Source: Chitinivibrionales bacterium
GTDB lineage: Bacteria; Fibrobacterota; Chitinivibrionia; Chitinivibrionales; FEN-1185
Length of the DNA: 64,000 nt
Reading direction: 5' to 3'
Assembly (NCBI GenBank): GCA_035516255.1
Contig: DATJAL010000009.1
Span: forward strand, 1-64,000
In this document: positions 1-64,000 of the stretch, piece by piece
Position numbering within the stretch: the stretch's first letter is position 1
Layout: each line of letters starts with the position of its first letter
Program-made: the position numbers and the translations under genes
Notes under the pieces: generated by a model
What the model was told of the DNA's origin: nothing
The model's database searches: none
Seen by the model: the letters and a program-made list of their open reading frames with translations, nothing else

Positions 1-111
1 AGACAGCATATTTTCGAGTATATTGAATCTTTTTATAACCGTCAGCGATTGCATTCGACTCTGGGATATAAAAGTCCGGTTGAGTTCGAAAACGTATCTT
101 TGACACCTTAA
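1..111 (+). CDS. IS3-family transposase (OrfB), C-terminal fragment
   Basis: The window opens inside an open reading frame whose last 36 codons read through to TAA at 109-111. The tail contains the FYN-x-x-R-x-H-S-x-LGY-x-SP-x-E-F pattern that closes the DDE integrase (rve) domain of IS3-family transposases. The catalytic residues lie outside the window. Only 2 bases after the stop begins a terminal inverted repeat typical of IS3 elements, so this is the right end of an insertion sequence. Whether the element is intact cannot be judged from here. Confidence 0.85.
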
Positions 112-113
112 AT

Positions 114-141
114 TAGTGTCCACAGTTTCGGGGCAAGATCA
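114..141 (+). mobile_element. Right terminal inverted repeat of the IS3-family element
   Basis: The stretch from TTAGTGTCCACAG to CGGGGCAAGATCA follows the transposase stop directly and resembles the TGTCCAC...GGGGCAAGATCA ends common in IS3 elements. The sequence that follows at 142 is a piece of the family B intergenic repeat described below, so the element appears to have inserted into or beside that repeat. The left end is outside the window. Confidence 0.7.
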
Positions 142-232
142 CCGCCTTCGGCGTCCTCCGCTACCCCCTCTTGGGTGGCCGCCTTGACAAAACAGATGCT
201 AGACCATGCATTGTTGTGGCGGCACCCACGTG
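142..232 (+). repeat. Family B intergenic repeat, truncated copy (B1)
   Basis: Immediately after the IS end the text CGCTACCCCCTCTTGGGTG matches the start of the 3' block of other family B copies (for example at 45940). The copy then diverges: the GCCGGGTACCGG segment is missing and GGCGGCACCCACGTGGAG stands where others have GGGCGCACCCGCGGAG. The 5' hairpin of the family is absent, as expected if the IS3 element replaced or displaced it. Confidence 0.55.
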
Positions 233-353
233 GAGCAGTTGAGAAGAAAAAGCGTTGAAGAGTTGAAAAATTGTGAAAGAGTCTTTGGTTGATGATTATT
301 GCGAATGCGGATGGCGCGGACAGAGTACTTGACAGAATGGTTTTCTTATTCCC

Positions 354-499
354 GAGCGTTAGGGGCGACCGGAGGCCGCGCTGGAGCGCGGTGCCGCCCG
401 GACCCGGCCGCGTACTCGCGGCATAGGGCCGAGGCGGCCCGAGGGCGAGCCCGAGACCGGAGGGAGAACCGACCCTGAGCGCAGCGAAGGGGAACGCCC
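354..499 (+). repeat. Family A intergenic repeat (A1), leader of leuA
   Basis: The copy runs from GAGCGTTAGG to GGGGAACGCCC, with a GCCGCGCTGGAGCGCGG hairpin near the left end and a GC-rich variable middle. The near-inverted ends (GCGTT/AACGC) and internal stems suggest a folded RNA or DNA. It ends 26 nt before the leuA start, so it probably lies in the leuA 5' untranslated region. Related copies are at 3423, 11199 (partial), 34939, 43393, 48218 and 61337. It resembles multi-copy structured elements known from Bacteroidota and Spirochaetota (such as the Flavo-1 class), but I cannot verify membership. Confidence 0.7.
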
Positions 500-525
500 A
501 GATTCATACTGAGAAAGAAGAACTC

Positions 526-2067
<1,542 letters not shown>

Positions 2068-2111
2068 GGAGTTGAGGGGCTAAAGAGTTGAAAGGTTGAA
2101 AAGAAAGAGTG

Positions 2112-2148
2112 TGTCATTGCGAGGAGCGAAACGACGAGGCAATCTCCC
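2112..2148 (+). repeat. Short dispersed repeat of the TCATTGCGAGGAGCGAA type
   Basis: The stretch TGTCATTGCGAGGAGCGAAA and its continuation to AATCTCCC is a well-known short palindromic-type intergenic repeat seen in many unrelated bacteria. It lies between leuA and the leuB-type gene together with a GTTGAAAGG-like mini-repeat (2083-2100) and a TAACTTTGTCAC motif (2177-2190). No coding capacity. Confidence 0.5.
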
Positions 2149-2216
2149 GATGATTCATGGCCAAACTTTTGGATTTGTAACTTTGTCACTTTTTTAAAAA
2201 GGAGCGGGGTTTTTTG

Positions 2217-3299
2217 ATGAAGTCATACAACATAGCCGTCATTCCCGGCGACGGAACAGGCCCGGAAGTGGTCCGGGAAGGCATCAAGGTACTTGACGCC
2301 GCGTGCGCGAAGCACAAGGTGAAGCTGAACTACGTCAATTATGATTTCGGCGGCGAGCGCTATCTGAAAACGGGCGAGACGCTCCCGGACAGTGCGCTTG
2401 ACGAATTGCGCAAGCACGACTCCATTTATCTCGGCGCCATCGGCCATCCCGACGTGCAGCCCGGTATTCTGGAGGTCGGCATCCTGCTCAAGGCGCGCTT
2501 CGCGCTCGACCAGTACATAAATTTACGGCCTGTCAAGCTGTACCCGAACGTCGAAACGCCGCTCAAGGATAAAAAGCCCGAGCACATCGATTTCGTGGTG
2601 GTGCGGGAGAACACGGGCGGCATTTACACCGGCATCGGCGGCGTGTCGCGCAAGGGCACGCCCCAGGAGGTCGCCACGCAGGTCATGGTGTACGACCGCC
2701 AGACCGTTGACCGCTGCCTGCGCTATGCGTTCGAGCTCAAGAAAAAACGCAACGCGGGCAATGCACACTACGCGGCGAAGCCGATCACGCTGGTGCACAA
2801 GCGCAACGTGCTGACCCATTGCGGCGACCTGTGGTTCCGCGCATTCGAGGAGATGGGCGCAAAGGAATATCCTGGGCTCAAACGGGACTACAACCATGTC
2901 GACGCGGCGAATATGTGGTTTGTCAAGAACCCCGAATGGTTCGACGTCGTGGTCACCGAGAACCTGTTCGGCGACATCATCACCGACCTGGCGGCCATGA
3001 TCCAGGGTGGCCTGGGCATTGCGGCGGGCGGCAACATCAACCCGCAGGGCGTATCGATGTTCGAGCCCATGGGCGGCAGCGCGCCCAAGTACACGGGCAA
3101 GAACGTGATCAACCCGCTCGCGGCGATCGCAGCCGGCGGAATGATGCTTGACACTTTGGGAGAAACGGCCGCGGGAAGCGCAATTGAACGGGCGATATTT
3201 GATGCATTGTCATCCGGCAAGATCAAGAGCCTCGCGGCGGGAAAAATGGGGATGAGCACGAATGAAATGGGTGATTTTGTCGCGTCGTTCGTGAGATGA
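2217..3299 (+). CDS. leuB: 3-isopropylmalate dehydrogenase-type decarboxylating dehydrogenase
   Basis: A 360-aa member of the isocitrate/isopropylmalate dehydrogenase family. In this context it should oxidise and decarboxylate 3-isopropylmalate, and probably 3-methylmalate made via CimA. Visible family features are the N-terminal IPGDGTGPEV, the substrate loop LRPVKLYPN, the RENTGG segment and the cofactor loop GGSAPKYTGKNVINP. The cofactor loop carries Lys291-Tyr292 where typical NAD-dependent LeuB has Asp-Ile; Lys-Tyr is the pair used by NADP-dependent isocitrate dehydrogenase, so NADP use is possible. I chose ATG 2217, 12 nt after AAGGAG, over an in-frame TTG 3 nt earlier. An isocitrate or tartrate dehydrogenase role is the alternative, but neighbours favour branched-chain synthesis. 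Confidence 0.85.
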   Translation: MKSYNIAVIPGDGTGPEVVREGIKVLDAACAKHKVKLNYVNYDFGGERYLKTGETLPDSALDELRKHDSIYLGAIGHPDVQPGILEVGILLKARFALDQYINLRPVKLYPNVETPLKDKKPEHIDFVVVRENTGGIYTGIGGVSRKGTPQEVATQVMVYDRQTVDRCLRYAFELKKKRNAGNAHYAAKPITLVHKRNVLTHCGDLWFRAFEEMGAKEYPGLKRDYNHVDAANMWFVKNPEWFDVVVTENLFGDIITDLAAMIQGGLGIAAGGNINPQGVSMFEPMGGSAPKYTGKNVINPLAAIAAGGMMLDTLGETAAGSAIERAIFDALSSGKIKSLAAGKMGMSTNEMGDFVASFVR

Positions 3300-3422
3300 T
3301 AAAAAAGATCTGGGCGCCCCGCCGAAGCGGTGGCTGATCAGAGGAGTAATAATTGGTTTGATGTGACAATAAGGAATTCGATCGGAGTAACGGGAGTGGT
3401 TTGACAAATAAGATATCCGCCG

Positions 3423-3575
3423 AAGCGTTAGGTGGACCGGAGGGTGAGCGAGAGCGAATTGCCGGCCGGCCCCGCCGCGGCAGCGGCATCGGGCGGTCCG
3501 GCAACGAGGCGAATAGCCGAGCCCGGAGGGAGACCGGCCCGAGCCTGAGTCTTGACGAAGGCGAGGGAAACGCCC
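3423..3575 (+). repeat. Family A intergenic repeat (A2), leader of cimA
   Basis: The copy starts AAGCGTTAGGTGGACCGGAGG and ends GAGGGAAACGCCC. The middle differs from A1, but the GAGCCTGAGTCTTGACGA segment is shared with the partial copy A3 at 11215. It ends 39 nt before the cimA start codon and fills most of the 315-bp gap after the leuB-type gene. Confidence 0.65.
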
Positions 3576-3614
3576 AAATTTATAGGTAATAATAATAAGA
3601 AGAAGAAATAAAAA

Positions 3615-5243
3615 ATGAATCAACCAAAACAAATCCAAATCTACGACACCACCCTGCGCGACGGCAACCAGGCGCTCGGCATAAGCCTTTCCGTTTCCGA
3701 CAAGCTGCGCATCGCGGCGCGGCTGAGCGACCTCGGCATCCATTACATCGAGGGCGGGTGGCCCAACGCGACCAACAATGCCGACGTCGACTTTTTCAAA
3801 CGGGTGAAAAAGCTCGGGCTCGCCTCGAAGATCGCGGCGTTCGGGTCAACGAGGAGGCCGCGCCACACCTGCACAAGCGATCCGTATGTACAGATGCTGC
3901 TTAAGTCCGGCGCGCCCGTGGTGACGGTGTTCGGGAAATCGTGGGACCTGCACGCGACCAAGGTGCTCAAGGTGACGCTCGAGCAGAACCTGGAGCTCAT
4001 CCACGACACGGTCTCGTACCTGTCAAGGCGCGTCGACGAGGTGATCTACGACGCCGAGCATTTTTTCGACGGGTACCGGCACAACAAGGACTACGCGCTC
4101 GAGACGCTCGCGGCGGCGCAGGACGCGGGCGCCGGCGTGATCGTGCTGTGCGACACCAACGGCGGAACCCTGCCGGACGAGTTCGTTGACACATGGCGCG
4201 CCGCGAAGCGCGCCGTGCGCTGCGGCCTGGGCGTGCACACGCACAACGACGCGGGCTGCGCCGACGCCAACTCGCTGCTCGCGGTGAGCGAGGGAGCGGT
4301 GCAGGTGCAGGGCACCATGAACGGCCTCGGCGAGCGCTGCGGCAACGCGAATTTGTGCACCGTCATACCGGACCTGCAGCTCAAGCGCGGCTGCGCCGTG
4401 CTCGCGCCGCAGGCGCTGCAGAAGCTCACCGAGGCGTCGGTGTTCGTTTCCGAGGTGGCCAACGAGGCGCACAACATGCGCCAGCCCTACGTGGGCGAAT
4501 GCGCGTTCACGCACAAGGCGGGCGCGCACGCCGACGGTGTGCGCAAGGCCGAAGAATCGTTCGAGCACGTGAAGCCCCAGAGCGTGGGCAACACGCGGCA
4601 GTTCGTGGTGTCGTCGCAAGCCGGGCAGAGCACCATCCTCCAGAAGCTCTCGCAGGCGAGGCCGGGACTCGGCAAGCACCATCCCGTGGTGAAAAAACTG
4701 CTGGCGAAAATAAAAGCGCTCGAGGGCGACGGCTACCAGTTCGAGGCGGCCGACGCGTCGTTCGAGCTCATCGCCCAGGAAATGCTGGGGCGGATTGCCG
4801 AGACCTTTGAGTTCAAAGGGTTCAGGGTGATCGAGGAAAAGCGCGAGAGCGGCGACGTGTTTTCTGAGGCGACGATAAAACTCAAGAAGGACGGCGTGTA
4901 CGAGCACACCGCGGCCGAGGGCGACGGGCCGGTCAACGCGCTCGACAACGCGCTGCGCAAGGCGCTGGTAAAGTTCTACCCGAACCTGCGCGAGGTGAAG
5001 CTCGAGGACTTCAAGGTGCGCGTGCTTGACGGAAAAGAAGGCACCGCGGCAAAGGTGCGCGTGCTCATCGAGTCGTCGGACGGCCGCGACCGGTGGGGTA
5101 CCGTGGGCGTGTCCACCAACGTCATCGAGGCGTCGTGGCTCGCGCTCATCGACAGCCTCAAATACAAGCTCATGAAGGACGGGCTCGCGGAAGCGGACGG
5201 AAAGATACGCAAGGACGATAGGCCTCGAAAGCGGCAAAAATAG
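3615..5243 (+). CDS. cimA: (R)-citramalate synthase
   Basis: CimA joins pyruvate and acetyl-CoA to give citramalate, the entry to isoleucine without threonine deaminase. The 542-aa length, the start DTTLRDGNQALG (residues 11-22) with Asn in place of the Glu of LeuA, GGWPNATNNADVDFF, and the HTHNDAGCA metal motif (His208, His210) are typical of the CimA branch. A C-terminal LeuA-type regulatory domain follows from about residue 410. Only 18 bp separate it from the aminotransferase gene, so the two are probably cotranscribed. The LeuB-type enzyme upstream can serve both routes. The leuCD isomerase genes needed between them are not in the window. Confidence 0.92.
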   Translation: MNQPKQIQIYDTTLRDGNQALGISLSVSDKLRIAARLSDLGIHYIEGGWPNATNNADVDFFKRVKKLGLASKIAAFGSTRRPRHTCTSDPYVQMLLKSGAPVVTVFGKSWDLHATKVLKVTLEQNLELIHDTVSYLSRRVDEVIYDAEHFFDGYRHNKDYALETLAAAQDAGAGVIVLCDTNGGTLPDEFVDTWRAAKRAVRCGLGVHTHNDAGCADANSLLAVSEGAVQVQGTMNGLGERCGNANLCTVIPDLQLKRGCAVLAPQALQKLTEASVFVSEVANEAHNMRQPYVGECAFTHKAGAHADGVRKAEESFEHVKPQSVGNTRQFVVSSQAGQSTILQKLSQARPGLGKHHPVVKKLLAKIKALEGDGYQFEAADASFELIAQEMLGRIAETFEFKGFRVIEEKRESGDVFSEATIKLKKDGVYEHTAAEGDGPVNALDNALRKALVKFYPNLREVKLEDFKVRVLDGKEGTAAKVRVLIESSDGRDRWGTVGVSTNVIEASWLALIDSLKYKLMKDGLAEADGKIRKDDRPRKRQK

Positions 5244-5261
5244 ATAAACCGGAGAAACGCT

Positions 5262-6287
5262 ATGGCAAGGAACATCGACTGGAAAAACCTCGGCTTTCAG
5301 TACCTGCAGACCGAGCATTATGTCAAATGCGAATTCAAGAACGGGAAATGGGGCAAGATCCATACTTGCACCGATCCCCGCATCACGCTCCACATCGCGG
5401 CGACGTGCCTTCACTACGGCCAGGCATGCTTCGAGGGGCTCAAGGCGTTTTGCCGCAAGGACGGCACGGTTGCCATGTTCCGGCCCGACGAGAACGCAAA
5501 GCGCCTGATAAGCTCGGCGCGCCGCCTCGTGATGGAGCCGCCGCCCCAGGAGCTTTTTCTTTCCGCGGCGGAGAAGCTCATCATGCTCAACAAAGCGTAC
5601 GTACCGCCCTACGGCACGGGCGCGAGCCTGTATCTGCGACCGGTGCTTGTCGGCAGCAGCCCGCACATCGGCGTGCACCCGTCGGAGGAATACGTGCTCA
5701 TCATGCTCGCAACGCCCATGGGGCCGTATTACAAGAACGGGTTCTACCCGGTCAAGGCCTACATCCAGGAGCAGTACGACCGGGCCGCGCCCAAGGGCGT
5801 GGGCAACATCAAGGCCGGCGGCAACTACGCTGCAGGCATGATGGGCGATCTTGACGGAAAAGAAAAAGGCTACCCCATCTGCCTGTACCTTGATTCCGCC
5901 ACGCATAAGTACATCGACGAGTTCGGCACGTCGAATTTTCTGGCCATCACCACGAAGGGCGCGTATGTCACGCCCGAATCAACGTCGGTGCTCCCGAGCG
6001 TCACCAACATGAGCCTGCAGGTGATCGCGAAGGACTTCGGCCTCACGGTCGAGCGCCGGAAAATTCCGGTCACCGAGCTTTCACGGTTCGCCGAGGTGGG
6101 CGCCTGCGGCACCGCGGTGGTGATCACGCCCGTGTATTCCATCCGCTACGGGAAAAAGCTCTTTACTTTCGGCAAGGAGCACGAGGCTGGTCCGACCTTG
6201 ACAAAACTGTACAACGAGATAACGGGAATCCAGTACGGCGAGATCAAGGACAGGCATCACTGGATGTACAAAGTAGATGTAAAGTAA
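5262..6287 (+). CDS. ilvE: Branched-chain amino acid aminotransferase
   Basis: A class IV (D-alanine aminotransferase fold) PLP enzyme that transfers amino groups between glutamate and the branched-chain 2-oxo acids, the last step of the pathway encoded here. The 341-aa length fits the long IlvE type. The PLP lysine is Lys184 in GNIKAGGNYA. GQACFEGLKAF near residue 53, YLRPVL, and EFGTSNFLAI near 221 match the family. GGAG lies 7 nt before the ATG. A strong intrinsic terminator follows at 6343. Confidence 0.93.
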   Translation: MARNIDWKNLGFQYLQTEHYVKCEFKNGKWGKIHTCTDPRITLHIAATCLHYGQACFEGLKAFCRKDGTVAMFRPDENAKRLISSARRLVMEPPPQELFLSAAEKLIMLNKAYVPPYGTGASLYLRPVLVGSSPHIGVHPSEEYVLIMLATPMGPYYKNGFYPVKAYIQEQYDRAAPKGVGNIKAGGNYAAGMMGDLDGKEKGYPICLYLDSATHKYIDEFGTSNFLAITTKGAYVTPESTSVLPSVTNMSLQVIAKDFGLTVERRKIPVTELSRFAEVGACGTAVVITPVYSIRYGKKLFTFGKEHEAGPTLTKLYNEITGIQYGEIKDRHHWMYKVDVK

Positions 6288-6300
6288 TTACAATTTTGGT

Positions 6301-6440
6301 GGGGGAAGTCTCCCCCTGGGTCCAGCCAACCGGCGTCATGTAGGGGCGCATCATCATGCGCCCCTTTTTATTTCGCCGCCGGTTGTCTGGACCCACATCC
6401 CCTCTTTGGCGCCGAAACTCCCACGGTGTGCGAGCTTCTG
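6301..6440 (+). repeat. Family B intergenic repeat (B2a, variant 3' end) after ilvE
   Basis: The copy begins 13 nt after the ilvE stop with the hairpin GGGGGAAGTCTCCCCC. Nearly perfect 19-bp arms follow (6317-6335 and 6374-6395, TGGGTCCAG.../...CTGGACCCA), enclosing the ilvE terminator. The 3' end reads CCCCTCTTTGGCGCCGAAACTCCCACGG, a variant shared only with the copy at 43738; most copies have GGGTGCGGCCGGGTACCGG there. The right boundary is uncertain. Confidence 0.6.
6343..6369 (+). terminator. Intrinsic terminator of the leuA-leuB-cimA-ilvE cluster
   Basis: Perfect 8-bp stem GGGGCGCA (6343-6350), loop TCATCA, TGCGCCCC (6357-6364), then TTTTTA. This is a textbook rho-independent terminator 56 nt after the ilvE stop. 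It is nested inside the longer inverted repeat of family B copy B2a. Confidence 0.85.
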
Positions 6441-6537
6441 CAGTGGCTGGCGACCCGATTGCGGCAGTGCAGGCCTTACACGGTGGAAGAAGAATATTAT
6501 AGTTTTTAGGATGCCTGAAATATTTGTACTTTACAAC

Positions 6538-6712
6538 TGCGGGTCGCGGGTGCGCCCAGCGGATGGATGAATCTTGCAACTGACGGTACCCGGCCGCACC
6601 CAGGAGAGGAAAGCGCCTGCCCAACTGGGAAGGGCGGAAAGCGCTGCCGAGGACCCCGCAGTCCCGCAAGGGACGAGGAGGCCGAGGCCGGGGGAGAGGT
6701 ATCTCCCCCGGA
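6538..6712 (-). repeat. Family B intergenic repeat (B2b) after the acyltransferase gene
   Basis: Read on the minus strand it starts 11 nt after the stop of the acyltransferase gene with the palindrome CCGGGGGAGATACC/TCTCCCCCGG. A variable stem-rich centre follows, and then the conserved 3' block GGGTGCGGCCGGGTACCG, TTGCAAGATTCATCCATCCG, CTGGGCGCACCCGCG. It is one of the longest copies. No ORF of note. Confidence 0.7.
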
Positions 6713-6723
6713 AATGATTTAAA

Positions 6724-7947
6724 TTATTCTATATATCCCTGCAGCTCACACTTTTCATACCCCCGCAAATACCTCAAATAATAAATCCACTTCATTATGC
6801 TCAGATGGTCAAATACAAATCTGTAATACCTGCCCGCATAGATAAATTCCACGATGTCCTTTTTCTGGATCACCACGTTCGAAAGTTTCTGCACGTCGAA
6901 CATCAGCGGATCGCCGGCTGGATCATCGGGATAAAAGGAGAGCGTGCTTGCGATAAGGGAAAGCGAGCCGTTGCCGGCAGGGGAGAACGAGGCATTGGTG
7001 TCGCCGGTCAGCATCGCGACGCCGTCGCTTTTTGCAAGCACCGCGCCGGCGCCGGCGGTCCTTATTTTTTCGATCACCTTCTGCCGGTGTAAAAGCGCCC
7101 AGTCGAACAGGTCGGCGCAAGATTGTGTCGCATTTTTCCCGGGCGTCAATCTGCAGGTCGCGCTGATCGTCCACGACGAGCCGCAGGCGCCGCAGGCGAT
7201 CGTGTCGCCCGACGCCGAAAGCGTGTCTTCCGCTCCGCAATGCATGCACGTCCACACGAAACGCTCCAGGCCCTCGGCCAGTCTCCTGCCGGAAAAAATC
7301 GCATCGGTGTTTGACGGATCTTTGATGTCGTTATGCTCGATGAACGTCCGCATTTTGTCAAACAATTCGTCATCGGAAAGGGCCTTTATCTGGCCGGGGT
7401 CAAGACTTTTATAGGTTACGGTGATGCGACCCTTGCGAATGGAATCGGCCCACCACGGTTTGGTGAGAAAGTTTCCCGCAACGCGGCAGAGCACGAGGCT
7501 TGCCCCGGTCCTTCGCACGATTTTCTCTATGCCCCTGTAAATAAGCTGGGTCTCGCCGTCCCAGGTGGTCTGTCCTTCGGGGAAGATGCACACCGGACAC
7601 CCGTCTGACAAAAGGGAAACGGTCTTCTTTATGGCCTTGAAATCGGACGCGCCTTTCTTTTTGGGAAACGCGCCGATGCTCTTCAGGTACCACCGCGAGA
7701 CTGCGCCCCGGGTGAACGCCTCGTCGTTGCACATGATGGCGAATGGGTACCTGCTGTAGTACCCGATGATCCACGGGTCGAAGAAGGTTCCGTGGTTCGA
7801 CACAACGACGAACGGCGGCTTGGGAAAGGGGTCGGAATCCTTTGTCTTGCTAAAATGGAACAGCGGCATGAGGTACCCGCGCACGAAAACGCGGGAGAAG
7901 ATGTTCCACATGATCCAACGGTATAGGTAAATAAGCCTGTGTTTCAT
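6724..7947 (-). CDS. PlsC-like 1-acylglycerol-3-phosphate acyltransferase with added zinc ribbon
   Basis: The N-terminal ~200 residues are a phospholipid/glycerol acyltransferase domain. The HX4D motif is NHGTFFD (His52, Asp57), an FPEGQTTWDGE motif lies at 122-132, and a hydrophobic N-terminus suggests inner-membrane association. It likely acylates lysophosphatidate or a similar lipid acceptor. Unlike normal PlsC (about 240 aa) it is 407 aa. A four-cysteine zinc ribbon follows at Cys234, Cys237, Cys252 and Cys255, then a domain of about 140 aa rich in beta-strand-like segments (possibly PH/GRAM-like, inferred only). Transcribed alone, with family B repeat B2b directly after the stop. The domain fusion is unusual. 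The precise acceptor is unknown. Confidence 0.8.
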   Translation of the reverse strand: MKHRLIYLYRWIMWNIFSRVFVRGYLMPLFHFSKTKDSDPFPKPPFVVVSNHGTFFDPWIIGYYSRYPFAIMCNDEAFTRGAVSRWYLKSIGAFPKKKGASDFKAIKKTVSLLSDGCPVCIFPEGQTTWDGETQLIYRGIEKIVRRTGASLVLCRVAGNFLTKPWWADSIRKGRITVTYKSLDPGQIKALSDDELFDKMRTFIEHNDIKDPSNTDAIFSGRRLAEGLERFVWTCMHCGAEDTLSASGDTIACGACGSSWTISATCRLTPGKNATQSCADLFDWALLHRQKVIEKIRTAGAGAVLAKSDGVAMLTGDTNASFSPAGNGSLSLIASTLSFYPDDPAGDPLMFDVQKLSNVVIQKKDIVEFIYAGRYYRFVFDHLSIMKWIYYLRYLRGYEKCELQGYIE

Positions 7948-7957
7948 TCAAGGATCC

Positions 7958-8107
7958 AAAAAAAATCACCACGGAGAAACAAAGGACACCAAGAAGAAAA
8001 AAAACCTCTCCTCAGGAAGGCAAAGATGCCTAAAAAATAAGTATCGGTTACTTTGCGTGCTTGGCGAGACAATTTTCCCCTGCGCTCCCTATGCCTCTAT
8101 GGTGAAA
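7958..8107. repeat. Degenerate CACCACGGAG-type inverted repeat
   Basis: Between the acyltransferase and ychF genes, CACCACGGAGAAACAAAGGA on the left and CTTTGCGTGCTTGGCGAG...CTCTATGGTGAAA on the right are decayed arms of the widespread ACCACGGAGACACGGAG intergenic repeat. A second decayed example lies at 62247. No coding capacity seen. Confidence 0.45.
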
Positions 8108-8110
8108 TTT

Positions 8111-9205
8111 TTAAACATTAAACCTAAAGAAAACAATATCCCCGTCTTTAATCACATAGTCTTTTCCCTCAGCCCTTACCTTGCCCGCCGCCCGCAGGGC
8201 GGCTTCCGATTTGTAATGCTCCAGCTCCTCCAGCGTGAACACTTCGGCGCGGATGAACCCCTTTTCAAAATCGGAATGAATGATCCCGGCTGCCTTTACG
8301 GCGTGGGTGCCTTTTGCTATGGTCCATGCGCGGTTTTCCTTTGGCGTTGCCGTGAAAAACGTCTCAAGGCCGAGCAGCCGGTAAATCGCCTGCGCGAGCA
8401 AGGCAAGTCCGGATTTGTCAAGGCCAAGCCCGGCCAGGAACTCCGGCCGCTCCTGCTCGGGAAGGTCGGCGATTTCGGCCTCTATTTTGCCGCAGATGCG
8501 CACCATGTCCGCGCCGTTTGCCGCGGCATACTTTCGCAGCGCAGCCGCGTGAGCATTGTCCTTAAGCGCGGCATTTTCATCGACGTTGGCAACGTAGAGA
8601 ACCGGTTTTGCCGTGAGAAGGTTGAGCTCGGCAAGTGCAATGGATTCTTCCGCGTTCGTGGGCATTTTTCTCGCGGGAACGCCGGCGCCGAGCGAATCGA
8701 ATGCCTTTTGAAAAACCGCCAGCTGCTCCTTGAGCTCCTTGTCGCCGGATTTTGCGGCTTTTTCCACGCGGGAAATGGCGCGCTCCACCGTTCCCAGGTC
8801 GGCGAGCATGAGCTCGGTCTCGACAAGGCCCGCGTCGCGCACCGGATCAATGCCGCCTTCCACGTGCACGATGTTGCTGTCTTCAAAGCAGCGCACCACG
8901 TGCACCACGGCATTCACGTTTTTTATGTGGCCGAGAAACTGGTTACCGAGGCCCTCGCCCTTTGACGCGCCCCTCACGAGTCCCGCAATGTCAACGAGCT
9001 CCAGAAACGCGGGAACCACTTTTTGCGTGGGACACAGCAGCGTGACGCGGCTGAGCCTGTCGTCGGGCACGGCCACGATGCCCGTGTTCGGCTCGATGGT
9101 GGTGAACGGGTAATTCTCCACTTGCGCCCTGCCGCTGCACAGCGCGTTGAACAAGGTGGATTTGCCCACGTTGGGCAGGCCCGCGATGCCCGCGGAAAGT
9201 CCCAT
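8111..9205 (-). CDS. ychF: Obg-family ATPase/GTPase YchF (Ola1-type)
   Basis: YchF is a universally conserved Obg-family protein that hydrolyses ATP in preference to GTP and associates with ribosomes and stress responses. The 364-aa length is standard. GLPNVGKST (residues 9-17) is the P-loop, DIAGLVRGASKGEGLGNQFL from Asp72 is the G3 region, and the C-terminal TGS domain is visible from about 275 (TFFTATPKENRAW...). The ATG start is followed directly by the P-loop strand, as in homologues. It is a single gene, with a palindromic repeat upstream at 9263. Confidence 0.95.
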   Translation of the reverse strand: MGLSAGIAGLPNVGKSTLFNALCSGRAQVENYPFTTIEPNTGIVAVPDDRLSRVTLLCPTQKVVPAFLELVDIAGLVRGASKGEGLGNQFLGHIKNVNAVVHVVRCFEDSNIVHVEGGIDPVRDAGLVETELMLADLGTVERAISRVEKAAKSGDKELKEQLAVFQKAFDSLGAGVPARKMPTNAEESIALAELNLLTAKPVLYVANVDENAALKDNAHAAALRKYAAANGADMVRICGKIEAEIADLPEQERPEFLAGLGLDKSGLALLAQAIYRLLGLETFFTATPKENRAWTIAKGTHAVKAAGIIHSDFEKGFIRAEVFTLEELEHYKSEAALRAAGKVRAEGKDYVIKDGDIVFFRFNV

Positions 9206-9262
9206 GAAAATTCCCAGAGTTGATGTGGCCTTAAAGCGCCTTTAAAAATTGTTTTATGATAA

Positions 9263-9339
9263 TGTCATCCCCGCGAAAGCGGGAATCCATCCTCGTATTC
9301 CAGAGGAGAAGATGGGCTCCCGCTTTCGCGGGAGTGACA
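9263..9339. repeat. Palindromic repeat built from CCCGCGAAAGCGGG units
   Basis: Two arms, TGTCATCCCCGCGAAAGCGG and its continuation to CCATC on the left and GATGGGCTCCCGC to GGGAGTGACA on the right, are inverted copies of each other. Each arm also contains its own CCCGCGAAAGCGGG hairpin. This is a common REP-like intergenic element in many bacteria. It lies upstream of ychF. Confidence 0.7.
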
Positions 9340-9466
9340 GGTGTCCATAATATTTTTAGAGGTTCTCTTGATTGTGTTCCTAATATAGCATCCGCATGAT
9401 TCTTTGCTCAATCCTAATATTATTTCCTTGCCCCGCCAGGGCGCTTCGTTCTACATTACAGAATGG

Positions 9467-9853
9467 ATGAAAACGCTTTTGTGGAAATATTACTTCTGGG
9501 CCGTGCTGGCGCTCGACCTGGTCTCGTTCATCATGCCGTATGAGCGCCGCGTGTGGGAAATGGTCGACATGGGATTTTTTCTCGTCGCGCTCGCCGGCCT
9601 GTTCGGTTTTTGCTGGAAAAAGCAGCTTGTAGCCAGGCTTTTCTGGCGGATTTTCTTCGCGGCTTTTCTCTGCTGGATACCGGTGTATTTTTTCGTGTTC
9701 CCGCCCGCTTCCGTGCAGGCGGACATCGGAAAAGCCTCTCCGGTCGCGGTTTTCGCGCTCGCGGCCGTGACCATCGCGTTGCATGTGCCGATGTTCGCGG
9801 GATTGTTTTTGTATGGGTTTGGGAGGGGGGAGATTTGGGAAGGGTCGTGTTAA
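9467..9853 (+). CDS. Small four-helix membrane protein, unknown function
   Basis: A 128-aa hydrophobic protein with four predicted membrane segments (about residues 9-25, 35-50, 59-79 and 92-117, counted from ATG 9467) and short basic loops (KKQ near 52). I do not recognise a family. An in-frame TTG at 9404 would add 21 residues; ATG 9467 places the first helix near the N-terminus and is preferred, although no clear ribosome-binding site is seen for either. It stands alone between minus-strand genes. The high hydrophobic content and codon pattern make a real gene likely, but function cannot be inferred. Confidence 0.6.
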   Translation: MKTLLWKYYFWAVLALDLVSFIMPYERRVWEMVDMGFFLVALAGLFGFCWKKQLVARLFWRIFFAAFLCWIPVYFFVFPPASVQADIGKASPVAVFALAAVTIALHVPMFAGLFLYGFGRGEIWEGSC

Positions 9854-10047
9854 AATGAAGAAATCTTCGCAAGGGATAAAAATAAGGTGAGATGTTTCGC
9901 TAATACAAATACTTGAAAAAATAAAGGCCGGTAGGGTTTTCCTAAAGGGTTGTTATCAATTTTGGTCGGAAAGAAGAAATATCGGAGAAGCTCTCTCGCC
10001 CAGCTGTTGTTTTTCCTAAATGTCAACTTAATTGCCGCTTTGCATCA

Positions 10048-11040
10048 TTATTTTCCCCTTTTGGCAAACACGCCCATGAAAAAATCGCTGGCGATCCCCC
10101 CACGCCTCAAAAGTTCCATTTCGGTTTGAATGCAACGGTCAACAATGCGCATCGCCTCGGGATCATCATCAGTAAAATTTGCGCCGATGTCGTGGAACAG
10201 CGGGCACAACACCGGGCCGCCGATCTCCTTCAACTCGAGCGTTTCAAAATGTTTGTTTAGAAGCGGCCTGATTTTTTCCGATTCCACGGCCTCGGAGGGA
10301 TCGGCGAGGTACATGCGGAGCAGGCCCGGCCGCTGCACGTGCTTTTTTACTTTGTCAAGTTTCCATAATTTCCGGTAGCGCTCGGGCATCTGCCGCAGCA
10401 GCTCATTGGCCTGGCGCAGCTGCGCATCCGGCCACTGCAGCCGGTTTTTACCGGCGTATTCGTCAACGATGAAGAGGCCGCCCGGCTTCAGGCAATTATT
10501 GACAATAGCGATAACCTTTTCCATGCGCGAGAAATGGTGCAGGGAGTGCTGGACAAAAACCGCGTCGAAATAGCCGGCCGGCAGAGTAATATTCGAAACG
10601 TTCCCGGCCGCAAAGGTAATTTCAGAATGGCGGTTTTCGGCCGCGAGATTGTTGGCGAAGGCAACCAGCTTCGGCGAAAGCTCTATCCCGCGGAATTCCC
10701 TGAACCGGCAATACCCGGCCCAGCGCAGTTCGTTGTAGCCGCGGCCGGAGCCCAGGGAAAGGGCAATCAGCGGCTGCCGCGCTTTAAGATATTTTTCCGC
10801 GATGTAGTCGTAGTATTCCCTGTTTGAGTTACCGGTGGTGATCAAACTGATGTGCGTCTGGATCCGGTTGATGTTTCCCCATTCCTTGCCGGGGAGGTCG
10901 ATGCTGCTCCAGGCCGCCCTGGTGCGGGAGCTCTTGCGTAATCGGAACCGGGACAGCAAGTCGCGCAGCGGAAACCGCAGCGCCTCATGATAGAGGTCGA
11001 TGAGGTCCTGGATATGGATGATGTTCCTGAAATCAATCAT
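10048..11040 (-). CDS. Class I SAM-dependent methyltransferase
   Basis: A 330-aa cytoplasmic protein with a Methyltransf_11/25-type Rossmann core. Motif I ALSLGSGRGYNE is at ~93-104, an acidic strand-2 end at GIELSPK, FDAVFVQHSLHHF is the motif IV/V region, and CLKPGGLFIVDEY is the post-motif. The N-terminal ~90 residues and C-terminal ~120 residues are extensions with no family I can name, presumably substrate recognition. ATG 11040 is chosen over a TTG three codons upstream. Single gene. Substrate unknown; the fold call is secure. Confidence 0.8.
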   Translation of the reverse strand: MIDFRNIIHIQDLIDLYHEALRFPLRDLLSRFRLRKSSRTRAAWSSIDLPGKEWGNINRIQTHISLITTGNSNREYYDYIAEKYLKARQPLIALSLGSGRGYNELRWAGYCRFREFRGIELSPKLVAFANNLAAENRHSEITFAAGNVSNITLPAGYFDAVFVQHSLHHFSRMEKVIAIVNNCLKPGGLFIVDEYAGKNRLQWPDAQLRQANELLRQMPERYRKLWKLDKVKKHVQRPGLLRMYLADPSEAVESEKIRPLLNKHFETLELKEIGGPVLCPLFHDIGANFTDDDPEAMRIVDRCIQTEMELLRRGGIASDFFMGVFAKRGK

Positions 11041-11198
11041 GGGCCCCAAAATAAATCCGGCGGAAATACAAGGTTGTTGCGTTTGGCTGGCATTTCCTTA
11101 GACGATACTCTGGCGGGGGAATCCCCCCTTTGAGAAATTTCAAATTACTAAATGAGAAATCAACCTCTTTGGATTTTCCATTGGACAATCATTGATTG

Positions 11199-11251
11199 TC
11201 ACCGGACGGCCGACCCGAGCCTGAGTCTTGACGATGGCGAGGGGAACGCCC
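11199..11251 (+). repeat. Family A intergenic repeat, right-end fragment (A3)
   Basis: Only the 3' third of a family A copy remains: ACCGGACGGCCGACCCGAGC, then CTGAGTCTTGACGATGGCGA and GGGGAACGCCC. The middle part closely matches A2 at 3538-3566. Unlike the complete plus-strand copies it does not precede a plus-strand gene; the next gene ends here on the minus strand. It is probably a decayed or truncated insertion. Confidence 0.6.
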
Positions 11252-11266
11252 AACTCATTAATTTAC

Positions 11267-11962
11267 TTAATACAACTCGCTCATCAATTCCCAAAGCCCC
11301 TGAATCGCCATGGCGGTGGTGTCGCCCTTGAGCGCCGTTTCGTTCCGGACGTCGGTGCCGTTGCCGAAAATGGTGTTGCGGCCGGCAAGGGGCCGCGACC
11401 CGATCTGCAGGCACACGCCGATCGTGTTGCTGGTGATGACGTTGTCCACGAGCACCGGCGTGGCAAAGTCCGCGACAACGCCGTACACGTTGCGGAAGAA
11501 TTTGCAGTCCTTCACGTGGGGCGCGGCCTGCTTGGTGCAGTACAGGCCCACGTGGTTGCCCGCGAATTCGCACGAGTCAAACACCGGGCCCGCCTCCCAC
11601 ACCAGGCCGCGGTACATTCCCTCGAACCGGCAGTTGCGGCAGTAGGCGCCGGCTCTTTTCCCGTAAATCAAAAAGCCGCACCAGCAGGGCGGCGCGACCG
11701 CGCCGTGCGGCCGGTTAACGCAGGTGAAGGTGATGGGCTCGGCTGCCGTGCCCCGCGCGATGAGCAGTCCGCGCACCACGAACTTGTAATAGCCGGAGAA
11801 TTTGATGGTGGTGCCGGGTTTGATGACGCAGGTGAGAGATTCTGGGACTTCAAAGGTGCCGGTGAGGACGGTGTCGCGGGAAATGGTGAACGATTCGTTT
11901 TTAGCCGATGCAGAGGTTAAGGCAGATAAAATGATAACGATTGTTGATATAAAAGTTTTCAT
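11267..11962 (-). CDS. Secreted right-handed parallel beta-helix protein
   Basis: A 231-aa protein with a clear N-terminal signal peptide (cleavage likely after SASA, residue ~20). The rest shows the alternating pattern of a pectate-lyase-like beta-helix: rungs with runs such as CVIKPGTTIKFSG, FVVRGLLIARGTAAEPITF, NCRFEGMYRGLVW, SCEFAGNHVGLYC, DCKFFRNVYGVVA and DNVITSNTIGVCL. Such proteins bind or cleave polysaccharide or act as structural surface proteins, but at this size and without visible catalytic residues no enzyme activity can be assigned. Several Cys occur at rung positions. It is located in the periplasm or outside the cell. Confidence 0.7.
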   Translation of the reverse strand: MKTFISTIVIILSALTSASAKNESFTISRDTVLTGTFEVPESLTCVIKPGTTIKFSGYYKFVVRGLLIARGTAAEPITFTCVNRPHGAVAPPCWCGFLIYGKRAGAYCRNCRFEGMYRGLVWEAGPVFDSCEFAGNHVGLYCTKQAAPHVKDCKFFRNVYGVVADFATPVLVDNVITSNTIGVCLQIGSRPLAGRNTIFGNGTDVRNETALKGDTTAMAIQGLWELMSELY

Positions 11963-12010
11963 AATAATAATAGTTTACAAAATAAAAAAAATAATTTTTT
12001 CCCAATTAAC

Positions 12011-12107
12011 GGCTCTCCGCGGGTGCGCCTGGCAGTAGTGTGAATCTTGGCACTGCCGGTACCCGGCCGCACCCAGGAGAGGGGAGTGCCGATACTTCTC
12101 CCCCGGA
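12011..12107 (-). repeat. Family B intergenic repeat, short copy (B3)
   Basis: On the minus strand it starts 7 nt after the stop of the lipoprotein gene (CCGGGGGAGAAGTATCGGCA). It lacks the long central stem and goes directly into CTCCTGGGTGCGGCCGGGTA and the 3' block ending CAGGCGCACCCGCGGAGAG. This is a natural deletion form that defines the 3' domain as a unit. Confidence 0.65.
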
Positions 12108-12113
12108 AATTCT

Positions 12114-12929
12114 TTATTTCATCAATTGTAAATCGACATCTTCCTTCAATGAAATTTTAAAGCCGCCCTGCCCCGCCTCGGGCACCACAAAATGTATCGA
12201 CGCGCTTTGGAGCGTTTTGCCGGTCACATTGATGATGGCATTGCCCGTTCCGCTGCCCTTTGTGGGCATTTTGTCAAGCATGCCCGCGGTGTCGGGGTTC
12301 TTTAATTCCACTTGGTAGGTGAACTTCCAGCGCACCAGCGCCAGCGTGGCATGGTTGCTGTTTGTAAACAAGCTGTCGAGCGAGAACGACTGGAACAGGT
12401 GGCCCGCGGCAGTGCCGTGCTTTGTTTCGAGCGGGATTGTCTTTTCCCGTTCCCAGGCGGAGCCTGTGCGGACTTTTATCTTGGGAAGCGCGGGAACCGT
12501 TTTCGCAAGGTCCTTGAAAAGGTCCCATTCCCCGATCCGGACCAGCGGCAACGAGGAGGAATCTTCAGGAACGATCACGCCGTCGTTAAGCGCGCAGACA
12601 AGCCTGACACCCTTTGCCTGCTCCACCAGGTTCTGCAGGTCGGCCTTGCTGAGGATGTCGGAGGACACCGCAACAGAGCCGACCGCCGCGTGAAGGCGAC
12701 TCTTGTCGGATGAATCAACGGTGCCGAAAAGCGTGCAGCGCGCCACGCTGGAAAACGCCCGCTGCGTGTCAGCGGAAGCCACCGTGCCGCTTGCCGCCGC
12801 GGTAAGGCTGTAGCGCCAGGTTTTTTGTTTTGAAAAGTCAAGCGAAAGGCTTACGCTGGAATGATCCGCGCATCCGCAAAAAGAAATGCAGGCGAGGAGG
12901 AAGTAGATATGTTGTTTGTTGATTTTCAA
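12114..12929 (-). CDS. Putative lipoprotein, unknown function
   Basis: A 271-aa protein. The N-terminal hydrophobic run ends in SFCGC at about residues 16-20, a plausible but non-ideal lipobox, which would anchor it to a membrane facing the periplasm. The mature part is beta-rich with many Ser/Thr/Ala. The order of strands (KQKTWRYSL near 35, WEREKTIPLETK near 160, RWKFTYQVEL near 200, terminal KISLKEDVDLQL) recalls secreted DUF families that average or rescale test signals, but I cannot name one. Transcribed alone, leftward, opposite to the TPR gene. Confidence 0.6.
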   Translation of the reverse strand: MKINKQHIYFLLACISFCGCADHSSVSLSLDFSKQKTWRYSLTAAASGTVASADTQRAFSSVARCTLFGTVDSSDKSRLHAAVGSVAVSSDILSKADLQNLVEQAKGVRLVCALNDGVIVPEDSSSLPLVRIGEWDLFKDLAKTVPALPKIKVRTGSAWEREKTIPLETKHGTAAGHLFQSFSLDSLFTNSNHATLALVRWKFTYQVELKNPDTAGMLDKMPTKGSGTGNAIINVTGKTLQSASIHFVVPEAGQGGFKISLKEDVDLQLMK

Positions 12930-13295
12930 ATGAAAACTTCTCTATTATGGATGATAGTGCGTGATAAAGAACCTTATGTGTTTCTTGTAAGGTAAAATAA
13001 TTATTGAAAAGACCTAATAATAAATTGATAGGGAAGATTGTTGCTTTGAAAATTGAAAATGTCGCAGGGGGCATCGCATTCCGGCTTTTTGACCGAAATC
13101 GTTAAAAACATTTTTTATCGTCCGGATTATTCTTTATTTTTTCAATACGCCACAGGCTCAACGGTTTTCGCTTCAAGATGTGGGGAAGGTATTGTCAATG
13201 AAACTCTTGCATGGTATAATCAAGTTGAAAAATCCGACTCTTTCTAATAGAGAATTTCAAAACAAGTGTCATGCGTTTCAGGCATAAGGGATAAA
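12930..13295. other. 366-bp intergenic region between divergent genes
   Basis: AT-rich spacer between the leftward lipoprotein gene and the rightward TPR gene, so it should hold both promoters. A 64-codon reading frame on the plus strand (13053-13247) lacks a ribosome-binding site and family resemblance, so I do not call it. No repeat of family A or B is seen. Confidence 0.4.
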
Positions 13296-16112
13296 ATGTT
13301 CTTCAGGATACACCCGACAAAATTGAGCCGCCGAGTCATGGCGGTCGTCGCCGGGTGCGTCCTATGGTGCTGCGTGTTTCCGGCACTGGCGGGAGGCCCT
13401 TCGGACAAAACCGCGAACGCGCTCATTCAGACGGCCGATGCGCAGTTCAGGGAAAGGCACGACAGCGCCGGCGCTGAAACCTGCATTAAAATATACCAGC
13501 TGGACAACGTTCCCTACCGGCAATACCTCATCAATGCCGGCGAGGGGTTTGAGCGGGCGGGGATGAAAGCCTTGGCCAAAAAAGCATACACCGAGTACCT
13601 TGAAAAATACGGGGCCGACCCGCGCGCGGTATCTCATCTTGCAATCCTCGAATTCGGCGACCGCTATTACGGCCGCGTGGTTGACCTGCTCACGAGAATC
13701 CCGCTGCAGGTGGCGGCGCAGGACCAGCTGTGCATGATCCTCGCCGAATCGCACAACGAGATGGGTCAGTTCGACAAGACCGTTGCCCTGCTTTCCCAGC
13801 CTAAATACCAGAAGAACAGGCAGGCGCTCGAGCTTCTGGCATTTTCAAGCGCGCGCCTGCACGACTATGCCGCGTCGCTGTCGTGCTACGAGCGGCTGCT
13901 CGCCTTTGCCCCTGCCGAAAAAAAAACCGAGTATGTTTTCCGCATGGGGCAGGTGTACGAAGACATGGGCGAGAAAGACAAGGCCATGCAATGCTACCAG
14001 AAAAATCTGGCCGACTATCAGCCGCATTGGCCCACCTATGAGCGGCTCGCGGCAATGCTGCTGCAGGACCGGCTTTTCCAGCAGGCGCAGCAGCTGCTCG
14101 AAAAAGCAATCTCGCTGCCCAATGCAAAGCCGGTGTTTAAAAAAATGCTGGGCCAGAGCCTGGCGGAACAGGGCGACAGACCGTCCGCCGTCAACTGGTA
14201 CCGGCAGTACCTTGATGCGGTGCCCGACGATTCAACGGCGTGGTGCGAGCTCGGATCGGTCTTTTTTCAGCAGGAGCATTTTCAGGAGGCGGTCGAGGCG
14301 CTTAAAAAGTCCGTTGCGCTGCAGCCGCTGAACGCCGAATGCCTGATCATGCTCGGCACCTGCTACTGCAGGCTCAACGACTCGGCTTCGGCGGTCGCGC
14401 CGCTCGAGACCGCGCGCACCATTAACAAATACGACATCAGGGCGCTCTCGCAGCTCGCCGGATACTACCGCATGAAGCACGACAGCAAGAACATCGCAAG
14501 TGTGCTCAAGGACTGGACCATTGCAGACCCGAAGAATTCCCAGCCCAAGTTCGAGTTGGGGAATATGTATATGTGGGACCAGAAATACCGGGACGCGATC
14601 CCGGTGCTTGAAGGCGCGAGTGAACTCGACAGTACAAACCTGCAGATACACCTCATGCTGGCAAAGGCCTACGAAAAGACCGGCAACGAATCCGCCAGGC
14701 TCCTGCACCTTAAAAAGGCGGTCACCTACGGATCAGGCAGCGCGGATGCCCAGTATGAATACGGACGGTTCTTCACGGCCCGCAACCAATTCACCTATGC
14801 GCGGCAGTTCCTGGCAAAGGCCGCCGCTCTTGACCCGAACAGGGCGGCGGCGCATTACGAGTTCGGCCGCGTGCTTTTTGCGCTGGGAGAAAAAGACAGC
14901 GCCCTTCAGCATTTCAACACCTGCCTGCAGATCGAGCCCAACAACAACGCGTATATCGTGCAATTCGTACAGGCCGCTCACGACGTGGGAAGAAAAGAAA
15001 TGGCGCTTGACTACATCACCAAGGCGCTTGCCCGCGACACGGCCAATCCCGAGATACTCCAGTGGACCGGGGTATTGTACCGGGAATGCGGGTACGACGA
15101 CACGGCAAAGCAGATCCTTCTCAAGGCGATCACGATCGACAAGAACTGCGCGTCCTGCTATAAATACCTCGCCGACATCTACCGCACCAACGCCGATTAC
15201 GACCTTGCGGTGAAATTCTACAAGCAGTCGCTTTCCGTGGGAAGTTTCAGCGAGGCCGCATCCATAGGCCTTGGCGTGTCGCTGATGCTGTCGGGCGATC
15301 TCGACCGCGCGCTCATGATGTTCGAAAAGATTTTTTCGGAAAATCCCAAGGGCGAGGAGGCGCTGTACCGCCTGTGTTCCGTTTACATCCGCATGGACAG
15401 CCTCGACATCGCCAAGACGCTTTACACCCGCTACGAGGCCGGCCGCAAAAGCGCGTGGCTGCGCCTCATCCAGGGCGAACTGGCGGAGGAAGAAAACAGG
15501 TTCGATGACGCGCTCGCCGCATACAATGCCGCCGTCGCGATCATGCCCGAAAACGCTCTCGCGCACGCGGGCGCGGGCCGCATCAACCTTGTCAAGAAGC
15601 AGTTTGAAAAGGCGGCGGAAAATTTCGGCAGCGCGCTCGCCCGCGACGCGCACAACGTCGACTTCACGCTCTGCATGGGCAAGGCGTACGAGGGAATGGG
15701 CCAGAGCCAGGCCGCCTTCGACCTTTACACCGAGGTGGAGAAGAAATCGCCGAAGAACCCCGAGGTGTTTTACGTGATGGGCCGCGCCCTGAGCAGGCAG
15801 AAGCTGCACGACAAGGCACTCGCCACGCTCCTGCACGGCATTGAGGTCAGCCCCAAATACACGGCGCTGTATTTCGGTCTGGGCCACGAATACCGCGCGG
15901 TGGGGAAGTTCAAGGAATCTATTGAGTCGTTCAAGAAGTGTGTGAGCAACAAAGCCGACGAGAAACGGTATATCGACGCCTATAAGATCATCGGCAACAT
16001 TTACTACAGCGACCTCAAGGATAATGGAAAGGCAAAGGAGTTTTTAAACAAATATATAAAGGCGGGCGGGAAGGACGACAAGGTGAATGAGATGCTGAGC
16101 AGCATAAAATAA
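13296..16112 (+). CDS. Large secreted TPR-repeat protein
   Basis: A 938-aa protein with an N-terminal signal peptide (hydrophobic core MAVVAGCVLWCCVFPALAG) and then about 25 tandem tetratricopeptide units across the rest. Examples are YEFGRVLFALGEKDSALQHF and ALYFGLGHEYRAVGKFKESI. It therefore acts in the periplasm or on the outer membrane as a scaffold for protein-protein contacts. No catalytic domain is present. ATG 13296 (AAGGG 5 nt before it) is preferred over a GTG 30 nt upstream because it places the signal peptide properly. Large TPR proteins of this type often support gliding/secretion or cell-envelope assembly in FCB bacteria, but nothing adjacent fixes the role. Confidence 0.8.
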   Translation: MFFRIHPTKLSRRVMAVVAGCVLWCCVFPALAGGPSDKTANALIQTADAQFRERHDSAGAETCIKIYQLDNVPYRQYLINAGEGFERAGMKALAKKAYTEYLEKYGADPRAVSHLAILEFGDRYYGRVVDLLTRIPLQVAAQDQLCMILAESHNEMGQFDKTVALLSQPKYQKNRQALELLAFSSARLHDYAASLSCYERLLAFAPAEKKTEYVFRMGQVYEDMGEKDKAMQCYQKNLADYQPHWPTYERLAAMLLQDRLFQQAQQLLEKAISLPNAKPVFKKMLGQSLAEQGDRPSAVNWYRQYLDAVPDDSTAWCELGSVFFQQEHFQEAVEALKKSVALQPLNAECLIMLGTCYCRLNDSASAVAPLETARTINKYDIRALSQLAGYYRMKHDSKNIASVLKDWTIADPKNSQPKFELGNMYMWDQKYRDAIPVLEGASELDSTNLQIHLMLAKAYEKTGNESARLLHLKKAVTYGSGSADAQYEYGRFFTARNQFTYARQFLAKAAALDPNRAAAHYEFGRVLFALGEKDSALQHFNTCLQIEPNNNAYIVQFVQAAHDVGRKEMALDYITKALARDTANPEILQWTGVLYRECGYDDTAKQILLKAITIDKNCASCYKYLADIYRTNADYDLAVKFYKQSLSVGSFSEAASIGLGVSLMLSGDLDRALMMFEKIFSENPKGEEALYRLCSVYIRMDSLDIAKTLYTRYEAGRKSAWLRLIQGELAEEENRFDDALAAYNAAVAIMPENALAHAGAGRINLVKKQFEKAAENFGSALARDAHNVDFTLCMGKAYEGMGQSQAAFDLYTEVEKKSPKNPEVFYVMGRALSRQKLHDKALATLLHGIEVSPKYTALYFGLGHEYRAVGKFKESIESFKKCVSNKADEKRYIDAYKIIGNIYYSDLKDNGKAKEFLNKYIKAGGKDDKVNEMLSSIK

Positions 16113-16227
16113 TGTCGACAAACTCTCCGATGTTGACAGTTTGCAGTTGACGTCGAAATAAACAATGTAAATTTGTGCCAGCCTTTCGGCTTGGCTTAGA
16201 ATAAAATCCGCGGATTAATCCTCATTA

Positions 16228-16260
16228 TTGACTTTGTCACTTTGTTATTCTGTCACTTTT
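16228..16260. repeat. GTCACTTTGTTA-type mini-repeat
   Basis: TTGACTTTGTCACTTTGTTA followed by TTCTGTCACTTTTT. Similar motifs occur at 2177-2194 and, inverted, at 19286-19318 (AGTAACAGAGTGACAAAGTA). These short simple-sequence tracts sit beside gene ends and have no visible function. Confidence 0.4.
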
Positions 16261-17487
16261 TTAATAATCCGCAATAATCTCCTCCCCATTGACAATCACC
16301 AACCTCACCTCTGGTTCCCCGAGTATCAGTTCGTCCAGCAGTGCATTTCCCGGCTTTTGCGGAAACCGCACGCCCACGATGTCGGCCGTCATGCCCGGCG
16401 CAATGGCGCCGAGCTCTTCTTCCACGCCCAGCGCCCGGGCCGGGTTGACCGTGATCCACCGCAGCATTTCCGCCGCCGGGACATGGGGATATTTTTGGCG
16501 CGCGCAGAACAGCTCGTCGAACAGGTTGCCGGAGCGCTCGCACGACAGGCTTTCGGTCGCGGCGCAGATGAGAACCCCGCGCTTCATGGCCACGTCAAGC
16601 GGGAACGCCTTGTGGCCCGCCTCCTGTGAATACTGGAAGCAGAGCACCGCGGCCGCCTGAAGCTCGGCGAGCCGCTCGAGCTCCCTGCCGTTGACATAAT
16701 TGCAATGGAAGCAGATCGCGTTGGGCGGGATCAGGTTGTTGGCGAGCGCAAAATCCATCGAGCCCTGCGTCACCTTGCCGAAAGGCCAGGCCTTTTTTCT
16801 GGTGATGTGGAAATACAGGTCGCCCGTCTGGTCCGAAAACGCCTGGAGCTCTTCTGCGCTTTCCGCGACATGGCATGACCACAAATACCCGTGCCGCCTG
16901 CCGAATTCGGCAAGCGAAGCGTGCGCCTTCGGGGACAGGGAATACAGGGCATAGGGCCCGGCTCCGGTCCGGCCGCTTTTCGCCGGCTTGCCGATGCGCG
17001 CCGAAAGCGACGGCACAAGCTTTTCCTCTTCGTCAACGCTTTCCGGATGCGCTTCGTGGAACACGAACGAATGCAGCGGCTCGGCCGCGAGCACGCGGGG
17101 GGAAATGCCGCGCCGCGAACTGTCGGCCGCCGTGGTGATGCCGTGCGAAAGCAGTTCCCGGCCGCCGAGCCGCACCGCGTTTTCGATGCCCGCGTCCGGC
17201 ACCTGCCGCAGCCGCGTCGCGCGCTTGGCGATCCACGACGCAAAGGTCTCCTCCTCGGCCTTGGGAAGGTCGCGCAACGCGTTTTCCTCGAGATGGGTGT
17301 GGATGTTGATGAGGCCGGGAAGAAGGAGCATGTCGCCCAGGTCGACCATGCGCTCGTTTTCCGCGCGCCTTGCCCAGCTTTTCGGCCCCGCGCTCACGAT
17401 GCGCCCGCTGTCGACCGACACCGCGCCGTTGTGCAGGATTTCAAACGAGGGGAGAAGGATCCATTTCGCGAGGTAGAGGGTGGTCAT
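16261..17487 (-). CDS. Amidohydrolase-superfamily deaminase-like protein
   Basis: A 408-aa metal-dependent hydrolase-like protein of the cytosine deaminase / MTA-SAH deaminase / aminodeoxyfutalosine deaminase group. The barrel metal motif HTHLE (near residue 63), a second histidine in SCHVAES (near 205) and FHCNY (near 260) are present, and the C-terminal strand NPARALGVEEELGAIAPGM closes the composite domain. The residue that should be Asp in a GTDS motif is Glu here (ICAATESLS, near 330), and the usual HCPxSN stretch is replaced. Activity may therefore be altered. Transcribed alone. Candidate substrates (futalosine derivatives, MTA/SAH, guanine) cannot be separated by reading. Confidence 0.7.
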   Translation of the reverse strand: MTTLYLAKWILLPSFEILHNGAVSVDSGRIVSAGPKSWARRAENERMVDLGDMLLLPGLINIHTHLEENALRDLPKAEEETFASWIAKRATRLRQVPDAGIENAVRLGGRELLSHGITTAADSSRRGISPRVLAAEPLHSFVFHEAHPESVDEEEKLVPSLSARIGKPAKSGRTGAGPYALYSLSPKAHASLAEFGRRHGYLWSCHVAESAEELQAFSDQTGDLYFHITRKKAWPFGKVTQGSMDFALANNLIPPNAICFHCNYVNGRELERLAELQAAAVLCFQYSQEAGHKAFPLDVAMKRGVLICAATESLSCERSGNLFDELFCARQKYPHVPAAEMLRWITVNPARALGVEEELGAIAPGMTADIVGVRFPQKPGNALLDELILGEPEVRLVIVNGEEIIADY

Positions 17488-17566
17488 AGGAATAGTGTAT
17501 CACAAAAAATGAGGAGAAAGTATAGTGATAGGTTTTTGTTCAAGATAAATAAAAAAATAATACTTT

Positions 17567-17726
17567 GAAGGGGGAAGGTTCCCCCTGGCCCCCGGCTTCC
17601 GCCGCCTCATTGACAAAAAATAAGAATGAAAGGCTGGCGGCGGCGATCCGGGGGCACACCCCCTCCTGGGTGTGGCCGGGTACCGGAGTGGCAAGATTCA
17701 TCCTTCAGCTGGGCGCACCCGCGGAG
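17567..17726 (+). repeat. Family B intergenic repeat (B4)
   Basis: A full copy: 5' palindrome GGGGGAAGGTTCCCCC (17570-17585), CTGGCCCCCGG pairing with CCGGGGGCACAC, inner arms CTTCCGCCGCC/GGCGGCGGCGAT, then CCTCCTGGGTGTGGCCGGGT and the 3' block ending GGGCGCACCCGCGGAG. It lies between two minus-strand genes, so here it is not downstream of a co-oriented gene. Confidence 0.75.
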
Positions 17727-17870
17727 TGCCGCTGAAAAAGTGTCCTTTTTCATGATAAAATCTTGCAAGTGAAGAGGGAAATCAAAAAAGGCTGATGATG
17801 CGATTGGAGCCACAGATACTTTTTGACCAATCGGAACGCCCATTTTTCCGAATCTGATTTGAGATATAAG

Positions 17871-18446
17871 CTATTCAATCCACGGAAAATTCGATTTTAA
17901 CAAATCCTTAACAATAGGCAATATGGCGCCGGTATATTTCTCGTTTTTGACCGAACCCTGCGGGGGAATGTGGACGAACAGCACACGCCGCACCTTCGTC
18001 CCCAAAAAAGTATACAAGGCATTATTGCATAAGTAAATCCCAGCATCCGCGCTGATCGAAACCGGGAAGGCGAATTCGCGGGGGTCCGTCATTGAACAGC
18101 AGAACCTTGAAAGCCGTTTGGAGGGCCCGCCCTGCTCTATCTCGCCGGTTGCGGTTTCGCCGGCATTGTCCGCGCCGCCGCGGAGATTGGCGCCGACGGT
18201 TTCGAGTTTGACAAAGTCCCCATTGCCTTCTCCCACAGCAAAAACCATGTCCGGGCCGAATGATTTGACCGCGGCAAGGCCGGCACGTTCTACCTCGCCC
18301 CACAGCACATCCATGACAACGGTTTTAATTTTATACGGCGACTTCCAGGTTTTCAGGAATTTGATAATGGTTTCGCTGCCGTTTACCGGACGGCCCGCAA
18401 AAGGTTTGAAGGCGGTAAAGAGGATTTTAGGAGGGCGGGGAATCAT
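17871..18446 (-). CDS. Pyroglutamyl-peptidase I-like protein (peptidase family C15)
   Basis: A 191-aa cytosolic cysteine peptidase-like protein. Family features are FTAFKPFAGRPVNGSE at the N-terminus (canonical GFEPFGG-x3-NPS), a Glu in VKLETVGAN, the nucleophile Cys in DAGIYLCNNALY, and the His of FVHIPPQ. All three catalytic-triad positions (Glu, Cys, His) appear present, so removal of N-terminal pyroglutamate is plausible. Sequence is divergent and slightly short (family usually ~205-215 aa). Its start overlaps the end of the upstream SDR gene by 20 bp, so the two are likely translated from one message. Confidence 0.75.
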   Translation of the reverse strand: MIPRPPKILFTAFKPFAGRPVNGSETIIKFLKTWKSPYKIKTVVMDVLWGEVERAGLAAVKSFGPDMVFAVGEGNGDFVKLETVGANLRGGADNAGETATGEIEQGGPSKRLSRFCCSMTDPREFAFPVSISADAGIYLCNNALYTFLGTKVRRVLFVHIPPQGSVKNEKYTGAILPIVKDLLKSNFPWIE

Positions 18447-19278
18447 TTGATTTGTTAACAGCCCTTTTTTTGAAAACCTGGTTCTTATCGGACCTTAAAA
18501 AAAATGTCGTGACGACCCACGCGTAAAATCCCCAAGGTACGAACCGTATAAAAAGGTACAGGGCCTTGTTCCAGAAACCAGGCACGACAACGATCTTTTT
18601 TCCCTTCTTCAGCGCAGCAAGAGATTCGGCAACCACATCGTCGCTCGACATCCACCGCACCGGGCCCGCGTTTTTGAGTTGAGCAGGGGCAAGGTCGAGT
18701 TTGGCATGGAAATCGGTGCGCGTGAATCCGGGGCAGAGCGCTTGGACCTTAATCCCCTGCCTGCGCAACGACAGTGAAAGGGATTTGGAAAACCCGTTGA
18801 GAAAGGACTTTGTCGCGGAATAAATTTCCGATCCCGGCAGCGGTAAAACCGCCGCAAGCGAGGAAACATTGATGATGACGCCTTTTTTCGCGGCGATCAT
18901 CCTGGGAAGCGCGGCATGCGTCATCAGCACCGTCGCCGCAGCGTGCACCTGTATCATCCTGCCGATGTTTTCCGGGCTTTCGATTGCAAAAGCGTTTTTA
19001 AGGCCGAAACCGGCGTTATTGATGAGGATGTCGATGCGGGCAAGGGACTTGACAAGAGAGATAAGGCCGTCGAGGTCTTTTTTCTCGCCGAAGTCCGCGA
19101 TCACCACCTTCACCGAGGTGCCGTAATGCGATTCAAGCTCCGCCGCGAACTTCTCGAGGATCTGCCTGCGCCTTCCGGTAATGACAAGGTCGTATCCCTG
19201 CGACGCAAGGCTTTCGGCAAACGACTTTCCTATGCCGCTGGTGGCACCGGTGATGAGGGCGAGGGGGGTGATGGCCAT
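18427..19278 (-). CDS. Short-chain dehydrogenase/reductase
   Basis: A 283-aa classical SDR. TGATSGIG (residues 10-17) is the nucleotide loop, NNAGFG the strand-4 motif, NVSS the catalytic serine and YSATK the Tyr-Lys pair, all intact. An Arg-rich TGRRRQ at strand 2 suggests NADPH preference. The C-terminal ~40 residues hold a hydrophobic stretch (LFIRFVPWGFYAWVVTTFFL), so it may be membrane-attached like the DltE/YqjQ-type lipid-related SDRs. ATG 19278 is chosen over a further upstream in-frame start. It is the first gene of a two-gene unit with the C15 peptidase-like gene. Substrate unknown. Confidence 0.85.
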   Translation of the reverse strand: MAITPLALITGATSGIGKSFAESLASQGYDLVITGRRRQILEKFAAELESHYGTSVKVVIADFGEKKDLDGLISLVKSLARIDILINNAGFGLKNAFAIESPENIGRMIQVHAAATVLMTHAALPRMIAAKKGVIINVSSLAAVLPLPGSEIYSATKSFLNGFSKSLSLSLRRQGIKVQALCPGFTRTDFHAKLDLAPAQLKNAGPVRWMSSDDVVAESLAALKKGKKIVVVPGFWNKALYLFIRFVPWGFYAWVVTTFFLRSDKNQVFKKRAVNKSNDSPPS

Positions 19279-19574
19279 GGAGATAAAATAGTAACAGAGT
19301 GACAAAGTAACAAAGGGGCAAAGTTAAATCAGCGTAAAGCGGTCAGCAATCGGCAGTCAGCGGTCAGAAAGAAAGGTTATTGGAATTTTTTTCTTCTGAC
19401 CTCACCCCGGCCCTCCTGGCCACCCCTCTCCGAATAGGAGAGGGGATGCGAACCCCTCCATATTTTTTCAAATATCATCCCTTATTAAACCGAAAACCCT
19501 AAATGAATGGCGACATATATATTTCAAACCTGTATTTTTACATGGTCTATTAAACTTGTCCGAAAGGAAGATCC
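19279..19574. other. Intergenic region between divergent genes with simple repeats
   Basis: Contains an AACAGAGTGACAAAGTAACA mini-repeat (19288-), a CAGCAATCGGCAGTCAGCGG tract (19345-19365) and an inverted CCCCTCTCCGAATAGGAGAGGGG palindrome (19423-19445) of a type common between genes in many genomes. Promoters for the SDR pair and for yajC must lie here. No gene is visible. Confidence 0.4.
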
Positions 19575-19970
19575 ATGAAGAGCCATCTGATTGCCGCCAT
19601 CGTTCTGTTCAACGCGTGCCTCCTGTTTGCGCAGGACAAGGCAGTCCAGAAACCGGTCGGGTCGAATCCCATGGCGCCGTTCCTGCTGATCATCATCATT
19701 TTCCTGATTTTTTACGTCCTGATATTCCTTCCGCAGCGGAAAAAGCAGAAGGAAACGCAGACCATGCTCGACAAACTTAAGAAAGGGGACAAGGTCGTGA
19801 CCATCGGCGGCGTGCTCGGCACCGTGGGCAACGTGAAGGACAGCACCGTGATGGTGAAAATCGCCGACAACACGGTCGTGGAATTCAAAAAGACCGCCAT
19901 CTCCTCCGTTGTCAGCGATGACAAACCGGAAAAATCAGACGGTACCGACAAGAAGGAAACAAAAGGATAA
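19575..19970 (+). CDS. yajC: Preprotein translocase accessory subunit YajC
   Basis: A 131-aa member of the YajC family, an inner-membrane partner of SecDF in the Sec translocon. One strong membrane helix (PFLLIIIIFLIFYVLIFLP, about residues 35-53) is followed by the family motif RKKQKETQTMLDKLKKGDKV and VTIGGVLGTVG. Unusually, an N-terminal signal-like hydrophobic segment (residues 4-19, ending LFAQ) precedes the helix, and a charged Lys/Glu/Asp tail follows. AGGAAG precedes the ATG. secD/secF are not next to it; def follows by 5 bp. Confidence 0.92.
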   Translation: MKSHLIAAIVLFNACLLFAQDKAVQKPVGSNPMAPFLLIIIIFLIFYVLIFLPQRKKQKETQTMLDKLKKGDKVVTIGGVLGTVGNVKDSTVMVKIADNTVVEFKKTAISSVVSDDKPEKSDGTDKKETKG

Positions 19971-19975
19971 CCGGG

Positions 19976-20515
19976 ATGCTCGAAATCCTTTTATACGGCG
20001 ATCCCATCCTCCGCAAAAAGGCGAAGCCGGTCGCGGTCTTTGACGCGAAGCTCAGGGCATTTCTCGATGAGATGATAGAGACCATGAAGGAGCGCGACGG
20101 CGTGGGCCTGGCCGCTCCGCAGGTGGGCGATTCGAGGAGGATCGTGGTGATCGACGCCACCAAGGGGGAGGCGCCGGCCATGGTGCTTGTCAACCCGGAA
20201 TTCACCTTCAAGTCAAAGGAGCTTGAGGAGCGCGAGGAGGGGTGCCTGAGCTTTCCCGACATCCACCTCGACATCAAGCGGCCCGCTGTCGTGTCGGTAA
20301 AGGCATTCGACGAGAACGGCAAGGAAATCCTCATCGAAAAGGCGGACGGCCTTCTGTGCCGCGCGCTCCAGCACGAGATTGACCATTGCGACGGGCTGCT
20401 CATCATCGACCAGGTGTCGCTCCTGCAGCGCAAGCTCCTCTCCAGCAAGCTTAAAAAGATATCCGCCGCGGGTCCGGGCCGGCCGGCCCCTTCGCGCAGG
20501 GCAAAAGCCGTTTGA
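19976..20515 (+). CDS. def: Peptide deformylase
   Basis: Removes the formyl group from the N-terminal methionine of new proteins. All three family motifs are intact: GVGLAAPQVG (motif 1), EEGCLSFPD (motif 2, Cys metal ligand) and QHEIDHCDG (motif 3, two His ligands and the catalytic Glu). The 179-aa length is normal, with a short basic Pro/Arg tail. It starts 5 bp after yajC and its stop touches the potential start of the SpoIID-like gene, so yajC-def-(spoIID-like) is probably one operon. fmt, its usual partner, is absent here. Confidence 0.95.
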   Translation: MLEILLYGDPILRKKAKPVAVFDAKLRAFLDEMIETMKERDGVGLAAPQVGDSRRIVVIDATKGEAPAMVLVNPEFTFKSKELEEREEGCLSFPDIHLDIKRPAVVSVKAFDENGKEILIEKADGLLCRALQHEIDHCDGLLIIDQVSLLQRKLLSSKLKKISAAGPGRPAPSRRAKAV

Positions 20516-20577
20516 ACAGGTTGTTTTTCCGCAAGACCGTTTTGATCCGCCCGCGTTTTCTATATTTGTTTTCAAAA

Positions 20578-21990
20578 ATGACCGCCCGTCTCGCGATCCC
20601 GTTTCTTTTTACCGCATTCGCCGTTGTATTGGAGTGCGTGCCGCCCCAGGCGAATGGGTCCCGATGGTATTTTTTGTCATCGCCGAAAAAGAAAGCGCCC
20701 CCGCCGCAGCCTGCCGAAACCGGGGCGCAAGTTGCCCAGAATGCCGCACCCGCACCGGATACGATGCGCGACAGGCGGGGCCTTGACAAAGTGCAACCAG
20801 CCCCTGTCCAGAAGGAAAATGCGGCGGAAATGCCTTTTCACGTTCCCTTCACCACGGTGCGCATCGTGCTGTTCCAGGGTCTGTCGCAGGCGGCGGTGCT
20901 CTCGTCGTCGTCCCTCGACCTTTTGAAAGGCGGCACTCCCGGCGCCGTGTCGCTGCGGGGCGGGGCGGTCATCGAGCGCGGCGACGCGTACGGCAGGGCG
21001 TTTTTCCAGGCGCCGGGCCTGGGCAGGATCGTGGCGGCGCTCCCCTGCACCTTGTTTGCGAAAAGCGAATTCAACATTGTAAAGATCGAAAACCTGTCAT
21101 GCCGCGGATCGGTGATTGTCGCGCCTGAACAGGGCGGCCTTTTCACGCTCGTTAATTTTGTCAACGTGGAAGATTATCTGCGCGGGGTGGTGCCGCTCGA
21201 GGTGGGCAAGGGAAGCGACGACATCGTTGAGGCGGTCAAGGCGCAGGCGGTGGCCGCTCGCACCTATACCTACCGAAAAATGCAGGACAACGCGGGTTCG
21301 TCCTTTGACCTTTCCGCCACGGTCGCCGACCAGGTGTACGGCGGCGTTGCCGCGGAATCGGAACTCTGCAGCAAGGCGATCCGCGCCACGCGAGGCGAGG
21401 TCATGCTGTACGGCGACAGCCTCATCTGCGCCTATTACCATTCCACCTGCGGCGGAAGGACCGCAAGCATCGAGGACGCGTGGAACAAGCCGGCGCAGGG
21501 TTACTTGCGCTCGGTTGACGACAACAACGGGATGTCGGGCCCGTTCTGCTCGGCGTCGCCGTCGTTTGCCTGGGAGGAGGTGTGGCCCCTTCCGCAGTTT
21601 TCTTATATTGTCAACCGCTATTCGCGGGAGGCGTTCCCGCAGAACCCGGCCTCGGGCGAGGTGCGCGCCGTGTCCGTTGATGCGCGTTTTTCCTGCGGCA
21701 GGGTGCGGCAATGCACCGTGCGCACGACAAACGGGACCTTTGTGTACGGCGGCGATAAAATCCGGTTCGTGTTCCGCAGGAACACGGCGGGATTTCCCAT
21801 TCTCAAAAGCAGCTGCATCACGAGTGTGTCGGTGCAGACGGGCACCGTGACCATGCGGGGCAGGGGATACGGCCACGGCGTCGGAATGTGCCAGATGGGG
21901 GCGATTGGCAGGGCACGGGCGGGGCAAACCTATGAAGAAATATTAAAAGCGTATTACACGGGGATAACGGTAAAGAAAGTTGCCGAGTGA
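20578..21990 (+). CDS. SpoIID/LytB-domain protein (amidase-enhancer type)
   Basis: A 470-aa exported protein. A signal peptide or anchor (residues ~4-20) is followed by a Pro/Gln/Ala-rich spacer, then the SpoIID domain from about residue 180. VEDYLRGVVPLEV, EAVKAQAVAARTYTY, DQVYGG, YYHSTCGGRTA and the terminal GYGHGVGMCQMGA are all present. SpoIID proteins are lytic transglycosylases acting on peptidoglycan stripped of peptides; in non-sporulating bacteria they are thought to help cell-wall remodelling. An in-frame TTG at 20512 overlapping the def stop would add 22 residues; ATG 20578 gives a better signal peptide. Neither start has a clear ribosome-binding site. Confidence 0.82.
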   Translation: MTARLAIPFLFTAFAVVLECVPPQANGSRWYFLSSPKKKAPPPQPAETGAQVAQNAAPAPDTMRDRRGLDKVQPAPVQKENAAEMPFHVPFTTVRIVLFQGLSQAAVLSSSSLDLLKGGTPGAVSLRGGAVIERGDAYGRAFFQAPGLGRIVAALPCTLFAKSEFNIVKIENLSCRGSVIVAPEQGGLFTLVNFVNVEDYLRGVVPLEVGKGSDDIVEAVKAQAVAARTYTYRKMQDNAGSSFDLSATVADQVYGGVAAESELCSKAIRATRGEVMLYGDSLICAYYHSTCGGRTASIEDAWNKPAQGYLRSVDDNNGMSGPFCSASPSFAWEEVWPLPQFSYIVNRYSREAFPQNPASGEVRAVSVDARFSCGRVRQCTVRTTNGTFVYGGDKIRFVFRRNTAGFPILKSSCITSVSVQTGTVTMRGRGYGHGVGMCQMGAIGRARAGQTYEEILKAYYTGITVKKVAE

Positions 21991-22189
21991 TGTGAGCCAA
22001 AGAATAAAGCCGCAGATGACATGATTCGATATCCGCTTTTTCATTCCACAATTGTTGTCATTACTTTGTACAAGAGCTTATCCTGTTGTATTCGGCGAAA
22101 TTAAGGGCCCGGCCCGTTTTTTTGGAATCTTCTTTTGTGTAAAGCAATGGCACCTGCCGACCCTTAGGACAGATCGTTCTCTCCGGTGG

Positions 22190-23488
22190 CGAAGATCCTC
22201 GGAAGGCATTTGTGACAACCTATCAGCCACTTCAATTCGGCATAATTGATTCGCTGGGCCGCTTTTTAATCACAAACCTGGCCGAGGTAAATTATACGGT
22301 GCGGTTTTTTTACCTGCTCTTTACGGATATGGAGTTTTCGATTCTTCCGGCGTGAGGGTCCTGTCCGCTGACACGGTCGATCTTGGCGTGATCACCCTTA
22401 CATCCAGCGTTATTCCCGTGCCGTAAAACCTTTCCATTTCATACGATTCCCTTTTGCAAACCGTTTTATTGACATGGAACAGGGCCGATACGAGCATCGT
22501 CAAGGGATATAATGTTTTCAGGAGGGATACGGACTCGGCCTTTGTGCAGACTCCGATAAACGGGGCGATTCTGGTAAAGGACACCTTGTTCCAAGACAGT
22601 ACCGTCCACCAGGATAGGGCCTATGAATATAAAGTGGTTGCAGTTGATAAGCGAGACGATGCGGGGCTGATGAGCGACGGGAGCACGGTGACCGCGACTT
22701 CCGTATTCCATTTCATCAATATTTTTACCGGCAATGGATCTGACCGGGGAAAATTCCAAGGCATTTTAGACTTTCGGGTTCTGAAAAATGGCAGAGTGGT
22801 TGTGGTCGACGATACCGGTTTTGTCAAGATTTTTAGCAATGACGGCAACCTGCTTAGAAAATTCAGCAACCTCGGATTTTTTCCAACCTGTATCGCAGTT
22901 GACGATTCCGGGAATATTTTTTTAGGAAATACCACAGACGTTGATGAAAAGATTATAAAGGCGGATAGTATGGGCATCCTGGCAACCGGATGCACTATGA
23001 ATGTTTATATGAAGCGTCTTGAATGTGTATATGACCAATTATATGCGGTTGATGTTGGAAACGCAATTCAAGTAGTTGATATTGACTTAGATGCGCTTAC
23101 AAAATCGTGGCTTTCCATTCCCAATGGATATTTTATTTATTTTGCCGTTGATTCGCTTTCAAGGCAGAGTATTAATAATGGAAACGCCAAAAAAAATATG
23201 ACTGTGGATACTTCTCGCATTATATTATCAAAATGGAGTCCTTCGGGTGTAGGTAGTTTCGTGGCAATAGGCCCAAAGGCGAATATTTACGTGGTTTCTG
23301 ACCCGAAAATATTGGTTTTCAAGCTAGCGGGCGACCTGATCGCAAGAATGGAAACAGGAAACATTTTTACGAGCCCGTACAGTTCCCCTCAAGCCGCTTT
23401 TCCGGAGAAAATTTCGTTTGATAAAGACGGGAACATGCTTGTAGCCGATTCCGATTATATTAAAAGATATTCTGTGGGTATTAGATGA
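22190..23488 (+). pseudogene. Broken secreted protein gene: regulatory-like, FN3 and propeller domains
   Basis: The longest intact stretch (22454-23488) begins only with a TTG lacking a ribosome-binding site. The same frame continues upstream through GVFDSSGVRVLSADTVDLGV but is cut by TAA at 22424-22426. Further upstream (22248 on) DSLGRFLITNLAEVNYTVRF appears in another frame, with the shift near a T7 run at 22305-22311. The parent protein probably had a carboxypeptidase-regulatory-like beta domain, a fibronectin III domain (NVFRRDTDSAF...YEYKVVAVDKRDDAG) and an NHL-type beta-propeller. It looks like an eroding surface protein, though assembly error is possible. Base composition is AT-richer than the neighbours. 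Confidence 0.65.
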
Positions 23489-23725
23489 TAAATCCGGGTA
23501 ATTGATAGATTGCAATTACTGAATGTCCTGCGGAACCGGTCATAAAGATTCGTTTTATAACCGGTAATTTCTCTTGGAGTGAGAGTCGGAAAAAACTCTA
23601 ATGTTTTTTATTAACTGTCTTGTTGGGAAATAAAATTATTATATTTTACAATTCATGCATTTTTATTGATTATTATAACAAATCCTCATCCATTATTATT
23701 TAAAATCCCAGAAGGGGGTACGGTT

Positions 23726-24121
23726 ATGTTTTCTAAAAGCAAGTTACTGGTGCTGTTCCTGGCAGTCTGCGTTTTCGCGGCGCCGGAAACAAAAACGGCA
23801 ACCAGTGGGCAATTCTCTTTTGTGCAGGGAGTGGGCGTGTACCAGCCCAGGCTGTTCAATTTGGATGCGATGTATTTCACCTGTAAGAAGCTGGTGAACG
23901 GAAAAGGGGCCATTTCTTTTTCCTGGTCTCTTCCCGGCATGAAGGCCGACAATGGAAAAATCTCCGTATTCACGGTTGCGGGAAAATTGATTAGGTCGTT
24001 TGACATTAAATCTCAGGAGGGAAGGATCTCCTGGAACATGCCTTCCAGAATGGCGAGCGGCGTTTATTTTGCAACGCTCACCTATGGAGCATTCAAGAAA
24101 AACGCAAAAATACTTTATTAA
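23726..24121 (+). CDS. Small secreted protein with T9SS/FlgD-like C-terminal fold
   Basis: A 131-aa protein: signal peptide (residues 1-18, VCVFAAP) then about 45 residues of linker and a C-terminal beta-sandwich with the pattern GKISVFTVAGKLIRSF, RISWNMPSRMASGVYFATL, KKNAKILY. This pattern matches type IX secretion C-terminal sorting domains and FlgD Ig-like folds used by FCB bacteria. Here the domain is almost the whole protein, with no catalytic cargo. AAGGGGG lies 9 nt before ATG 23726, which is preferred over an upstream in-frame start. It sits just before the GH3 gene, which lacks this domain. A helper or a remnant of a larger enzyme are both possible. Confidence 0.65.
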   Translation: MFSKSKLLVLFLAVCVFAAPETKTATSGQFSFVQGVGVYQPRLFNLDAMYFTCKKLVNGKGAISFSWSLPGMKADNGKISVFTVAGKLIRSFDIKSQEGRISWNMPSRMASGVYFATLTYGAFKKNAKILY

Positions 24122-24187
24122 TGGTCAAATCAAATAAAGGACCTATTGAATAAAACCCAATACAAGGCACCATCCAGGAGGAAATCC

Positions 24188-26629
24188 ATGTTGAAAAAAA
24201 TCTCTGCACTACTCATTATCTTTTCGGCAAGCATATTTGCTCTGCCTTCCTATCCTACTTATTTGGACAGCGTCGTGGTACCGGTCAAGGTGATTTCCGG
24301 TTCGGGAACGACCTGGTCGGGCAAAGTCAATTATTGGCTGCGGGTCGGCGACAATGATTCGCTCAGCATCAGCCTGCAAATCAATCCGGTGGGCGGCGCG
24401 CCTGCCTGCAACATCTCCAACACCTCAGGCGATGTGGGCACGATCCAATGGGCAAACGGTATCAACGGAAAGCGCGAGATTTTCTTTGACTGCACTTTTC
24501 CCACAGCACCTATGGCCACCGACAAATATACCGCCACGGTTACGATTCTTGCAGACCAGAGCAACCTTGAAAAAACCGCGCGCAATGTACTTGCAGGAAT
24601 CCCCAATAGCCAGAAATGCGGCATGCTCGCAGGCACAGGATGTTTCTGTACCTTCGATGTGACCGGCGTCACCGCCCCCTCTCCCTTTACCACGGTTGTG
24701 GGGTTCCATATGTGTGATGGACCGCTGGGAATCAACATGAGAGACCCCAACCACGTCAAATGTGCCACGCTGTATCCCGCGCCCTCAGCACGCGCAAATG
24801 CTTTTGACACGAGCCTTTCCTACCATATCGGACTTGCCATCGGCAGCGAGGCAAAGACCGCTAACCCTCCTTGCGGACAAAATACCATTCAAAATCAAAA
24901 CGTTAACCTCGCTCCCATGCTCAACATGGTGAGGGACCCGCGCGGCGGCAGGGACTTTGAAACCTATGGCGAAGATCCTTTTCTCACGGCATGGTTGGCG
25001 ACCGTGGACACGCGCGGCAGGCAGGCTAACGGCATTATTGCCGTGCCAAAACATTTTGTTTGCAACGATCAGGAATTGAACAGGGAAACTTCATCGAGCA
25101 ATGTGGACGACACAACGCTGCATCAGAGCTATGCCTATCCCTTTGAAATGGTCGTGAGAGAGGCGAAGCCGTGGGGCCTCATGGCCGCCTACAATAAATT
25201 AAACGGCACGCTCTGCACCGAAGACACCTCATTGCTCGCCGGCATTGCAAAACGGGAATGGGGGTTCAGGGGATTCATCGTTTCCGACTGGTACACGTGG
25301 ATGGGACCCGCCGCCATCGGTTCCGGCCTCGATATCGAAATGGACTGGGTCAATATTTTCGGAAAAATGTGCGACGGCACCGTGCCTCAGGATACCATTG
25401 ACCAGAAGGTCCTTGACCAGTTGCGCGGAAAAATCTGGACTGGCTGTGTAGCGGATTTCAGTGCTTTGAACGGAACAAGCACCATTAACAGTCCTGACCA
25501 TGATACCCTTGCAGTCAAGGGAGCGCACGAATCGCTCGTGCTGGTTAAAAACGATTCAATTCTTGTGGGCGGCGTAAAACAGGCGCCGCTGCTCCCGCTC
25601 AATAAAACGGCCCTTAATTCCGTTGCGGTTGTCGGGCCCTATGCCAATCTGATGAGAATCGGCGCGGAATGCGAGGGCACGAGCGCGCGCGTCGACCCAT
25701 GTCAAAATGTGATCGTGACACCCCTCACGGCTATTCAGAATAAAATCGGGGCCGCAAAGGTTACCACCACGTGGGCCAATGCCGACGTCGTGATCGTGTT
25801 TGTCGGTATTCCTTCCACCCAAGACAATGCCGCGTGCGAGGGCCATGACAGGCCTGATGTCGTGCTTCCGGTCAGTGAAGACGGCACGGACCAGAATGCG
25901 CTGGTCCAATCCATACTCGCGGCAGGCAAGAAAACGATCGTGGTGCTCACCGGCGGAGCAGCGGTGAGCCAGGGCGCATGGAGCAATGCATCTTCGATAC
26001 TCGTTGCTTTTTTCCCCGGCCAGGGGCAGGGTGACGCGATCGCAGATGTTCTGTTCGGCGACTACAATCCGAGCGGAAAGCTCAGCGTTTCTTTCCCCAA
26101 GACTGCTGCGGATCTGCCGCCGTTTACCGCGGAAGGCGCGGCGAGCAAGCAGTACCAGTATGAGGGGCCATCCGACGGAAAGGGATATTCTTATTATTTA
26201 AAAACCGGGAAAATCCCCCTGTTCTGGTTCGGATGGGGCCTGCACTATTGCACTTATACCTATAGCAATATGGTATGTCCCAGATGCGCGGCGATCGGCT
26301 CAAAGGTCAGCGTTTCGGTCGATGTCACGAACAACGGGCCCATAGCTGGCGACGAAATCGTCCAGCTTTATCTGAGTCAGAAAACGCCCATTGCGGCAAG
26401 GCCAATAAAGCAGCTCAGGGGATTTGCGAGGGTGAGCGTGACCCCGGGCCATACCCAAACGGTCAACTTTAATTTGAGAGAATGGGATTTTGCCCACTGG
26501 GTACATGGATCCGGCTGGACGGTTGATCCTAACAGCACCTACAATATTTCCATTGAAAAGTACGCGAATGATCCTAATGCCTTGGTTTCATCAATTACTT
26601 TGGATCCTGCAGCAGGCGGGTGCCAATAA
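24188..26629 (+). CDS. Secreted glycoside hydrolase family 3 beta-glucosidase-type enzyme
   Basis: An 813-aa exported enzyme that should release glucose or xylose from the non-reducing end of beta-linked oligosaccharides. A signal peptide (residues 1-18) is followed by an Ig-like module of about 110 aa (GTTWSGKVNYWL...YTATVTILAD) of the sort found before other catalytic domains in FCB bacteria. The GH3 barrel follows: APMLNMVRDPRGGRDFETYG, VPKHFVCNDQE, and the nucleophile Asp367 in IVSDWYTW. The second GH3 domain (GHDRPDVVLP) and a C-terminal fibronectin-III-like domain (VDVTNNGPIAGDEIVQLYL) complete it. AGGAGG precedes the ATG. A terminator follows. It heads a block with two outer-membrane proteins and a sugar permease. 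Confidence 0.92.
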   Translation: MLKKISALLIIFSASIFALPSYPTYLDSVVVPVKVISGSGTTWSGKVNYWLRVGDNDSLSISLQINPVGGAPACNISNTSGDVGTIQWANGINGKREIFFDCTFPTAPMATDKYTATVTILADQSNLEKTARNVLAGIPNSQKCGMLAGTGCFCTFDVTGVTAPSPFTTVVGFHMCDGPLGINMRDPNHVKCATLYPAPSARANAFDTSLSYHIGLAIGSEAKTANPPCGQNTIQNQNVNLAPMLNMVRDPRGGRDFETYGEDPFLTAWLATVDTRGRQANGIIAVPKHFVCNDQELNRETSSSNVDDTTLHQSYAYPFEMVVREAKPWGLMAAYNKLNGTLCTEDTSLLAGIAKREWGFRGFIVSDWYTWMGPAAIGSGLDIEMDWVNIFGKMCDGTVPQDTIDQKVLDQLRGKIWTGCVADFSALNGTSTINSPDHDTLAVKGAHESLVLVKNDSILVGGVKQAPLLPLNKTALNSVAVVGPYANLMRIGAECEGTSARVDPCQNVIVTPLTAIQNKIGAAKVTTTWANADVVIVFVGIPSTQDNAACEGHDRPDVVLPVSEDGTDQNALVQSILAAGKKTIVVLTGGAAVSQGAWSNASSILVAFFPGQGQGDAIADVLFGDYNPSGKLSVSFPKTAADLPPFTAEGAASKQYQYEGPSDGKGYSYYLKTGKIPLFWFGWGLHYCTYTYSNMVCPRCAAIGSKVSVSVDVTNNGPIAGDEIVQLYLSQKTPIAARPIKQLRGFARVSVTPGHTQTVNFNLREWDFAHWVHGSGWTVDPNSTYNISIEKYANDPNALVSSITLDPAAGGCQ

Positions 26630-26653
26630 GCGGTAGTCCAGTAGGGTTTTTCT

Positions 26654-26700
26654 AATCGGCCGGGAAAATAAAACTTTTTATTTTTCCGGCCGATTGTTTA
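26654..26700 (+). terminator. Intrinsic terminator after the GH3 gene
   Basis: Long stem AATCGGCCGGGAAAATAAAA (26654-26673) pairing with TTTTATTTTTCCGGCCGATT (26675-26694), followed by GTTTATTTTA. It is nearly symmetrical, so it might end transcription from both sides. It separates GH3 from the outer-membrane protein pair, which therefore probably has its own promoter in the AT-rich gap before 26793. Confidence 0.75.
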
Positions 26701-26792
26701 TTTTATTACATTACCAAGCCCATGGTTACCTTTGTAACCCAATATAAATTATAACATCAGAAATTTTACCCGATTTTCAGAAAGGCACAGCT

Positions 26793-28517
26793 ATGGCAGT
26801 TGGACAAATGATCCGGACCACCGTTCTGGGTTTTCTTGCGGCGGCATCAGCGTGTTTTGCGCAGGCAGACGATTCTGCAACTGGCAATCAGCAACCTTCC
26901 CAGCCTCCACGGGCAGTTTCGCAGCCCGCGGTTCAGGAAAGTTCCGGCGCCGTATTGCCCGCCGCGCAGGCTCCACGGGCGCTTAACCTTGGAAACGACG
27001 TGCAAAACAAGGTGTCGCTGTTCGGCGCGGTTGACGAAGGACAGGTTATGCGGGGCACGGCCAACCGGAGCAATTACGATCTGTTCAAAAGGGTTTGGCA
27101 GCAGAGCATGATCTTTCATCTGACCAACGACCTTTCGTACAGGGATCGGATGCATTTGATTTTGAGCTTTGAAAGTGGCTTGGACTTTTCTTACAAGCAG
27201 GACAACAGGTATCCGGCGACCCTTACCGGCGTGTTCAATTTTTATCCCAACGACGTTGAGATGAATTATGCGTTCGGCAACCCCGACATGCCATGGCTTA
27301 AATTATCCGCTGGATATTTCCCGTTCAAGTACAATCCTGACGCCAAAGACCTCGGTGAATACCTGCTCAGGTCCACGGCATATCCCACCGTCATTTACAC
27401 GTGGTGGGAATTTCCCATGGTGCGCGAGCTCGGGTTCCATTTGAATGGAACATTGGACTGGCTCATCAACAACCCCCAGATAGACCAGTTCAAATGGGAC
27501 CTGATGCTTACCAGCGAGACGCAGGGCTGGCCGCTGCAGGACTGGACCTTTTCGGCGTTGGTGTCCAACAACCTGCTGCAGTTCTTTGATCTCGGCGCCG
27601 GCGTTTCATTTCAAAGATACCTTTCTGTCGATGAAGCAAAGACAACGCCTCATATCCCCCAAAATTCCTATCTCAACGAAAACGGCGACACCAGCTATTA
27701 TACCTTCAAATCCATCAAGCTCATGGGAAGGGCGTCGCTCAACCTGCTGAGGTTCGTCCCGAAATTCAAGCTCCCGCTGCCCCAGTTTTTCGGCAATAAA
27801 CCGTTTTTTGGCCCCGAAGACCTTAAGGTCTACGGCGAGCTCGCCGTACTCGGCCTTCAAAACCAGACCGCATACATGTGGGACACCACGGGTGTTGGCG
27901 CTGGCGGACAGCAAAAGCTCGTCGTGGCGCCGCGGGTAAACCCGGTTGCCAACGGCCCGGTCAATTATTACGATTCTCTTGGCGACAGGATGCCGTATAT
28001 GGTCGGCATCAACCTTCCTACCCAGCCGCTCATCAGCTACGGAATCCTTCCCTTTCTCCTGACAAAATGGCTCAAGGACGAGACAGGTGATGACATCAGA
28101 CAGCTTTCATACGTGACCTTGGTACCAGCGCTCGCAAGCGGCGTTTGCAATTACTTCCTGGGATGGGACCTTGGGCTTGATGTGTTTTCCTTGGAATTTG
28201 AATGGGTGAGCCAGCGATTCCCCTTTGACGATTACGGACCGCTTAATTTTACCGGAGGTAACGTGCCCCTGCCCGCGAGCAACGCAAACAGGCTCAACTA
28301 TCTCGCACAAAAAGGTGAAGGCTCTCCGCAAACGGTAAAATACGCCCTGTATTTTAAAAAATCATTTTTTAATCAGCGGCTCGCATTGTCCGGCCTCGTT
28401 GCGCGCGACCACATGCGGCCTCCCTATAACGGCGAATATGTTGACGCCGTTACCGATGATTTTACTCAGACGAAAAACCAATGGTGGTGGACGTTCAGGC
28501 TGTCTGCGAATTTCTAA
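26793..28517 (+). CDS. Outer-membrane beta-barrel protein, first of a tandem pair
   Basis: A 574-aa exported protein: signal peptide (residues ~1-24, ending CFAQA), a Pro/Gln/Ala linker, then a beta-rich body ending WWWTFRLSANF with the terminal Phe typical of barrels inserted by the BAM complex. I do not recognise a named family. Strongly conserved with the next gene are DEGQ-x-M-x-G (near 77), GYFPFKYNPDAKDLGEYLLR (near 180), KPFFGPEDLKVYGELAVLG (near 335), ISYGILPFLLTKWLKDETGD and FLGWDLGLDVFSLEFEW. AAAGG precedes the ATG. Context suggests a porin or oligosaccharide-binding role with the GH3 enzyme and sugar permease; this is inference. Confidence 0.75.
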   Translation: MAVGQMIRTTVLGFLAAASACFAQADDSATGNQQPSQPPRAVSQPAVQESSGAVLPAAQAPRALNLGNDVQNKVSLFGAVDEGQVMRGTANRSNYDLFKRVWQQSMIFHLTNDLSYRDRMHLILSFESGLDFSYKQDNRYPATLTGVFNFYPNDVEMNYAFGNPDMPWLKLSAGYFPFKYNPDAKDLGEYLLRSTAYPTVIYTWWEFPMVRELGFHLNGTLDWLINNPQIDQFKWDLMLTSETQGWPLQDWTFSALVSNNLLQFFDLGAGVSFQRYLSVDEAKTTPHIPQNSYLNENGDTSYYTFKSIKLMGRASLNLLRFVPKFKLPLPQFFGNKPFFGPEDLKVYGELAVLGLQNQTAYMWDTTGVGAGGQQKLVVAPRVNPVANGPVNYYDSLGDRMPYMVGINLPTQPLISYGILPFLLTKWLKDETGDDIRQLSYVTLVPALASGVCNYFLGWDLGLDVFSLEFEWVSQRFPFDDYGPLNFTGGNVPLPASNANRLNYLAQKGEGSPQTVKYALYFKKSFFNQRLALSGLVARDHMRPPYNGEYVDAVTDDFTQTKNQWWWTFRLSANF

Positions 28518-28585
28518 CCATTCGGAAGCAAGAGTGCCACGATGAGAACCAGAAACAACATTGGTTATTTTCTCGGAGGGAAAAA

Positions 28586-30214
28586 ATGACAGGAAGAATA
28601 TTATTCACCATACTTTTAGGATCTCTGGTGTGCCTTGGACAATCGGGCCCCGCGCACGACGCCAATACGATAATTGAATCTCCTGATATGAAATTGAAAA
28701 CCAATATTTTTATCGGGCTCGACGAAGGCCAGGCCATGCAGGGCGTGCTTGACCAGGCCCAGCCCGCGCCCCAGCTGTCGCCGCCCTATGCAACCGTTCA
28801 GAGATTATGGCAGCAGGAAATGGTAATGTATCTCACGGCAGCTATAAATTACCGCGAAAGACTCCAATTCATCCTGAGCACCGAATGTGACCTTCATTTT
28901 TCCACGGTCCAGCCGCAGATTTTCCCCAACACCACAAGGCCGGGCTTTTTCTTTTATGCTAATGACGTCGAGGTGAACTACAGCTTCGGCAACCTTGACA
29001 TGCCGTGGCTCAGGATCGCGGTGGGGTATTTTCCCGTCAAGTACAATCCCGACGCCAAAAACCTTGGCGAATATCTTTTGAGATGCAGCGCCTATCCCAC
29101 CGTCATTGTGACGAATTTTGAGTTTGCCATGATTCGCCAGCTCGGCCTGCGCCTCAGCGGTTTTCTGGGAAATCCGGCCATCGATCAGCTCAAGTGGGAT
29201 CTCATGCTTACGAGCGAATCGCAGGACTATCCGCTGTTCGACGGCACGCTCAGCGCCATTGTGTCAAACACTCTGTTCGACATGTTCGATATCGGAGCAG
29301 GCGTTTCGTTTCAAAGGCTGTTCCCGGTTGATGATTCAAAAACAACGCCCAAAGACAAACCCCTGGCCCAATACACTGATGTCAACGGCGTTCAACAGGC
29401 ATACACATACTCTTCCACAAAAGTCATGGCCCGCGCATCCGTAAACCCTTTACGGTTTGTACCTCAGTTCAAATTGCCGGCTCCGGAATTTTTCGGCGAC
29501 AAACCGTTTTTCGGCAAGGAAGACTTGAAAATCTACGGTGAAGTCGCGGTGCTGGGCACGCAGGACATTTTTGCATACGACTCCTTTGCCCAGGACACCC
29601 AGTATGTCAACGGCATTCCCGTTGGTTTCACCAACAAACCCGGAACCGGGAAACCGGTGGCTGATTCAATAAATTATTATAATAACTGGAAAGACAGGGT
29701 GCCGGTCATGGCTGGCATCGATCTGCCAACCAATCCGCTGATCAGCTACGGCGTTCTTCCCCTTCTCCTTACCAAATGGCTTAAAGACGAAACAGGCTCG
29801 GACATCAGGCTGCTTTCTTATATCACGCTGCTGCCTGCCCTTGCGAGCGGTGTCATGGACCATTTCCTGGGATGGGACCTCGGGCTTGATGTTATGTCAC
29901 TTGAGTTCGAATGGTTCAGCCAGAGATATCCCAATAGCGATTTTTACGCGGTCAACCCGGGGGTAAATTACAAATCGCCTGTTCCGTACCCCAACTCCTA
30001 TCGATACGCCGCCGGCTTTGGAAAACCAGAGCCGTCAAAGTATTCATTGTATTTCCAGAAAAACTTTTTAAACAAATTTGCAATTTCAGGCCTTGTCGGC
30101 CGCGATCATTTCAGGCCTATTTCGTTTGTGAGTCCGGACTATGCCCAAAACGACGACTTCCTGCAGTCTAAAAACCACTGGTGGTGGATGATGAGGCTTT
30201 CAGCGAATTTTTAA
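28586..30214 (+). CDS. Outer-membrane beta-barrel protein, second of a tandem pair
   Basis: A 542-aa paralogue of the preceding protein, produced by tandem duplication. The signal peptide (1-18, LVCLGQ) leads directly into the barrel with DEGQAMQG, GYFPVKYNPDAKNLGEYLLR, KPFFGKEDLKIYGEVAVLG and FLGWDLGLDVMSLEFEW, and it ends WWWMMRLSANF. It lacks the long Pro/Gln linker of the first copy. Divergence is spread over the whole length, so the duplication is old and both copies are kept, which suggests distinct ligands or a two-protein complex. GGAGG lies 6 nt before ATG 28586. Only 68 bp separate the pair. Confidence 0.75.
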   Translation: MTGRILFTILLGSLVCLGQSGPAHDANTIIESPDMKLKTNIFIGLDEGQAMQGVLDQAQPAPQLSPPYATVQRLWQQEMVMYLTAAINYRERLQFILSTECDLHFSTVQPQIFPNTTRPGFFFYANDVEVNYSFGNLDMPWLRIAVGYFPVKYNPDAKNLGEYLLRCSAYPTVIVTNFEFAMIRQLGLRLSGFLGNPAIDQLKWDLMLTSESQDYPLFDGTLSAIVSNTLFDMFDIGAGVSFQRLFPVDDSKTTPKDKPLAQYTDVNGVQQAYTYSSTKVMARASVNPLRFVPQFKLPAPEFFGDKPFFGKEDLKIYGEVAVLGTQDIFAYDSFAQDTQYVNGIPVGFTNKPGTGKPVADSINYYNNWKDRVPVMAGIDLPTNPLISYGVLPLLLTKWLKDETGSDIRLLSYITLLPALASGVMDHFLGWDLGLDVMSLEFEWFSQRYPNSDFYAVNPGVNYKSPVPYPNSYRYAAGFGKPEPSKYSLYFQKNFLNKFAISGLVGRDHFRPISFVSPDYAQNDDFLQSKNHWWWMMRLSANF

Positions 30215-30242
30215 TAGTGTTTTAAAAAAAAATACGGCTTAG

Positions 30243-30276
30243 AGGCTGGCTGGTTATCCGCCGGCCTTTTGCTTTT
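30243..30276 (+). terminator. Weak intrinsic terminator after the outer-membrane pair
   Basis: Stem GGCTGGC (30244-30250), nine-base loop, GCCGGCC (30260-30266), then TTTTGCTTTTT. The stem is short with one G-T pair. It may allow read-through into the downstream permease gene. Confidence 0.5.
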
Positions 30277-30413
30277 TAAGGCGTTCACGGGCGTGAACGG
30301 ACATCCGCCCGGCTCATAGGTTCTTCTTGACTTGGCACCGGCCTTATGCTTATTTTTTTTGGTCATTGTTTTCGCCCTTTTGTTTATCCCACACTTAACA
30401 TTAGGAGAAGCTC

Positions 30414-31739
30414 ATGGCAAGCATCAGTCCTACCTCCGCGACAGCCGCTACAGCGCCAATCGAAGAGGGCAAGAATTACATGCCCGCGCTTGTGACGCTC
30501 ACGTCGCTGTTTTTTATCTGGGGATTCATGACATGTCTCAACGATATTCTCATTCCCCATCTCAAGGCGATTTTCAAACTGAATTACGCGGAAGCGGCGC
30601 TTGTTCAGTTTGTGTTTTTTGCCGCATATTTCATCATATCCTTGCCGTCGGGCGTCATTGTGCGGAAGATCGGGTACAAAGTCGGTATTGTTATTGGACT
30701 TCTCGTTTCCGGACTCGGATGCGTGCTGTTTTTTCCCGCAGCAAGCAGCCAGTCGTATCCAGTGTTTCTCGGTGCGTTCTTTGTACTCGCCTCGGGGATC
30801 ACCCTTCTGCAGGTTGCGGCAAATCCCTATGTCGCGATCCTAGGACCAGCTAAAACATCATCTTCGCGTCTGGTTCTTACCCAGGCATTCAACTCACTCG
30901 GCACCACGGTCGCGCCCTGGTTCGGTTCGGTACTCATCCTTTCCGTCGCAATAAAAACTGCGGATCAAATCGCCCAGATGAACGCTACTGATGCAGCCGC
31001 CGCACTCCAGACCAACGCTCACGCGGTACAGGTGCCGTATCTAATGCTGGCGGGGGTGTTCGCGCTGCTCGCGATTTTCTTTATGATCATGAAACTCCCG
31101 AAAATCGTGGAAGAGGCCCGTGATCCCGGTGCAAAGCACGAAGGAACCGTCGAACTATACAAGAAAACCCTCAGATACCCCCATCTCGCGCTCGGCGTAC
31201 TCGCCATTTTCTTCTACGTTGGCGGCGAAGTGGCCATTGGAAGTTTCCTCGTAAACTACATGAAAGACTTGGTGGGTTTCACCGCCGAACAGGCCGGAAA
31301 GTTCCTTATGTTCTACTGGGGCGGCGCCATGGTAGGCCGTTTCATAGGCTCCGCGGTACTGAGATTTATCAAGCCAAGCGCGGTTCTTGCCTTCAACGCG
31401 ACCGTGGTCTGCTTGCTGCTTATTGTCACCATGGCAAGCGCGGGCCATGTCGCGATGTGGTCGGTGCTGGCCATCGGCCTTTTCAATTCCATCATGTTCC
31501 CGACCATTTTCACGCTCGCCATTGCGAAACTCGGACGCCATACCAGCTCGGGTTCCGGTCTTCTATGCATGGCCATCGTGGGCGGCGCGCTCGTTCCGCC
31601 GCTCATGGGAAAGGTCGCAGACATGATCGGGTTGCACCACTCGTTCATTATTCCGCTCATCTGCTACCTGTACATCTTTTTCTACGGGTTCAGAGGATCA
31701 GTTCCCAAACTTCCTGCGGGCGTTACCGAGAACGACTGA
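30414..31739 (+). CDS. MFS sugar permease of the FucP/GluP type
   Basis: A 441-aa inner-membrane protein with 12 predicted helices, of the fucose/glucose/galactose:H+ symporter group. Family signatures are [20 protein letters not shown] in helix 1, [18 protein letters not shown] between helices 2 and 3, [14 protein letters not shown] and [17 protein letters not shown]. These belong to the same group as the GluP glucose/galactose transporters. AGGAG precedes the ATG (30403-30407). It follows the GH3 and outer-membrane genes and would import the hexose released by GH3, completing a small sugar-use locus. A strong terminator follows. Confidence 0.92.
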
Positions 31740-31767
31740 TAAGGGCCTCATAGCTCCACGACAGCAC

Positions 31768-31804
31768 AACTCTCCGGCGCAGACAAGCGCCGGGGAGTTT
31801 TTTA
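31768..31804 (+). terminator. Intrinsic terminator after the sugar permease gene
   Basis: Stem AACTCTCCGGCGC (31768-31780), loop AGACAA, GCGCCGGGGAGTT (31787-31799), then TTTTT. It closes the sugar locus before the glycosyltransferase cluster. Confidence 0.85.
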
Positions 31805-31835
31805 TTGCTTTACCGGCATAACGCCGGGCAACGAA

Positions 31836-32963
31836 ATGTATTTTTTATCCATGAATATTCTGGTTCTCAACTGGCGCGACCTAAAGCACCCGCAGGCCGG
31901 CGGCGCCGAAGTTCATTTCCAGGAGATCTTCAGGCGGTTTGTCAAGAGAGGACATTCCGTGATCCTCCTTACCACAAAATTTCACGGTTGTAAAGCGCAA
32001 GATGACCAGGACGGCATCATAATATACCGCTGGGGACATACGTATTTGTTCAATTGGGAGGCGCCGTTTCTAATCAGGCGCGTGTTCTGGAAACACCGCA
32101 TAGACTGCATCGTGGACGATGTCAACAAGCTGCCGTTTTTCTCGCCCAAGTGGTTTCCCAAAAAGCAATGCGGCGTGATATTCCATCATCTGTTCGGCGA
32201 TACGATTTTCGGGCTGACGTCGTACCCATCCGCACGGTATGTGTTGTTCATGGAGCGGCTGAACGCCTGGGGGTACAAAGGCACGGCGGTCTGCACGGTT
32301 TCCCGGAGCACGGCCGCCGAACTCGTTGAAATGGGATTTGCAAAGGATTCGATCCGGATCATCGAGAACAGCGTTGACACCGAAAAATACGCGCCGGATC
32401 CTGCGGTGAAAAAGGAGCCGGGTCTTCTTTTATACGCCGGAAGGCTCAAGAAATACAAGAACGTTGCCATCGTGCTTGACGCGGTAAGAAAGCTCTCCGA
32501 TAATGGATCAAACGTCCGCCTTGCGATCGCCGGCGCCGGCGACGATGAAAACAACCTGCGTGCCCGCGCCCGCATGCTTTGCATCGAAAACAGGGTGCAA
32601 TTCCTTGGGTTTGTATCCGAGGAAGCAAAAATAAACCTGTACCGCAACGCAAGCGTATTTGTCAACCCCTCGCGCAAGGAGGGGTGGGGTATCACCAACA
32701 TCGAGGCGGGCGCGTGCGGCACCGCGGTGGTGGCCAACGATGTGCCCGGGCTGCGTGATTCGGTGCGGCACGGCGAGACAGGGCTGCTGTATAAGGAGAA
32801 CGACTGCAGCGACCTGGTGGCCTGCATCGGCGCGGTGCTCGGCGATGCGCTGCTGCGTGCCAAGTTCGAGGCCGGCGGCAGGAGCTGGGCACGGGGGTTC
32901 TCCTGGGACGAAAGCGCGAAAAAAATGGAGCAATGGCTCACCGAGGCCGTATGCGCGCGATAG
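31836..32963 (+). CDS. Glycosyltransferase family 4
   Basis: A 375-aa cytoplasmic GT-B enzyme transferring a sugar from a nucleotide-sugar donor. GGAEVHFQEIFRRF near residue 27 is the N-terminal acceptor-side motif; LLYAGRLKKYKN near 200 and SRKEGWGITNIEAGACGTAVV near 285 hold the EX7E-type donor motif, with Glu in EGWG and in IEAG. Translation may start at ATG 31836 or at the internal ATG 31851. No ribosome-binding site distinguishes them. Its last codons overlap the next gene, and the four genes to 36179 form an envelope-glycan cluster. Confidence 0.88.
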   Translation: MYFLSMNILVLNWRDLKHPQAGGAEVHFQEIFRRFVKRGHSVILLTTKFHGCKAQDDQDGIIIYRWGHTYLFNWEAPFLIRRVFWKHRIDCIVDDVNKLPFFSPKWFPKKQCGVIFHHLFGDTIFGLTSYPSARYVLFMERLNAWGYKGTAVCTVSRSTAAELVEMGFAKDSIRIIENSVDTEKYAPDPAVKKEPGLLLYAGRLKKYKNVAIVLDAVRKLSDNGSNVRLAIAGAGDDENNLRARARMLCIENRVQFLGFVSEEAKINLYRNASVFVNPSRKEGWGITNIEAGACGTAVVANDVPGLRDSVRHGETGLLYKENDCSDLVACIGAVLGDALLRAKFEAGGRSWARGFSWDESAKKMEQWLTEAVCAR

Positions 32964-33943
32964 CGTCGGCGATGGTTAAAATCCTGGTCACCGCCGCGGT
33001 GCTCGCCTTCATCATCTGGAAGCTCGGGTGGCGTGAGATCCTCGGCACCTGCAGGCAGGCCGACCTTGCCTGGCTCGCGGCCGCGCTGGTCCTTTTTTTC
33101 GTGAGCGGCTGGCTGGGCGTGGTGCAGTGGCAGATCATCCTCAAGAACAGGGGGGTGGCGCTGCCGTTTTGGCGCGTGTTCTCCTTGTATTTTATCGGCA
33201 TGTTCTTCAACAATTTCGCGCTCGGCATCATCACGGGCGACGCGGTGAAAGTCGCATATATCAAGCTCGGCGAGGGGCAGGGCAAGGCCGGGTTCGCGGC
33301 CACGTTCCTCGACCGGTTTGCCGGCCTGTGGGCCATGCTCGGCTACGCCATTTTCGGGAGCGTCCTGCTCATCAAGCAGAAGGCCCTCGAAAGCCGGAGC
33401 ATGACGCTCGCCATTGTCGCGCTGTTCGTCACGTTTTTCTGCTTCGGCGGAGCGCTGCTGTTTCTCATGTCGAAAAAACTGCAGACGGCCGCGTTTGCGC
33501 TCATAGATAAAATACCGTTCAAAAAGAGGGACGCGCTGAAAAGGATCCTTGACGAAACGATCATCGAGACGCACGACGTGCACATCCTGCTGCCCGTGGG
33601 CGTGCTTTCGACCGTGGTCCAGTTTATGCGCATCGGCGTGCACATCATGTGCGCCGGGGCGCTCGGGCTTCTCAGCGCCGCGAACATACACTATTTTTTC
33701 ATTTTCGTGCCCATCCTCGCCATGATGATGGTGGTCCCGCTGCCCTTCGGCATCCGGGAGAGCGTGGGCGGCACGCTGTTCGCCTTAGCCGGGTTCCCGG
33801 CGCATGCCGCGATCGTGATGGGGTTTCTGGCGACCATCGTGGGAAGCGCGGCAAGCCTGGTGGGCGGCATTATGTTTGTTATAAATAAATTTTCCCCAAC
33901 GAGGAAAACCAATGAAGCTATCAATCGTGATCCCATTGCTTAA
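32951..33943 (+). CDS. YbhN/AglD-type integral membrane protein (UPF0104)
   Basis: A protein of about 330 aa with seven or eight predicted membrane helices. It belongs to the lysylphosphatidylglycerol-synthase-TM-like family (YbhN/AglD), which often accompanies glycosyltransferases and is suspected of moving lipid-linked intermediates. Family features are FFNNFALGIITGDAVKVAYI near 90, FLDRFAGLWAM near 120 and VPLPFGIRESVGGTLF near 265. Start choice is uncertain: ATG 32951 (GAGG 4 nt upstream, overlapping the GT4 stop) or ATG 32972. Its 3' end overlaps the GT2 start by 32 bp, so translation is coupled. Confidence 0.85.
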   Translation: MRAIASAMVKILVTAAVLAFIIWKLGWREILGTCRQADLAWLAAALVLFFVSGWLGVVQWQIILKNRGVALPFWRVFSLYFIGMFFNNFALGIITGDAVKVAYIKLGEGQGKAGFAATFLDRFAGLWAMLGYAIFGSVLLIKQKALESRSMTLAIVALFVTFFCFGGALLFLMSKKLQTAAFALIDKIPFKKRDALKRILDETIIETHDVHILLPVGVLSTVVQFMRIGVHIMCAGALGLLSAANIHYFFIFVPILAMMMVVPLPFGIRESVGGTLFALAGFPAHAAIVMGFLATIVGSAASLVGGIMFVINKFSPTRKTNEAINRDPIA

Positions 33944-34832
33944 TGAGAACGAAAGCCTTCGGCCCCTCATGCAGGGCGTCGACGCGGCGATGGGCGGCGC
34001 CGGCATCGCCTACGAGGCGGTGTTCGTCGACGACGGCAGCACCGACGGTTCGTTCGACACGCTGGCCGCGCTTTCACGCGAGTACGCCGGCAAGGTCCGC
34101 GCCGTGCGGTTCAGCAGGAACTACGGCAAGGCGGCCGCGCTTTCGGTGGGCATCGACCATGCAAAGGGCGACGTGATTGTCACCATGGATGCCGATTTGC
34201 AGGACGATCCCGCCGCCATTCCCGACATGGTTAAGCTGCTTGGAAGCGGCTGGGACGTGGTAAGCGGCTGGAAAAAGAAGCGCTACGATCCCATCACCAA
34301 GACCCTGCCGTCAAAGGTGTGGAACTTCACCACCTCGCTTTTCGCGGGCGTCAAGCTTCACGATTTCAACTGCGGGTTCAAGGCGTACCGGGCCGTCGCG
34401 GCAAAATCTCTCGAAATTTACGGCGAGCGCCACCGCTACCTGCCGGTGCTCGCGGCGTGGGACGGCTATCGCGTGACCGAGATGGTGGTGCCGCACCATC
34501 CGCGCAAATTCGGCAAGTCGAAATACGGGTTCGGCAGGGGGCTCAAGGGTATTTTCGACCTTCTCACGCTTTTGTTCCTCCGCAAGTATATGAAAAACCC
34601 GCTGCACTTTTTCGGCCTTGTGGGGCTGATTTTCGCGCTGCTCGGCTCGGCCGTGCTCGCGTATTTCGGCGTTGAATGGATCGTCACCCGGCAGATGCAC
34701 ATCCGGCCCCTGGTGCTGCTGTCGCTCGGCGCTATCATCATGGGGATACAGTTTATATCCATCGGCCTGATCGGCGAGATGATCACGCATTCGGCGCCGA
34801 AGAACACCTATCAGATCAAAGAAGTTTTATAA
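33912..34832 (+). CDS. Family 2 polyprenyl-phosphate glycosyltransferase (DPM1/ArnC-like)
   Basis: A 306-aa inner-membrane enzyme that transfers a sugar from a nucleotide donor to undecaprenyl (or dolichyl-like) phosphate. The GT2 domain shows VIPLLNENESL, the donor motif VDDGSTDGS, and DADLQDDP with its metal-binding DXD; R-x-Y-G-x-G-SKYGFG near 205 is typical of the polyprenyl-phosphate group. Two C-terminal helices (residues ~232-254 and ~265-290) anchor it. GAGG precedes the ATG, which lies inside the end of the YbhN-like gene. With YbhN-like and GT4 it suggests lipid-carrier-linked glycan assembly. Confidence 0.9.
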   Translation: MKLSIVIPLLNENESLRPLMQGVDAAMGGAGIAYEAVFVDDGSTDGSFDTLAALSREYAGKVRAVRFSRNYGKAAALSVGIDHAKGDVIVTMDADLQDDPAAIPDMVKLLGSGWDVVSGWKKKRYDPITKTLPSKVWNFTTSLFAGVKLHDFNCGFKAYRAVAAKSLEIYGERHRYLPVLAAWDGYRVTEMVVPHHPRKFGKSKYGFGRGLKGIFDLLTLLFLRKYMKNPLHFFGLVGLIFALLGSAVLAYFGVEWIVTRQMHIRPLVLLSLGAIIMGIQFISIGLIGEMITHSAPKNTYQIKEVL

Positions 34833-34938
34833 TAATATTTTCTCCGAAGGTGCTTGACAGGAGAATATGCCGTTTGTAAATAATTGATCGTTACGATTGC
34901 ATCTGCCGGAAAATGAGGGACGGAGGTTCAGTGTATTC

Positions 34939-35083
34939 GGGCGTTAGGCAGGAACGGAGGCCGCGCTGGGCGTCCCGCGCCGCACGGGAGACGCCGCCGC
35001 GTGGCGGCCCAGCACGTGGCAGCCCGAGGCGATGGCCGGGACCGGAGTGAGGGCCGACGCCAGCTTTAGCTGGTGGAACGCCC
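34939..35083 (+). repeat. Family A intergenic repeat (A4), leader of the GT9 gene
   Basis: Complete copy with perfect ends GGGCGTTAGGC (34939-34949) and GGAACGCCC (35075-35083). The shared hairpin region GGAGGCCGCGCTGG is followed by a copy-specific GC-rich palindromic middle. GTGGCAGCCCGAGGC is shared with A7. It ends 25 nt before the start codon of the glycosyltransferase gene. Confidence 0.75.
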
Positions 35084-35108
35084 GTTTTTTATTATAGGAC
35101 ATCAAGTA

Positions 35109-36179
35109 ATGAAACTTCTTTGCGTTTGTCCCATCGGCATTGGCAACTACCTCATGTGCTACCCGGCGTTTTATGCGCTCAAGCGGCGCAGGCCCGATAT
35201 GCCGATGCACATGCTTGCCCTGCGCCAGGGCATTGCCGCGCTCGCCCAGGGCGATCCCCTGTGGAACGGCGTCGAAACCCTTGACCCGGACAAGATGAAG
35301 GGCGATATCGCGGGCCAGGCCGCGGCCGTTTTCCGCCTGAGGAGTGCGCGGTTTGACGCGTGCCTGAATTTCTTTCCGTCGAACACCTGGCAGTACCATG
35401 CGCTCCCGCTGCTCGGCGGGATCAGGCGGCGGTATGGCTTCAGGTATGAAAGAAAGCGTTTGTCAAGCTTGTCATTTCTCGGCACCGATCTTGTCGCGGT
35501 TGATCCCGCACTCCACGATGTGCGCCAGAACCTGCGTCTCGCGGGATTTTTCCTGAACGAAGATCTTTCATCCGAGCCCATCGTGTTTCCCCGGCAGTTC
35601 GGCAGTGAGGAGGAGCGGTGGGCGGAGGATTTTCTTCGGCCGGTTGCCGGCGGCTCTAGGGTGATAGCAATCCATCCAGGCTCGAGCGCGGAACACGGCA
35701 TGGACGCAAAGCGCTGGCCGCCGGAACGATTCGCCGCGCTTGCGGACCGCGCCTGCCGCATGCTCGGAGCGCACGCCGTCATCATTGGGTCCGGTGATGA
35801 ATCTGCAGTCAAACACGCGGTCAAAGCTTCGATGAGGGAGCCTTCATTGGAAATAGAACCGGTGCCTCTGAAAAAAACCGCGGCGCTTCTTTCCAAATGC
35901 GCATGCTGCATCGCGAACGATTCCGGCATCATGCACATGGCCGCGTGTCTGGGCGTGCCCACGGCGGGCATTTTCGGCCCCACCGATGAAAAACGCAACG
36001 GCCCGTGGGGCGAGAAAAACCTTTTGATACGAAAACCCATGCCTGGATTTCCGGTATGGACCGCAAAAAACGTGGGTGACCGTTGGCTTCCGCCGGGGAT
36101 GAATCCCATGGCAAGCCTCAATGCGCTCTCGGCGGAAGAGGCCTGGGAGCAGATGAGGCCGTGGCTGGAGAAGATTTAA
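35109..36179 (+). CDS. Glycosyltransferase family 9 (heptosyltransferase-like)
   Basis: A 356-aa cytoplasmic protein of the ADP-heptose:LPS heptosyltransferase family (WaaC/WaaF/RfaQ-like), which adds sugars to the lipopolysaccharide core. GIGNYLMCYPAFYALKRRRP at the N-terminus, AIHPGSSAEHGMDAKRWPPERFAAL in the middle, and NDSGIMHMAACLGVPTAGIFGPTDEKRNGPWG near the C-terminus are the family landmarks. ATG 35109 is preferred over an in-frame GTG 36 nt upstream that lies inside family A copy A4. It follows the GT4-YbhN-GT2 cluster after a 276-bp gap. Confidence 0.88.
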   Translation: MKLLCVCPIGIGNYLMCYPAFYALKRRRPDMPMHMLALRQGIAALAQGDPLWNGVETLDPDKMKGDIAGQAAAVFRLRSARFDACLNFFPSNTWQYHALPLLGGIRRRYGFRYERKRLSSLSFLGTDLVAVDPALHDVRQNLRLAGFFLNEDLSSEPIVFPRQFGSEEERWAEDFLRPVAGGSRVIAIHPGSSAEHGMDAKRWPPERFAALADRACRMLGAHAVIIGSGDESAVKHAVKASMREPSLEIEPVPLKKTAALLSKCACCIANDSGIMHMAACLGVPTAGIFGPTDEKRNGPWGEKNLLIRKPMPGFPVWTAKNVGDRWLPPGMNPMASLNALSAEEAWEQMRPWLEKI

Positions 36180-36211
36180 GGCGGGGCAAAAACCTGAAAG
36201 GGACTTTTTTC

Positions 36212-36241
36212 TTGCGAACATTCCAAAAACCATTGTAAAAT
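36212..36241 (+). promoter_or_regulatory. Possible sigma-70-type promoter
   Basis: TTGCGA (36212-36217), 18-bp spacer, TAAAAT (36236-36241), located 50 nt before the start codon of the FecR/barrel gene. Both boxes differ by one or two bases from consensus. It is offered only as the best match in this gap. Confidence 0.3.
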
Positions 36242-36290
36242 CACAATATAAAAATCACCAGTGAAAGTTATCTTCCAAGGAGGTTTCTGT

Positions 36291-38606
36291 ATGTTGCCTA
36301 GAGCCGTCATGTGCGTTGCAGCATGCCTGGTCGCCGTCATGAGCGCCGCCGCTTTCACGGTGAGGCCCGATTCAGGCGTCATCCTGGTGTGGCAGCAGCA
36401 GAAAGGGAGCTGGACCGCGGTAAAGGACAGCGCTACGGTCGGGATCGGCGACTCCATGTACCTTGATGACAATTACAATTCGAAACTTTTCCTGGGAAGG
36501 GGGTGCGCGCTGTATCTGCGCGGTGAACTGCGCGCGGCCATCGGGGGAAACGACTCTGCGGTGACCGTATATCTTGACCAGGGCCAGGTGTTTTTAAAAC
36601 GCGAGAGCGGCGCCGAGGCCGCGAATGTCAAGCTGGTGCTGCGCAAGTGCGCGTTCGTTCCGGTGGGCACGGCTGCGGCGATCAAGTTTACAAAACAGGG
36701 CGAGCCCACCGCGGCCGTGCTTTCGGGAAAAATCCGCATTGAGCCGCCCAAGGGCGAACCGCTCATCGTAACGCCGGGAAATTTCGGCATCTACGATCCC
36801 GTCGGCGGGTCGTTCAAGGAGGGCAAGCTTCCGCCCGATGCGATCGCTTCGCTGGAAAGCTGGTCTGGAACAAGGCTTGACCAGGAAACGGGGCCGGGGG
36901 TAACTTCTCAAACCGCTCAACAGTCGGCAAAAGACACTGCCCAGAAGATTTCCCAGCCAGCGGCGCAGCCTGCTGTGCCTGCCGCAACGCCGCAACCCGC
37001 GCCCGCGGCAAAACAGGAAGAGCCCAAAAAAGAAAAACCGAAACAGGAAGAAAAGCCGCAGCCTGCCCCGGTTGCACAGGCTGCCGCGCCCGGCCAGCCC
37101 GAACAAAAACCCGCGCAGCCCGCGTCCGCGCAAGGTGAAAAAAAGGAAACTCAGGCGCCGGCAGGCGCCGCACCCGGCATCACGTGGGAGCTTTCGGCCG
37201 GCAGCGTCACGGTGGGCGACGAGCAGTGGACGCGGCTCGCGTTCTCGCCCGACATTCCTATCTGGAAATTCGGCATCGGGCTCGACGTGGAGCTGTTCAT
37301 CGACGCGAAGGGTGATTTCTCGAACAAGGGCTGGCAATTTGACAAGGACAACTGGGTCGAATCGTTGGCGCGCAAGATCCGGTACTTGCGCTTCGGATAC
37401 GAAAACGACCCCGTGTTCGTCAAGGTCGGCGGCTTGACAAATGTGACATTCGGCTACGGGTTCGTGGTGGATCGCTTCACCAACATGCTGCATTATCCCG
37501 ACCAGAAGCTCCTGGGGTTCCAGTTCTACCTCAACAACATAAGCCCCATCGGCATCACCGTGCAGACCATGGTCTCCGATTTTCTCGAATTTCAGTACAA
37601 GGGCGGCCTCGGCGCGGCGCGGCTGGCCGTTTGCCCGCTCAAGCCCACGGGCGTGCCCGTGCTTTCCGGCCTGTCAATCGGCGCCACTTACGGCGTCGAC
37701 CTCAACGAATTCGCGCCGGCGCATAATTGGTCCACGACGGGAGATCCCCGCGACCTGAACCACAACGGCGTGTTCGACGTTGCCTACTGGCGCAGCAAGT
37801 ATTCGCCCGCGGTCGTGGACTCCCTTATCGCCAAGGGTGACGCCGACACCAGCACCTTCACCATCGACACCACCTACCGCGATTCGGTGTCCCGGTATGC
37901 GGTGGCGGGCGCCGACATCGGGCTGCCCCTCATAACCTCGGACGTTTTCGGCCTCGACCTCTACGGCCAGGCCGCCATCGTCGCCGACACGGCCATGGTC
38001 AAGTCGCAAAGCACCGGCTGGGGCCTGGGCGCGCCCGGCGTGGCCGTGCACGCGGGACCCGCGAACCTTCGCGTTGAATACCGCCACATCGAGGGCAGGT
38101 TCATTCCCGGCTACTTCGGGCCGTATTACCTTGACGAACGGGTGCAGCGGTATCCCGTGGTGCTGACCAAATCCCGCACCGTGCCCAACCAATCGCTCAA
38201 CGGCGTGTTCGGCATTCTCGGGGCCAATATCGCCAATGTCCTGCTCATCAACGGTTCCTATCAGTACCTCATGGGCAAAAGCGACGCCAAGGACCAGCGC
38301 CTGGAGGCGTCCGCCGGCATCGGGGACGCGCTCGTGAAGCGGATCCCCAAGCTTACCAAGGTCGAGGCATATCTTTACAAATCGGATATCGGCTCCACGG
38401 TCATGAAGACGGACAGCTTGGGAAGGCCGACCTATGACCAGTTCTTCGACCTAACGCCGTCGTTCTACTGGGGGTACCGCCTCGGCGTCGCGATCACGCA
38501 GGGCGCGTCGCTCATCTGGGACGCGCGCTTCGGGTACCAGTGGGACATAAACCACAAACTTGTGCCGAACAACAACATGGGGATTTCGACGGCGATCACG
38601 TTTTAG
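36291..38606 (+). CDS. FecR-domain / beta-barrel outer-membrane fusion protein
   Basis: A 771-aa exported protein. After a signal peptide (ending MSAAAF, residue ~23) comes a FecR-like domain: DSATVGIGDSMYLDDNYNSK, YLDQGQVFLKRES, VPVGTAAAIKFTKQ and AAVLSGKIRIE (residues ~40-165). A Pro/Ala/Gln/Lys-rich low-complexity linker follows (~205-300), then a ~460-aa beta-barrel-like region ending AITF with terminal Phe. FecR domains usually transmit a signal or bind sugar polymers in the periplasm; attached to a barrel this one may tether to peptidoglycan or regulate a pore. AAGGAGG lies 7 nt before the ATG. No sigma factor or TonB receptor lies nearby. Confidence 0.75.
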   Translation: MLPRAVMCVAACLVAVMSAAAFTVRPDSGVILVWQQQKGSWTAVKDSATVGIGDSMYLDDNYNSKLFLGRGCALYLRGELRAAIGGNDSAVTVYLDQGQVFLKRESGAEAANVKLVLRKCAFVPVGTAAAIKFTKQGEPTAAVLSGKIRIEPPKGEPLIVTPGNFGIYDPVGGSFKEGKLPPDAIASLESWSGTRLDQETGPGVTSQTAQQSAKDTAQKISQPAAQPAVPAATPQPAPAAKQEEPKKEKPKQEEKPQPAPVAQAAAPGQPEQKPAQPASAQGEKKETQAPAGAAPGITWELSAGSVTVGDEQWTRLAFSPDIPIWKFGIGLDVELFIDAKGDFSNKGWQFDKDNWVESLARKIRYLRFGYENDPVFVKVGGLTNVTFGYGFVVDRFTNMLHYPDQKLLGFQFYLNNISPIGITVQTMVSDFLEFQYKGGLGAARLAVCPLKPTGVPVLSGLSIGATYGVDLNEFAPAHNWSTTGDPRDLNHNGVFDVAYWRSKYSPAVVDSLIAKGDADTSTFTIDTTYRDSVSRYAVAGADIGLPLITSDVFGLDLYGQAAIVADTAMVKSQSTGWGLGAPGVAVHAGPANLRVEYRHIEGRFIPGYFGPYYLDERVQRYPVVLTKSRTVPNQSLNGVFGILGANIANVLLINGSYQYLMGKSDAKDQRLEASAGIGDALVKRIPKLTKVEAYLYKSDIGSTVMKTDSLGRPTYDQFFDLTPSFYWGYRLGVAITQGASLIWDARFGYQWDINHKLVPNNNMGISTAITF

Positions 38607-38619
38607 TAAAGAAATGGCT

Positions 38620-38686
38620 GATGGGTCGACAAGCGGATGCGGCAAGCTCATTGTGGGCAAACCGTTCGAACCCATCAACCTTTTTA
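38620..38686 (+). terminator. Possible terminator after the FecR/barrel gene
   Basis: GATGGGT-CGA (38620-38629) can pair with TCGA-ACCCATC (38666-38676), followed by AACCTTTTTAAA. The loop is long (36 nt) and G+C-rich. The U-run is adequate but the geometry is not ideal. Confidence 0.4.
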
Positions 38687-38750
38687 AATTCCACAAATCA
38701 TGAACAAATACCATTCCCCCAAAGTACATGCTTAGAGTTATTTTTTATTC

Positions 38751-40268
38751 ATGAGCGACCGGCGCGGCAATCTTCCCGAATCCCCCATGATGAAGCGGAT
38801 CGGGCGTGCCGGCCGTGCGGGTGGACTCCCGTTTTTCAAGACGCCGCCGCGCATCCCGAAAAAAGGCCGCATCCGTTTTTTTCTCGCCATTATTCTTTTC
38901 GCTGTTGCAATCAAAATCTTCATCGCCAGGGAGCCATCGGAGAAATCTTCCCCAAGCCGCTTTACACATCGGGAACCGCCGCGCAGCGAAACCGCCGCGC
39001 CCGCCGCGGCGAAACCGGCGCCAAGGGCGGAGCGAAAACAGGGACAGTCTTTTTTCGGTCAGTTCGCATTGTTCAATCCCGGATTTTCCGGCAGGAATTT
39101 TTCGGCGTCAGACCTTGCCGAATTTTTCAAAAGGCATCCGCCGCGTTTCAACGCGGTGTGCGACACCGTAACGGCGGGCAAGAAATCCTACGTGCTTCAC
39201 TACAGCTTCGACACCACGGTGATGCGCTGCAGCCAGGCCCTGCTCAAGCAGTACCATCCCAAATACGGCGCCGTCGTCGCGCTGGAGCCCGCGACCGGAC
39301 GGGTGCTCGCGCTCGTATCGTACACCCGCGAGGCCGAGCCATCGCTGGGCGACAACCTTTTCGCGCGCAGCCTGTACCCGGCCGCCTCGGTGTTCAAGAC
39401 CGTGACGGCGGCGGCGGCCATCGAAAAAGGGAACATGGAGCCCGAGAGCAAGCTGCCGCTCGCGGGCAGGCGCTACACCCTGTACCGGTTCCAGCTCAAG
39501 GAGGACCTCGCGGCCTACGCGCCGGTGTCATTGACAGACGCGTATTCGTATTCGATCAACCCGGTGTTCGGCCGCATCGGCGTGTACGTGCTGGGGCCGG
39601 CGGTCATCCGTGAATATTTTGAAAAGTTCGGCTTCAACAGCCGCATCCCGTTCGAGCTCGACAACGAAACGCCGGTGGCCGCGATTTCGGACAAGGACTC
39701 CGCGATCGCGGTCGCGGAAATCGCCTCGGGCTTCAACCAGAAAACCAAGATGTCGCCGCTGTTCGGCGCCCTGATCGCCGCGGCCGTTTCGCAAAAGGGA
39801 CGGATGCCGGTGCCGTATTTCGTCGACAGCGTGACCACCGGTGATTCGTGTCTCGTGTACCGGGCGTCGCCGCGGCTGTGGCGCGCCCCGGTGCGCGAAA
39901 GCACCGCGCTCAAGCTGCATGACATGATGGAGCGCGTGGCGCGGTACGGCACGGCGAGGACCTCGTTCAGATATGTCAAGCACACGGCGTATTTCGACGA
40001 CATCGATTACGGCGGGAAAACCGGCTCGGTCGACGACGACAAGCTCGGCAAGGTTGACTGGTTCGTGGGCTTTGCCGCGCACCCCACCGACCCGCGGCAG
40101 CGCATCGCCGTGGGCATCGTCACGGTGCACGACCAGTTCTGGACCGTGCATTCGGCCTATATCGGCGCCGAGGTCTTCAGGAAATACATCCGCCAGCTGC
40201 AGAAAGAGGAACAGGCCGCGAGCAAGGTGGACATCATAACGGGGGATTTGAAAAAGGCGCCTGGGTAA
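38751..40268 (+). CDS. Penicillin-binding protein, transpeptidase domain only
   Basis: A 505-aa membrane-anchored D,D-transpeptidase that crosslinks peptidoglycan. One N-terminal helix (residues ~43-58, IRFFLAIILFAVAIKIFIA) is followed by a Pro/Arg-rich region and the penicillin-binding domain with all three motifs: SVFK (Ser213, Lys216), SIN (268-270) and KTG (423-425). There is no glycosyltransferase domain and no PASTA repeat. The N-terminal region before the transpeptidase is short and Pro/Arg-rich, unlike FtsI or PBP2. No ribosome-binding site is obvious before ATG 38751; ATG 38787 is an alternative. Family B copy B5 begins 15 nt after the stop. Confidence 0.88.
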   Translation: MSDRRGNLPESPMMKRIGRAGRAGGLPFFKTPPRIPKKGRIRFFLAIILFAVAIKIFIAREPSEKSSPSRFTHREPPRSETAAPAAAKPAPRAERKQGQSFFGQFALFNPGFSGRNFSASDLAEFFKRHPPRFNAVCDTVTAGKKSYVLHYSFDTTVMRCSQALLKQYHPKYGAVVALEPATGRVLALVSYTREAEPSLGDNLFARSLYPAASVFKTVTAAAAIEKGNMEPESKLPLAGRRYTLYRFQLKEDLAAYAPVSLTDAYSYSINPVFGRIGVYVLGPAVIREYFEKFGFNSRIPFELDNETPVAAISDKDSAIAVAEIASGFNQKTKMSPLFGALIAAAVSQKGRMPVPYFVDSVTTGDSCLVYRASPRLWRAPVRESTALKLHDMMERVARYGTARTSFRYVKHTAYFDDIDYGGKTGSVDDDKLGKVDWFVGFAAHPTDPRQRIAVGIVTVHDQFWTVHSAYIGAEVFRKYIRQLQKEEQAASKVDIITGDLKKAPG

Positions 40269-40283
40269 AGTAAGATTTATTCA

Positions 40284-40425
40284 TGGGAGGAAGCTTCCCC
40301 CTCGCTCCGGCCTCCCCGTCCCGCCAAGGGCGGGACTGCGGAGTCCTTCGCTACCCCCTCCTGGGTGCGGCCGGGTACCGGCCGTGGCAAGATTCACACC
40401 TCGGCTGGGCGCACCCGTGGAGCGT
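40284..40425 (+). repeat. Family B intergenic repeat (B5) after the transpeptidase gene
   Basis: Starts with GGGAGGAAGCTTCCCCC. The central stem is CTCCG...CGGAG enclosing GTCCCGCC...GGCGGGAC. TACCCCCTCCTGGGTGCGG and the 3' block through GGGCGCACCCGTGGAG complete it. It lies downstream of, and co-oriented with, the preceding gene. Confidence 0.75.
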
Positions 40426-40485
40426 GGCTGTTTAAGAATCCTGATTGGTTTAATAATAAGGTTGACCGATAGGAAGTTATTAAAT

Positions 40486-40519
40486 TTCTGAGCCCCGTAG
40501 GGGCGGGATATTTGTAGGC
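40486..40519. repeat. GAGCCCCGTAGGGGCG-type palindromic repeat
   Basis: AGCCCCGTAGGGGCGGGATA and the following TTTGTAGG resemble a common short intergenic palindrome (GAGCCCCGTAGGGGCGAAATATTTGTAG) known from many genomes. It lies 34 nt before the era start codon. Confidence 0.5.
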
Positions 40520-40552
40520 CGGGGTGAGGTTATCGCAGCGAAAGCATCCAAC

Positions 40553-41470
40553 ATGTCAACTCAAGAAAACATGCAAAAACCGTCCCGTTCCGCCTTTATC
40601 GCCTTGGTCGGCCGCCCCAACTGCGGCAAATCCACTTTGATGAATACCGTGCTCGGCGAGGAGCTTTCCATTGTTTCAACTATGCCGCAGACCACGCGCA
40701 AGAACCTGCGCGGCATTTACAATGCGGACGGCCTTCAACTGGTGTTCATCGACACGCCGGGAATACACCGGGGCAAGCACGCGTTCAACGAACGCATGCT
40801 CGCCGAAAGCGCGGCCGCGCTTTCGGACAACGCGGACGTCGTCTGCTACATCGTTGACCTCGCGAGGGAATTTGGCGGGGAGGAGGACGCCGTGGCCGGA
40901 ATCGTTGCGAAAAGCAAGCTGCCGGCGGTGGTGCTGTTCAACAAGAAAGACATCTGCGACGGCCCGGACGCCATGGTGAAAACGTTTTTCGGACGCCACC
41001 CGGCCCTGGCCAATGCGCCGCATGCGGCCGTGAACGCCAAGGAACCGGCGACAAAGGACATTTTTCTGAAGCTTCTCGACCCGTTTATTCCCGAAGGCCC
41101 GGCGTATTTCCCGGCGGACGACTTGACAGACGCAAACACCAGGTTCTTTGCCGCCGAATACATCCGCAAGCAGATCATCTACAACACCAAGGAGGAGGTG
41201 CCGCACGCGGCGTTCGTGGAGGTCACCGGCTACCGCGAATCGCCCAACTGCCACCACGTGGACGCCACGATTTATGTGGAGACCGACGGCCAGAAAGGCA
41301 TCATCATCGGCAAGGGCGGGAAACTCATAAAAAAAATTCAGGAGCGCGCCGCGCAGGACCTGCAGAAACTCACCGGCGTGCCCGCCTCGATTCAGTGCCA
41401 TGTCAGGGTGCAGAAGGGGTGGAGGGATGATGAGAGGTTTTTGAGGAAAATGGGGTATGGCGGGGAATAA
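40553..41470 (+). CDS. era: GTPase Era
   Basis: Essential GTPase that binds the 3' end of 16S rRNA during small-subunit maturation. The 305-aa length is standard. GRPNCGKST (G1), TTRKN (G2), DTPGIHRG (G3) and FNKKD (G4) are intact, followed by the C-terminal KH domain with GIIIGKGGKLIKKI. The G1 Cys instead of the usual Val/Asn is tolerated in the family. Its usual partners rnc or recO are not adjacent. Confidence 0.96.
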   Translation: MSTQENMQKPSRSAFIALVGRPNCGKSTLMNTVLGEELSIVSTMPQTTRKNLRGIYNADGLQLVFIDTPGIHRGKHAFNERMLAESAAALSDNADVVCYIVDLAREFGGEEDAVAGIVAKSKLPAVVLFNKKDICDGPDAMVKTFFGRHPALANAPHAAVNAKEPATKDIFLKLLDPFIPEGPAYFPADDLTDANTRFFAAEYIRKQIIYNTKEEVPHAAFVEVTGYRESPNCHHVDATIYVETDGQKGIIIGKGGKLIKKIQERAAQDLQKLTGVPASIQCHVRVQKGWRDDERFLRKMGYGGE

Positions 41471-41535
41471 AATTGTAGATTGTAGAATGCGGATTGATAT
41501 TTAAATCAAACGAGAAATTACCATAAGGAGTTACT

Positions 41536-42036
41536 GTGAATCAAGACGACTGGCGCACTGACGAACAGAAAGAAGTGGACCTGGGGCTCGAGAACCAGGG
41601 CCTCGAGGCTGATCTCGGCCTGCAGGCCGGCGTCACCTATAAAAACGGGGATGTTGATCCGAAATTGCATAATGCCTTCCTTAAAAACGTCATGGCCTTC
41701 GAGGAAGCGGACAAGGAGCCGCATGTGCCGGTACGAACATTGTTTCCCGAAGATTTTAAATTCCCGCCCGCATCGTCGATGTCGCGCAAGCAGCTCTCCG
41801 ATAAAATCAAGGAAATCGTCCGGGTCCTCACGATGCACGACATCCAATTCGGGTTCGCCAATAAACTGCCAGACAAAGTCCTTTATAAATATCTTGTCGA
41901 GGATTTCATCCCCAATGAATCGGTCGGCACGTATGGGAACGCGGGATTTACCTTTGTCATCGACGGTTGCGACGGGGCATGCGAGGATTGCTTTCAGAAG
42001 AACTATTGTTCAACGGCGAAAGAAATCCTTGAATAA
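41536..42036 (+). CDS. Hypothetical protein with C-terminal cysteine cluster
   Basis: A 166-aa soluble acidic protein starting at GTG 41536, with AAGGAG 6 nt upstream. No family is recognised. The last quarter carries DGCDGACEDCFQKNYC (Cys residues spaced C-x3-C-x2-C-x5-C), which could bind zinc or an iron-sulfur cluster. The preceding stretch (SVGTYGNAGFTFVIDGC) resembles a short beta-hairpin. Next downstream, but separated by a 163-bp AT-rich gap, is an Fe-S aldo/keto reductase, so a redox role is conceivable but not shown. Confidence 0.6.
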   Translation: MNQDDWRTDEQKEVDLGLENQGLEADLGLQAGVTYKNGDVDPKLHNAFLKNVMAFEEADKEPHVPVRTLFPEDFKFPPASSMSRKQLSDKIKEIVRVLTMHDIQFGFANKLPDKVLYKYLVEDFIPNESVGTYGNAGFTFVIDGCDGACEDCFQKNYCSTAKEILE

Positions 42037-42199
42037 ATTTGTTGGGACTTATTTCAAATTCGCATGGATTGCCATTTAGAAAAATAGCAACCTATTAGAA
42101 ATTTCGTCGCACTTATTACATACTTCTTACCTTTTCTCCCTGCTATCAAGTAATTTTCTCATCGGATTATCATTACCAGAATAACAGTAAGGACATACA

Positions 42200-43378
42200 A
42201 TGAAATACCGAAAAATGGGCTCCCTTCCCTGGCAGGTCTCGGCGCTCGGGTTCGGCTGCATGCGCTTGCCCTCCAGGGGATTTTTGCGCGGGGTTGACGA
42301 AAAGAAGGCGGTCGAAATCATCCGGCTCGGCATTGACAAGGGGATAAACTACCTCGACACGGCGTGGGTGTACCATTTGGGGCAGAGCGAAAAGGTGATC
42401 GGCCTTGCGCTCAAGGACGGGTACCGCGAAAAGGTGCGGATCGCCACGAAGCTTCCCATGATACTCATGCGGGAGGCCGATGCTTTTGAGCGTTACCTGA
42501 ACCAGCAGCTGGAACGGCTCCAGATCGGGTGCATCGATGTGTATCTGCTGCACGGGCTCAACCAGGGCAATTTCGCCAAGGTGAAACGGATGAACCTGAT
42601 GGACAAAATGGAAAAGGCCCGCGAAGAGGGGAAAATAAAACACATCGGATTTTCCTTTCATGACACCCTGCCGGTGTTCAGGGAGATCATCGATTATTAT
42701 CCGTGGGACATGACGCAGGTCCAGTACAACTACATGGACGCGACGGTGCAGGCCAGCGATGAGGGCCTGAAGTATGCCCACGCGAAGGGGATCGCGGTCG
42801 TGGTCATGGAGCCGCTCAAGGGCGGGCAGCTCTCGCGTCCGCCGCAGGAGGCGCTCGACGTCATGAAGGCCGCGCCGGTGCAGCGTACGCCCGTTGACTG
42901 GGCGCTGCAGTATGTGTGGAACCGGCCCGAAGTGGCGTGCCTCCTCTCCGGCATGGGCACCAGAAAAATGGTGGAGGAAAATTGCGCGAGCGCCGACGCC
43001 TCCGGCGCAGGCACCTTGTCGGCCGCGGAGATTCGCGTGGTGGAACAGCTCGCCGCGATTTACCGCAAGAACATCGCGGTACCGTGCACCGCGTGCGGTT
43101 ATTGCATGCCGTGCCCGTCTGGCGTTGACATTCCGCAAAATTTCGCCCTGCTCAACAACAAGACCGGCGCTGCCACGGCCGATTTCCAGGGAAAGGTGCG
43201 CCAGTGGCTGCTCACCCGCAATTACCGCAAGCTTGCGAAAAGCAAAAAAGACCTGCCAAAAAAGAACAACAGGGGCGGCGCCGCTCTGTGCACGCGCTGC
43301 AACGCCTGTATTCCCAAATGCCCGCAAAAGATAATGATACCGGATGAGTTGGAGAAGGTAAAGGCGGCATTCAGATAA
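42200..43378 (+). CDS. Aldo/keto reductase with C-terminal 4Fe-4S ferredoxin domain
   Basis: A 392-aa cytoplasmic oxidoreductase. The N-terminal TIM barrel belongs to the aldo/keto reductase family: GFGCMRLP near 19, LDTAWVYH (Asp and Tyr of the tetrad), IATKLP (Lys) and YLLHGL (His). The C-terminal ~110 residues hold two cysteine clusters, CTACGYCMPCPSG near 295 and CTRCNACIPKCPQ near 366, as expected for one or two 4Fe-4S centres. This fused family is common in anaerobes, where the reducing partner may be ferredoxin. AAGGA precedes the ATG. Substrate unknown. Confidence 0.9.
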   Translation: MKYRKMGSLPWQVSALGFGCMRLPSRGFLRGVDEKKAVEIIRLGIDKGINYLDTAWVYHLGQSEKVIGLALKDGYREKVRIATKLPMILMREADAFERYLNQQLERLQIGCIDVYLLHGLNQGNFAKVKRMNLMDKMEKAREEGKIKHIGFSFHDTLPVFREIIDYYPWDMTQVQYNYMDATVQASDEGLKYAHAKGIAVVVMEPLKGGQLSRPPQEALDVMKAAPVQRTPVDWALQYVWNRPEVACLLSGMGTRKMVEENCASADASGAGTLSAAEIRVVEQLAAIYRKNIAVPCTACGYCMPCPSGVDIPQNFALLNNKTGAATADFQGKVRQWLLTRNYRKLAKSKKDLPKKNNRGGAALCTRCNACIPKCPQKIMIPDELEKVKAAFR

Positions 43379-43392
43379 AAGTATTTTTAAAG

Positions 43393-43566
43393 TTGGGTCG
43401 GCCGTCCTTCCGGCCCATCCCTTCGGGTGCTTCTCCCTCGTCAGGGATTTCCAAGGGTCACAAGGGTCGTCGTCCTTCGGCTCCGGCTGCCACGGCCCCG
43501 TATATGCCTTCGGCGAGGGCCGGGCAGCACCGCGCTCCAGCGCGGCCTCCAATCCTGCCTAACCCG
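43393..43566 (-). repeat. Family A intergenic repeat (A5), minus orientation
   Basis: Read on the minus strand: GTTAGGCAGGATTGGAGGCC, the hairpin GCCGCGCTGGAGCGCGG, a variable part, then a segment of over 60 nt (43416-43480) nearly identical to that in copy A7 at 61404-61470 (TGGCAGCC...GAGCCGAAGGACGACGACCC). The right end GGACGGCCGACCC is kept, but the terminal AACGCCC is missing. No minus-strand gene follows, so the 5' leader arrangement seen elsewhere does not apply. Confidence 0.7.
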
Positions 43567-43737
43567 CTGCAGATGAATTCCTATAGTAGCTTTTTTACGC
43601 CAATCGGCTTCCGCATTAGCTTTTGGAAAAATGCCTCTGCCTGTTATCGCAGGTAACTTCTTCCGATACAATATTGTCTTCTTCCACCATGTAAACTCTC
43701 TATTACCACTGCCAGAACGAGAGCCACTCGGATGTCT

Positions 43738-43863
43738 GCCGGCCACGGGAGTATCGGCGCCAAAGAGGGGGTGTGCCCCCGGACCGCCGGCGAATCCCTG
43801 ATTCATTTTCGCATAACAGTCGGGATGCGCCGGAAGCCGGGGGCCAGGGGGAGACTTCCCCCA
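43738..43863 (-). repeat. Family B intergenic repeat (B7, variant 3' end)
   Basis: Minus-strand reading: GGGGGAAGTCTCCCCCTGG, stem CCCCCGG.../...CCGGGGG around a variable loop, then ACCCCCTCTTTGGCGCCGAT and ACTCCCGTGGCCGG. The 3' end matches B2a (6397-6427), not the usual GGGTGCGGCCGGGTACCGG. On the minus strand it precedes family A copy A5. The 170 bp between them contain nothing recognisable. Confidence 0.65.
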
Positions 43864-44016
43864 CAAGATATTTTTCAAGTAATAACAAAATGTACAAGAC
43901 TAGTTATTCTGGCGTTTATTTCGTCTTGAGTGTATTTTTTCATGGCAATCCCGTCAGGGAAACCCTTAATGAAGGTTGATGCTGTTACCATCGCAATCCA
44001 GTAATCGGAGAATTCC

Positions 44017-45834
44017 ATGAAACGTGGTGTGACCTTTTTTATCGTATGCGCCGCAATGCGCCTTTGTTTCGCCGTCCCGACCTCGCCGGCCGACGATCCG
44101 CAGGCGCTTTTTTCCAAGGCCGTCGAATATTACAAGGCCTCCCATTTCGATTCATGCTCTGCCGCGATCCGGGCATTCTTGAAAAACCACGGCAACGACA
44201 ACGCCGCCGAATACCTGGTGCCGCTGCTCATCGAGTCGAGCGTGCGCGAAAAGGACTTCGCGCTGGGCCAGCGGCTGTTCCAGATCTACCTCAAGCGGTA
44301 TCCCTCGTCCGCGTTCATGCCGAGACTGTGGTACCTCGACGGCATATTCCTTGTCAAAAGCGAAAGCTACAGCGCGGCGCTCGCCGCGTTCTCGAACGCG
44401 CTCGCCGGCGGCGTGAACGCCGCGCTCGACACGCTGACCCTCTCCAACGTGCAGATGATCTGCGAAAAGGTGCTCACCGCCGACGAACTCGAGGCGCTTG
44501 CCGGCCGCAGCGACATGCATCCGCGGATCACGGAGGCGCTGGTGTATTTCGAGATCGTCAAGCTGTTCGAAAGCGGCCAGCTGGTGGGCGCAAAGCAGAA
44601 GGCCGAACAGTACCTCAAGACCTACGAGCGCGGCCCGCATGCCGCGCTGGTGCGGGACTACGCTAATAAAGCCGCCGAGGCGCAGCGCGGCATTGTCCAG
44701 ATCGGGCTTCTCGTGCCGCTGTCGGGCGGCGAGGCGGACATCGGCCGGCAGGTGCTGCAGGGCGCGCAGCTCGCGTTCGACCAGTACACCGCGGCGTCGG
44801 GCGCGAAAATCAAGCTGATCATCTGCGACACGCGCGCCAACATGGTTGAGACCGCGAAAAAAACCAAGGAACTCGTGTTCGAGCATCACGTGCCCGTGGT
44901 GCTGGGCCCGGTGCTCAGCCAGGACGCGGTGGTGGCCGCCTCAATCCTCATGGAAAAGGAAGTGGTGATGCTGTCGCCCACGGCCAACGAGGACGGCATC
45001 GCGGGCATGGGCCCGTATATCTTCCAGATGAACGTGACGCTCGGCACCCTGGGCGCCAGGATCGCGCGGTATGCCATGGACAACCTTAACATACGGGATT
45101 TCGCCATCATCGGGCCGGCCAACGATTACGCTGCGGCGCTGTCGCGCGGGTTCCGGCAGGAGGTGGAGAAGAGCGGCCGCGAGATCGTGACCGAGGAGAC
45201 GTACGAGCCCGGCACGCAGGACTTCAAGATGCAGTTCGACAATCTGAAAATGAGGCTCCTCATGCGCAAGCAGCAGCGCACGCCCGTGGAGAAGAGCCTC
45301 GCCGGCGACGCCATGCCGTCGCCGAAGACCGACGCCAAACTCCTGGCCGCGGACTCGTCCTACGAAATCGGCGGCATCTTTTTGCCGGCCGAGGCCGAGG
45401 ACGTGGCGGAGCTCGCGCCCCAGGTCACGTTCCACCGGATCAAGACGCAGCTGCTGGGCTCGACGGGCTGGCACAACTCCAAGGTGATCGTTGACGGAAA
45501 AGAATACGTGAACAACGCGCTTTTCTCGTCGAACCTTCCGGCCGGCACGGGTCCGGAAAAGGAATGGACGGATTTCAAGGGGCCGTACAAGGGCAAGTAC
45601 GGCGCCGACCCCGACCGCGTGGCCGCCCTCGGCTACGACGCCGCCTCGCTCATCGTCGCTGCGCTGCGGCAGGCCGGCAATTCCGCCTCGGCGCCGCAGA
45701 TCGCGCAGGCGCTGGCGGCCATTAAAAACTACAAGGGCGCGTCGGGCCCGATTTCGTTCGACGCGAGCCAGCGGATCAACACCGAGGCGTCGATCATCAA
45801 GATAAAGGACAAGCAGTTTATCAGGGTACAATAA
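44017..45834 (+). CDS. TPR plus periplasmic-binding-fold protein (LpoA/LivK-like)
   Basis: A 605-aa exported protein. A signal peptide (residues ~1-19) is followed by ~200 residues of helical TPR-like repeats (ALFSKAVEYYKASHFDSCSAAI, LGQRLFQIYLKRYPSSAF) and, from IVQIGLLVPLSGGEADIGRQV near 228, a type 1 periplasmic-binding fold of the Leu/Ile/Val-binding family (VVLGPVLSQDAVVAASILMEKE, DFAIIGPANDYAAALSRGF). This order matches LpoA-type activators of class A penicillin-binding proteins as well as ABC-importer receptors with an added TPR. No ABC permease genes lie nearby; ftsX and envC follow, which favours a cell-wall role. GGAG precedes the ATG. Confidence 0.75.
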   Translation: MKRGVTFFIVCAAMRLCFAVPTSPADDPQALFSKAVEYYKASHFDSCSAAIRAFLKNHGNDNAAEYLVPLLIESSVREKDFALGQRLFQIYLKRYPSSAFMPRLWYLDGIFLVKSESYSAALAAFSNALAGGVNAALDTLTLSNVQMICEKVLTADELEALAGRSDMHPRITEALVYFEIVKLFESGQLVGAKQKAEQYLKTYERGPHAALVRDYANKAAEAQRGIVQIGLLVPLSGGEADIGRQVLQGAQLAFDQYTAASGAKIKLIICDTRANMVETAKKTKELVFEHHVPVVLGPVLSQDAVVAASILMEKEVVMLSPTANEDGIAGMGPYIFQMNVTLGTLGARIARYAMDNLNIRDFAIIGPANDYAAALSRGFRQEVEKSGREIVTEETYEPGTQDFKMQFDNLKMRLLMRKQQRTPVEKSLAGDAMPSPKTDAKLLAADSSYEIGGIFLPAEAEDVAELAPQVTFHRIKTQLLGSTGWHNSKVIVDGKEYVNNALFSSNLPAGTGPEKEWTDFKGPYKGKYGADPDRVAALGYDAASLIVAALRQAGNSASAPQIAQALAAIKNYKGASGPISFDASQRINTEASIIKIKDKQFIRVQ

Positions 45835-45844
45835 AAAATATTTG

Positions 45845-46013
45845 TGGGGGGAGGTTTCCCCGTCGCTGCAGCCGGTCGCGCTGCTGCAACGTCCTACAAA
45901 GTGCAGAATGATTTAATGAACAGACGCGCGACCGTCTTCCGCTACCCCCTCTTGGGTGCGGCCGGGTACCGGCGGTTGCAAGATTCATCCATCCGTTGGG
46001 CGCACCCGCGGGC
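45845..46013 (+). repeat. Family B intergenic repeat (B6) after the LpoA-like gene
   Basis: Begins 10 nt after the stop: GGGGGGAGGTTTCCCC, a variable stem GGTCGCG.../...CGCGACC around a loop containing CTACAAAGTGCAGAATGATT, then TACCCCCTCTTGGGTGCGG, the CCGGGTACCGGCGGTTGCAA block and GGGCGCACCCGCGG. It fills most of the 315-bp gap before ftsX. The remaining 136 bp are AT-rich and hold no recognisable feature. Confidence 0.75.
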
Positions 46014-46149
46014 GGTCGTGGATACGAAAACGGGCTAAATTGTGATACATGCAAAATTGCTCGACAACGAATCATTTATTCCACACTAAAAATGCTCGCT
46101 AACAGATCAGAATAAGAACAAATCAAGAATAACCGTCATCAATCAATCC

Positions 46150-47007
46150 ATGAATATTTTCTATTTTATCAAGGAAGCGTTCCGGGGGTTCTACCAGGCC
46201 AAGCTCATGACCTCGCTCTCGGTGCTGTTGATCGGGCTCACGCTGTTTTTCTTCGGATGCATGGTGGTCGCCATTGTGAACATTGACCAGACGCTCCGGG
46301 TGGTCTCGGCGCGCGTCGCGGCGGTCGTGTATGTCAAGGACGCCGCCGCATCGGATTCGATCAAATTCGCCGCGCTCGTGGCGCGGGTGAAGGCGTGCCC
46401 CCAGGTGGCCTCCGTGACGGTCATTGACAAAAAAGAGGCATGGAAGCGGTTCAAGGAGCAGAACGACAGCGCCATGCTCCAGGCGGTGGACGAAAACCCC
46501 TTCCCGGTGTCGCTCGAGCTCTCCCTGACCGAAAAGTCCCAGTCCGCTTCTGCCGCCGAGGCACTGTCGCGCGAGCTGAAACAGATCGACGGCATCGAGG
46601 ACATCGCCATGTCGAGCGAAGACATCAACAAGCTCCATTATTACCGGAACGTGCTGCTCTACGTGACGGGCTTCTTTTGCCTCGTGCTGGTCCTCGCGCT
46701 CCATGTGATGATCAGCAACACCATCAAGCTCACGATTTACGCGCGGCGGGAGCTCATCAGGAACATGCATTTTGTCGGCGCCACCACGGCCTACATCAAG
46801 GCGCCGTTCATCCTTGAGGGAATGCTGCAGGGCGTTGTCGGCGGCGCCATCGGCGCCCTGTCGTTGCTGCTTGTAAAGGCGGTGCTCGGTCATTTTCATC
46901 TGCTGTGGGGGCCGTGGTACCTCACGGTTCTCGTCTTCATCACGATAGGGGCGTTGTTCGGGTGCATAGGAAGCATGAGCGCGGTGCGCAGATTCCTTGT
47001 CTCCTGA
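46150..47007 (+). CDS. ftsX: Cell-division protein FtsX
   Basis: A 285-aa inner-membrane protein. The N-terminal cytoplasmic start NIFYFIKEAFRGFYQAKLMT, one membrane helix (residues ~22-45), a periplasmic domain of ~120 aa (VVYVKDAAASDSIKFAAL...), then three C-terminal helices with ARRELIRNMHFVGATTAYIKAPFILEG, the FtsX/permease signature. FtsX with the ATPase FtsE controls septal peptidoglycan amidases through EnvC-type activators. ftsE is not next to it, which is unusual. The stop TGA overlaps the EnvC-like start (TGATG). Confidence 0.9.
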   Translation: MNIFYFIKEAFRGFYQAKLMTSLSVLLIGLTLFFFGCMVVAIVNIDQTLRVVSARVAAVVYVKDAAASDSIKFAALVARVKACPQVASVTVIDKKEAWKRFKEQNDSAMLQAVDENPFPVSLELSLTEKSQSASAAEALSRELKQIDGIEDIAMSSEDINKLHYYRNVLLYVTGFFCLVLVLALHVMISNTIKLTIYARRELIRNMHFVGATTAYIKAPFILEGMLQGVVGGAIGALSLLLVKAVLGHFHLLWGPWYLTVLVFITIGALFGCIGSMSAVRRFLVS

Positions 47008-48200
47008 TGGCAATCCTCGTCATCGGGTGCTCTGTCTCGTTTGCAAAAAACCACAAGAAGCCTATTGCCGAAAAGCCGGCCCCTTCCGTTGATTACGAAA
47101 AAAAGATAGAGGAGCAGAACGTCATCCTCGATTCGATAAAGACCGAGCTCGAAAAAGGAAGGGAAAAGCTGCGCCAGCTCCAGAACCAGGAAGGCTCGGT
47201 GGTCGCGCAGCTCGAGCAGGTGGAGGCGAACATCGCCACCTCCCAGAGCTACCTGCACCACGTTTCCACCAAGATCGATTCGGTGTCTGAATCGATCACG
47301 CACCTCGGAAACCAGCTCGATTCCGCGGGTAGGGAGCTCGCGTTGCGGCAGGCAGCCATGAAGAAACGCCTGCGCGCCATGTACAAAACCGGGCCCGAGC
47401 CGCTTCCGCGGCTCATGCTCTCGTCGGCCAGCATTTCGGCCATGCTCCACCGCGCGCGGTATTACAGCGAACTGTCCCGTTACGACCGGCAGCTCATGGC
47501 GTCCATCGCGGCTGCACGCGCGCGCATCGCGGGCGACAAGGAGTCGCTCGAAAAGGAGAAAAAGAAGCTTGCCGGCCTCAAGAAGGCGAAGGAATCGGAG
47601 TACGCAACGTTCGTTGACGAGCAGGAATCGCGGGAAAAGCTCCTGGCCGAGGTGCGCTCGCAGAAGGAATCGTATGTCAAAATGATCACGGAGCTCGAAA
47701 CCGCGGAGAAGCAAGTCCAGAACATCGTGGCCGCGCTCGAGAGCAAGCGCAAGACAACGCGCACTCCGTACGAAAAAAGCCTCAACGCCGCGTTCGAGAA
47801 GCGCAGGGGCTCCCTGCCCTGGCCGGTGGACGGCACTGTGGTAAACCCGTTCGGCAGGATGGTGCACGCCGTATATAAGACCGTGACCATGAACACGGGC
47901 ATTGACATAAGCGCATCAAAGGGCGAAAAGGTGCGCTGCGTGGCGCCGGGCAGGGTGGCGTACATCGGCTGGATGCGCGGCCTGGGCAAGCTCGTGATCG
48001 TCGACCACGGCGGCTACTACACCACCTACGCGCGGCTCGAGGAGACGCTCGTGGCAAAGGACGCGAAAGTGGAAACCGGAACGGTGGTTGGTCTGGTCGG
48101 CGAGTCGCAGACGTATGAGGAGACGAAACTGCATTTTGAGATACGGAAGTCGACCGAGGCGATGGATCCGGCGGAGTGGCTGGAAAAAAAGCGAAAGTAA
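47007..48200 (+). CDS. envC: EnvC-like murein hydrolase activator
   Basis: A 397-aa exported protein. A short signal region is followed by a long coiled coil (~residues 25-245, many Glu/Lys/Gln heptads) and a C-terminal LytM (M23) domain. The metal-site residues are lost: Asn296 in MNTGID where active enzymes have His, and Arg343 in YARL where they have His. It should therefore activate amidases rather than cut peptidoglycan, as EnvC does under FtsEX control. ATG 47007 shares one base with the ftsX stop, indicating translational coupling and a joint function in septum splitting. Confidence 0.88.
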   Translation: MAILVIGCSVSFAKNHKKPIAEKPAPSVDYEKKIEEQNVILDSIKTELEKGREKLRQLQNQEGSVVAQLEQVEANIATSQSYLHHVSTKIDSVSESITHLGNQLDSAGRELALRQAAMKKRLRAMYKTGPEPLPRLMLSSASISAMLHRARYYSELSRYDRQLMASIAAARARIAGDKESLEKEKKKLAGLKKAKESEYATFVDEQESREKLLAEVRSQKESYVKMITELETAEKQVQNIVAALESKRKTTRTPYEKSLNAAFEKRRGSLPWPVDGTVVNPFGRMVHAVYKTVTMNTGIDISASKGEKVRCVAPGRVAYIGWMRGLGKLVIVDHGGYYTTYARLEETLVAKDAKVETGTVVGLVGESQTYEETKLHFEIRKSTEAMDPAEWLEKKRK

Positions 48201-48217
48201 ATTAAGCATAATAATGC

Positions 48218-48369
48218 GGGCGTTCCCCCTTGCCCGTTTTTGCGGGCAAGGGGTCGGCCGTCCTTCCGGTCTCGGCTTTGCCTCGGGCTGCCACGGCCCG
48301 ATGGCGGAAGACCGCCGGGGGTCCGGGCAGCACCGCGCTTTGGCGCGGCCTCCAGTCCTGCCTAACGCG
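48218..48369 (-). repeat. Family A intergenic repeat (A6), minus orientation
   Basis: On the minus strand it runs from GCGTTAGGCAGGACTGGAGG, through CCGCGCCAAAGCGCGG (stem kept, loop changed compared with A1 and A5) and CACCGCGC/CCGGGC segments, to a closing CTTGCCCGCAAAAACGGGCAAG hairpin and GGGGGAACGCCC at 48218. Both ends are intact. It is downstream of envC in opposite orientation. Confidence 0.72.
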
Positions 48370-48489
48370 GCGGCGAATATCAAGTTAATAAAGATAGTAA
48401 TATGGCGCCATCGGAATGAATTTGCTAATCGAAACATAATTAGGTTGGAATTGTGGAATTTCATCATGTCATCATGGTAATATTTACTT

Positions 48490-48798
48490 ATGAAACTTCA
48501 TTTTTTGACAGTATTCTGGCCAGAGCAAGACACTGAAATTATCAAGCATCTGACCGTAGAAGAAAAAAGGCGGTTTGGAAAGGTTGGGGCTTTTTCCGGA
48601 TTATTGTTCGGACTGCTTGGCGCAGGGATTTCTTTTGGATTTGTTTTTCATCATTTCATTGCTTCCGGGATTAGCCTTGTCCTTTTTATTGCGGTGATAT
48701 TCCTTCTCAGAAGATATAACCGTCATTTGCTTTATTTAACAGAATGGGCAAAGAACCAGGGCTATTCCGAATCTCACAATCCTCCAAAAACGTCCTAA
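48490..48798 (+). CDS. Small two-helix membrane protein, unknown function
   Basis: A 102-aa protein with two predicted membrane helices (residues ~32-50 and ~55-72) between charged ends (EEKRRFGK before, RRYNRH after). No family is recognised. Codon use is AT-richer than the neighbours, and no good ribosome-binding site precedes ATG 48490, so confidence is moderate. It lies alone between envC and holB. Confidence 0.55.
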   Translation: MKLHFLTVFWPEQDTEIIKHLTVEEKRRFGKVGAFSGLLFGLLGAGISFGFVFHHFIASGISLVLFIAVIFLLRRYNRHLLYLTEWAKNQGYSESHNPPKTS

Positions 48799-48871
48799 AA
48801 ATCCCTTCTGATATCAATTATTTTTATTAATCCTGTTTCAGTTTTCATCCAGAAACGTGTTTAACACTATC

Positions 48872-50071
48872 ATGCCGAAAAATCAGAAATCAATGGTCTG
48901 GAAAAACCTCGTTGCCCAGGAACGGGTGAAGGAGATGCTCGGCCCGGCCTTTACATCAGGCAGTCTCGGCCATGCGTACCTGTTCTGCGGCGAGGAGGGC
49001 GTGGGGAAGTTCGCGGCCGCGCTCGACCTTTCGCTCGCGCTTCTGTGCGCCGACGAAAATACCGCGCCCTGCCTTTCCTGCGCGGCGTGCCGCAAGGCGC
49101 TTTCGGGCAGCCATCCCGACCTGCACGTGATATTTCCGGTGCTGCTTGACGAAAGCCACAAGTCGGGCGGCGACCTGAACCAGAAGGGCTGGGAATTCAT
49201 CGCGTCGCTCGTGCCCAAGAAAATCGGGTCGCCCTACGCGCCGCTTTCCTACGAGGACGAGGACATTGACAAATCGGCTTTGCACAAGGTGCCCTCCATT
49301 CCGGTGGAGTGGATCAAGGAGGTGAACGAGGGCATCCTGCGCGGGGCGGTGGATGGCGAGCGGACCGCCACCATCTTCTGCGACGTTGACACCATGAACG
49401 CGTTCTCGGCCAACGCCATGCTCAAGACCCTCGAGGAGCCGCCGCAGAACACCTTCCTGTTTCTCACCACGTGCAGGCCCGAGGCGGTGCTGCCCACCAT
49501 CGCGTCGCGCTGCCAGATCGTGCGGTTCGGCCATGTGCCGGCGCCCCGGATCCGGCAGGAGCTCGCTTCAACGCTCGGAAAATCCGCCGATGAAGCGAAA
49601 ATCAACGACGCGGTGTACTTTTCGATGGGCTCGCTGGGAAGGGCGCTTTCGCTCGCGCACGGCGATGAACTCGGAAACGGTTCAACATTGCAGGAAACAG
49701 CCCAGGAAGTGAAAGACTTCTGGAACCTCTGCGCCACCGGTGACTGGCTCGCCATTGGTCCCGCGATCGACGAGCGCGCCAGGGAAAAGAATTTTGCCGT
49801 GCACGAACGTTTTTTCACCTATCTGCTGTACCTCCTGAGAAACAGCTTTTTGCGGAAAAAGGGGTGCTCTGAAAATTATATTGATGAAAGCAACATACTG
49901 GCCGACCCCGCCGGTATTTTCAATGGCCCGGCCGCGACCGGACGCCTGCTCGACGCGTGCAACGCCGCGCTGTCGGGCGTGAGGAACTACGGGAACATCG
50001 GCATCATCTTGGTCAATTTCGTCACGACGCTCATGGAGATTCTGAATGTCGAAAAACAGCAAGCTGGTTGA
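48872..50071 (+). CDS. holB: DNA polymerase III delta' subunit
   Basis: A clamp-loader subunit of about 399 aa. A P-loop-like GEEGVGKF (residues 40-47) lacks the usual Thr/Ser after Lys, as expected for the non-hydrolysing delta' subunit; the zinc module is at Cys59, Cys67, Cys70 and Cys73; NAMLKTLEEPPQNTFLFLTT and TIASRCQIVRF (SRC motif) are typical. The family is usually ~330 aa; the extra length is in the region after the P-loop domain (GGDLNQKGWEF...) and the C-terminal part. Start ATG 48872 is chosen; 48893 is possible. Its end overlaps ricT by 26 bp. Confidence 0.9.
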   Translation: MPKNQKSMVWKNLVAQERVKEMLGPAFTSGSLGHAYLFCGEEGVGKFAAALDLSLALLCADENTAPCLSCAACRKALSGSHPDLHVIFPVLLDESHKSGGDLNQKGWEFIASLVPKKIGSPYAPLSYEDEDIDKSALHKVPSIPVEWIKEVNEGILRGAVDGERTATIFCDVDTMNAFSANAMLKTLEEPPQNTFLFLTTCRPEAVLPTIASRCQIVRFGHVPAPRIRQELASTLGKSADEAKINDAVYFSMGSLGRALSLAHGDELGNGSTLQETAQEVKDFWNLCATGDWLAIGPAIDERAREKNFAVHERFFTYLLYLLRNSFLRKKGCSENYIDESNILADPAGIFNGPAATGRLLDACNAALSGVRNYGNIGIILVNFVTTLMEILNVEKQQAG

Positions 50072-50891
50072 AGTGGTGTTCAAGGGAGAGCGCCGGGCCA
50101 TCTACCGCAACCGCAGCGAGCTCGACATCAACGAGGGCGACAGCGTGGTGGTTGAGGCGGAGCGCGGCGAGGACCTGGGCCGCGTGTCGCTCGTTGGCGC
50201 GCTTGTCAAGCTCAAGCGCGGCAAGGGCGACGCAAAGGGGATCGTGCGCCTGGCCGTGGAGAAGGACATGAACCAGCACAACGCGAACCTGCAGAAGGAA
50301 AACGACGCCTACAAGGTGTGCCGGGAAAAGATCAAGCACTACAACCTCGACATGAAGCTCGTGGACGTGGAGATGCAGTTCGACGGCAGCAAGATCACGT
50401 TCTACTTCACCGCGGCCCAGCGCGTTGACTTCAGGGAACTGGTGAAGGACCTCGCGTCGGTGTACCGCACGCGCATCGAGCTTCGGCAGATCGGCGTGCG
50501 CGATGAGGCCAAGCGGGTGAGCGGCTACGGCGTGTGCGGCCGCAAGCAGTGCTGCAGCGCGTTCCTCAGCGAGTTCGAGCAGATCACCACGCAGATGGCC
50601 AAGGACCAGCAGATATCGCTCAACCCGGCAAAGATATCGGGCAACTGCGGCCGGCTGCTGTGCTGCCTGCGTTACGAGGAGGAGGAGTACCACACCGTGT
50701 TCAAGGAATTTCCCGCCATCGACAGCAAGCTGGTGATCAAGGGAAAGGACGGCAAGGACAAGGAGGGCGTTCTCACCTTCATCAACGTGTTCAAGAACGT
50801 GGGCCAGGTGCGCTTTTCCGACGGCACCGACGAATGGCTCACGCCCGAGGAGCTTTCGAAAGGGCGGATGAATAATGACAAAAAAGAATAG
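50046..50891 (+). CDS. ricT: PSP1-domain protein RicT (YaaT-like)
   Basis: A 281-aa cytoplasmic protein with the PSP1 C-terminal domain. Cysteine motifs GVCGRKQCC and GNCGRLLCCLRYEEEEYH are diagnostic. In Bacillus subtilis YaaT (RicT) forms the Fe-S-containing Y-complex that helps mRNA maturation, and it is likewise encoded beside holB, so the gene order is conserved across distant phyla. It overlaps holB upstream and metG downstream (17 bp), implying coupled translation. Beyond the domain, the exact role in this organism is inferred. Confidence 0.9.
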   Translation: MSKNSKLVEVVFKGERRAIYRNRSELDINEGDSVVVEAERGEDLGRVSLVGALVKLKRGKGDAKGIVRLAVEKDMNQHNANLQKENDAYKVCREKIKHYNLDMKLVDVEMQFDGSKITFYFTAAQRVDFRELVKDLASVYRTRIELRQIGVRDEAKRVSGYGVCGRKQCCSAFLSEFEQITTQMAKDQQISLNPAKISGNCGRLLCCLRYEEEEYHTVFKEFPAIDSKLVIKGKDGKDKEGVLTFINVFKNVGQVRFSDGTDEWLTPEELSKGRMNNDKKE

Positions 50892-52902
50892 CGGCGCTGC
50901 CGCGCGGACGTTTCTGGTGACCGGCGCGCTGCCGTACGCCAACAGCGACCTGCACCTGGGGCACCTCGTGGAGGCGGTGCAGACCGACGTGTTCGTGCGA
51001 TTCCAGAAGCTGCTGGGAAACCGCGCCGTTTACGTGTGCGCCGACGACACGCACGGCACGGCCATACAGATCAACGCCATGAAGCAGGGCGTCACGCCCG
51101 AAAAGCTCGTGGCCGGCATGTGGGAGCGGCACAAGAAAGACTATGCCGGCTTCAACATCGGGTTTGACGTTTTCTACACCACCAACTCCGAGGAGAACCG
51201 GCATTACGCGGAGCTGATTTACAAAAGCCTCAAAGAAAAAGGGCTCATTGAGGAAAAGGAGATTTCGCAGTACTTTTGCGAAACAGACGGCAGGTTTCTG
51301 CCCGACCGTTTCATCAAGGGAACGTGCCCCAACTGCGGGGCTGCCGACCAGTACGGCGACGTGTGCGAGGTGTGCGGATCGACGTACGACCCGACCGACC
51401 TGAAGTCGCCGGTGTGCATCACCTGTGGAAAAACGCCGGTGCTGAAATCGTCACGGCACGTTTTCGTGCAACTGGAAAGACGCCACGACTTCCTTGACAA
51501 ATACGTCGGCTCCGGCGTTCTGGCCGACGAGGTGCGCAATTTCGCCCAAAGCTGGCTGTCGGTCAAGCTCCGCGAATGGTGCATTTCCCGCGACGCGCCG
51601 TATTTCGGGTTCGAGATCCCGGGCATGCCCGGCAAATATTTCTACGTCTGGCTCGACGCGCCGATCGGCTACATGGCCTCGACAAAAAAATGGTGCGATG
51701 AACATCATGAAAAAATGGAGTCGTTCTGGTCAAAGGAAGCGGATTGCAGCATCGTGCATTTCATCGGCAAGGACATCACCTATTTCCACACCCTGTTCTG
51801 GCCGGTCATGCTCGACAGCGCGGGCTTCAGGCTGCCGTCGAAGATTTTCGTGCACGGGTTCCTCAACATCGCGGGCGAGAAGATGTCCAAGAGCAGGGGA
51901 ACGTTCATCCTGGCGCGCGACTTTCTTGACAAGGCGAAACACCCGCAGGCCGCGGAGTTCCTGCGGTTCTTTTTCGCTTCAAAACTTTCGGGCTCGGTGA
52001 ATGATTTCGACCTCAACGCCGAGGAATTCCAGAGCCGCGTCAACACGGTGCTTGCCAACAACATCGGCAATTTCCACCACCGCACCGTGGTGTTCTGCGA
52101 GCGGTATTTCGACGCAAAGGTGCCTGATGCGGCGTGGGAAGCCTCCTTTGCGGAGGAGGTTGTCAAAAAGGGGAAAAGCATCGCCGACGCGTATGCAAAG
52201 ACCGATTACAAATCGGTCATCGAGCAAGTGCAGGAGCTCGGCGATAAGGGAAACAAATATTATCAGGACAGCAAGCCGTGGGAACTTTTAAAAACCGACA
52301 AGAACGCGGCCGCGAAGGTGATGGTGACCTGCCTCAACATGATACGCTCCATCGCGGTCTTCTTAAAGCCCATCACTCCTGACCTTGTCAAAAAGATTGA
52401 GGATCTTTTCGGCGCGGAACTTTCATGGAATGACCATGTCTTTTCCCTGAGATCGGGGAAGCTTGGCAAAACGGAAATACTTGTCCAGCCGCTTGAAATG
52501 GAACAGCTGGAGCTGCTGCGCGGACAGGGCGCCGTCCAACAGGCGCCGTCGTCCGCTTCCGCGGCGGCATCGGCCCCGGCGGAAATCGACATCGCCGCGG
52601 TCAAGGCGCTTGACCTGCGCGTGGCCACGGTGCTCGCGGCAGAGAAAATAGAGAAATCCGACAAGCTTCTCAAGCTGCAATTGGAAATGGGCGGCGCAAC
52701 CCGCCAGATCGTCGCGGGCGTGGCGCAATCGTACAATCCGGAATCGCTCGTGGGCAAGCAGGTGGTGGTCGTGGCAAACCTGAAAAGCGCGGTGGTCCGG
52801 GGCGTCACGTCCGACGGCATGCTGCTTGCCGCGCTTGACAACGGCAAATTGTCGGTGGTCCAGCCGGACAGGCCCGTCGCGCCCGGCTCAAAGGTGTCGT
52901 AG
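50875..52902 (+). CDS. metG: Methionyl-tRNA synthetase with C-terminal tRNA-binding domain
   Basis: A 675-aa class I synthetase charging tRNA-Met. HLGH (27-30) is the HIGH motif and KMSKS (336-340) the second signature. The zinc region shows CPNCG...CEVCG...CITCG, the duplicated-knuckle form. The C-terminal ~110 residues (IDIAAVKALDLRVATVLAAE onward) are an EMAPII/Arc1p-type OB-fold that grips tRNA, joined through an Ala/Ser linker. Start overlaps ricT by 17 bp. Confidence 0.96.
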   Translation: MTKKNSGAAARTFLVTGALPYANSDLHLGHLVEAVQTDVFVRFQKLLGNRAVYVCADDTHGTAIQINAMKQGVTPEKLVAGMWERHKKDYAGFNIGFDVFYTTNSEENRHYAELIYKSLKEKGLIEEKEISQYFCETDGRFLPDRFIKGTCPNCGAADQYGDVCEVCGSTYDPTDLKSPVCITCGKTPVLKSSRHVFVQLERRHDFLDKYVGSGVLADEVRNFAQSWLSVKLREWCISRDAPYFGFEIPGMPGKYFYVWLDAPIGYMASTKKWCDEHHEKMESFWSKEADCSIVHFIGKDITYFHTLFWPVMLDSAGFRLPSKIFVHGFLNIAGEKMSKSRGTFILARDFLDKAKHPQAAEFLRFFFASKLSGSVNDFDLNAEEFQSRVNTVLANNIGNFHHRTVVFCERYFDAKVPDAAWEASFAEEVVKKGKSIADAYAKTDYKSVIEQVQELGDKGNKYYQDSKPWELLKTDKNAAAKVMVTCLNMIRSIAVFLKPITPDLVKKIEDLFGAELSWNDHVFSLRSGKLGKTEILVQPLEMEQLELLRGQGAVQQAPSSASAAASAPAEIDIAAVKALDLRVATVLAAEKIEKSDKLLKLQLEMGGATRQIVAGVAQSYNPESLVGKQVVVVANLKSAVVRGVTSDGMLLAALDNGKLSVVQPDRPVAPGSKVS

Positions 52903-52912
52903 GGGTTCCCGT

Positions 52913-54631
52913 ATGCAGACAACCATGCGCGCCGCAAAAGAGTCCATCGTGGTGAAAGCCGTCGACACCGCCGTGGTGAAGCGCCTTGCCGCGGAGCTCG
53001 GCGTTTCAACCGCATTGGCGACGATTTTCGCGGTACGCGGGTTCAAGACCGCGGACGAGTGCAGGAAATTCTCCGCGCCGCAGCAGGAGCATTTCCACGA
53101 CCCGTTCCTGTTCAAGCACATGGAAAAGGCGTGCGACCGTATCTGCGCCGCCCTGCGCGACAGGGAAAAGATCGTCATTTACGGCGACTACGACGTCGAC
53201 GGCGTGACCTCCACCGCAATGCTGCTGAGGCTCCTGCGCCAGTTCGGCGCGTCCTGCGATTACTATCTTCCCAACAGATTGACAGAAGGGTACGGCCTGT
53301 CCCTTGACGGCGTGCGCTTGCTCGCCGGACAGGGCGCCACGCTCATGATCACCGTCGACTGCGGCATCACCGCCTGCGAGGAAGTCGCGCTTGCAAAGTC
53401 GCTTTGCATGGACGTGATCGTCACCGACCACCACGAGCCCAAAAACGAACTGCCCGCCGCGTTTGCCCTGCTCGACCCCAAGCTTCCCTCGTGCGGCTAC
53501 CCGGACGACGGCCTCGCCGGCGTGGGCGTGGCGCTCAAGCTCGCGCAGGGGCTGGCAAAAAGGATCGGCGGCGGCGACGAGCTGTGGAGCAGGTACCTTG
53601 ACCTTGCGGCAGTGGGAACCGCCGCCGACATCGTGCCGCTGGTGGGTGAGAACCGCATCATCGCGAGCATCGGCTTCGGCCAGCTGCCCTACACCAAGAA
53701 CCAGGGGCTGCGCGCCCTGCTTTCGGCGCAGGGCTGCGACGGCGCGAGCATCTCCACCGGCGACGTGGTGTTCCGCATCGCGCCGTGCATCAACGCCGTG
53801 GGACGCCTCGGCGATCCGCGCCGGGGGGTGGAGCTCCTGCTCACCGACGACCCGGCCCTGGCCCGCCTTTACGCGGCGGAGCTCAAGGAGGCCAACATCG
53901 AGCGCCGGGCGCTTGACAACCACATACAGGACGAGGCGTTTTCATGGGTGGAGGAGAACTGCGACGCGGACCGCGACTACGGCATCGTGGCCGGCTCGCG
54001 GCAGTGGCATTGCGGCGTGGTGGGCATCGTGGCGTCCAAGCTCGTGGAGCGGTACCATCGGCCGTCCATTCTGTTTGCGATAGGAGAAAACGGCCTGGCG
54101 CGCGGCTCGGGCCGGAGCATCGCGGGATTCCATCTGCACGACGCGCTCACCGAATGCTCGGGCCTGCTCGAGGGATTCGGCGGCCATGCAGCGGCCGCGG
54201 GCATGACCATAAAAGAGGAGAACCTCGCGGCCTTCAGGAGCCGCTTCAACGAGATCGCGCACAAAAAGATCGCGCCCGAAGACCTTGTTCCCAAGGTGAC
54301 GGCCGACGCCGTGGTGCGGCTGGCCGAACTCACGCAGGAATTTTATTCGGGCATCACCGCAATGGAACCGTTCGGCCCCGGCAACATGCGGCCCGTGCTC
54401 GTGTGCCGCGACCTGAAGAACCGCTTCGACCCACGCGTCGTGGGCGAAAAACATCTCAAGCTCATGGTGCAGGACGGCGGCATATCCATGGACGCCATCG
54501 CCTTCAATTTCGGCGACCGCAAAAACGAGCTCGGCAGGGCCGGGGCGTATACGCTCGCGTTCTGCCTTGACGAAAACGAATGGAACGGCAGGAAATCACT
54601 GCAGCTCAGGGTGAAGGGAGTGGAGCTATGA
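52913..54631 (+). CDS. recJ: Single-stranded-DNA exonuclease RecJ
   Basis: A 5'-3' single-strand DNA nuclease acting in recombination and mismatch repair. The ~572-aa length fits the family. DHH motifs are IYGDYDVDGVTSTAM (catalytic Asp residues), VDCGIT and VTDHHEP; the DHHA1 motif is GFGGHAAAAGM; and a C-terminal OB-type RecJ domain follows. Frame-continuous upstream codons overlap metG, but ATG 52913 with AGGGG (52901-52905) is the logical start, 10 bp after the metG stop. The stop overlaps argH (ATGA). Confidence 0.95.
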   Translation: MQTTMRAAKESIVVKAVDTAVVKRLAAELGVSTALATIFAVRGFKTADECRKFSAPQQEHFHDPFLFKHMEKACDRICAALRDREKIVIYGDYDVDGVTSTAMLLRLLRQFGASCDYYLPNRLTEGYGLSLDGVRLLAGQGATLMITVDCGITACEEVALAKSLCMDVIVTDHHEPKNELPAAFALLDPKLPSCGYPDDGLAGVGVALKLAQGLAKRIGGGDELWSRYLDLAAVGTAADIVPLVGENRIIASIGFGQLPYTKNQGLRALLSAQGCDGASISTGDVVFRIAPCINAVGRLGDPRRGVELLLTDDPALARLYAAELKEANIERRALDNHIQDEAFSWVEENCDADRDYGIVAGSRQWHCGVVGIVASKLVERYHRPSILFAIGENGLARGSGRSIAGFHLHDALTECSGLLEGFGGHAAAAGMTIKEENLAAFRSRFNEIAHKKIAPEDLVPKVTADAVVRLAELTQEFYSGITAMEPFGPGNMRPVLVCRDLKNRFDPRVVGEKHLKLMVQDGGISMDAIAFNFGDRKNELGRAGAYTLAFCLDENEWNGRKSLQLRVKGVEL

Positions 54632-56001
54632 CCATGTGGGACGGCCGGTTTAAAAAAAAGACCGACAGGCTGATGGAGCGGTTCAACAATTCCCTTCCGG
54701 TTGACCAGGAACTTTTTGCGGAAGACATCGAGGGAAGCATCGCCTGGGCGCGGGCGCTCAAAAAGGCGAAAGTGCTTTCTTTGCGCGAATGCGCGGCCGT
54801 CGAGCGCGGGCTGGCGCGGCTGCTCGAGGACTTCAAACAGAACAGGGCGCGCTTCGTCGCCTCGGACGAGGACATCCACATGGCAATCGAGCGCATGCTC
54901 GCCGCGAAAATCGGCGCCGCGGGCGAAAAGCTCCACACCGGACGCTCGCGCAACGACCAGGTCGCCACCGACACGCGTTTGTATGTCATGCGCAGGGCAA
55001 CAGACATCCGACAGCTGATTTCCGGCCTGCAAAAGGCGCTCTTGTCGCGCGCGAAAAGCGACATGACGGTCATTGCGCCAGCCTACACGCACCTTCAGCA
55101 GGCGCAGCCCGTTCTCCTGTCCCACTACTGGCTCTCGTTCCTGTTCGCGCTTGAACGGGAAAAAACCAGGTTTGCACAAGTAAAGGAATGCACCGACCTC
55201 ATGCCGCTCGGCTCCGGCGCGGTCGCCGGCAGCGGCTTCAATGTCGACCGGAATTTTCTCGCAAGGAAGCTCGGTTTTTCCAAAATCTCCGACAACAGCA
55301 TGGACGCCGTTGCGTCGCGCGACTTTGTGCTGCAAGCGCTTGCCGCCTGCGCGTCGTGCGGGACCCTGCTTTCACGCTACGCCGAAGACCTTGTCGTCTG
55401 GTCGTCAAGGGAATTCTCTTTTGTCGAGCTCGACGACGCCTGGGCCACCGGCTCGAGCATGATGCCGCAAAAGAAAAATCCCGATTCACTTGAACTCATC
55501 CGCGGCAAAGCCGGCCGTTTCATCGGTAACCACACCGGGTTCGCGGCAACGCTCAAGGGTGTAGGGCTTGCATATTACAAGGATCTACAGGAAGATAAAG
55601 CGTCACTATTTGATTCACTTTGCCAGATGGAGCTTGTCCTGGAAGTGTTCACCAACGTCATCGCAACGCTATCGGTAAACGCGGACGCCATTAAAAAAGA
55701 CCTCGACCCGCTTTTGTTCGCTACCGATCTCGCCGATTACCTTGTGTCAAAAGGCGTGCCGTTCCGCCAGGCGCACAAGGTGGTGGGAAAGCTCGTTGGC
55801 TGCTGCGTTGCGTCGGGCGCAAAACTCACGGGCCTCACCGTGGACCAGCTCAGGGAATTCTCCCCGCTGTTCGGCAACGACGCGCTCAGGGTTTTCAAAT
55901 GGGAAAACGCGATTGAACACAGGGGAGTGTACGGCGGGACGGGAACGGGGAGCGTGAGGAGGCAGATAATAAAGGCGGAAAGTCTGATTAAGAATAGTTG
56001 A
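54628..56001 (+). CDS. argH: Argininosuccinate lyase
   Basis: Splits argininosuccinate into arginine and fumarate, the last step of arginine synthesis. The 457-aa length is standard. GRSRNDQVATDTR near 110 and the signature GSSMMPQKKNPD (275-286) with the catalytic serine in the flexible loop are intact, and HTGF, TDLADYL and RQAHK further on agree with the family. ATG 54628 overlaps the recJ stop by 3 bases (ATGA), so it is the last gene of the overlapping array. No other arginine gene is present in the window. Confidence 0.95.
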   Translation: MTMWDGRFKKKTDRLMERFNNSLPVDQELFAEDIEGSIAWARALKKAKVLSLRECAAVERGLARLLEDFKQNRARFVASDEDIHMAIERMLAAKIGAAGEKLHTGRSRNDQVATDTRLYVMRRATDIRQLISGLQKALLSRAKSDMTVIAPAYTHLQQAQPVLLSHYWLSFLFALEREKTRFAQVKECTDLMPLGSGAVAGSGFNVDRNFLARKLGFSKISDNSMDAVASRDFVLQALAACASCGTLLSRYAEDLVVWSSREFSFVELDDAWATGSSMMPQKKNPDSLELIRGKAGRFIGNHTGFAATLKGVGLAYYKDLQEDKASLFDSLCQMELVLEVFTNVIATLSVNADAIKKDLDPLLFATDLADYLVSKGVPFRQAHKVVGKLVGCCVASGAKLTGLTVDQLREFSPLFGNDALRVFKWENAIEHRGVYGGTGTGSVRRQIIKAESLIKNS

Positions 56002-56040
56002 TGGTTTGCGTAGATAAGTTAAAAGATGTACATTGCTCTC

Positions 56041-56412
56041 TCACGTATACCATTCATTCCCGCATTTATTACATCTCCACACCGTTACTCCAAAATAAAA
56101 CACCTTGTCGAAAATCGATTTCTTTTCATGCAGGAAAATAGACCTTGAATCGCATTTCGGACATTTTAACGTCAGCTCGTGTTTTTTGCTGATACGGTCG
56201 GTTTCAATTTCCTCATTAAATTTCGATACAATGGGCAGTGCTTTTTCAAAATCACTTTTATTGATTTTTACCAAATTATAAAATCCCCCGCGAAACTGGC
56301 CGCCGGGCCCGTGCGGTGTAATGATGGACGGAATCCCCGCCGCTAATAGCCGGTCCCTTAACGAAACAGCCTCGCTATCGTCAAGATATTGGGAAATTAT
56401 ATAGTAATCCAT
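56041..56412 (-). CDS. DUF2007-like protein with C-terminal zinc ribbon
   Basis: A 123-aa soluble protein. Residues 1-75 (YYIISQYLDDSEAVSLRDRLLAAGIPSII...) resemble the small DUF2007 'putative signal-transducing' fold, in which a ferredoxin-like alpha/beta unit recurs. The C-terminus has a zinc ribbon: CPKC near 83 and CNKCGNEWY near 115. AT-rich codon use marks it off from the neighbours. It lies 26 bp after the stop of the GT39-like gene on the same strand, so they may be cotranscribed. Function unknown. Confidence 0.65.
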   Translation of the reverse strand: MDYYIISQYLDDSEAVSLRDRLLAAGIPSIITPHGPGGQFRGGFYNLVKINKSDFEKALPIVSKFNEEIETDRISKKHELTLKCPKCDSRSIFLHEKKSIFDKVFYFGVTVWRCNKCGNEWYT

Positions 56413-56438
56413 ATTTTTTAAACAGAAACGTTAAAGTT

Positions 56439-57890
56439 CTATTTAGCAACCCTGTTTTCCACCTTATACATCACCAGCTTCCCGAACTCCACCGAATCCT
56501 TCATCGCAAATCCCCTCGCCAGCGCCGATTCAAACGCTCCGTTGTCCAGAATCTCCGATCCCCGCGCGAAATAGATTGTCGGATATTTTTTGAGCGTGTC
56601 AATCATCGACTTGGTTTCGCCTGAAACCGGCGCGTCGTGAATGGGATACAGGAAACAATGAGAAGGCCTTTTTTTCGAATAGTATGAAAAAACATAGTCC
56701 CTGCATCCCGCGGGTGAAAACACCAAAGCGTCCCCGTCTTTTTTGACTTCGTCTATCATACGGCTGCATTCTTTCCACCTCGGATTTATCGGAGCGCTGA
56801 AATAGCGCAGGTCTTCAAATATGCAGGTGAAAAACAGGGCTGCCAGCAGGATGATCCGCAGAAAACGGAGGTTGATTCTGTAAACGGTAAATGCAATGAG
56901 GATATAAAAAGGGATTGACGCGGTCACCGCGCAACGCCTGGTGAAAAAAGGCACGGTAAAAAATGAAAAGATGTAGGGAATAATGATGACTGCGGTCACC
57001 CAGCAAATGAAGAGCGCCCATGCGCCGTTTTCAGTCTCCCAGGTTGCCTTGGAAAAGAGATTCCGGCGCTGCTGGATCATCCACGCAATCAGAATGAACA
57101 TAAAAACCAGAAGTGCCAAGATGGAGCCGGCGTAGGTTCCGAACGCCACGAATATTTCCTTGGTCAGCAATGATCCGAATCGCGTCAAGGGTGCCTCTGC
57201 CCTTGCCCTGAAGAACATAACCGGCAACCACGGCGCACAGAAAAGAAAAACAACGCCGAAGATGATCATGTTGGATTTTAAATAGCCGGTTTTATTTTCG
57301 CGGGGTAAGGCGGCAAGTTTATACGCAAAGTAAAGCACCTGTCCCAGAATAACGAACGCGCCGTAGTAGTGTGTGTAAAAAAGCAAAATGGTTGAAACGA
57401 CATATAATACGATATTTTTTCTCGCAGGCCTGCTTTGAATCAGAAAAAAGAAATAATAAGACAAGATACCCAGCAGCACCATGAGCGAATAGCCGCGTCC
57501 CTCCTGGCTCAGCGCGAGGTTATACCGCGACACCGCAAGGATGCAGGCCACGGCAATGCCCGTGCCGCTGCCGAACGCGGCCGCGGCAAGCGCGTACGCC
57601 GCGGGAACGGCAAGCGTGCCGGCAACCGCAGACGGCAGGCGCAGGGCAAATTCCGACTGCCCGGCGATTGGTACCCATAATTTCATGAGAAGGTAATGCA
57701 GCGGCGGGTGGTTGTCGTCCGCCATGATGCTGTGCAGCATTTCCGGCGTGCTTTTTTTCGCCAGAAACAGCGTGTACCCTTCGTCAAGCGACAGGCTGTT
57801 CTGGGATATACTGCACAACCGCATGCCGAAACCGGCGAGGGTAATGAGGACAAGCGCAATTATTGTTCTTATGTTTGAGGATTGACCCAT
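56439..57890 (-). CDS. GT39-type (GT-C fold) multipass membrane glycosyltransferase
   Basis: A 483-aa inner-membrane protein with about 11 predicted helices. The first loop contains SLSLDEGYTLFLAKKS and the next DDNHPPLHYLLMKLWV, matching the DxExY/HPPxxY pattern of the dolichyl-mannose / ArnT-like GT-C family (PMT_2). These use a polyprenyl-phosphate sugar to glycosylate a lipid or protein on the periplasmic side. A soluble C-terminal domain of ~110 aa follows the last helix. No glycan partner lies next to it; a polyprenyl-phosphate GT2 is encoded at 33912. Target unknown. Confidence 0.85.
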   Translation of the reverse strand: MGQSSNIRTIIALVLITLAGFGMRLCSISQNSLSLDEGYTLFLAKKSTPEMLHSIMADDNHPPLHYLLMKLWVPIAGQSEFALRLPSAVAGTLAVPAAYALAAAAFGSGTGIAVACILAVSRYNLALSQEGRGYSLMVLLGILSYYFFFLIQSRPARKNIVLYVVSTILLFYTHYYGAFVILGQVLYFAYKLAALPRENKTGYLKSNMIIFGVVFLFCAPWLPVMFFRARAEAPLTRFGSLLTKEIFVAFGTYAGSILALLVFMFILIAWMIQQRRNLFSKATWETENGAWALFICWVTAVIIIPYIFSFFTVPFFTRRCAVTASIPFYILIAFTVYRINLRFLRIILLAALFFTCIFEDLRYFSAPINPRWKECSRMIDEVKKDGDALVFSPAGCRDYVFSYYSKKRPSHCFLYPIHDAPVSGETKSMIDTLKKYPTIYFARGSEILDNGAFESALARGFAMKDSVEFGKLVMYKVENRVAK

Positions 57891-58096
57891 GGCTTATCTT
57901 CAATATTAACGAAGCGATGATATTTCATCCACCGAATTAAAAGGAAAATAGTAAAATTAAATAGTTTCATTTCTATAAATCTCCCCGGGGGGAGATATAG
58001 TGGGGCGTTACAAGACGCATTTTCCTTGGCGGGTCTAAGGGCCGGCTAGGCCCTTCCATGATTTGAAATAATTCTCAAAATCACGCGCGAATATTA
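57891..58096. other. Spacer between uvrA and the GT39-like gene
   Basis: Contains a perfect AAGGGCC/GGCCCTT palindrome (58038-58056) that follows the uvrA stop on the minus strand without a U-run, and a short CTCCCCGGGGGGAG palindrome (57978-57992). No coding potential. Confidence 0.4.
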
Positions 58097-60928
58097 TCAG
58101 CCCAGATGCGGTCTCAAATACTTCCCCGTCACCGAAGCCGGGCTTTTCGCGATCTGCTCCGGCGTTCCGGTCGCCACCACGGTGCCGCCCCTGTCGCCGC
58201 CCTCGGGCCCGAGGTCGATGATCCAGTCGGCGCACTTGACCACGTCGAGGTTGTGCTCGATCACGATCACGGTGTTGCCTTTGTCAACAAGCTCCCCGAT
58301 CACGTCCATGAGCAGCAGGATGTCCTCGAAGTGCAGGCCGGTGGTGGGCTCGTCGAGGATGTAAATGGTCTGGCCGCTGGCGCGCTTGGCGAGCTCGGCC
58401 GCGAGCTTAATGCGCTGCGCCTCGCCGCCCGACAGGGTGGTGGCCTGCTGCCCGAGGTGGATATAGCCCAGTCCCACGCGCGACAGCACCGCGAGCTTCG
58501 CCTTGATTGACGGAATCCTGTCGAAGAACCCGAGCGCCTCGTCCACGGTCATGTCGAGCACGTCGGCGATGGTCTTGCCCTTGTAGGTGATCTCGAGCGT
58601 CTCGCGGTTGTACCGTTTGCCGTGGCAGGTCTCGCACTGTACGTACACGTCGGGCAAAAAGTGCATTTCTATTTTTATCACGCCGTCGCCCTCGCACGAC
58701 TCGCAGCGCCCGCCCTTCACGTTGAAGCTGAAGCGTCCCGCCTTGTACCCGCGTATCTTGCTTTCCGGCAGCATGGTGAACAGCGTGCGGATGTGGTCGA
58801 ACGTCTTGGTGTAGGTGGCGGGATTGGAGCGCGGCGTGCGGCCGATGGGCGACTGGTCGATGTCTATCACTTTGTCAAGCAGCGCGAGCCCCCTGATCTG
58901 CCTGAACGGCAGGCAGGGCAGCTTGGCGTTGTAGATTTTTTTCGCCAGCGCCGGAAACAACGTTTGGTTGACCAGCGTGCTTTTGCCCGAGCCCGACACG
59001 CCCGTGACGCACACGAGCATGCCGAGCGGAATCGAAACGCCGATGTTCTTAAGGTTGTTGCCACTGGCTCCGGTGATCTCGAGGAAGCGGCCGTTGCCGC
59101 TGCGTCGCCGGCCCGGGACCGGGATTTTCTTTTTTCCCGCGAGGTAGAGCCCGGTGACCGACGCCGGGTTTGCCATGATCTCCTTTGGCGTCCCGCTCGC
59201 CACGAGCCTGCCGCCGTGTACGCCCGCGCCCGGCCCGATGTCGAGGATGCGGTCGGCCGAAAGCATGGTCTCGCGGTCGTGCTCGATCACCACCACGGTG
59301 TTGCCCAGGTCGCGCAGGGACACGAGCGTGGTGAGCAGCTTGCCGTTGTCGCGGGGGTGCAGCCCGATGCTCGGCTCGTCGAGGATGTAGATGACGCCGG
59401 TGAGCCGCGAGCCGATCTGCGTGGCGAGCCGAATGCGCTGCGCCTCGCCGCCGGAAAGGCTCGACGACGCGCGCTCGAGCGAAAGGTACGAGAGCCCGAC
59501 ATTGACAAGAAAGGAAAGGCGTTCCCCGATCTCCTTCAGAATTTGCTTCGCGATCTGGGCCTGCCGCGGCTGCAGCGGCAGCGCGGCAAAGAACTCCTTG
59601 AGGCCGTCGATGGACAGGTGCGAAAGGTCGGCGATGTTGCGGCCGTTGATCAGGATGGCCAGGCTCTGCGGCTTGAGCCGCCTGCCCTTGCAGGCCGGGC
59701 AGGGCCGCTGGGCCATGTAGCCCTCGATCCAGCGGCGGATCTCCTCCGATGTCGAATCGCGGTACCGGCGCAGGAGGTTGGGGATAACGCCCTCGAACTC
59801 CTTCTTGAACTGGCCGTGTCCCTCGCGGCTGCGGTTCTCCCATTTCATGAGGATCTTCTGCTCGCCCGCGCCGCGAAGCAGGATGTCCTTCTGTTTTTCC
59901 GTGAGCGACGAATACGGTTTGTCAACAGGAATGCCGAAATGCCTGCACACCGACAGCATCATCTGGTGGTTCCAGCTGCCCAGCGTTGCCGCCGCGTTCC
60001 ACGGCACGATGGCGCCGGAAAAAAGCGAGCGCGACGGGTCGGGAACCACGAGGTCCGGGTCGACCTCGAGAAGGTATCCCAGGCCGCTGCAGGTCTCGCA
60101 TGCGCCGAACGGGCTGTTGAACGAGAACATGCGCGGCGTGAGCTCGTCGTAGGAGATGCCGCACACCGGGCAGGCGAGAAGCTCCGAAAAGACAATGGGG
60201 TCTTTTCCCACGAGGTCGACCGCGACCGTGCCGTTGGTGCTCAGCTTGAGCGCGGTCTCGAGCGAATCCACGAGCCTGCTCTTGATGCCGGCGCCGTTCA
60301 CCAGCCGGTCGACCACCACCTCGACGGTGTGCTTCTTGTTTTTGTCAAGCGCGATCTGCTCGTCGAGGGTGTAAACGATGCGGTCCACGCGCACGCGCAC
60401 GAACCCGTCGCGCTGGAGCTTCTCGAACAGGTCCTTGTATTCCCCCTTGCGGCCCGACACCACCGGTGACAGGATCTGGAATTTTGCGCCCGACGGCAGG
60501 TCCAGGATTTTGTCCGTGATCTCCTGCACGGTCTGACGCGTGATGGGCCTGCCGCACTTGTAGCACGTGGGGTCGCCGATGCGCGCGAACAGCAGGCGCA
60601 GGTAATCGTGAATCTCGGTGATGGTGCCCACCGTGGAGCGCGGATTGTGGCCCGTGCTTTTCTGCTGTATGGAAATTGCGGGCGACAGGCCCTCGATGGA
60701 ATCCACGTCGGGCTTTTCCATGAGGCCTAAAAACTGCCGCGCGTACGCCGACAGCGATTCAACATAGCGGCGCTGGCCCTCGGAATACAGCGTGTCGAAC
60801 GCCAGCGAGCTTTTTCCCGAGCCCGAAAGCCCGGTGATCACCGTGAGGCTGTTGCGCGGAATGGTGACGTCGATGTTCTTGAGGTTGTGCTCGCGGGCGC
60901 CTTTGATAATAATGTCTTTTACTTGCAT
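58097..60928 (-). CDS. uvrA: Excinuclease ABC subunit A
   Basis: Damage-recognition ATPase of nucleotide excision repair. The 943-aa length is standard. Two ABC modules carry Walker A motifs GLSGSGKSS (near residue 31) and GVSGSGKST, with LSGGEAQRI signatures; zinc modules CPVCG...CETCSG and CESCEGDG...CETCHG are intact. The reading frame extends 60 codons further upstream without a start of its own kind; ATG 60928 (starting [19 protein letters not shown]) is the family start. uvrB and uvrC are not in the window. Confidence 0.97.
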
Positions 60929-61048
60929 GATTTTTGTTCCGAGTATCCTGGTAATTCTGGAAATCCTGATTAAAATTACAACGTGGGGTTTGAAAAGGGC
61001 GGGACAATTTGTCTGATTTAAAATACCTCGTCTTGTTATTAATATTTT

Positions 61049-61247
61049 GAAGGGGGAGGGCTCCCCCTGGGGTGCAGCTTCCGCCGCCGCGCGGTTGTCG
61101 AGTAGCAAATACTTTAGTGGCGCATGCTTGAGCTTTTCGAAGCATCAAGACAGCGCGGCGGCGGTGATCTGCACCCACACCCCCTTCTGGGTGCGGCCGG
61201 GTACCGACCGCTGCAAGCTTCACACATCCGCCGGGCGCACCCGCGGA
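61049..61247 (+). repeat. Family B intergenic repeat (B8), longest complete copy
   Basis: 5' hairpin GGGGGAGGGCTCCCCC, stem GGGGTGCAG.../...CTGCACCC with inner arms CCGCCGCCGCGC/GCGCGGCGGCGG, a loop with AAATACTTTAGTGG and TTTTCGAAGC, then CCCCCTTCTGGGTGCGGCC, GGGTACCGACCGCTGCAAGC and CCGGGCGCACCCGCGGAAG. The stem bases differ from B2a (GTCCAG/CTGGAC) and B4 (CCCCCGG/CCGGGGG) yet stay complementary. It lies upstream of family A copy A7 in the same orientation. Confidence 0.78.
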
Positions 61248-61336
61248 AGGCTGTTGTTTAGGGAGATTAACCTGACTAATTAATTACATTAGCCTGATTG
61301 GCGCGAATTCTGTTACTTTACTAACCGGAAGTCTGC

Positions 61337-61519
61337 CGCCGCCCAGGACTGGAGCTTGGTCCCGACCAACGGGAGGAAATAGACCCGCTGGAGCGTGGCA
61401 GCCCGAGCCGAAGGACGACGACCCTTGTGACCCTTGGAAATCCCTGACGAGGGAGAAGCACCCGAAGGGGTGGACGGCCGACCACTTGGAGGGCGAAGCC
61501 TCTCCAAGGGGGAACGCCC
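61337..61519 (+). repeat. Family A intergenic repeat (A7), leader of the methyltransferase gene
   Basis: A copy ending GGGGGAACGCCC (61508-61519), 47 nt before the methyltransferase start. The left end is decayed (GCCGCCGCCCAGGACTGGAG instead of GGGCGTTAGGCAGGACTGGAG). The internal GCCGAAGGACGACGACCC... segment is nearly identical to copy A5. A closing hairpin CTTGGAGGGCGAAGCCTCTCCAAG precedes the end. B8 and A7 together occupy most of the 638-bp gap after uvrA. Confidence 0.7.
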
Positions 61520-61566
61520 GGATTTATTTTTTTAAGACAACTACATTCATCAAGGACAATTTTACT

Positions 61567-62244
61567 ATGACGATAAAACGTAAATTCATCAGCCTCGGCC
61601 AAAGACTATTAATGTCCCGCGGATTCTTTCTCACCTCCACCATGCCGCATCTGTACCGGGAGAGAATTCTCGATGTCACCGACCGTATGGACTATGTCCG
61701 GTCCTCGTCGCTGGAGCTTATTGCATATGAGATATACCAGAAGAAAATCCCCGGCAGCGTCGCCGAGGTCGGCGTTTACAAGGGCGAGTTCGCGGGCAAG
61801 ATCAACGAGGCGTTCCCCGACCGGGCCCTGTACCTGTTCGATACTTTTGAGGGCTTTTCAAAAGAGGACGTCGCGTTCGACAGAAAACAAGGGTACCACG
61901 AACACGACGAGGATTTCTCCGGCACCAGCGTGGAAACGGTGCTGGCAAAAATGAAAAACCCAGGCCGTTGTGTGGTGAAAAAAGGAAGGTTCCCCGATAC
62001 CGCGGCCGGTATCGAAGGCAAATTCGTATTTGTCAGCCTCGACGCAGACCTGTACCTCCCCATCATCGCCGGGCTGAGGTACTTTTATCCGCGCATGCAG
62101 GAGGGCGGGTTCCTTTTTGTCCATGACTTTTCCGGCCCCGGCTACAAGGGCGTTCGCGCCGCGGTGGAGGAGTTCTGCAAGGAGATCGGACGGGGATATT
62201 TTCCGTTGTGCGATTCGGGTGGAAGCGTTGTGCTGTGCAAATAA
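61567..62244 (+). CDS. TylF/MycF-type methyltransferase
   Basis: A 225-aa class I methyltransferase-fold protein. SVAEVGVYKGEFAGKINEAFPDRALYLFDTFEGF (from ~residue 65) is the cofactor-binding region, VFVSLDADLY the acidic metal-ligand region and VHDFSGPGYKGVRAAVEEF the C-terminal motif, as in the macrocin O-methyltransferase (TylF) family that methylates sugar hydroxyls. The first ~50 residues form a helical cap. AAGGA precedes ATG 61567. Glycan modification is plausible in this envelope-rich genome; the substrate is unknown. Confidence 0.82.
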   Translation: MTIKRKFISLGQRLLMSRGFFLTSTMPHLYRERILDVTDRMDYVRSSSLELIAYEIYQKKIPGSVAEVGVYKGEFAGKINEAFPDRALYLFDTFEGFSKEDVAFDRKQGYHEHDEDFSGTSVETVLAKMKNPGRCVVKKGRFPDTAAGIEGKFVFVSLDADLYLPIIAGLRYFYPRMQEGGFLFVHDFSGPGYKGVRAAVEEFCKEIGRGYFPLCDSGGSVVLCK

Positions 62245-62246
62245 GA

Positions 62247-62392
62247 AAGATTGCCACAGAGGCACAGAGAGAACAAATAGTTTAAAGTTGGAAGTTGAAA
62301 GTTAAATGCGCCTTGTCCGTTTTACCGCCTTCAACTTTCAACCTTCAACTTCCAACTGCATTCTTTCTCCGTGGCTCCGTGGTAATTTTTAT
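62247..62392. repeat. Compound inverted repeat between convergent genes
   Basis: Outer arms GCCACAGAGGCACAGAGAGA and TTCTTTCTCCGTGGCTCCG, a decayed CACGGAG-type repeat, enclose inner arms TAAAGTTGGAAGTTGAAAGT and CAACTTTCAACCTTCAACTT. The unit sits between convergent stop codons and may act as a bidirectional terminator. Confidence 0.6.
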
Positions 62393-62393
62393 T

Positions 62394-62840
62394 TTAAGTA
62401 TTCTGCTGCGGGGGAACGGCTGGCGGGGGCTCTTGGGAAAGGCCCTTATTGTATTCCTCGTACATCTGCTGAATGGTCTCCGAAAGCTTTGTCCGGTTGA
62501 ACGGTTTGAACAGGCACGGGATTTTTGACGATTTGTAAATCTTGATGAGCGTGTGCTTGGGGTTGTAGCCGAAGCCGGTCATGAGCACCACCTGCGAAGC
62601 AACGCCCTTTTCCCTGAGCTTGCCGATGAATTCGTATCCGTCCATATCGGGCATGGCGATGTCGGTGAGGATGAGAAAAAAGGAGCCCTGTTCGAGCTGC
62701 GAGAAGGCCTCGGCCGTCGAGGAGGCAAGGGTCGTCTTCCATCCCAGACTCTCGAGATAGATTTTAAGAAAGTCCAGAACGTCGGCCTCATCGTCCACGA
62801 TGAGGATGCGGCGGTCAGCTTCGTTCGGTAAAGAGGCCAT
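62394..62840 (-). CDS. Stand-alone response-regulator receiver protein (second of two)
   Basis: A 148-aa cytoplasmic CheY-like protein with an N-terminal flexible tail. The DD pair is in ILIVDDEAD, the phospho-acceptor Asp in LTDIAMPDMDG, the Thr/Ser in VLMTGFG and the Lys in CLFKPFN, all present, so it can be phosphorylated. The C-terminal tail is Pro/Gln-rich with no output domain. It overlaps the upstream receiver gene by 26 bp and is last in the operon with two membrane proteins and a KaiC-like ATPase. Confidence 0.9.
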   Translation of the reverse strand: MASLPNEADRRILIVDDEADVLDFLKIYLESLGWKTTLASSTAEAFSQLEQGSFFLILTDIAMPDMDGYEFIGKLREKGVASQVVLMTGFGYNPKHTLIKIYKSSKIPCLFKPFNRTKLSETIQQMYEEYNKGLSQEPPPAVPPQQNT

Positions 62841-63192
62841 GGGTCTTGTTGAGAAGCTCCTGTTTGCCGAACGGCTTGGTGATATACGCGTCGGCCTTCA
62901 TGACATGCAGCCCCACCATCTCGTCAAAGGCGTGGGTCTTGGCGGTGAGGATCGCGATGGGGAGCTTGGCGAACTCCGGGTCGCTTCGGATCTGCTTGAA
63001 CACTTCCCAGCCGTTCATCTTGGGCATGGAGAGGTCGAGGAGCACCGCGTCGGGCTTGTATTCCTTCACCTTGTCGTAGGCCGCGGGCGCGTCGAGTACG
63101 GTTTGCACCTCGAATTCGTCGGTCTCCAGAACCAGTTTCACCAGTTCCGCTATGTCCATTTCATCCTCGACGACAATGATTTTCTTTTTCAT
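62815..63192 (-). CDS. Stand-alone response-regulator receiver protein (first of two)
   Basis: A 125-aa single receiver domain. IIVVEDEMD holds the acidic pair, VLLDLSMPKMNG the phospho-acceptor Asp, AILTAKT the conserved Thr and YITKPFGK the Lys. No output domain, so it probably signals by contact, as CheY does. It is divergent from the second receiver protein, so this is not a simple recent duplication. No histidine kinase is present in the visible part of the operon. Confidence 0.92.
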   Translation of the reverse strand: MKKKIIVVEDEMDIAELVKLVLETDEFEVQTVLDAPAAYDKVKEYKPDAVLLDLSMPKMNGWEVFKQIRSDPEFAKLPIAILTAKTHAFDEMVGLHVMKADAYITKPFGKQELLNKTHGLFTERS

Positions 63193-63205
63193 TGAACTTT
63201 TGCCC

Positions 63206-63505
63206 CTATTTTCTGAAAAATTCCGAAAAAGCCCAATTCCAGTATTTAAGGCACACTAAAAATGCGACGACCGCCGATACAACCCTTAACAGCATGGGAA
63301 TACTCTGCGGGATGTGAAGACCGAGGTCGCTGCCGATTATTTCAGAGATTGCCGTGACCGCGATGACAATCGAAGTCACGTACAGCAGGCGGTACCACGG
63401 CGGGATCTTGAGCGCAACGCCGAGGGGCCTGCTCAGATAAATGAGAATGACCATGAGGAGCACCGCCGACGCATCAAAGAGAACGATGTAGTGGGTGAAG
63501 CCCAT
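63206..63505 (-). CDS. Three-helix membrane protein in the KaiC-like operon (second)
   Basis: A 99-aa protein with three predicted membrane helices (about residues 6-25, 40-60 and 71-92) and short charged ends (terminal FSEFFRK). No family is recognised. It is 13 bp upstream of the first receiver gene and 4 bp downstream of the other membrane protein. It could be the membrane sensor or anchor for the soluble receivers, in the manner of the membrane portion of a split kinase; this is inference. Confidence 0.72.
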   Translation of the reverse strand: MGFTHYIVLFDASAVLLMVILIYLSRPLGVALKIPPWYRLLYVTSIVIAVTAISEIIGSDLGLHIPQSIPMLLRVVSAVVAFLVCLKYWNWAFSEFFRK

Positions 63506-63509
63506 GCGC

Positions 63510-63821
63510 CTATTTCCTCGGCTTTCCCATTTTAAGGAACAGGTTGGTGGAACTTATCATCGACGAGATCGCGGCCAGGATGACCAGTCCCGCCTGCAGC
63601 GCGCCGAGCATTTTGCCGTCGCCCGCGGAAACAAACACGGTGAGCGCGCACAGCAGCGAAAGAATGATGGAGACGATGAATCCAATCCTCGGCGTGGGCT
63701 CCCCGAATTTCTTCTGGTAAAATGCGGCGATGAGGTACATGGTGACGTTCAGGCACGCCACGGCGCACAGGTATGCGGCAAGGCAAAAGCGCCCGAAATC
63801 AAGCAGCATGGTGACGTTCAT
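63510..63821 (-). CDS. Three-helix membrane protein in the KaiC-like operon (first)
   Basis: A 103-aa protein with three predicted membrane helices (about residues 13-34, 46-66 and 72-94). A short Lys-rich loop (YQKKFGEPTPR) joins helices 1 and 2, and the C-terminus is basic (KMGKPRK). Its start codon overlaps the stop of the KaiC-like gene by one base (TAATG), so translation is coupled. It resembles the second membrane protein in size and helix count but not clearly in sequence. Function unknown. Confidence 0.72.
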   Translation of the reverse strand: MNVTMLLDFGRFCLAAYLCAVACLNVTMYLIAAFYQKKFGEPTPRIGFIVSIILSLLCALTVFVSAGDGKMLGALQAGLVILAAISSMISSTNLFLKMGKPRK

Positions 63822-64000
63822 TACTTTTTACCGAAAACTTTGACAAATGCGTCTTGCGGCGTGTTGTGCGAAATGCCGCTCATGATGCCCTCGCGGCCCG
63901 AGAACTTCGATTCCACCTCGATGCCGTGCGGCCCGATCTTGAAGCACCGGATGTCCTTCTGGTGGTCGCTGCCGCGCATCTTGAGGATGAGAAAGGCTTT
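63821..64000 (-). CDS. KaiC-like RecA-superfamily ATPase, C-terminal part (cut by window end)
   Basis: The last 59 codons of a minus-strand gene. LILKMRGSDHQKDIRCFKIG followed by HGIEVESKFSGREGIMSG matches the closing strands of KaiC/GvpD-type RecA-fold ATPase domains (typical ILKMRGT-x-H-x-x-x-IR...GI-x-V). The Walker motifs are outside the window. A short tail (ISHNTPQDAFVKVFGKK) follows the domain. KaiC-like ATPases act in clock, chemosensory and signalling systems. It is the first visible gene of the operon running leftwards through two membrane proteins to two receivers. Confidence 0.75.
   Translation of the reverse strand, partial: KAFLILKMRGSDHQKDIRCFKIGPHGIEVESKFSGREGIMSGISHNTPQDAFVKVFGKK

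Follow-up and report, generated by a model that had tools for sequence, protein, structure and literature searches.

The window, the 64,000-nucleotide stretch of DNA analysed here, ends in five closely packed genes encoding a KaiC-like ATPase, two small membrane proteins (TM1 and TM2) and two receivers (RR1 and RR2). An earlier note on this sequence had described such a cluster, its ATPase truncated where the window ends, and we find all frames at the positions claimed on the minus strand, with the gaps and overlaps as described. In the contig beyond the window edge the ATPase gene is full-length, with 256 aa and one KaiC domain, and further rightward extension gave argF and no second KaiC domain. 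Likewise, neither a kinase nor an output domain adjoins the five-gene set at this locus. The features are as follows (C9, positions on the contig):

63821..64000, minus strand: KaiC-like ATPase, last 59 codons; 61-89% identity across the order (33 related loci)
C9:63821-64591, minus strand: KaiC-like ATPase, whole gene; 256 aa (P0001), single domain
63510..63821, minus strand: TM1; 103 aa, three-helix membrane protein
63206..63505, minus strand: TM2; 99 aa, three-helix membrane protein
62815..63192, minus strand: RR1; 125 aa, stand-alone receiver
62394..62840, minus strand: RR2; 148 aa, stand-alone receiver
62815..62840, minus strand: overlap of the RR1 and RR2 reading frames; 26 bp
C9:64608-65585, minus strand: argF; 16 bp upstream of KaiC

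The KaiC stop and the TM1 start have one base (63821) in common, and gaps of 4 bp and 13 bp separate TM1 from TM2 and TM2 from RR1, respectively. Gap statistics from 28-35 related loci gave -29 to +17 bp between KaiC and TM1 (-4 to +17 in 34/35), -4 to +20 between TM1 and TM2 (one locus having 57) and -4 to +40 between TM2 and RR1, while the RR1 and RR2 frames share 23-47 bp in each of the 28 loci carrying both genes. Tight gaps kept in this many loci argue that the packing of the five genes is not due to chance. The RR1/RR2 frame overlap is a translational coupling.

How widely is this arrangement kept? Of 40 genomes sampled from the window's order, a Chitinispirillia-like one within Fibrobacterota, 35 have TM1; these span seven families, and TM1 was found in none of 21 genomes sampled alongside from elsewhere in the phylum. 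A search of 168 Fibrobacterota detected TM2 in 34 of the 40 and, outside the order, in a single genus with six positive genomes; 36 of the 40 encode TM1 or TM2, in one copy each. The order KaiC-TM1-TM2-RR1-RR2 holds in every locus of the order, except for loci cut by contig ends and those of family f7, two of which (L057, L061) have no receiver and three (L058, L062, L162) RR1 only. Thus, the genes co-occur across the order, and the failure to do so that would have spoken against a module was not observed. The usual neighbourhood, seen 34 times (L034-L067), reads argF-KaiC-TM1-TM2-RR1-RR2, often followed by uvrA, and four Fibrobacteria loci carry KaiC-TM1-TM2-RR1. As for the flanks, most of the order has argF as the gene immediately upstream of KaiC, as do the Fibrobacteria loci L078, L080 and L110. 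In family f7, RR2 is lost, and AMP-binding or LpxB genes stand behind TM2 or RR1 where scanned.

When genome contigs were scanned once with the KaiC alignment, relatives came up in archaea, in further Fibrobacterota and in Chloroflexota, there chiefly among Anaerolineae and Thermoflexia. Some 30 Chloroflexota loci repeat the order KaiC-TM1-TM2, and in many of them a GAF histidine kinase comes next downstream of TM2; in the Chloroflexota loci scanned, secA is found nearby upstream. In four archaeal loci (L134, L155, L156, L158), KaiC is joined by the membrane pair and by a receiver of the RR1 class, the TM1 frame of L155 and L156 being assigned by position and helix count rather than listed by the profile. 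In two of these (L134, L158) the gene row also includes a histidine kinase whose sensor domains are of Cache/HAMP/GAF type, and in L134 the receiver comes after the kinase gene. A fifth archaeal locus, L157, has no RR1, which, together with L057 and L061, indicates that an adjoining receiver is not always needed. In broad samples the pair is rare, with credible matches in 3 of 301 Chloroflexota genomes and 5 of 148 genomes of the archaeal phylum, so it is patchily distributed, perhaps in part through lateral transfer. One further Chloroflexota match (G385), of 20 bits inside a 396-aa protein, was discarded as spurious.

The Chloroflexota loci differ in one position. Immediately before KaiC, 30 of 30 carry a gene of ~125 aa that we call winged-helix-like, a reading of its sequence pattern since it has no Pfam match. 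This gene and RR1 never occur together in 75 loci: RR1 is found in 32/36 Chitinispirillia, 4/4 Fibrobacteria and 4/5 archaeal loci and in none from Chloroflexota, and the winged-helix-like gene in none of the Chitinispirillia, Fibrobacteria or archaeal ones. Nor did 21 genomes of the window's order yield a credible orthologue (one match was marginal). On this sequence evidence, the simplest reading would be a single cytoplasmic partner position that is filled either by an RR1-class receiver or by a winged-helix-like protein. Related small genes also lie beside KaiC in Bathyarchaeota and Thaumarchaeota.

RR1 and RR2 each consist of a single Pfam receiver domain (6e-25 and 2e-20, respectively). 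Both retain the acidic pair, the phospho-acceptor Asp and the Lys, the latter two invariant, and neither has an output domain. In RR1, the phospho-acceptor Asp53 and Lys106 are intact, and the signature GLHVMKADAYITKPFGKQEL recurs in the Fibrobacteria and archaeal loci; in RR2, Asp60, Thr88 and Lys112 are intact, and a GFGYNPKHT motif is present. Against the RR1 profile, the archaeal RR1s score 141-155 bits and the best receiver in the PDB 103, which argues that RR1-class receivers are a real class. RR2, in contrast, is found only in the window's order. Of the CheY-like pair proposed in the earlier note, the receiver fold of both members thus stands, whereas only RR1 belongs to the ancient core and RR2 is an order-specific addition. 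No chemotaxis gene adjoins RR1 or RR2 at the locus. A HisKA scan (PF00512) of the source genome gave 27 matches, 25 of them over the cut-off and none assignable as cognate; a cognate kinase thus exists in principle.

The membrane parts had been described as separate proteins of ~100 aa belonging to no recognised family, and this is borne out. Among 34 and 32 members of TM1 and TM2, respectively, there was no consistent match to a Pfam family; one PilS-like 6TM and one 7TMR-DISM match among the 66 were below threshold and inconsistent, and we set them aside. AlphaFold2 models predicted from the two alignments consist of three helices each, at residues 3-39, 45-64 and 70-99 in TM1 (pLDDT 87.3) and 2-32, 38-61 and 68-92 in TM2 (pLDDT 87.2). 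Neither model had a match at E <= 0.001 when compared with the PDB by Foldseek, and no known unrelated family was hit; the top matches, NINJ1 for TM1 and TRPML1 for TM2, had E >= 0.25 and were rejected. In independent profiles, TM1 of Fibrobacterota matches TM1 of Chloroflexota (95%, E 3.5e-8) and TM2 matches TM2 (99%, E 9e-20), with no match in the crossed comparisons between these phyla. TM1 and TM2 themselves match each other at profile level (88%, E 3e-6), and, going by sequence, may be distant paralogues. Apparent TM1-TM2 fusions in Chloroflexota (TM2 matches of 195-235 aa) turned out to be TM2 frames extended to a start codon further upstream, reading across TM1. The single membrane protein that follows the KaiCs of Bathyarchaeota and Thaumarchaeota has no detectable kinship to TM1 or TM2.

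Conservation and positive charge peak in the same places in both proteins, namely at helix 1/loop 1 and at the ends of helix 3 and the C terminus; the other loops are their least conserved parts. The conserved residues are I31, F34, Y35, L94 and M98 in TM1, and L24, S25, G29, Y38, Y88, W89 and W91 in TM2, the last three forming Y88-W89-x-W91. By the positive-inside rule, positively charged ends of membrane proteins face the cytoplasm, and the net positive charge of these conserved ends therefore places them on the cytoplasmic side. There, they presumably form a docking surface toward KaiC.

The ATPase scores 178 bits against PF06745 (curated cut-off, 26.6). Its part inside the window is the end of the KaiC domain and holds a conserved MRGSxH motif, the A-loop-like EGIMSG segment and a DAFVKVF tail. 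Aligned to solved KaiC, the protein keeps the residues for ATP binding and hydrolysis and the K-x-R finger; Walker A, the catalytic Glu pair, Walker B and this finger are invariant in 35 of 35 KaiCs of the order. At S431 and T432 of clock KaiC, the window protein has Pro178 and Phe179, and within the order the former position is Pro in 33/35 and Ser in 2/35, the latter Phe in 35/35. Median identities to the window copy are 72% for KaiC, 69% for UvrA, 61% for ArgF, 33% for TM1 and 40% for TM2. Judged by these values, KaiC is among the slowest-evolving genes of its neighbourhood, and TM1 and TM2 change fast.

Beyond the EGIMSG segment, which aligns with the A-loop region of the CII domain, KaiC ends in a tail of the form [F/W/M/L]xxxF, exemplified by DAFVKVF in the window, DSFVEAF in Chloroflexota and KFMELF in Bathyarchaeota. 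This motif is present in 88 of 88 KaiCs from membrane-linked lineages, a count that includes L043 and L057, where the script anchor matched too late and the printed tails contain the motif, and L124, taken as membrane-linked though it has no confirmed membrane gene. In contrast, none of seven KaiCs without a membrane neighbour carries the tail, all of them stopping before the motif; as these seven represent only two clades, they amount to at least two independent contrasts, not seven. The tail could thus be the peptide by which KaiC docks to the membrane pair. The tail-less proteins are second single-domain KaiC paralogues of Fibrobacteria and Chloroflexota (L109, L111, L112, L108, L113, L115, L116).

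What might this module do? We favour, with slightly better than even confidence, a membrane-tethered KaiC switch, in which the TM pair would hold a KaiC ring whose state is set by a kinase via RR1. TM1 and TM2 would anchor the single-domain KaiC, presumably a hexameric ring, to the inner membrane. RR1 and RR2 (the latter made in step) would be phosphorylated by a histidine kinase whose gene lies elsewhere in this genome, and phospho-RR1 would dock on or leave the membrane-bound ring, thereby setting its nucleotide state, which in turn would be read out by the receivers or further partners. In Chloroflexota, the winged-helix-like protein in the receiver's place would pass the ring state to transcription. 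Tethering of the ring is suggested by the link between tail and membrane genes, by the conserved cytoplasmic face of TM1 and TM2, and by a KaiC that keeps its ATPase residues, has its clock phosphorylation sites replaced and comes without KaiB. We infer from this an ATP-driven switch set by receiver phosphorylation; a physical complex, the direction of signalling and its output are likewise putative. Somewhat more tentatively, at just short of even confidence, we propose that the module belongs to an ancient and hitherto undescribed class of membrane-tethered KaiC switches found in bacteria and archaea alike, in which the KaiC tail would sit on a dedicated TM1/TM2 heterodimer and an exchangeable cytoplasmic partner would lead to two-component signalling or transcription.

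Several other explanations deserve weighing. Since the genes sit in a housekeeping neighbourhood, unrelated genes might have come together by chance, the more so as the surrounding argF, spoVG, rplY, pth, rpsF, rplI, dapA and uvrA are also conserved in the order. Yet KaiC-TM1-TM2 recurs in the same order next to secA in Chloroflexota and next to ABC-transporter or kinase genes in archaea, with neither argF nor uvrA, which leaves this explanation with next to no probability and points to an old, undescribed signalling device instead of a chance cluster. A Kai-type circadian or hourglass clock comes to mind because the closest solved relatives of the ATPase, found with a KaiC profile, are cyanobacterial KaiCs (E 2e-89) and its C-terminal part, A-loop-like segment included, aligns with CII. 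The protein is, however, a single domain of 256 aa without tandem CI-CII, its S431/T432 pair is replaced by Pro and Phe in nearly all members, and the source genome, 97% complete, has no match to KaiB (PF07689). One domain, no phosphorylation pair and no KaiB make a clock highly improbable, and short KaiCs lacking both KaiB and phosphorylation sites were judged unlikely to restore full clock function (PMC5520375).

More serious is a sensory role, in which TM1 and TM2 would perceive lipid, potential or quinone state and alter KaiC activity, with the receivers or the winged-helix-like regulator as outputs. That the pair stays behind KaiC in loci lacking a receiver (L057, L061, L157), looks like a set of distant paralogues as a sensing heterodimer might, and is far more variable than KaiC (33-40% vs 72%), as expected of a sensory part, speaks for it. 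Its outward loops, however, are short and least conserved, the conserved residues are cytoplasmic, and the adjoining kinases of other lineages already bear GAF, Cache or PAS sensor domains; we thus regard a sensor as rather unlikely. Still less do we expect KaiC to drive the assembly or motor of an envelope machine with TM1/TM2 as platform and the receivers as switch. ArlH is indeed a single-domain KaiC-like ATPase on a membrane platform, and the KaiC profile also finds FlaH among the solved structures (E 8.5e-9), but cyanobacterial KaiC matches much better, no structural gene of any kind, be it for a pilin, a PilB/ArlI-type ATPase or a PilC/ArlJ-type platform, was seen in the neighbourhoods examined, and the genes linked there encode kinases, receivers and winged-helix-like proteins. 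Of the two functions raised in the earlier note, an undescribed signalling module is well supported by co-occurrence across the order and by a core found in another phylum and in archaea beside kinases and winged-helix-like genes. A positioning module is not: KaiC belongs to the RecA-type ring ATPases and not to the ParA/MinD kind, and the surrounding genes encode nothing positional.

KaiC-like ATPases are widespread. Makarova, Galperin and Koonin reportedly described KaiC-like signal transduction hubs in archaea in 2017, in which single-domain KaiC-like ATPases are linked to input and output genes, receivers included. This study of archaeal KaiC hubs is cited in PMC5847659 and PMC13286277. 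Our module resembles such hubs in that its single-domain KaiC is linked to genes of two-component systems or for DNA-binding proteins, namely receivers at this locus and, among relatives, kinases and winged-helix-like genes, and differs in having a bacterial branch in Fibrobacterota and Chloroflexota where the hubs were described for archaea. With the KaiABC clock it has in common the KaiC fold, intact ATPase residues and a CII-like C-terminal part with an A-loop-like segment; unlike the clock, it consists of one domain with replaced phosphorylation sites, has no KaiB and has membrane partners. The 'minimal tool set' survey (PMC5520375), in the portion available, reports short single-domain KaiCs (~250 aa) that are mostly archaeal with few bacterial cases, lack phosphorylation sites and, in bacteria, occur without KaiB; our protein, too, has one domain, no phosphorylation sites and no KaiB in its genome. 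That portion gives no neighbours, and the membrane and receiver partners are added here. ArlH/FlaH is likewise a single-domain KaiC-like ATPase at a membrane platform, but is remote in sequence, and no motor or pilin genes were seen at window-type loci. KaiC-REC fusions reported in Methanosarcinaceae (PMC5847659) also link a KaiC ATPase directly to a receiver domain and indicate that both can function as a single unit, albeit fused in one chain and, in the part of that source available, with no membrane pair mentioned. In the papers searched we found no account of the TM1/TM2 pair, the receiver/winged-helix-like exchange, the tail motif or the module in Fibrobacterota or Chloroflexota, while an earlier archaeal mention is possible.

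The module names likely direct partners of a KaiC, namely the two membrane proteins and whichever of receiver and winged-helix-like protein fills the interchangeable position, and can be tested with four small genes. If true, the tethered switch would make KaiC-based signalling common to bacteria and archaea and operative without the clock phosphorylation sites, and two new membrane protein families, TM1 and TM2, would gain a context.

Some loci fit the membrane-tethered model poorly. Besides L057 and L061, these are L160:5880-6914 (G415, Chloroflexota), where the winged-helix-like gene, TM1 and TM2 stand in a row with KaiC missing between them and no KaiC was found in the assembly, and L154:6418-7018 (G477, an archaeon), where TM1-TM2 lies apart from the KaiC genes of the genome. 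The L154 pair adjoins a PIN-domain gene and a phosphoribosyltransferase gene.

Winged-helix-like genes also appear in other company. In Bacillota (L137, L140, L142, L144 and, similarly, L138, L141, L145; ~6400-6700), a two-domain KaiC is followed by a winged-helix-like gene of 83-85 aa and then by a protein of ~700 aa, a likeness to the Chloroflexota pattern that was judged by eye. In an Actinomycetota MAG (L114:1214-2793), KaiC is accompanied by a winged-helix-like gene and by a single membrane protein of 122 aa, which has roughly four hydrophobic stretches.
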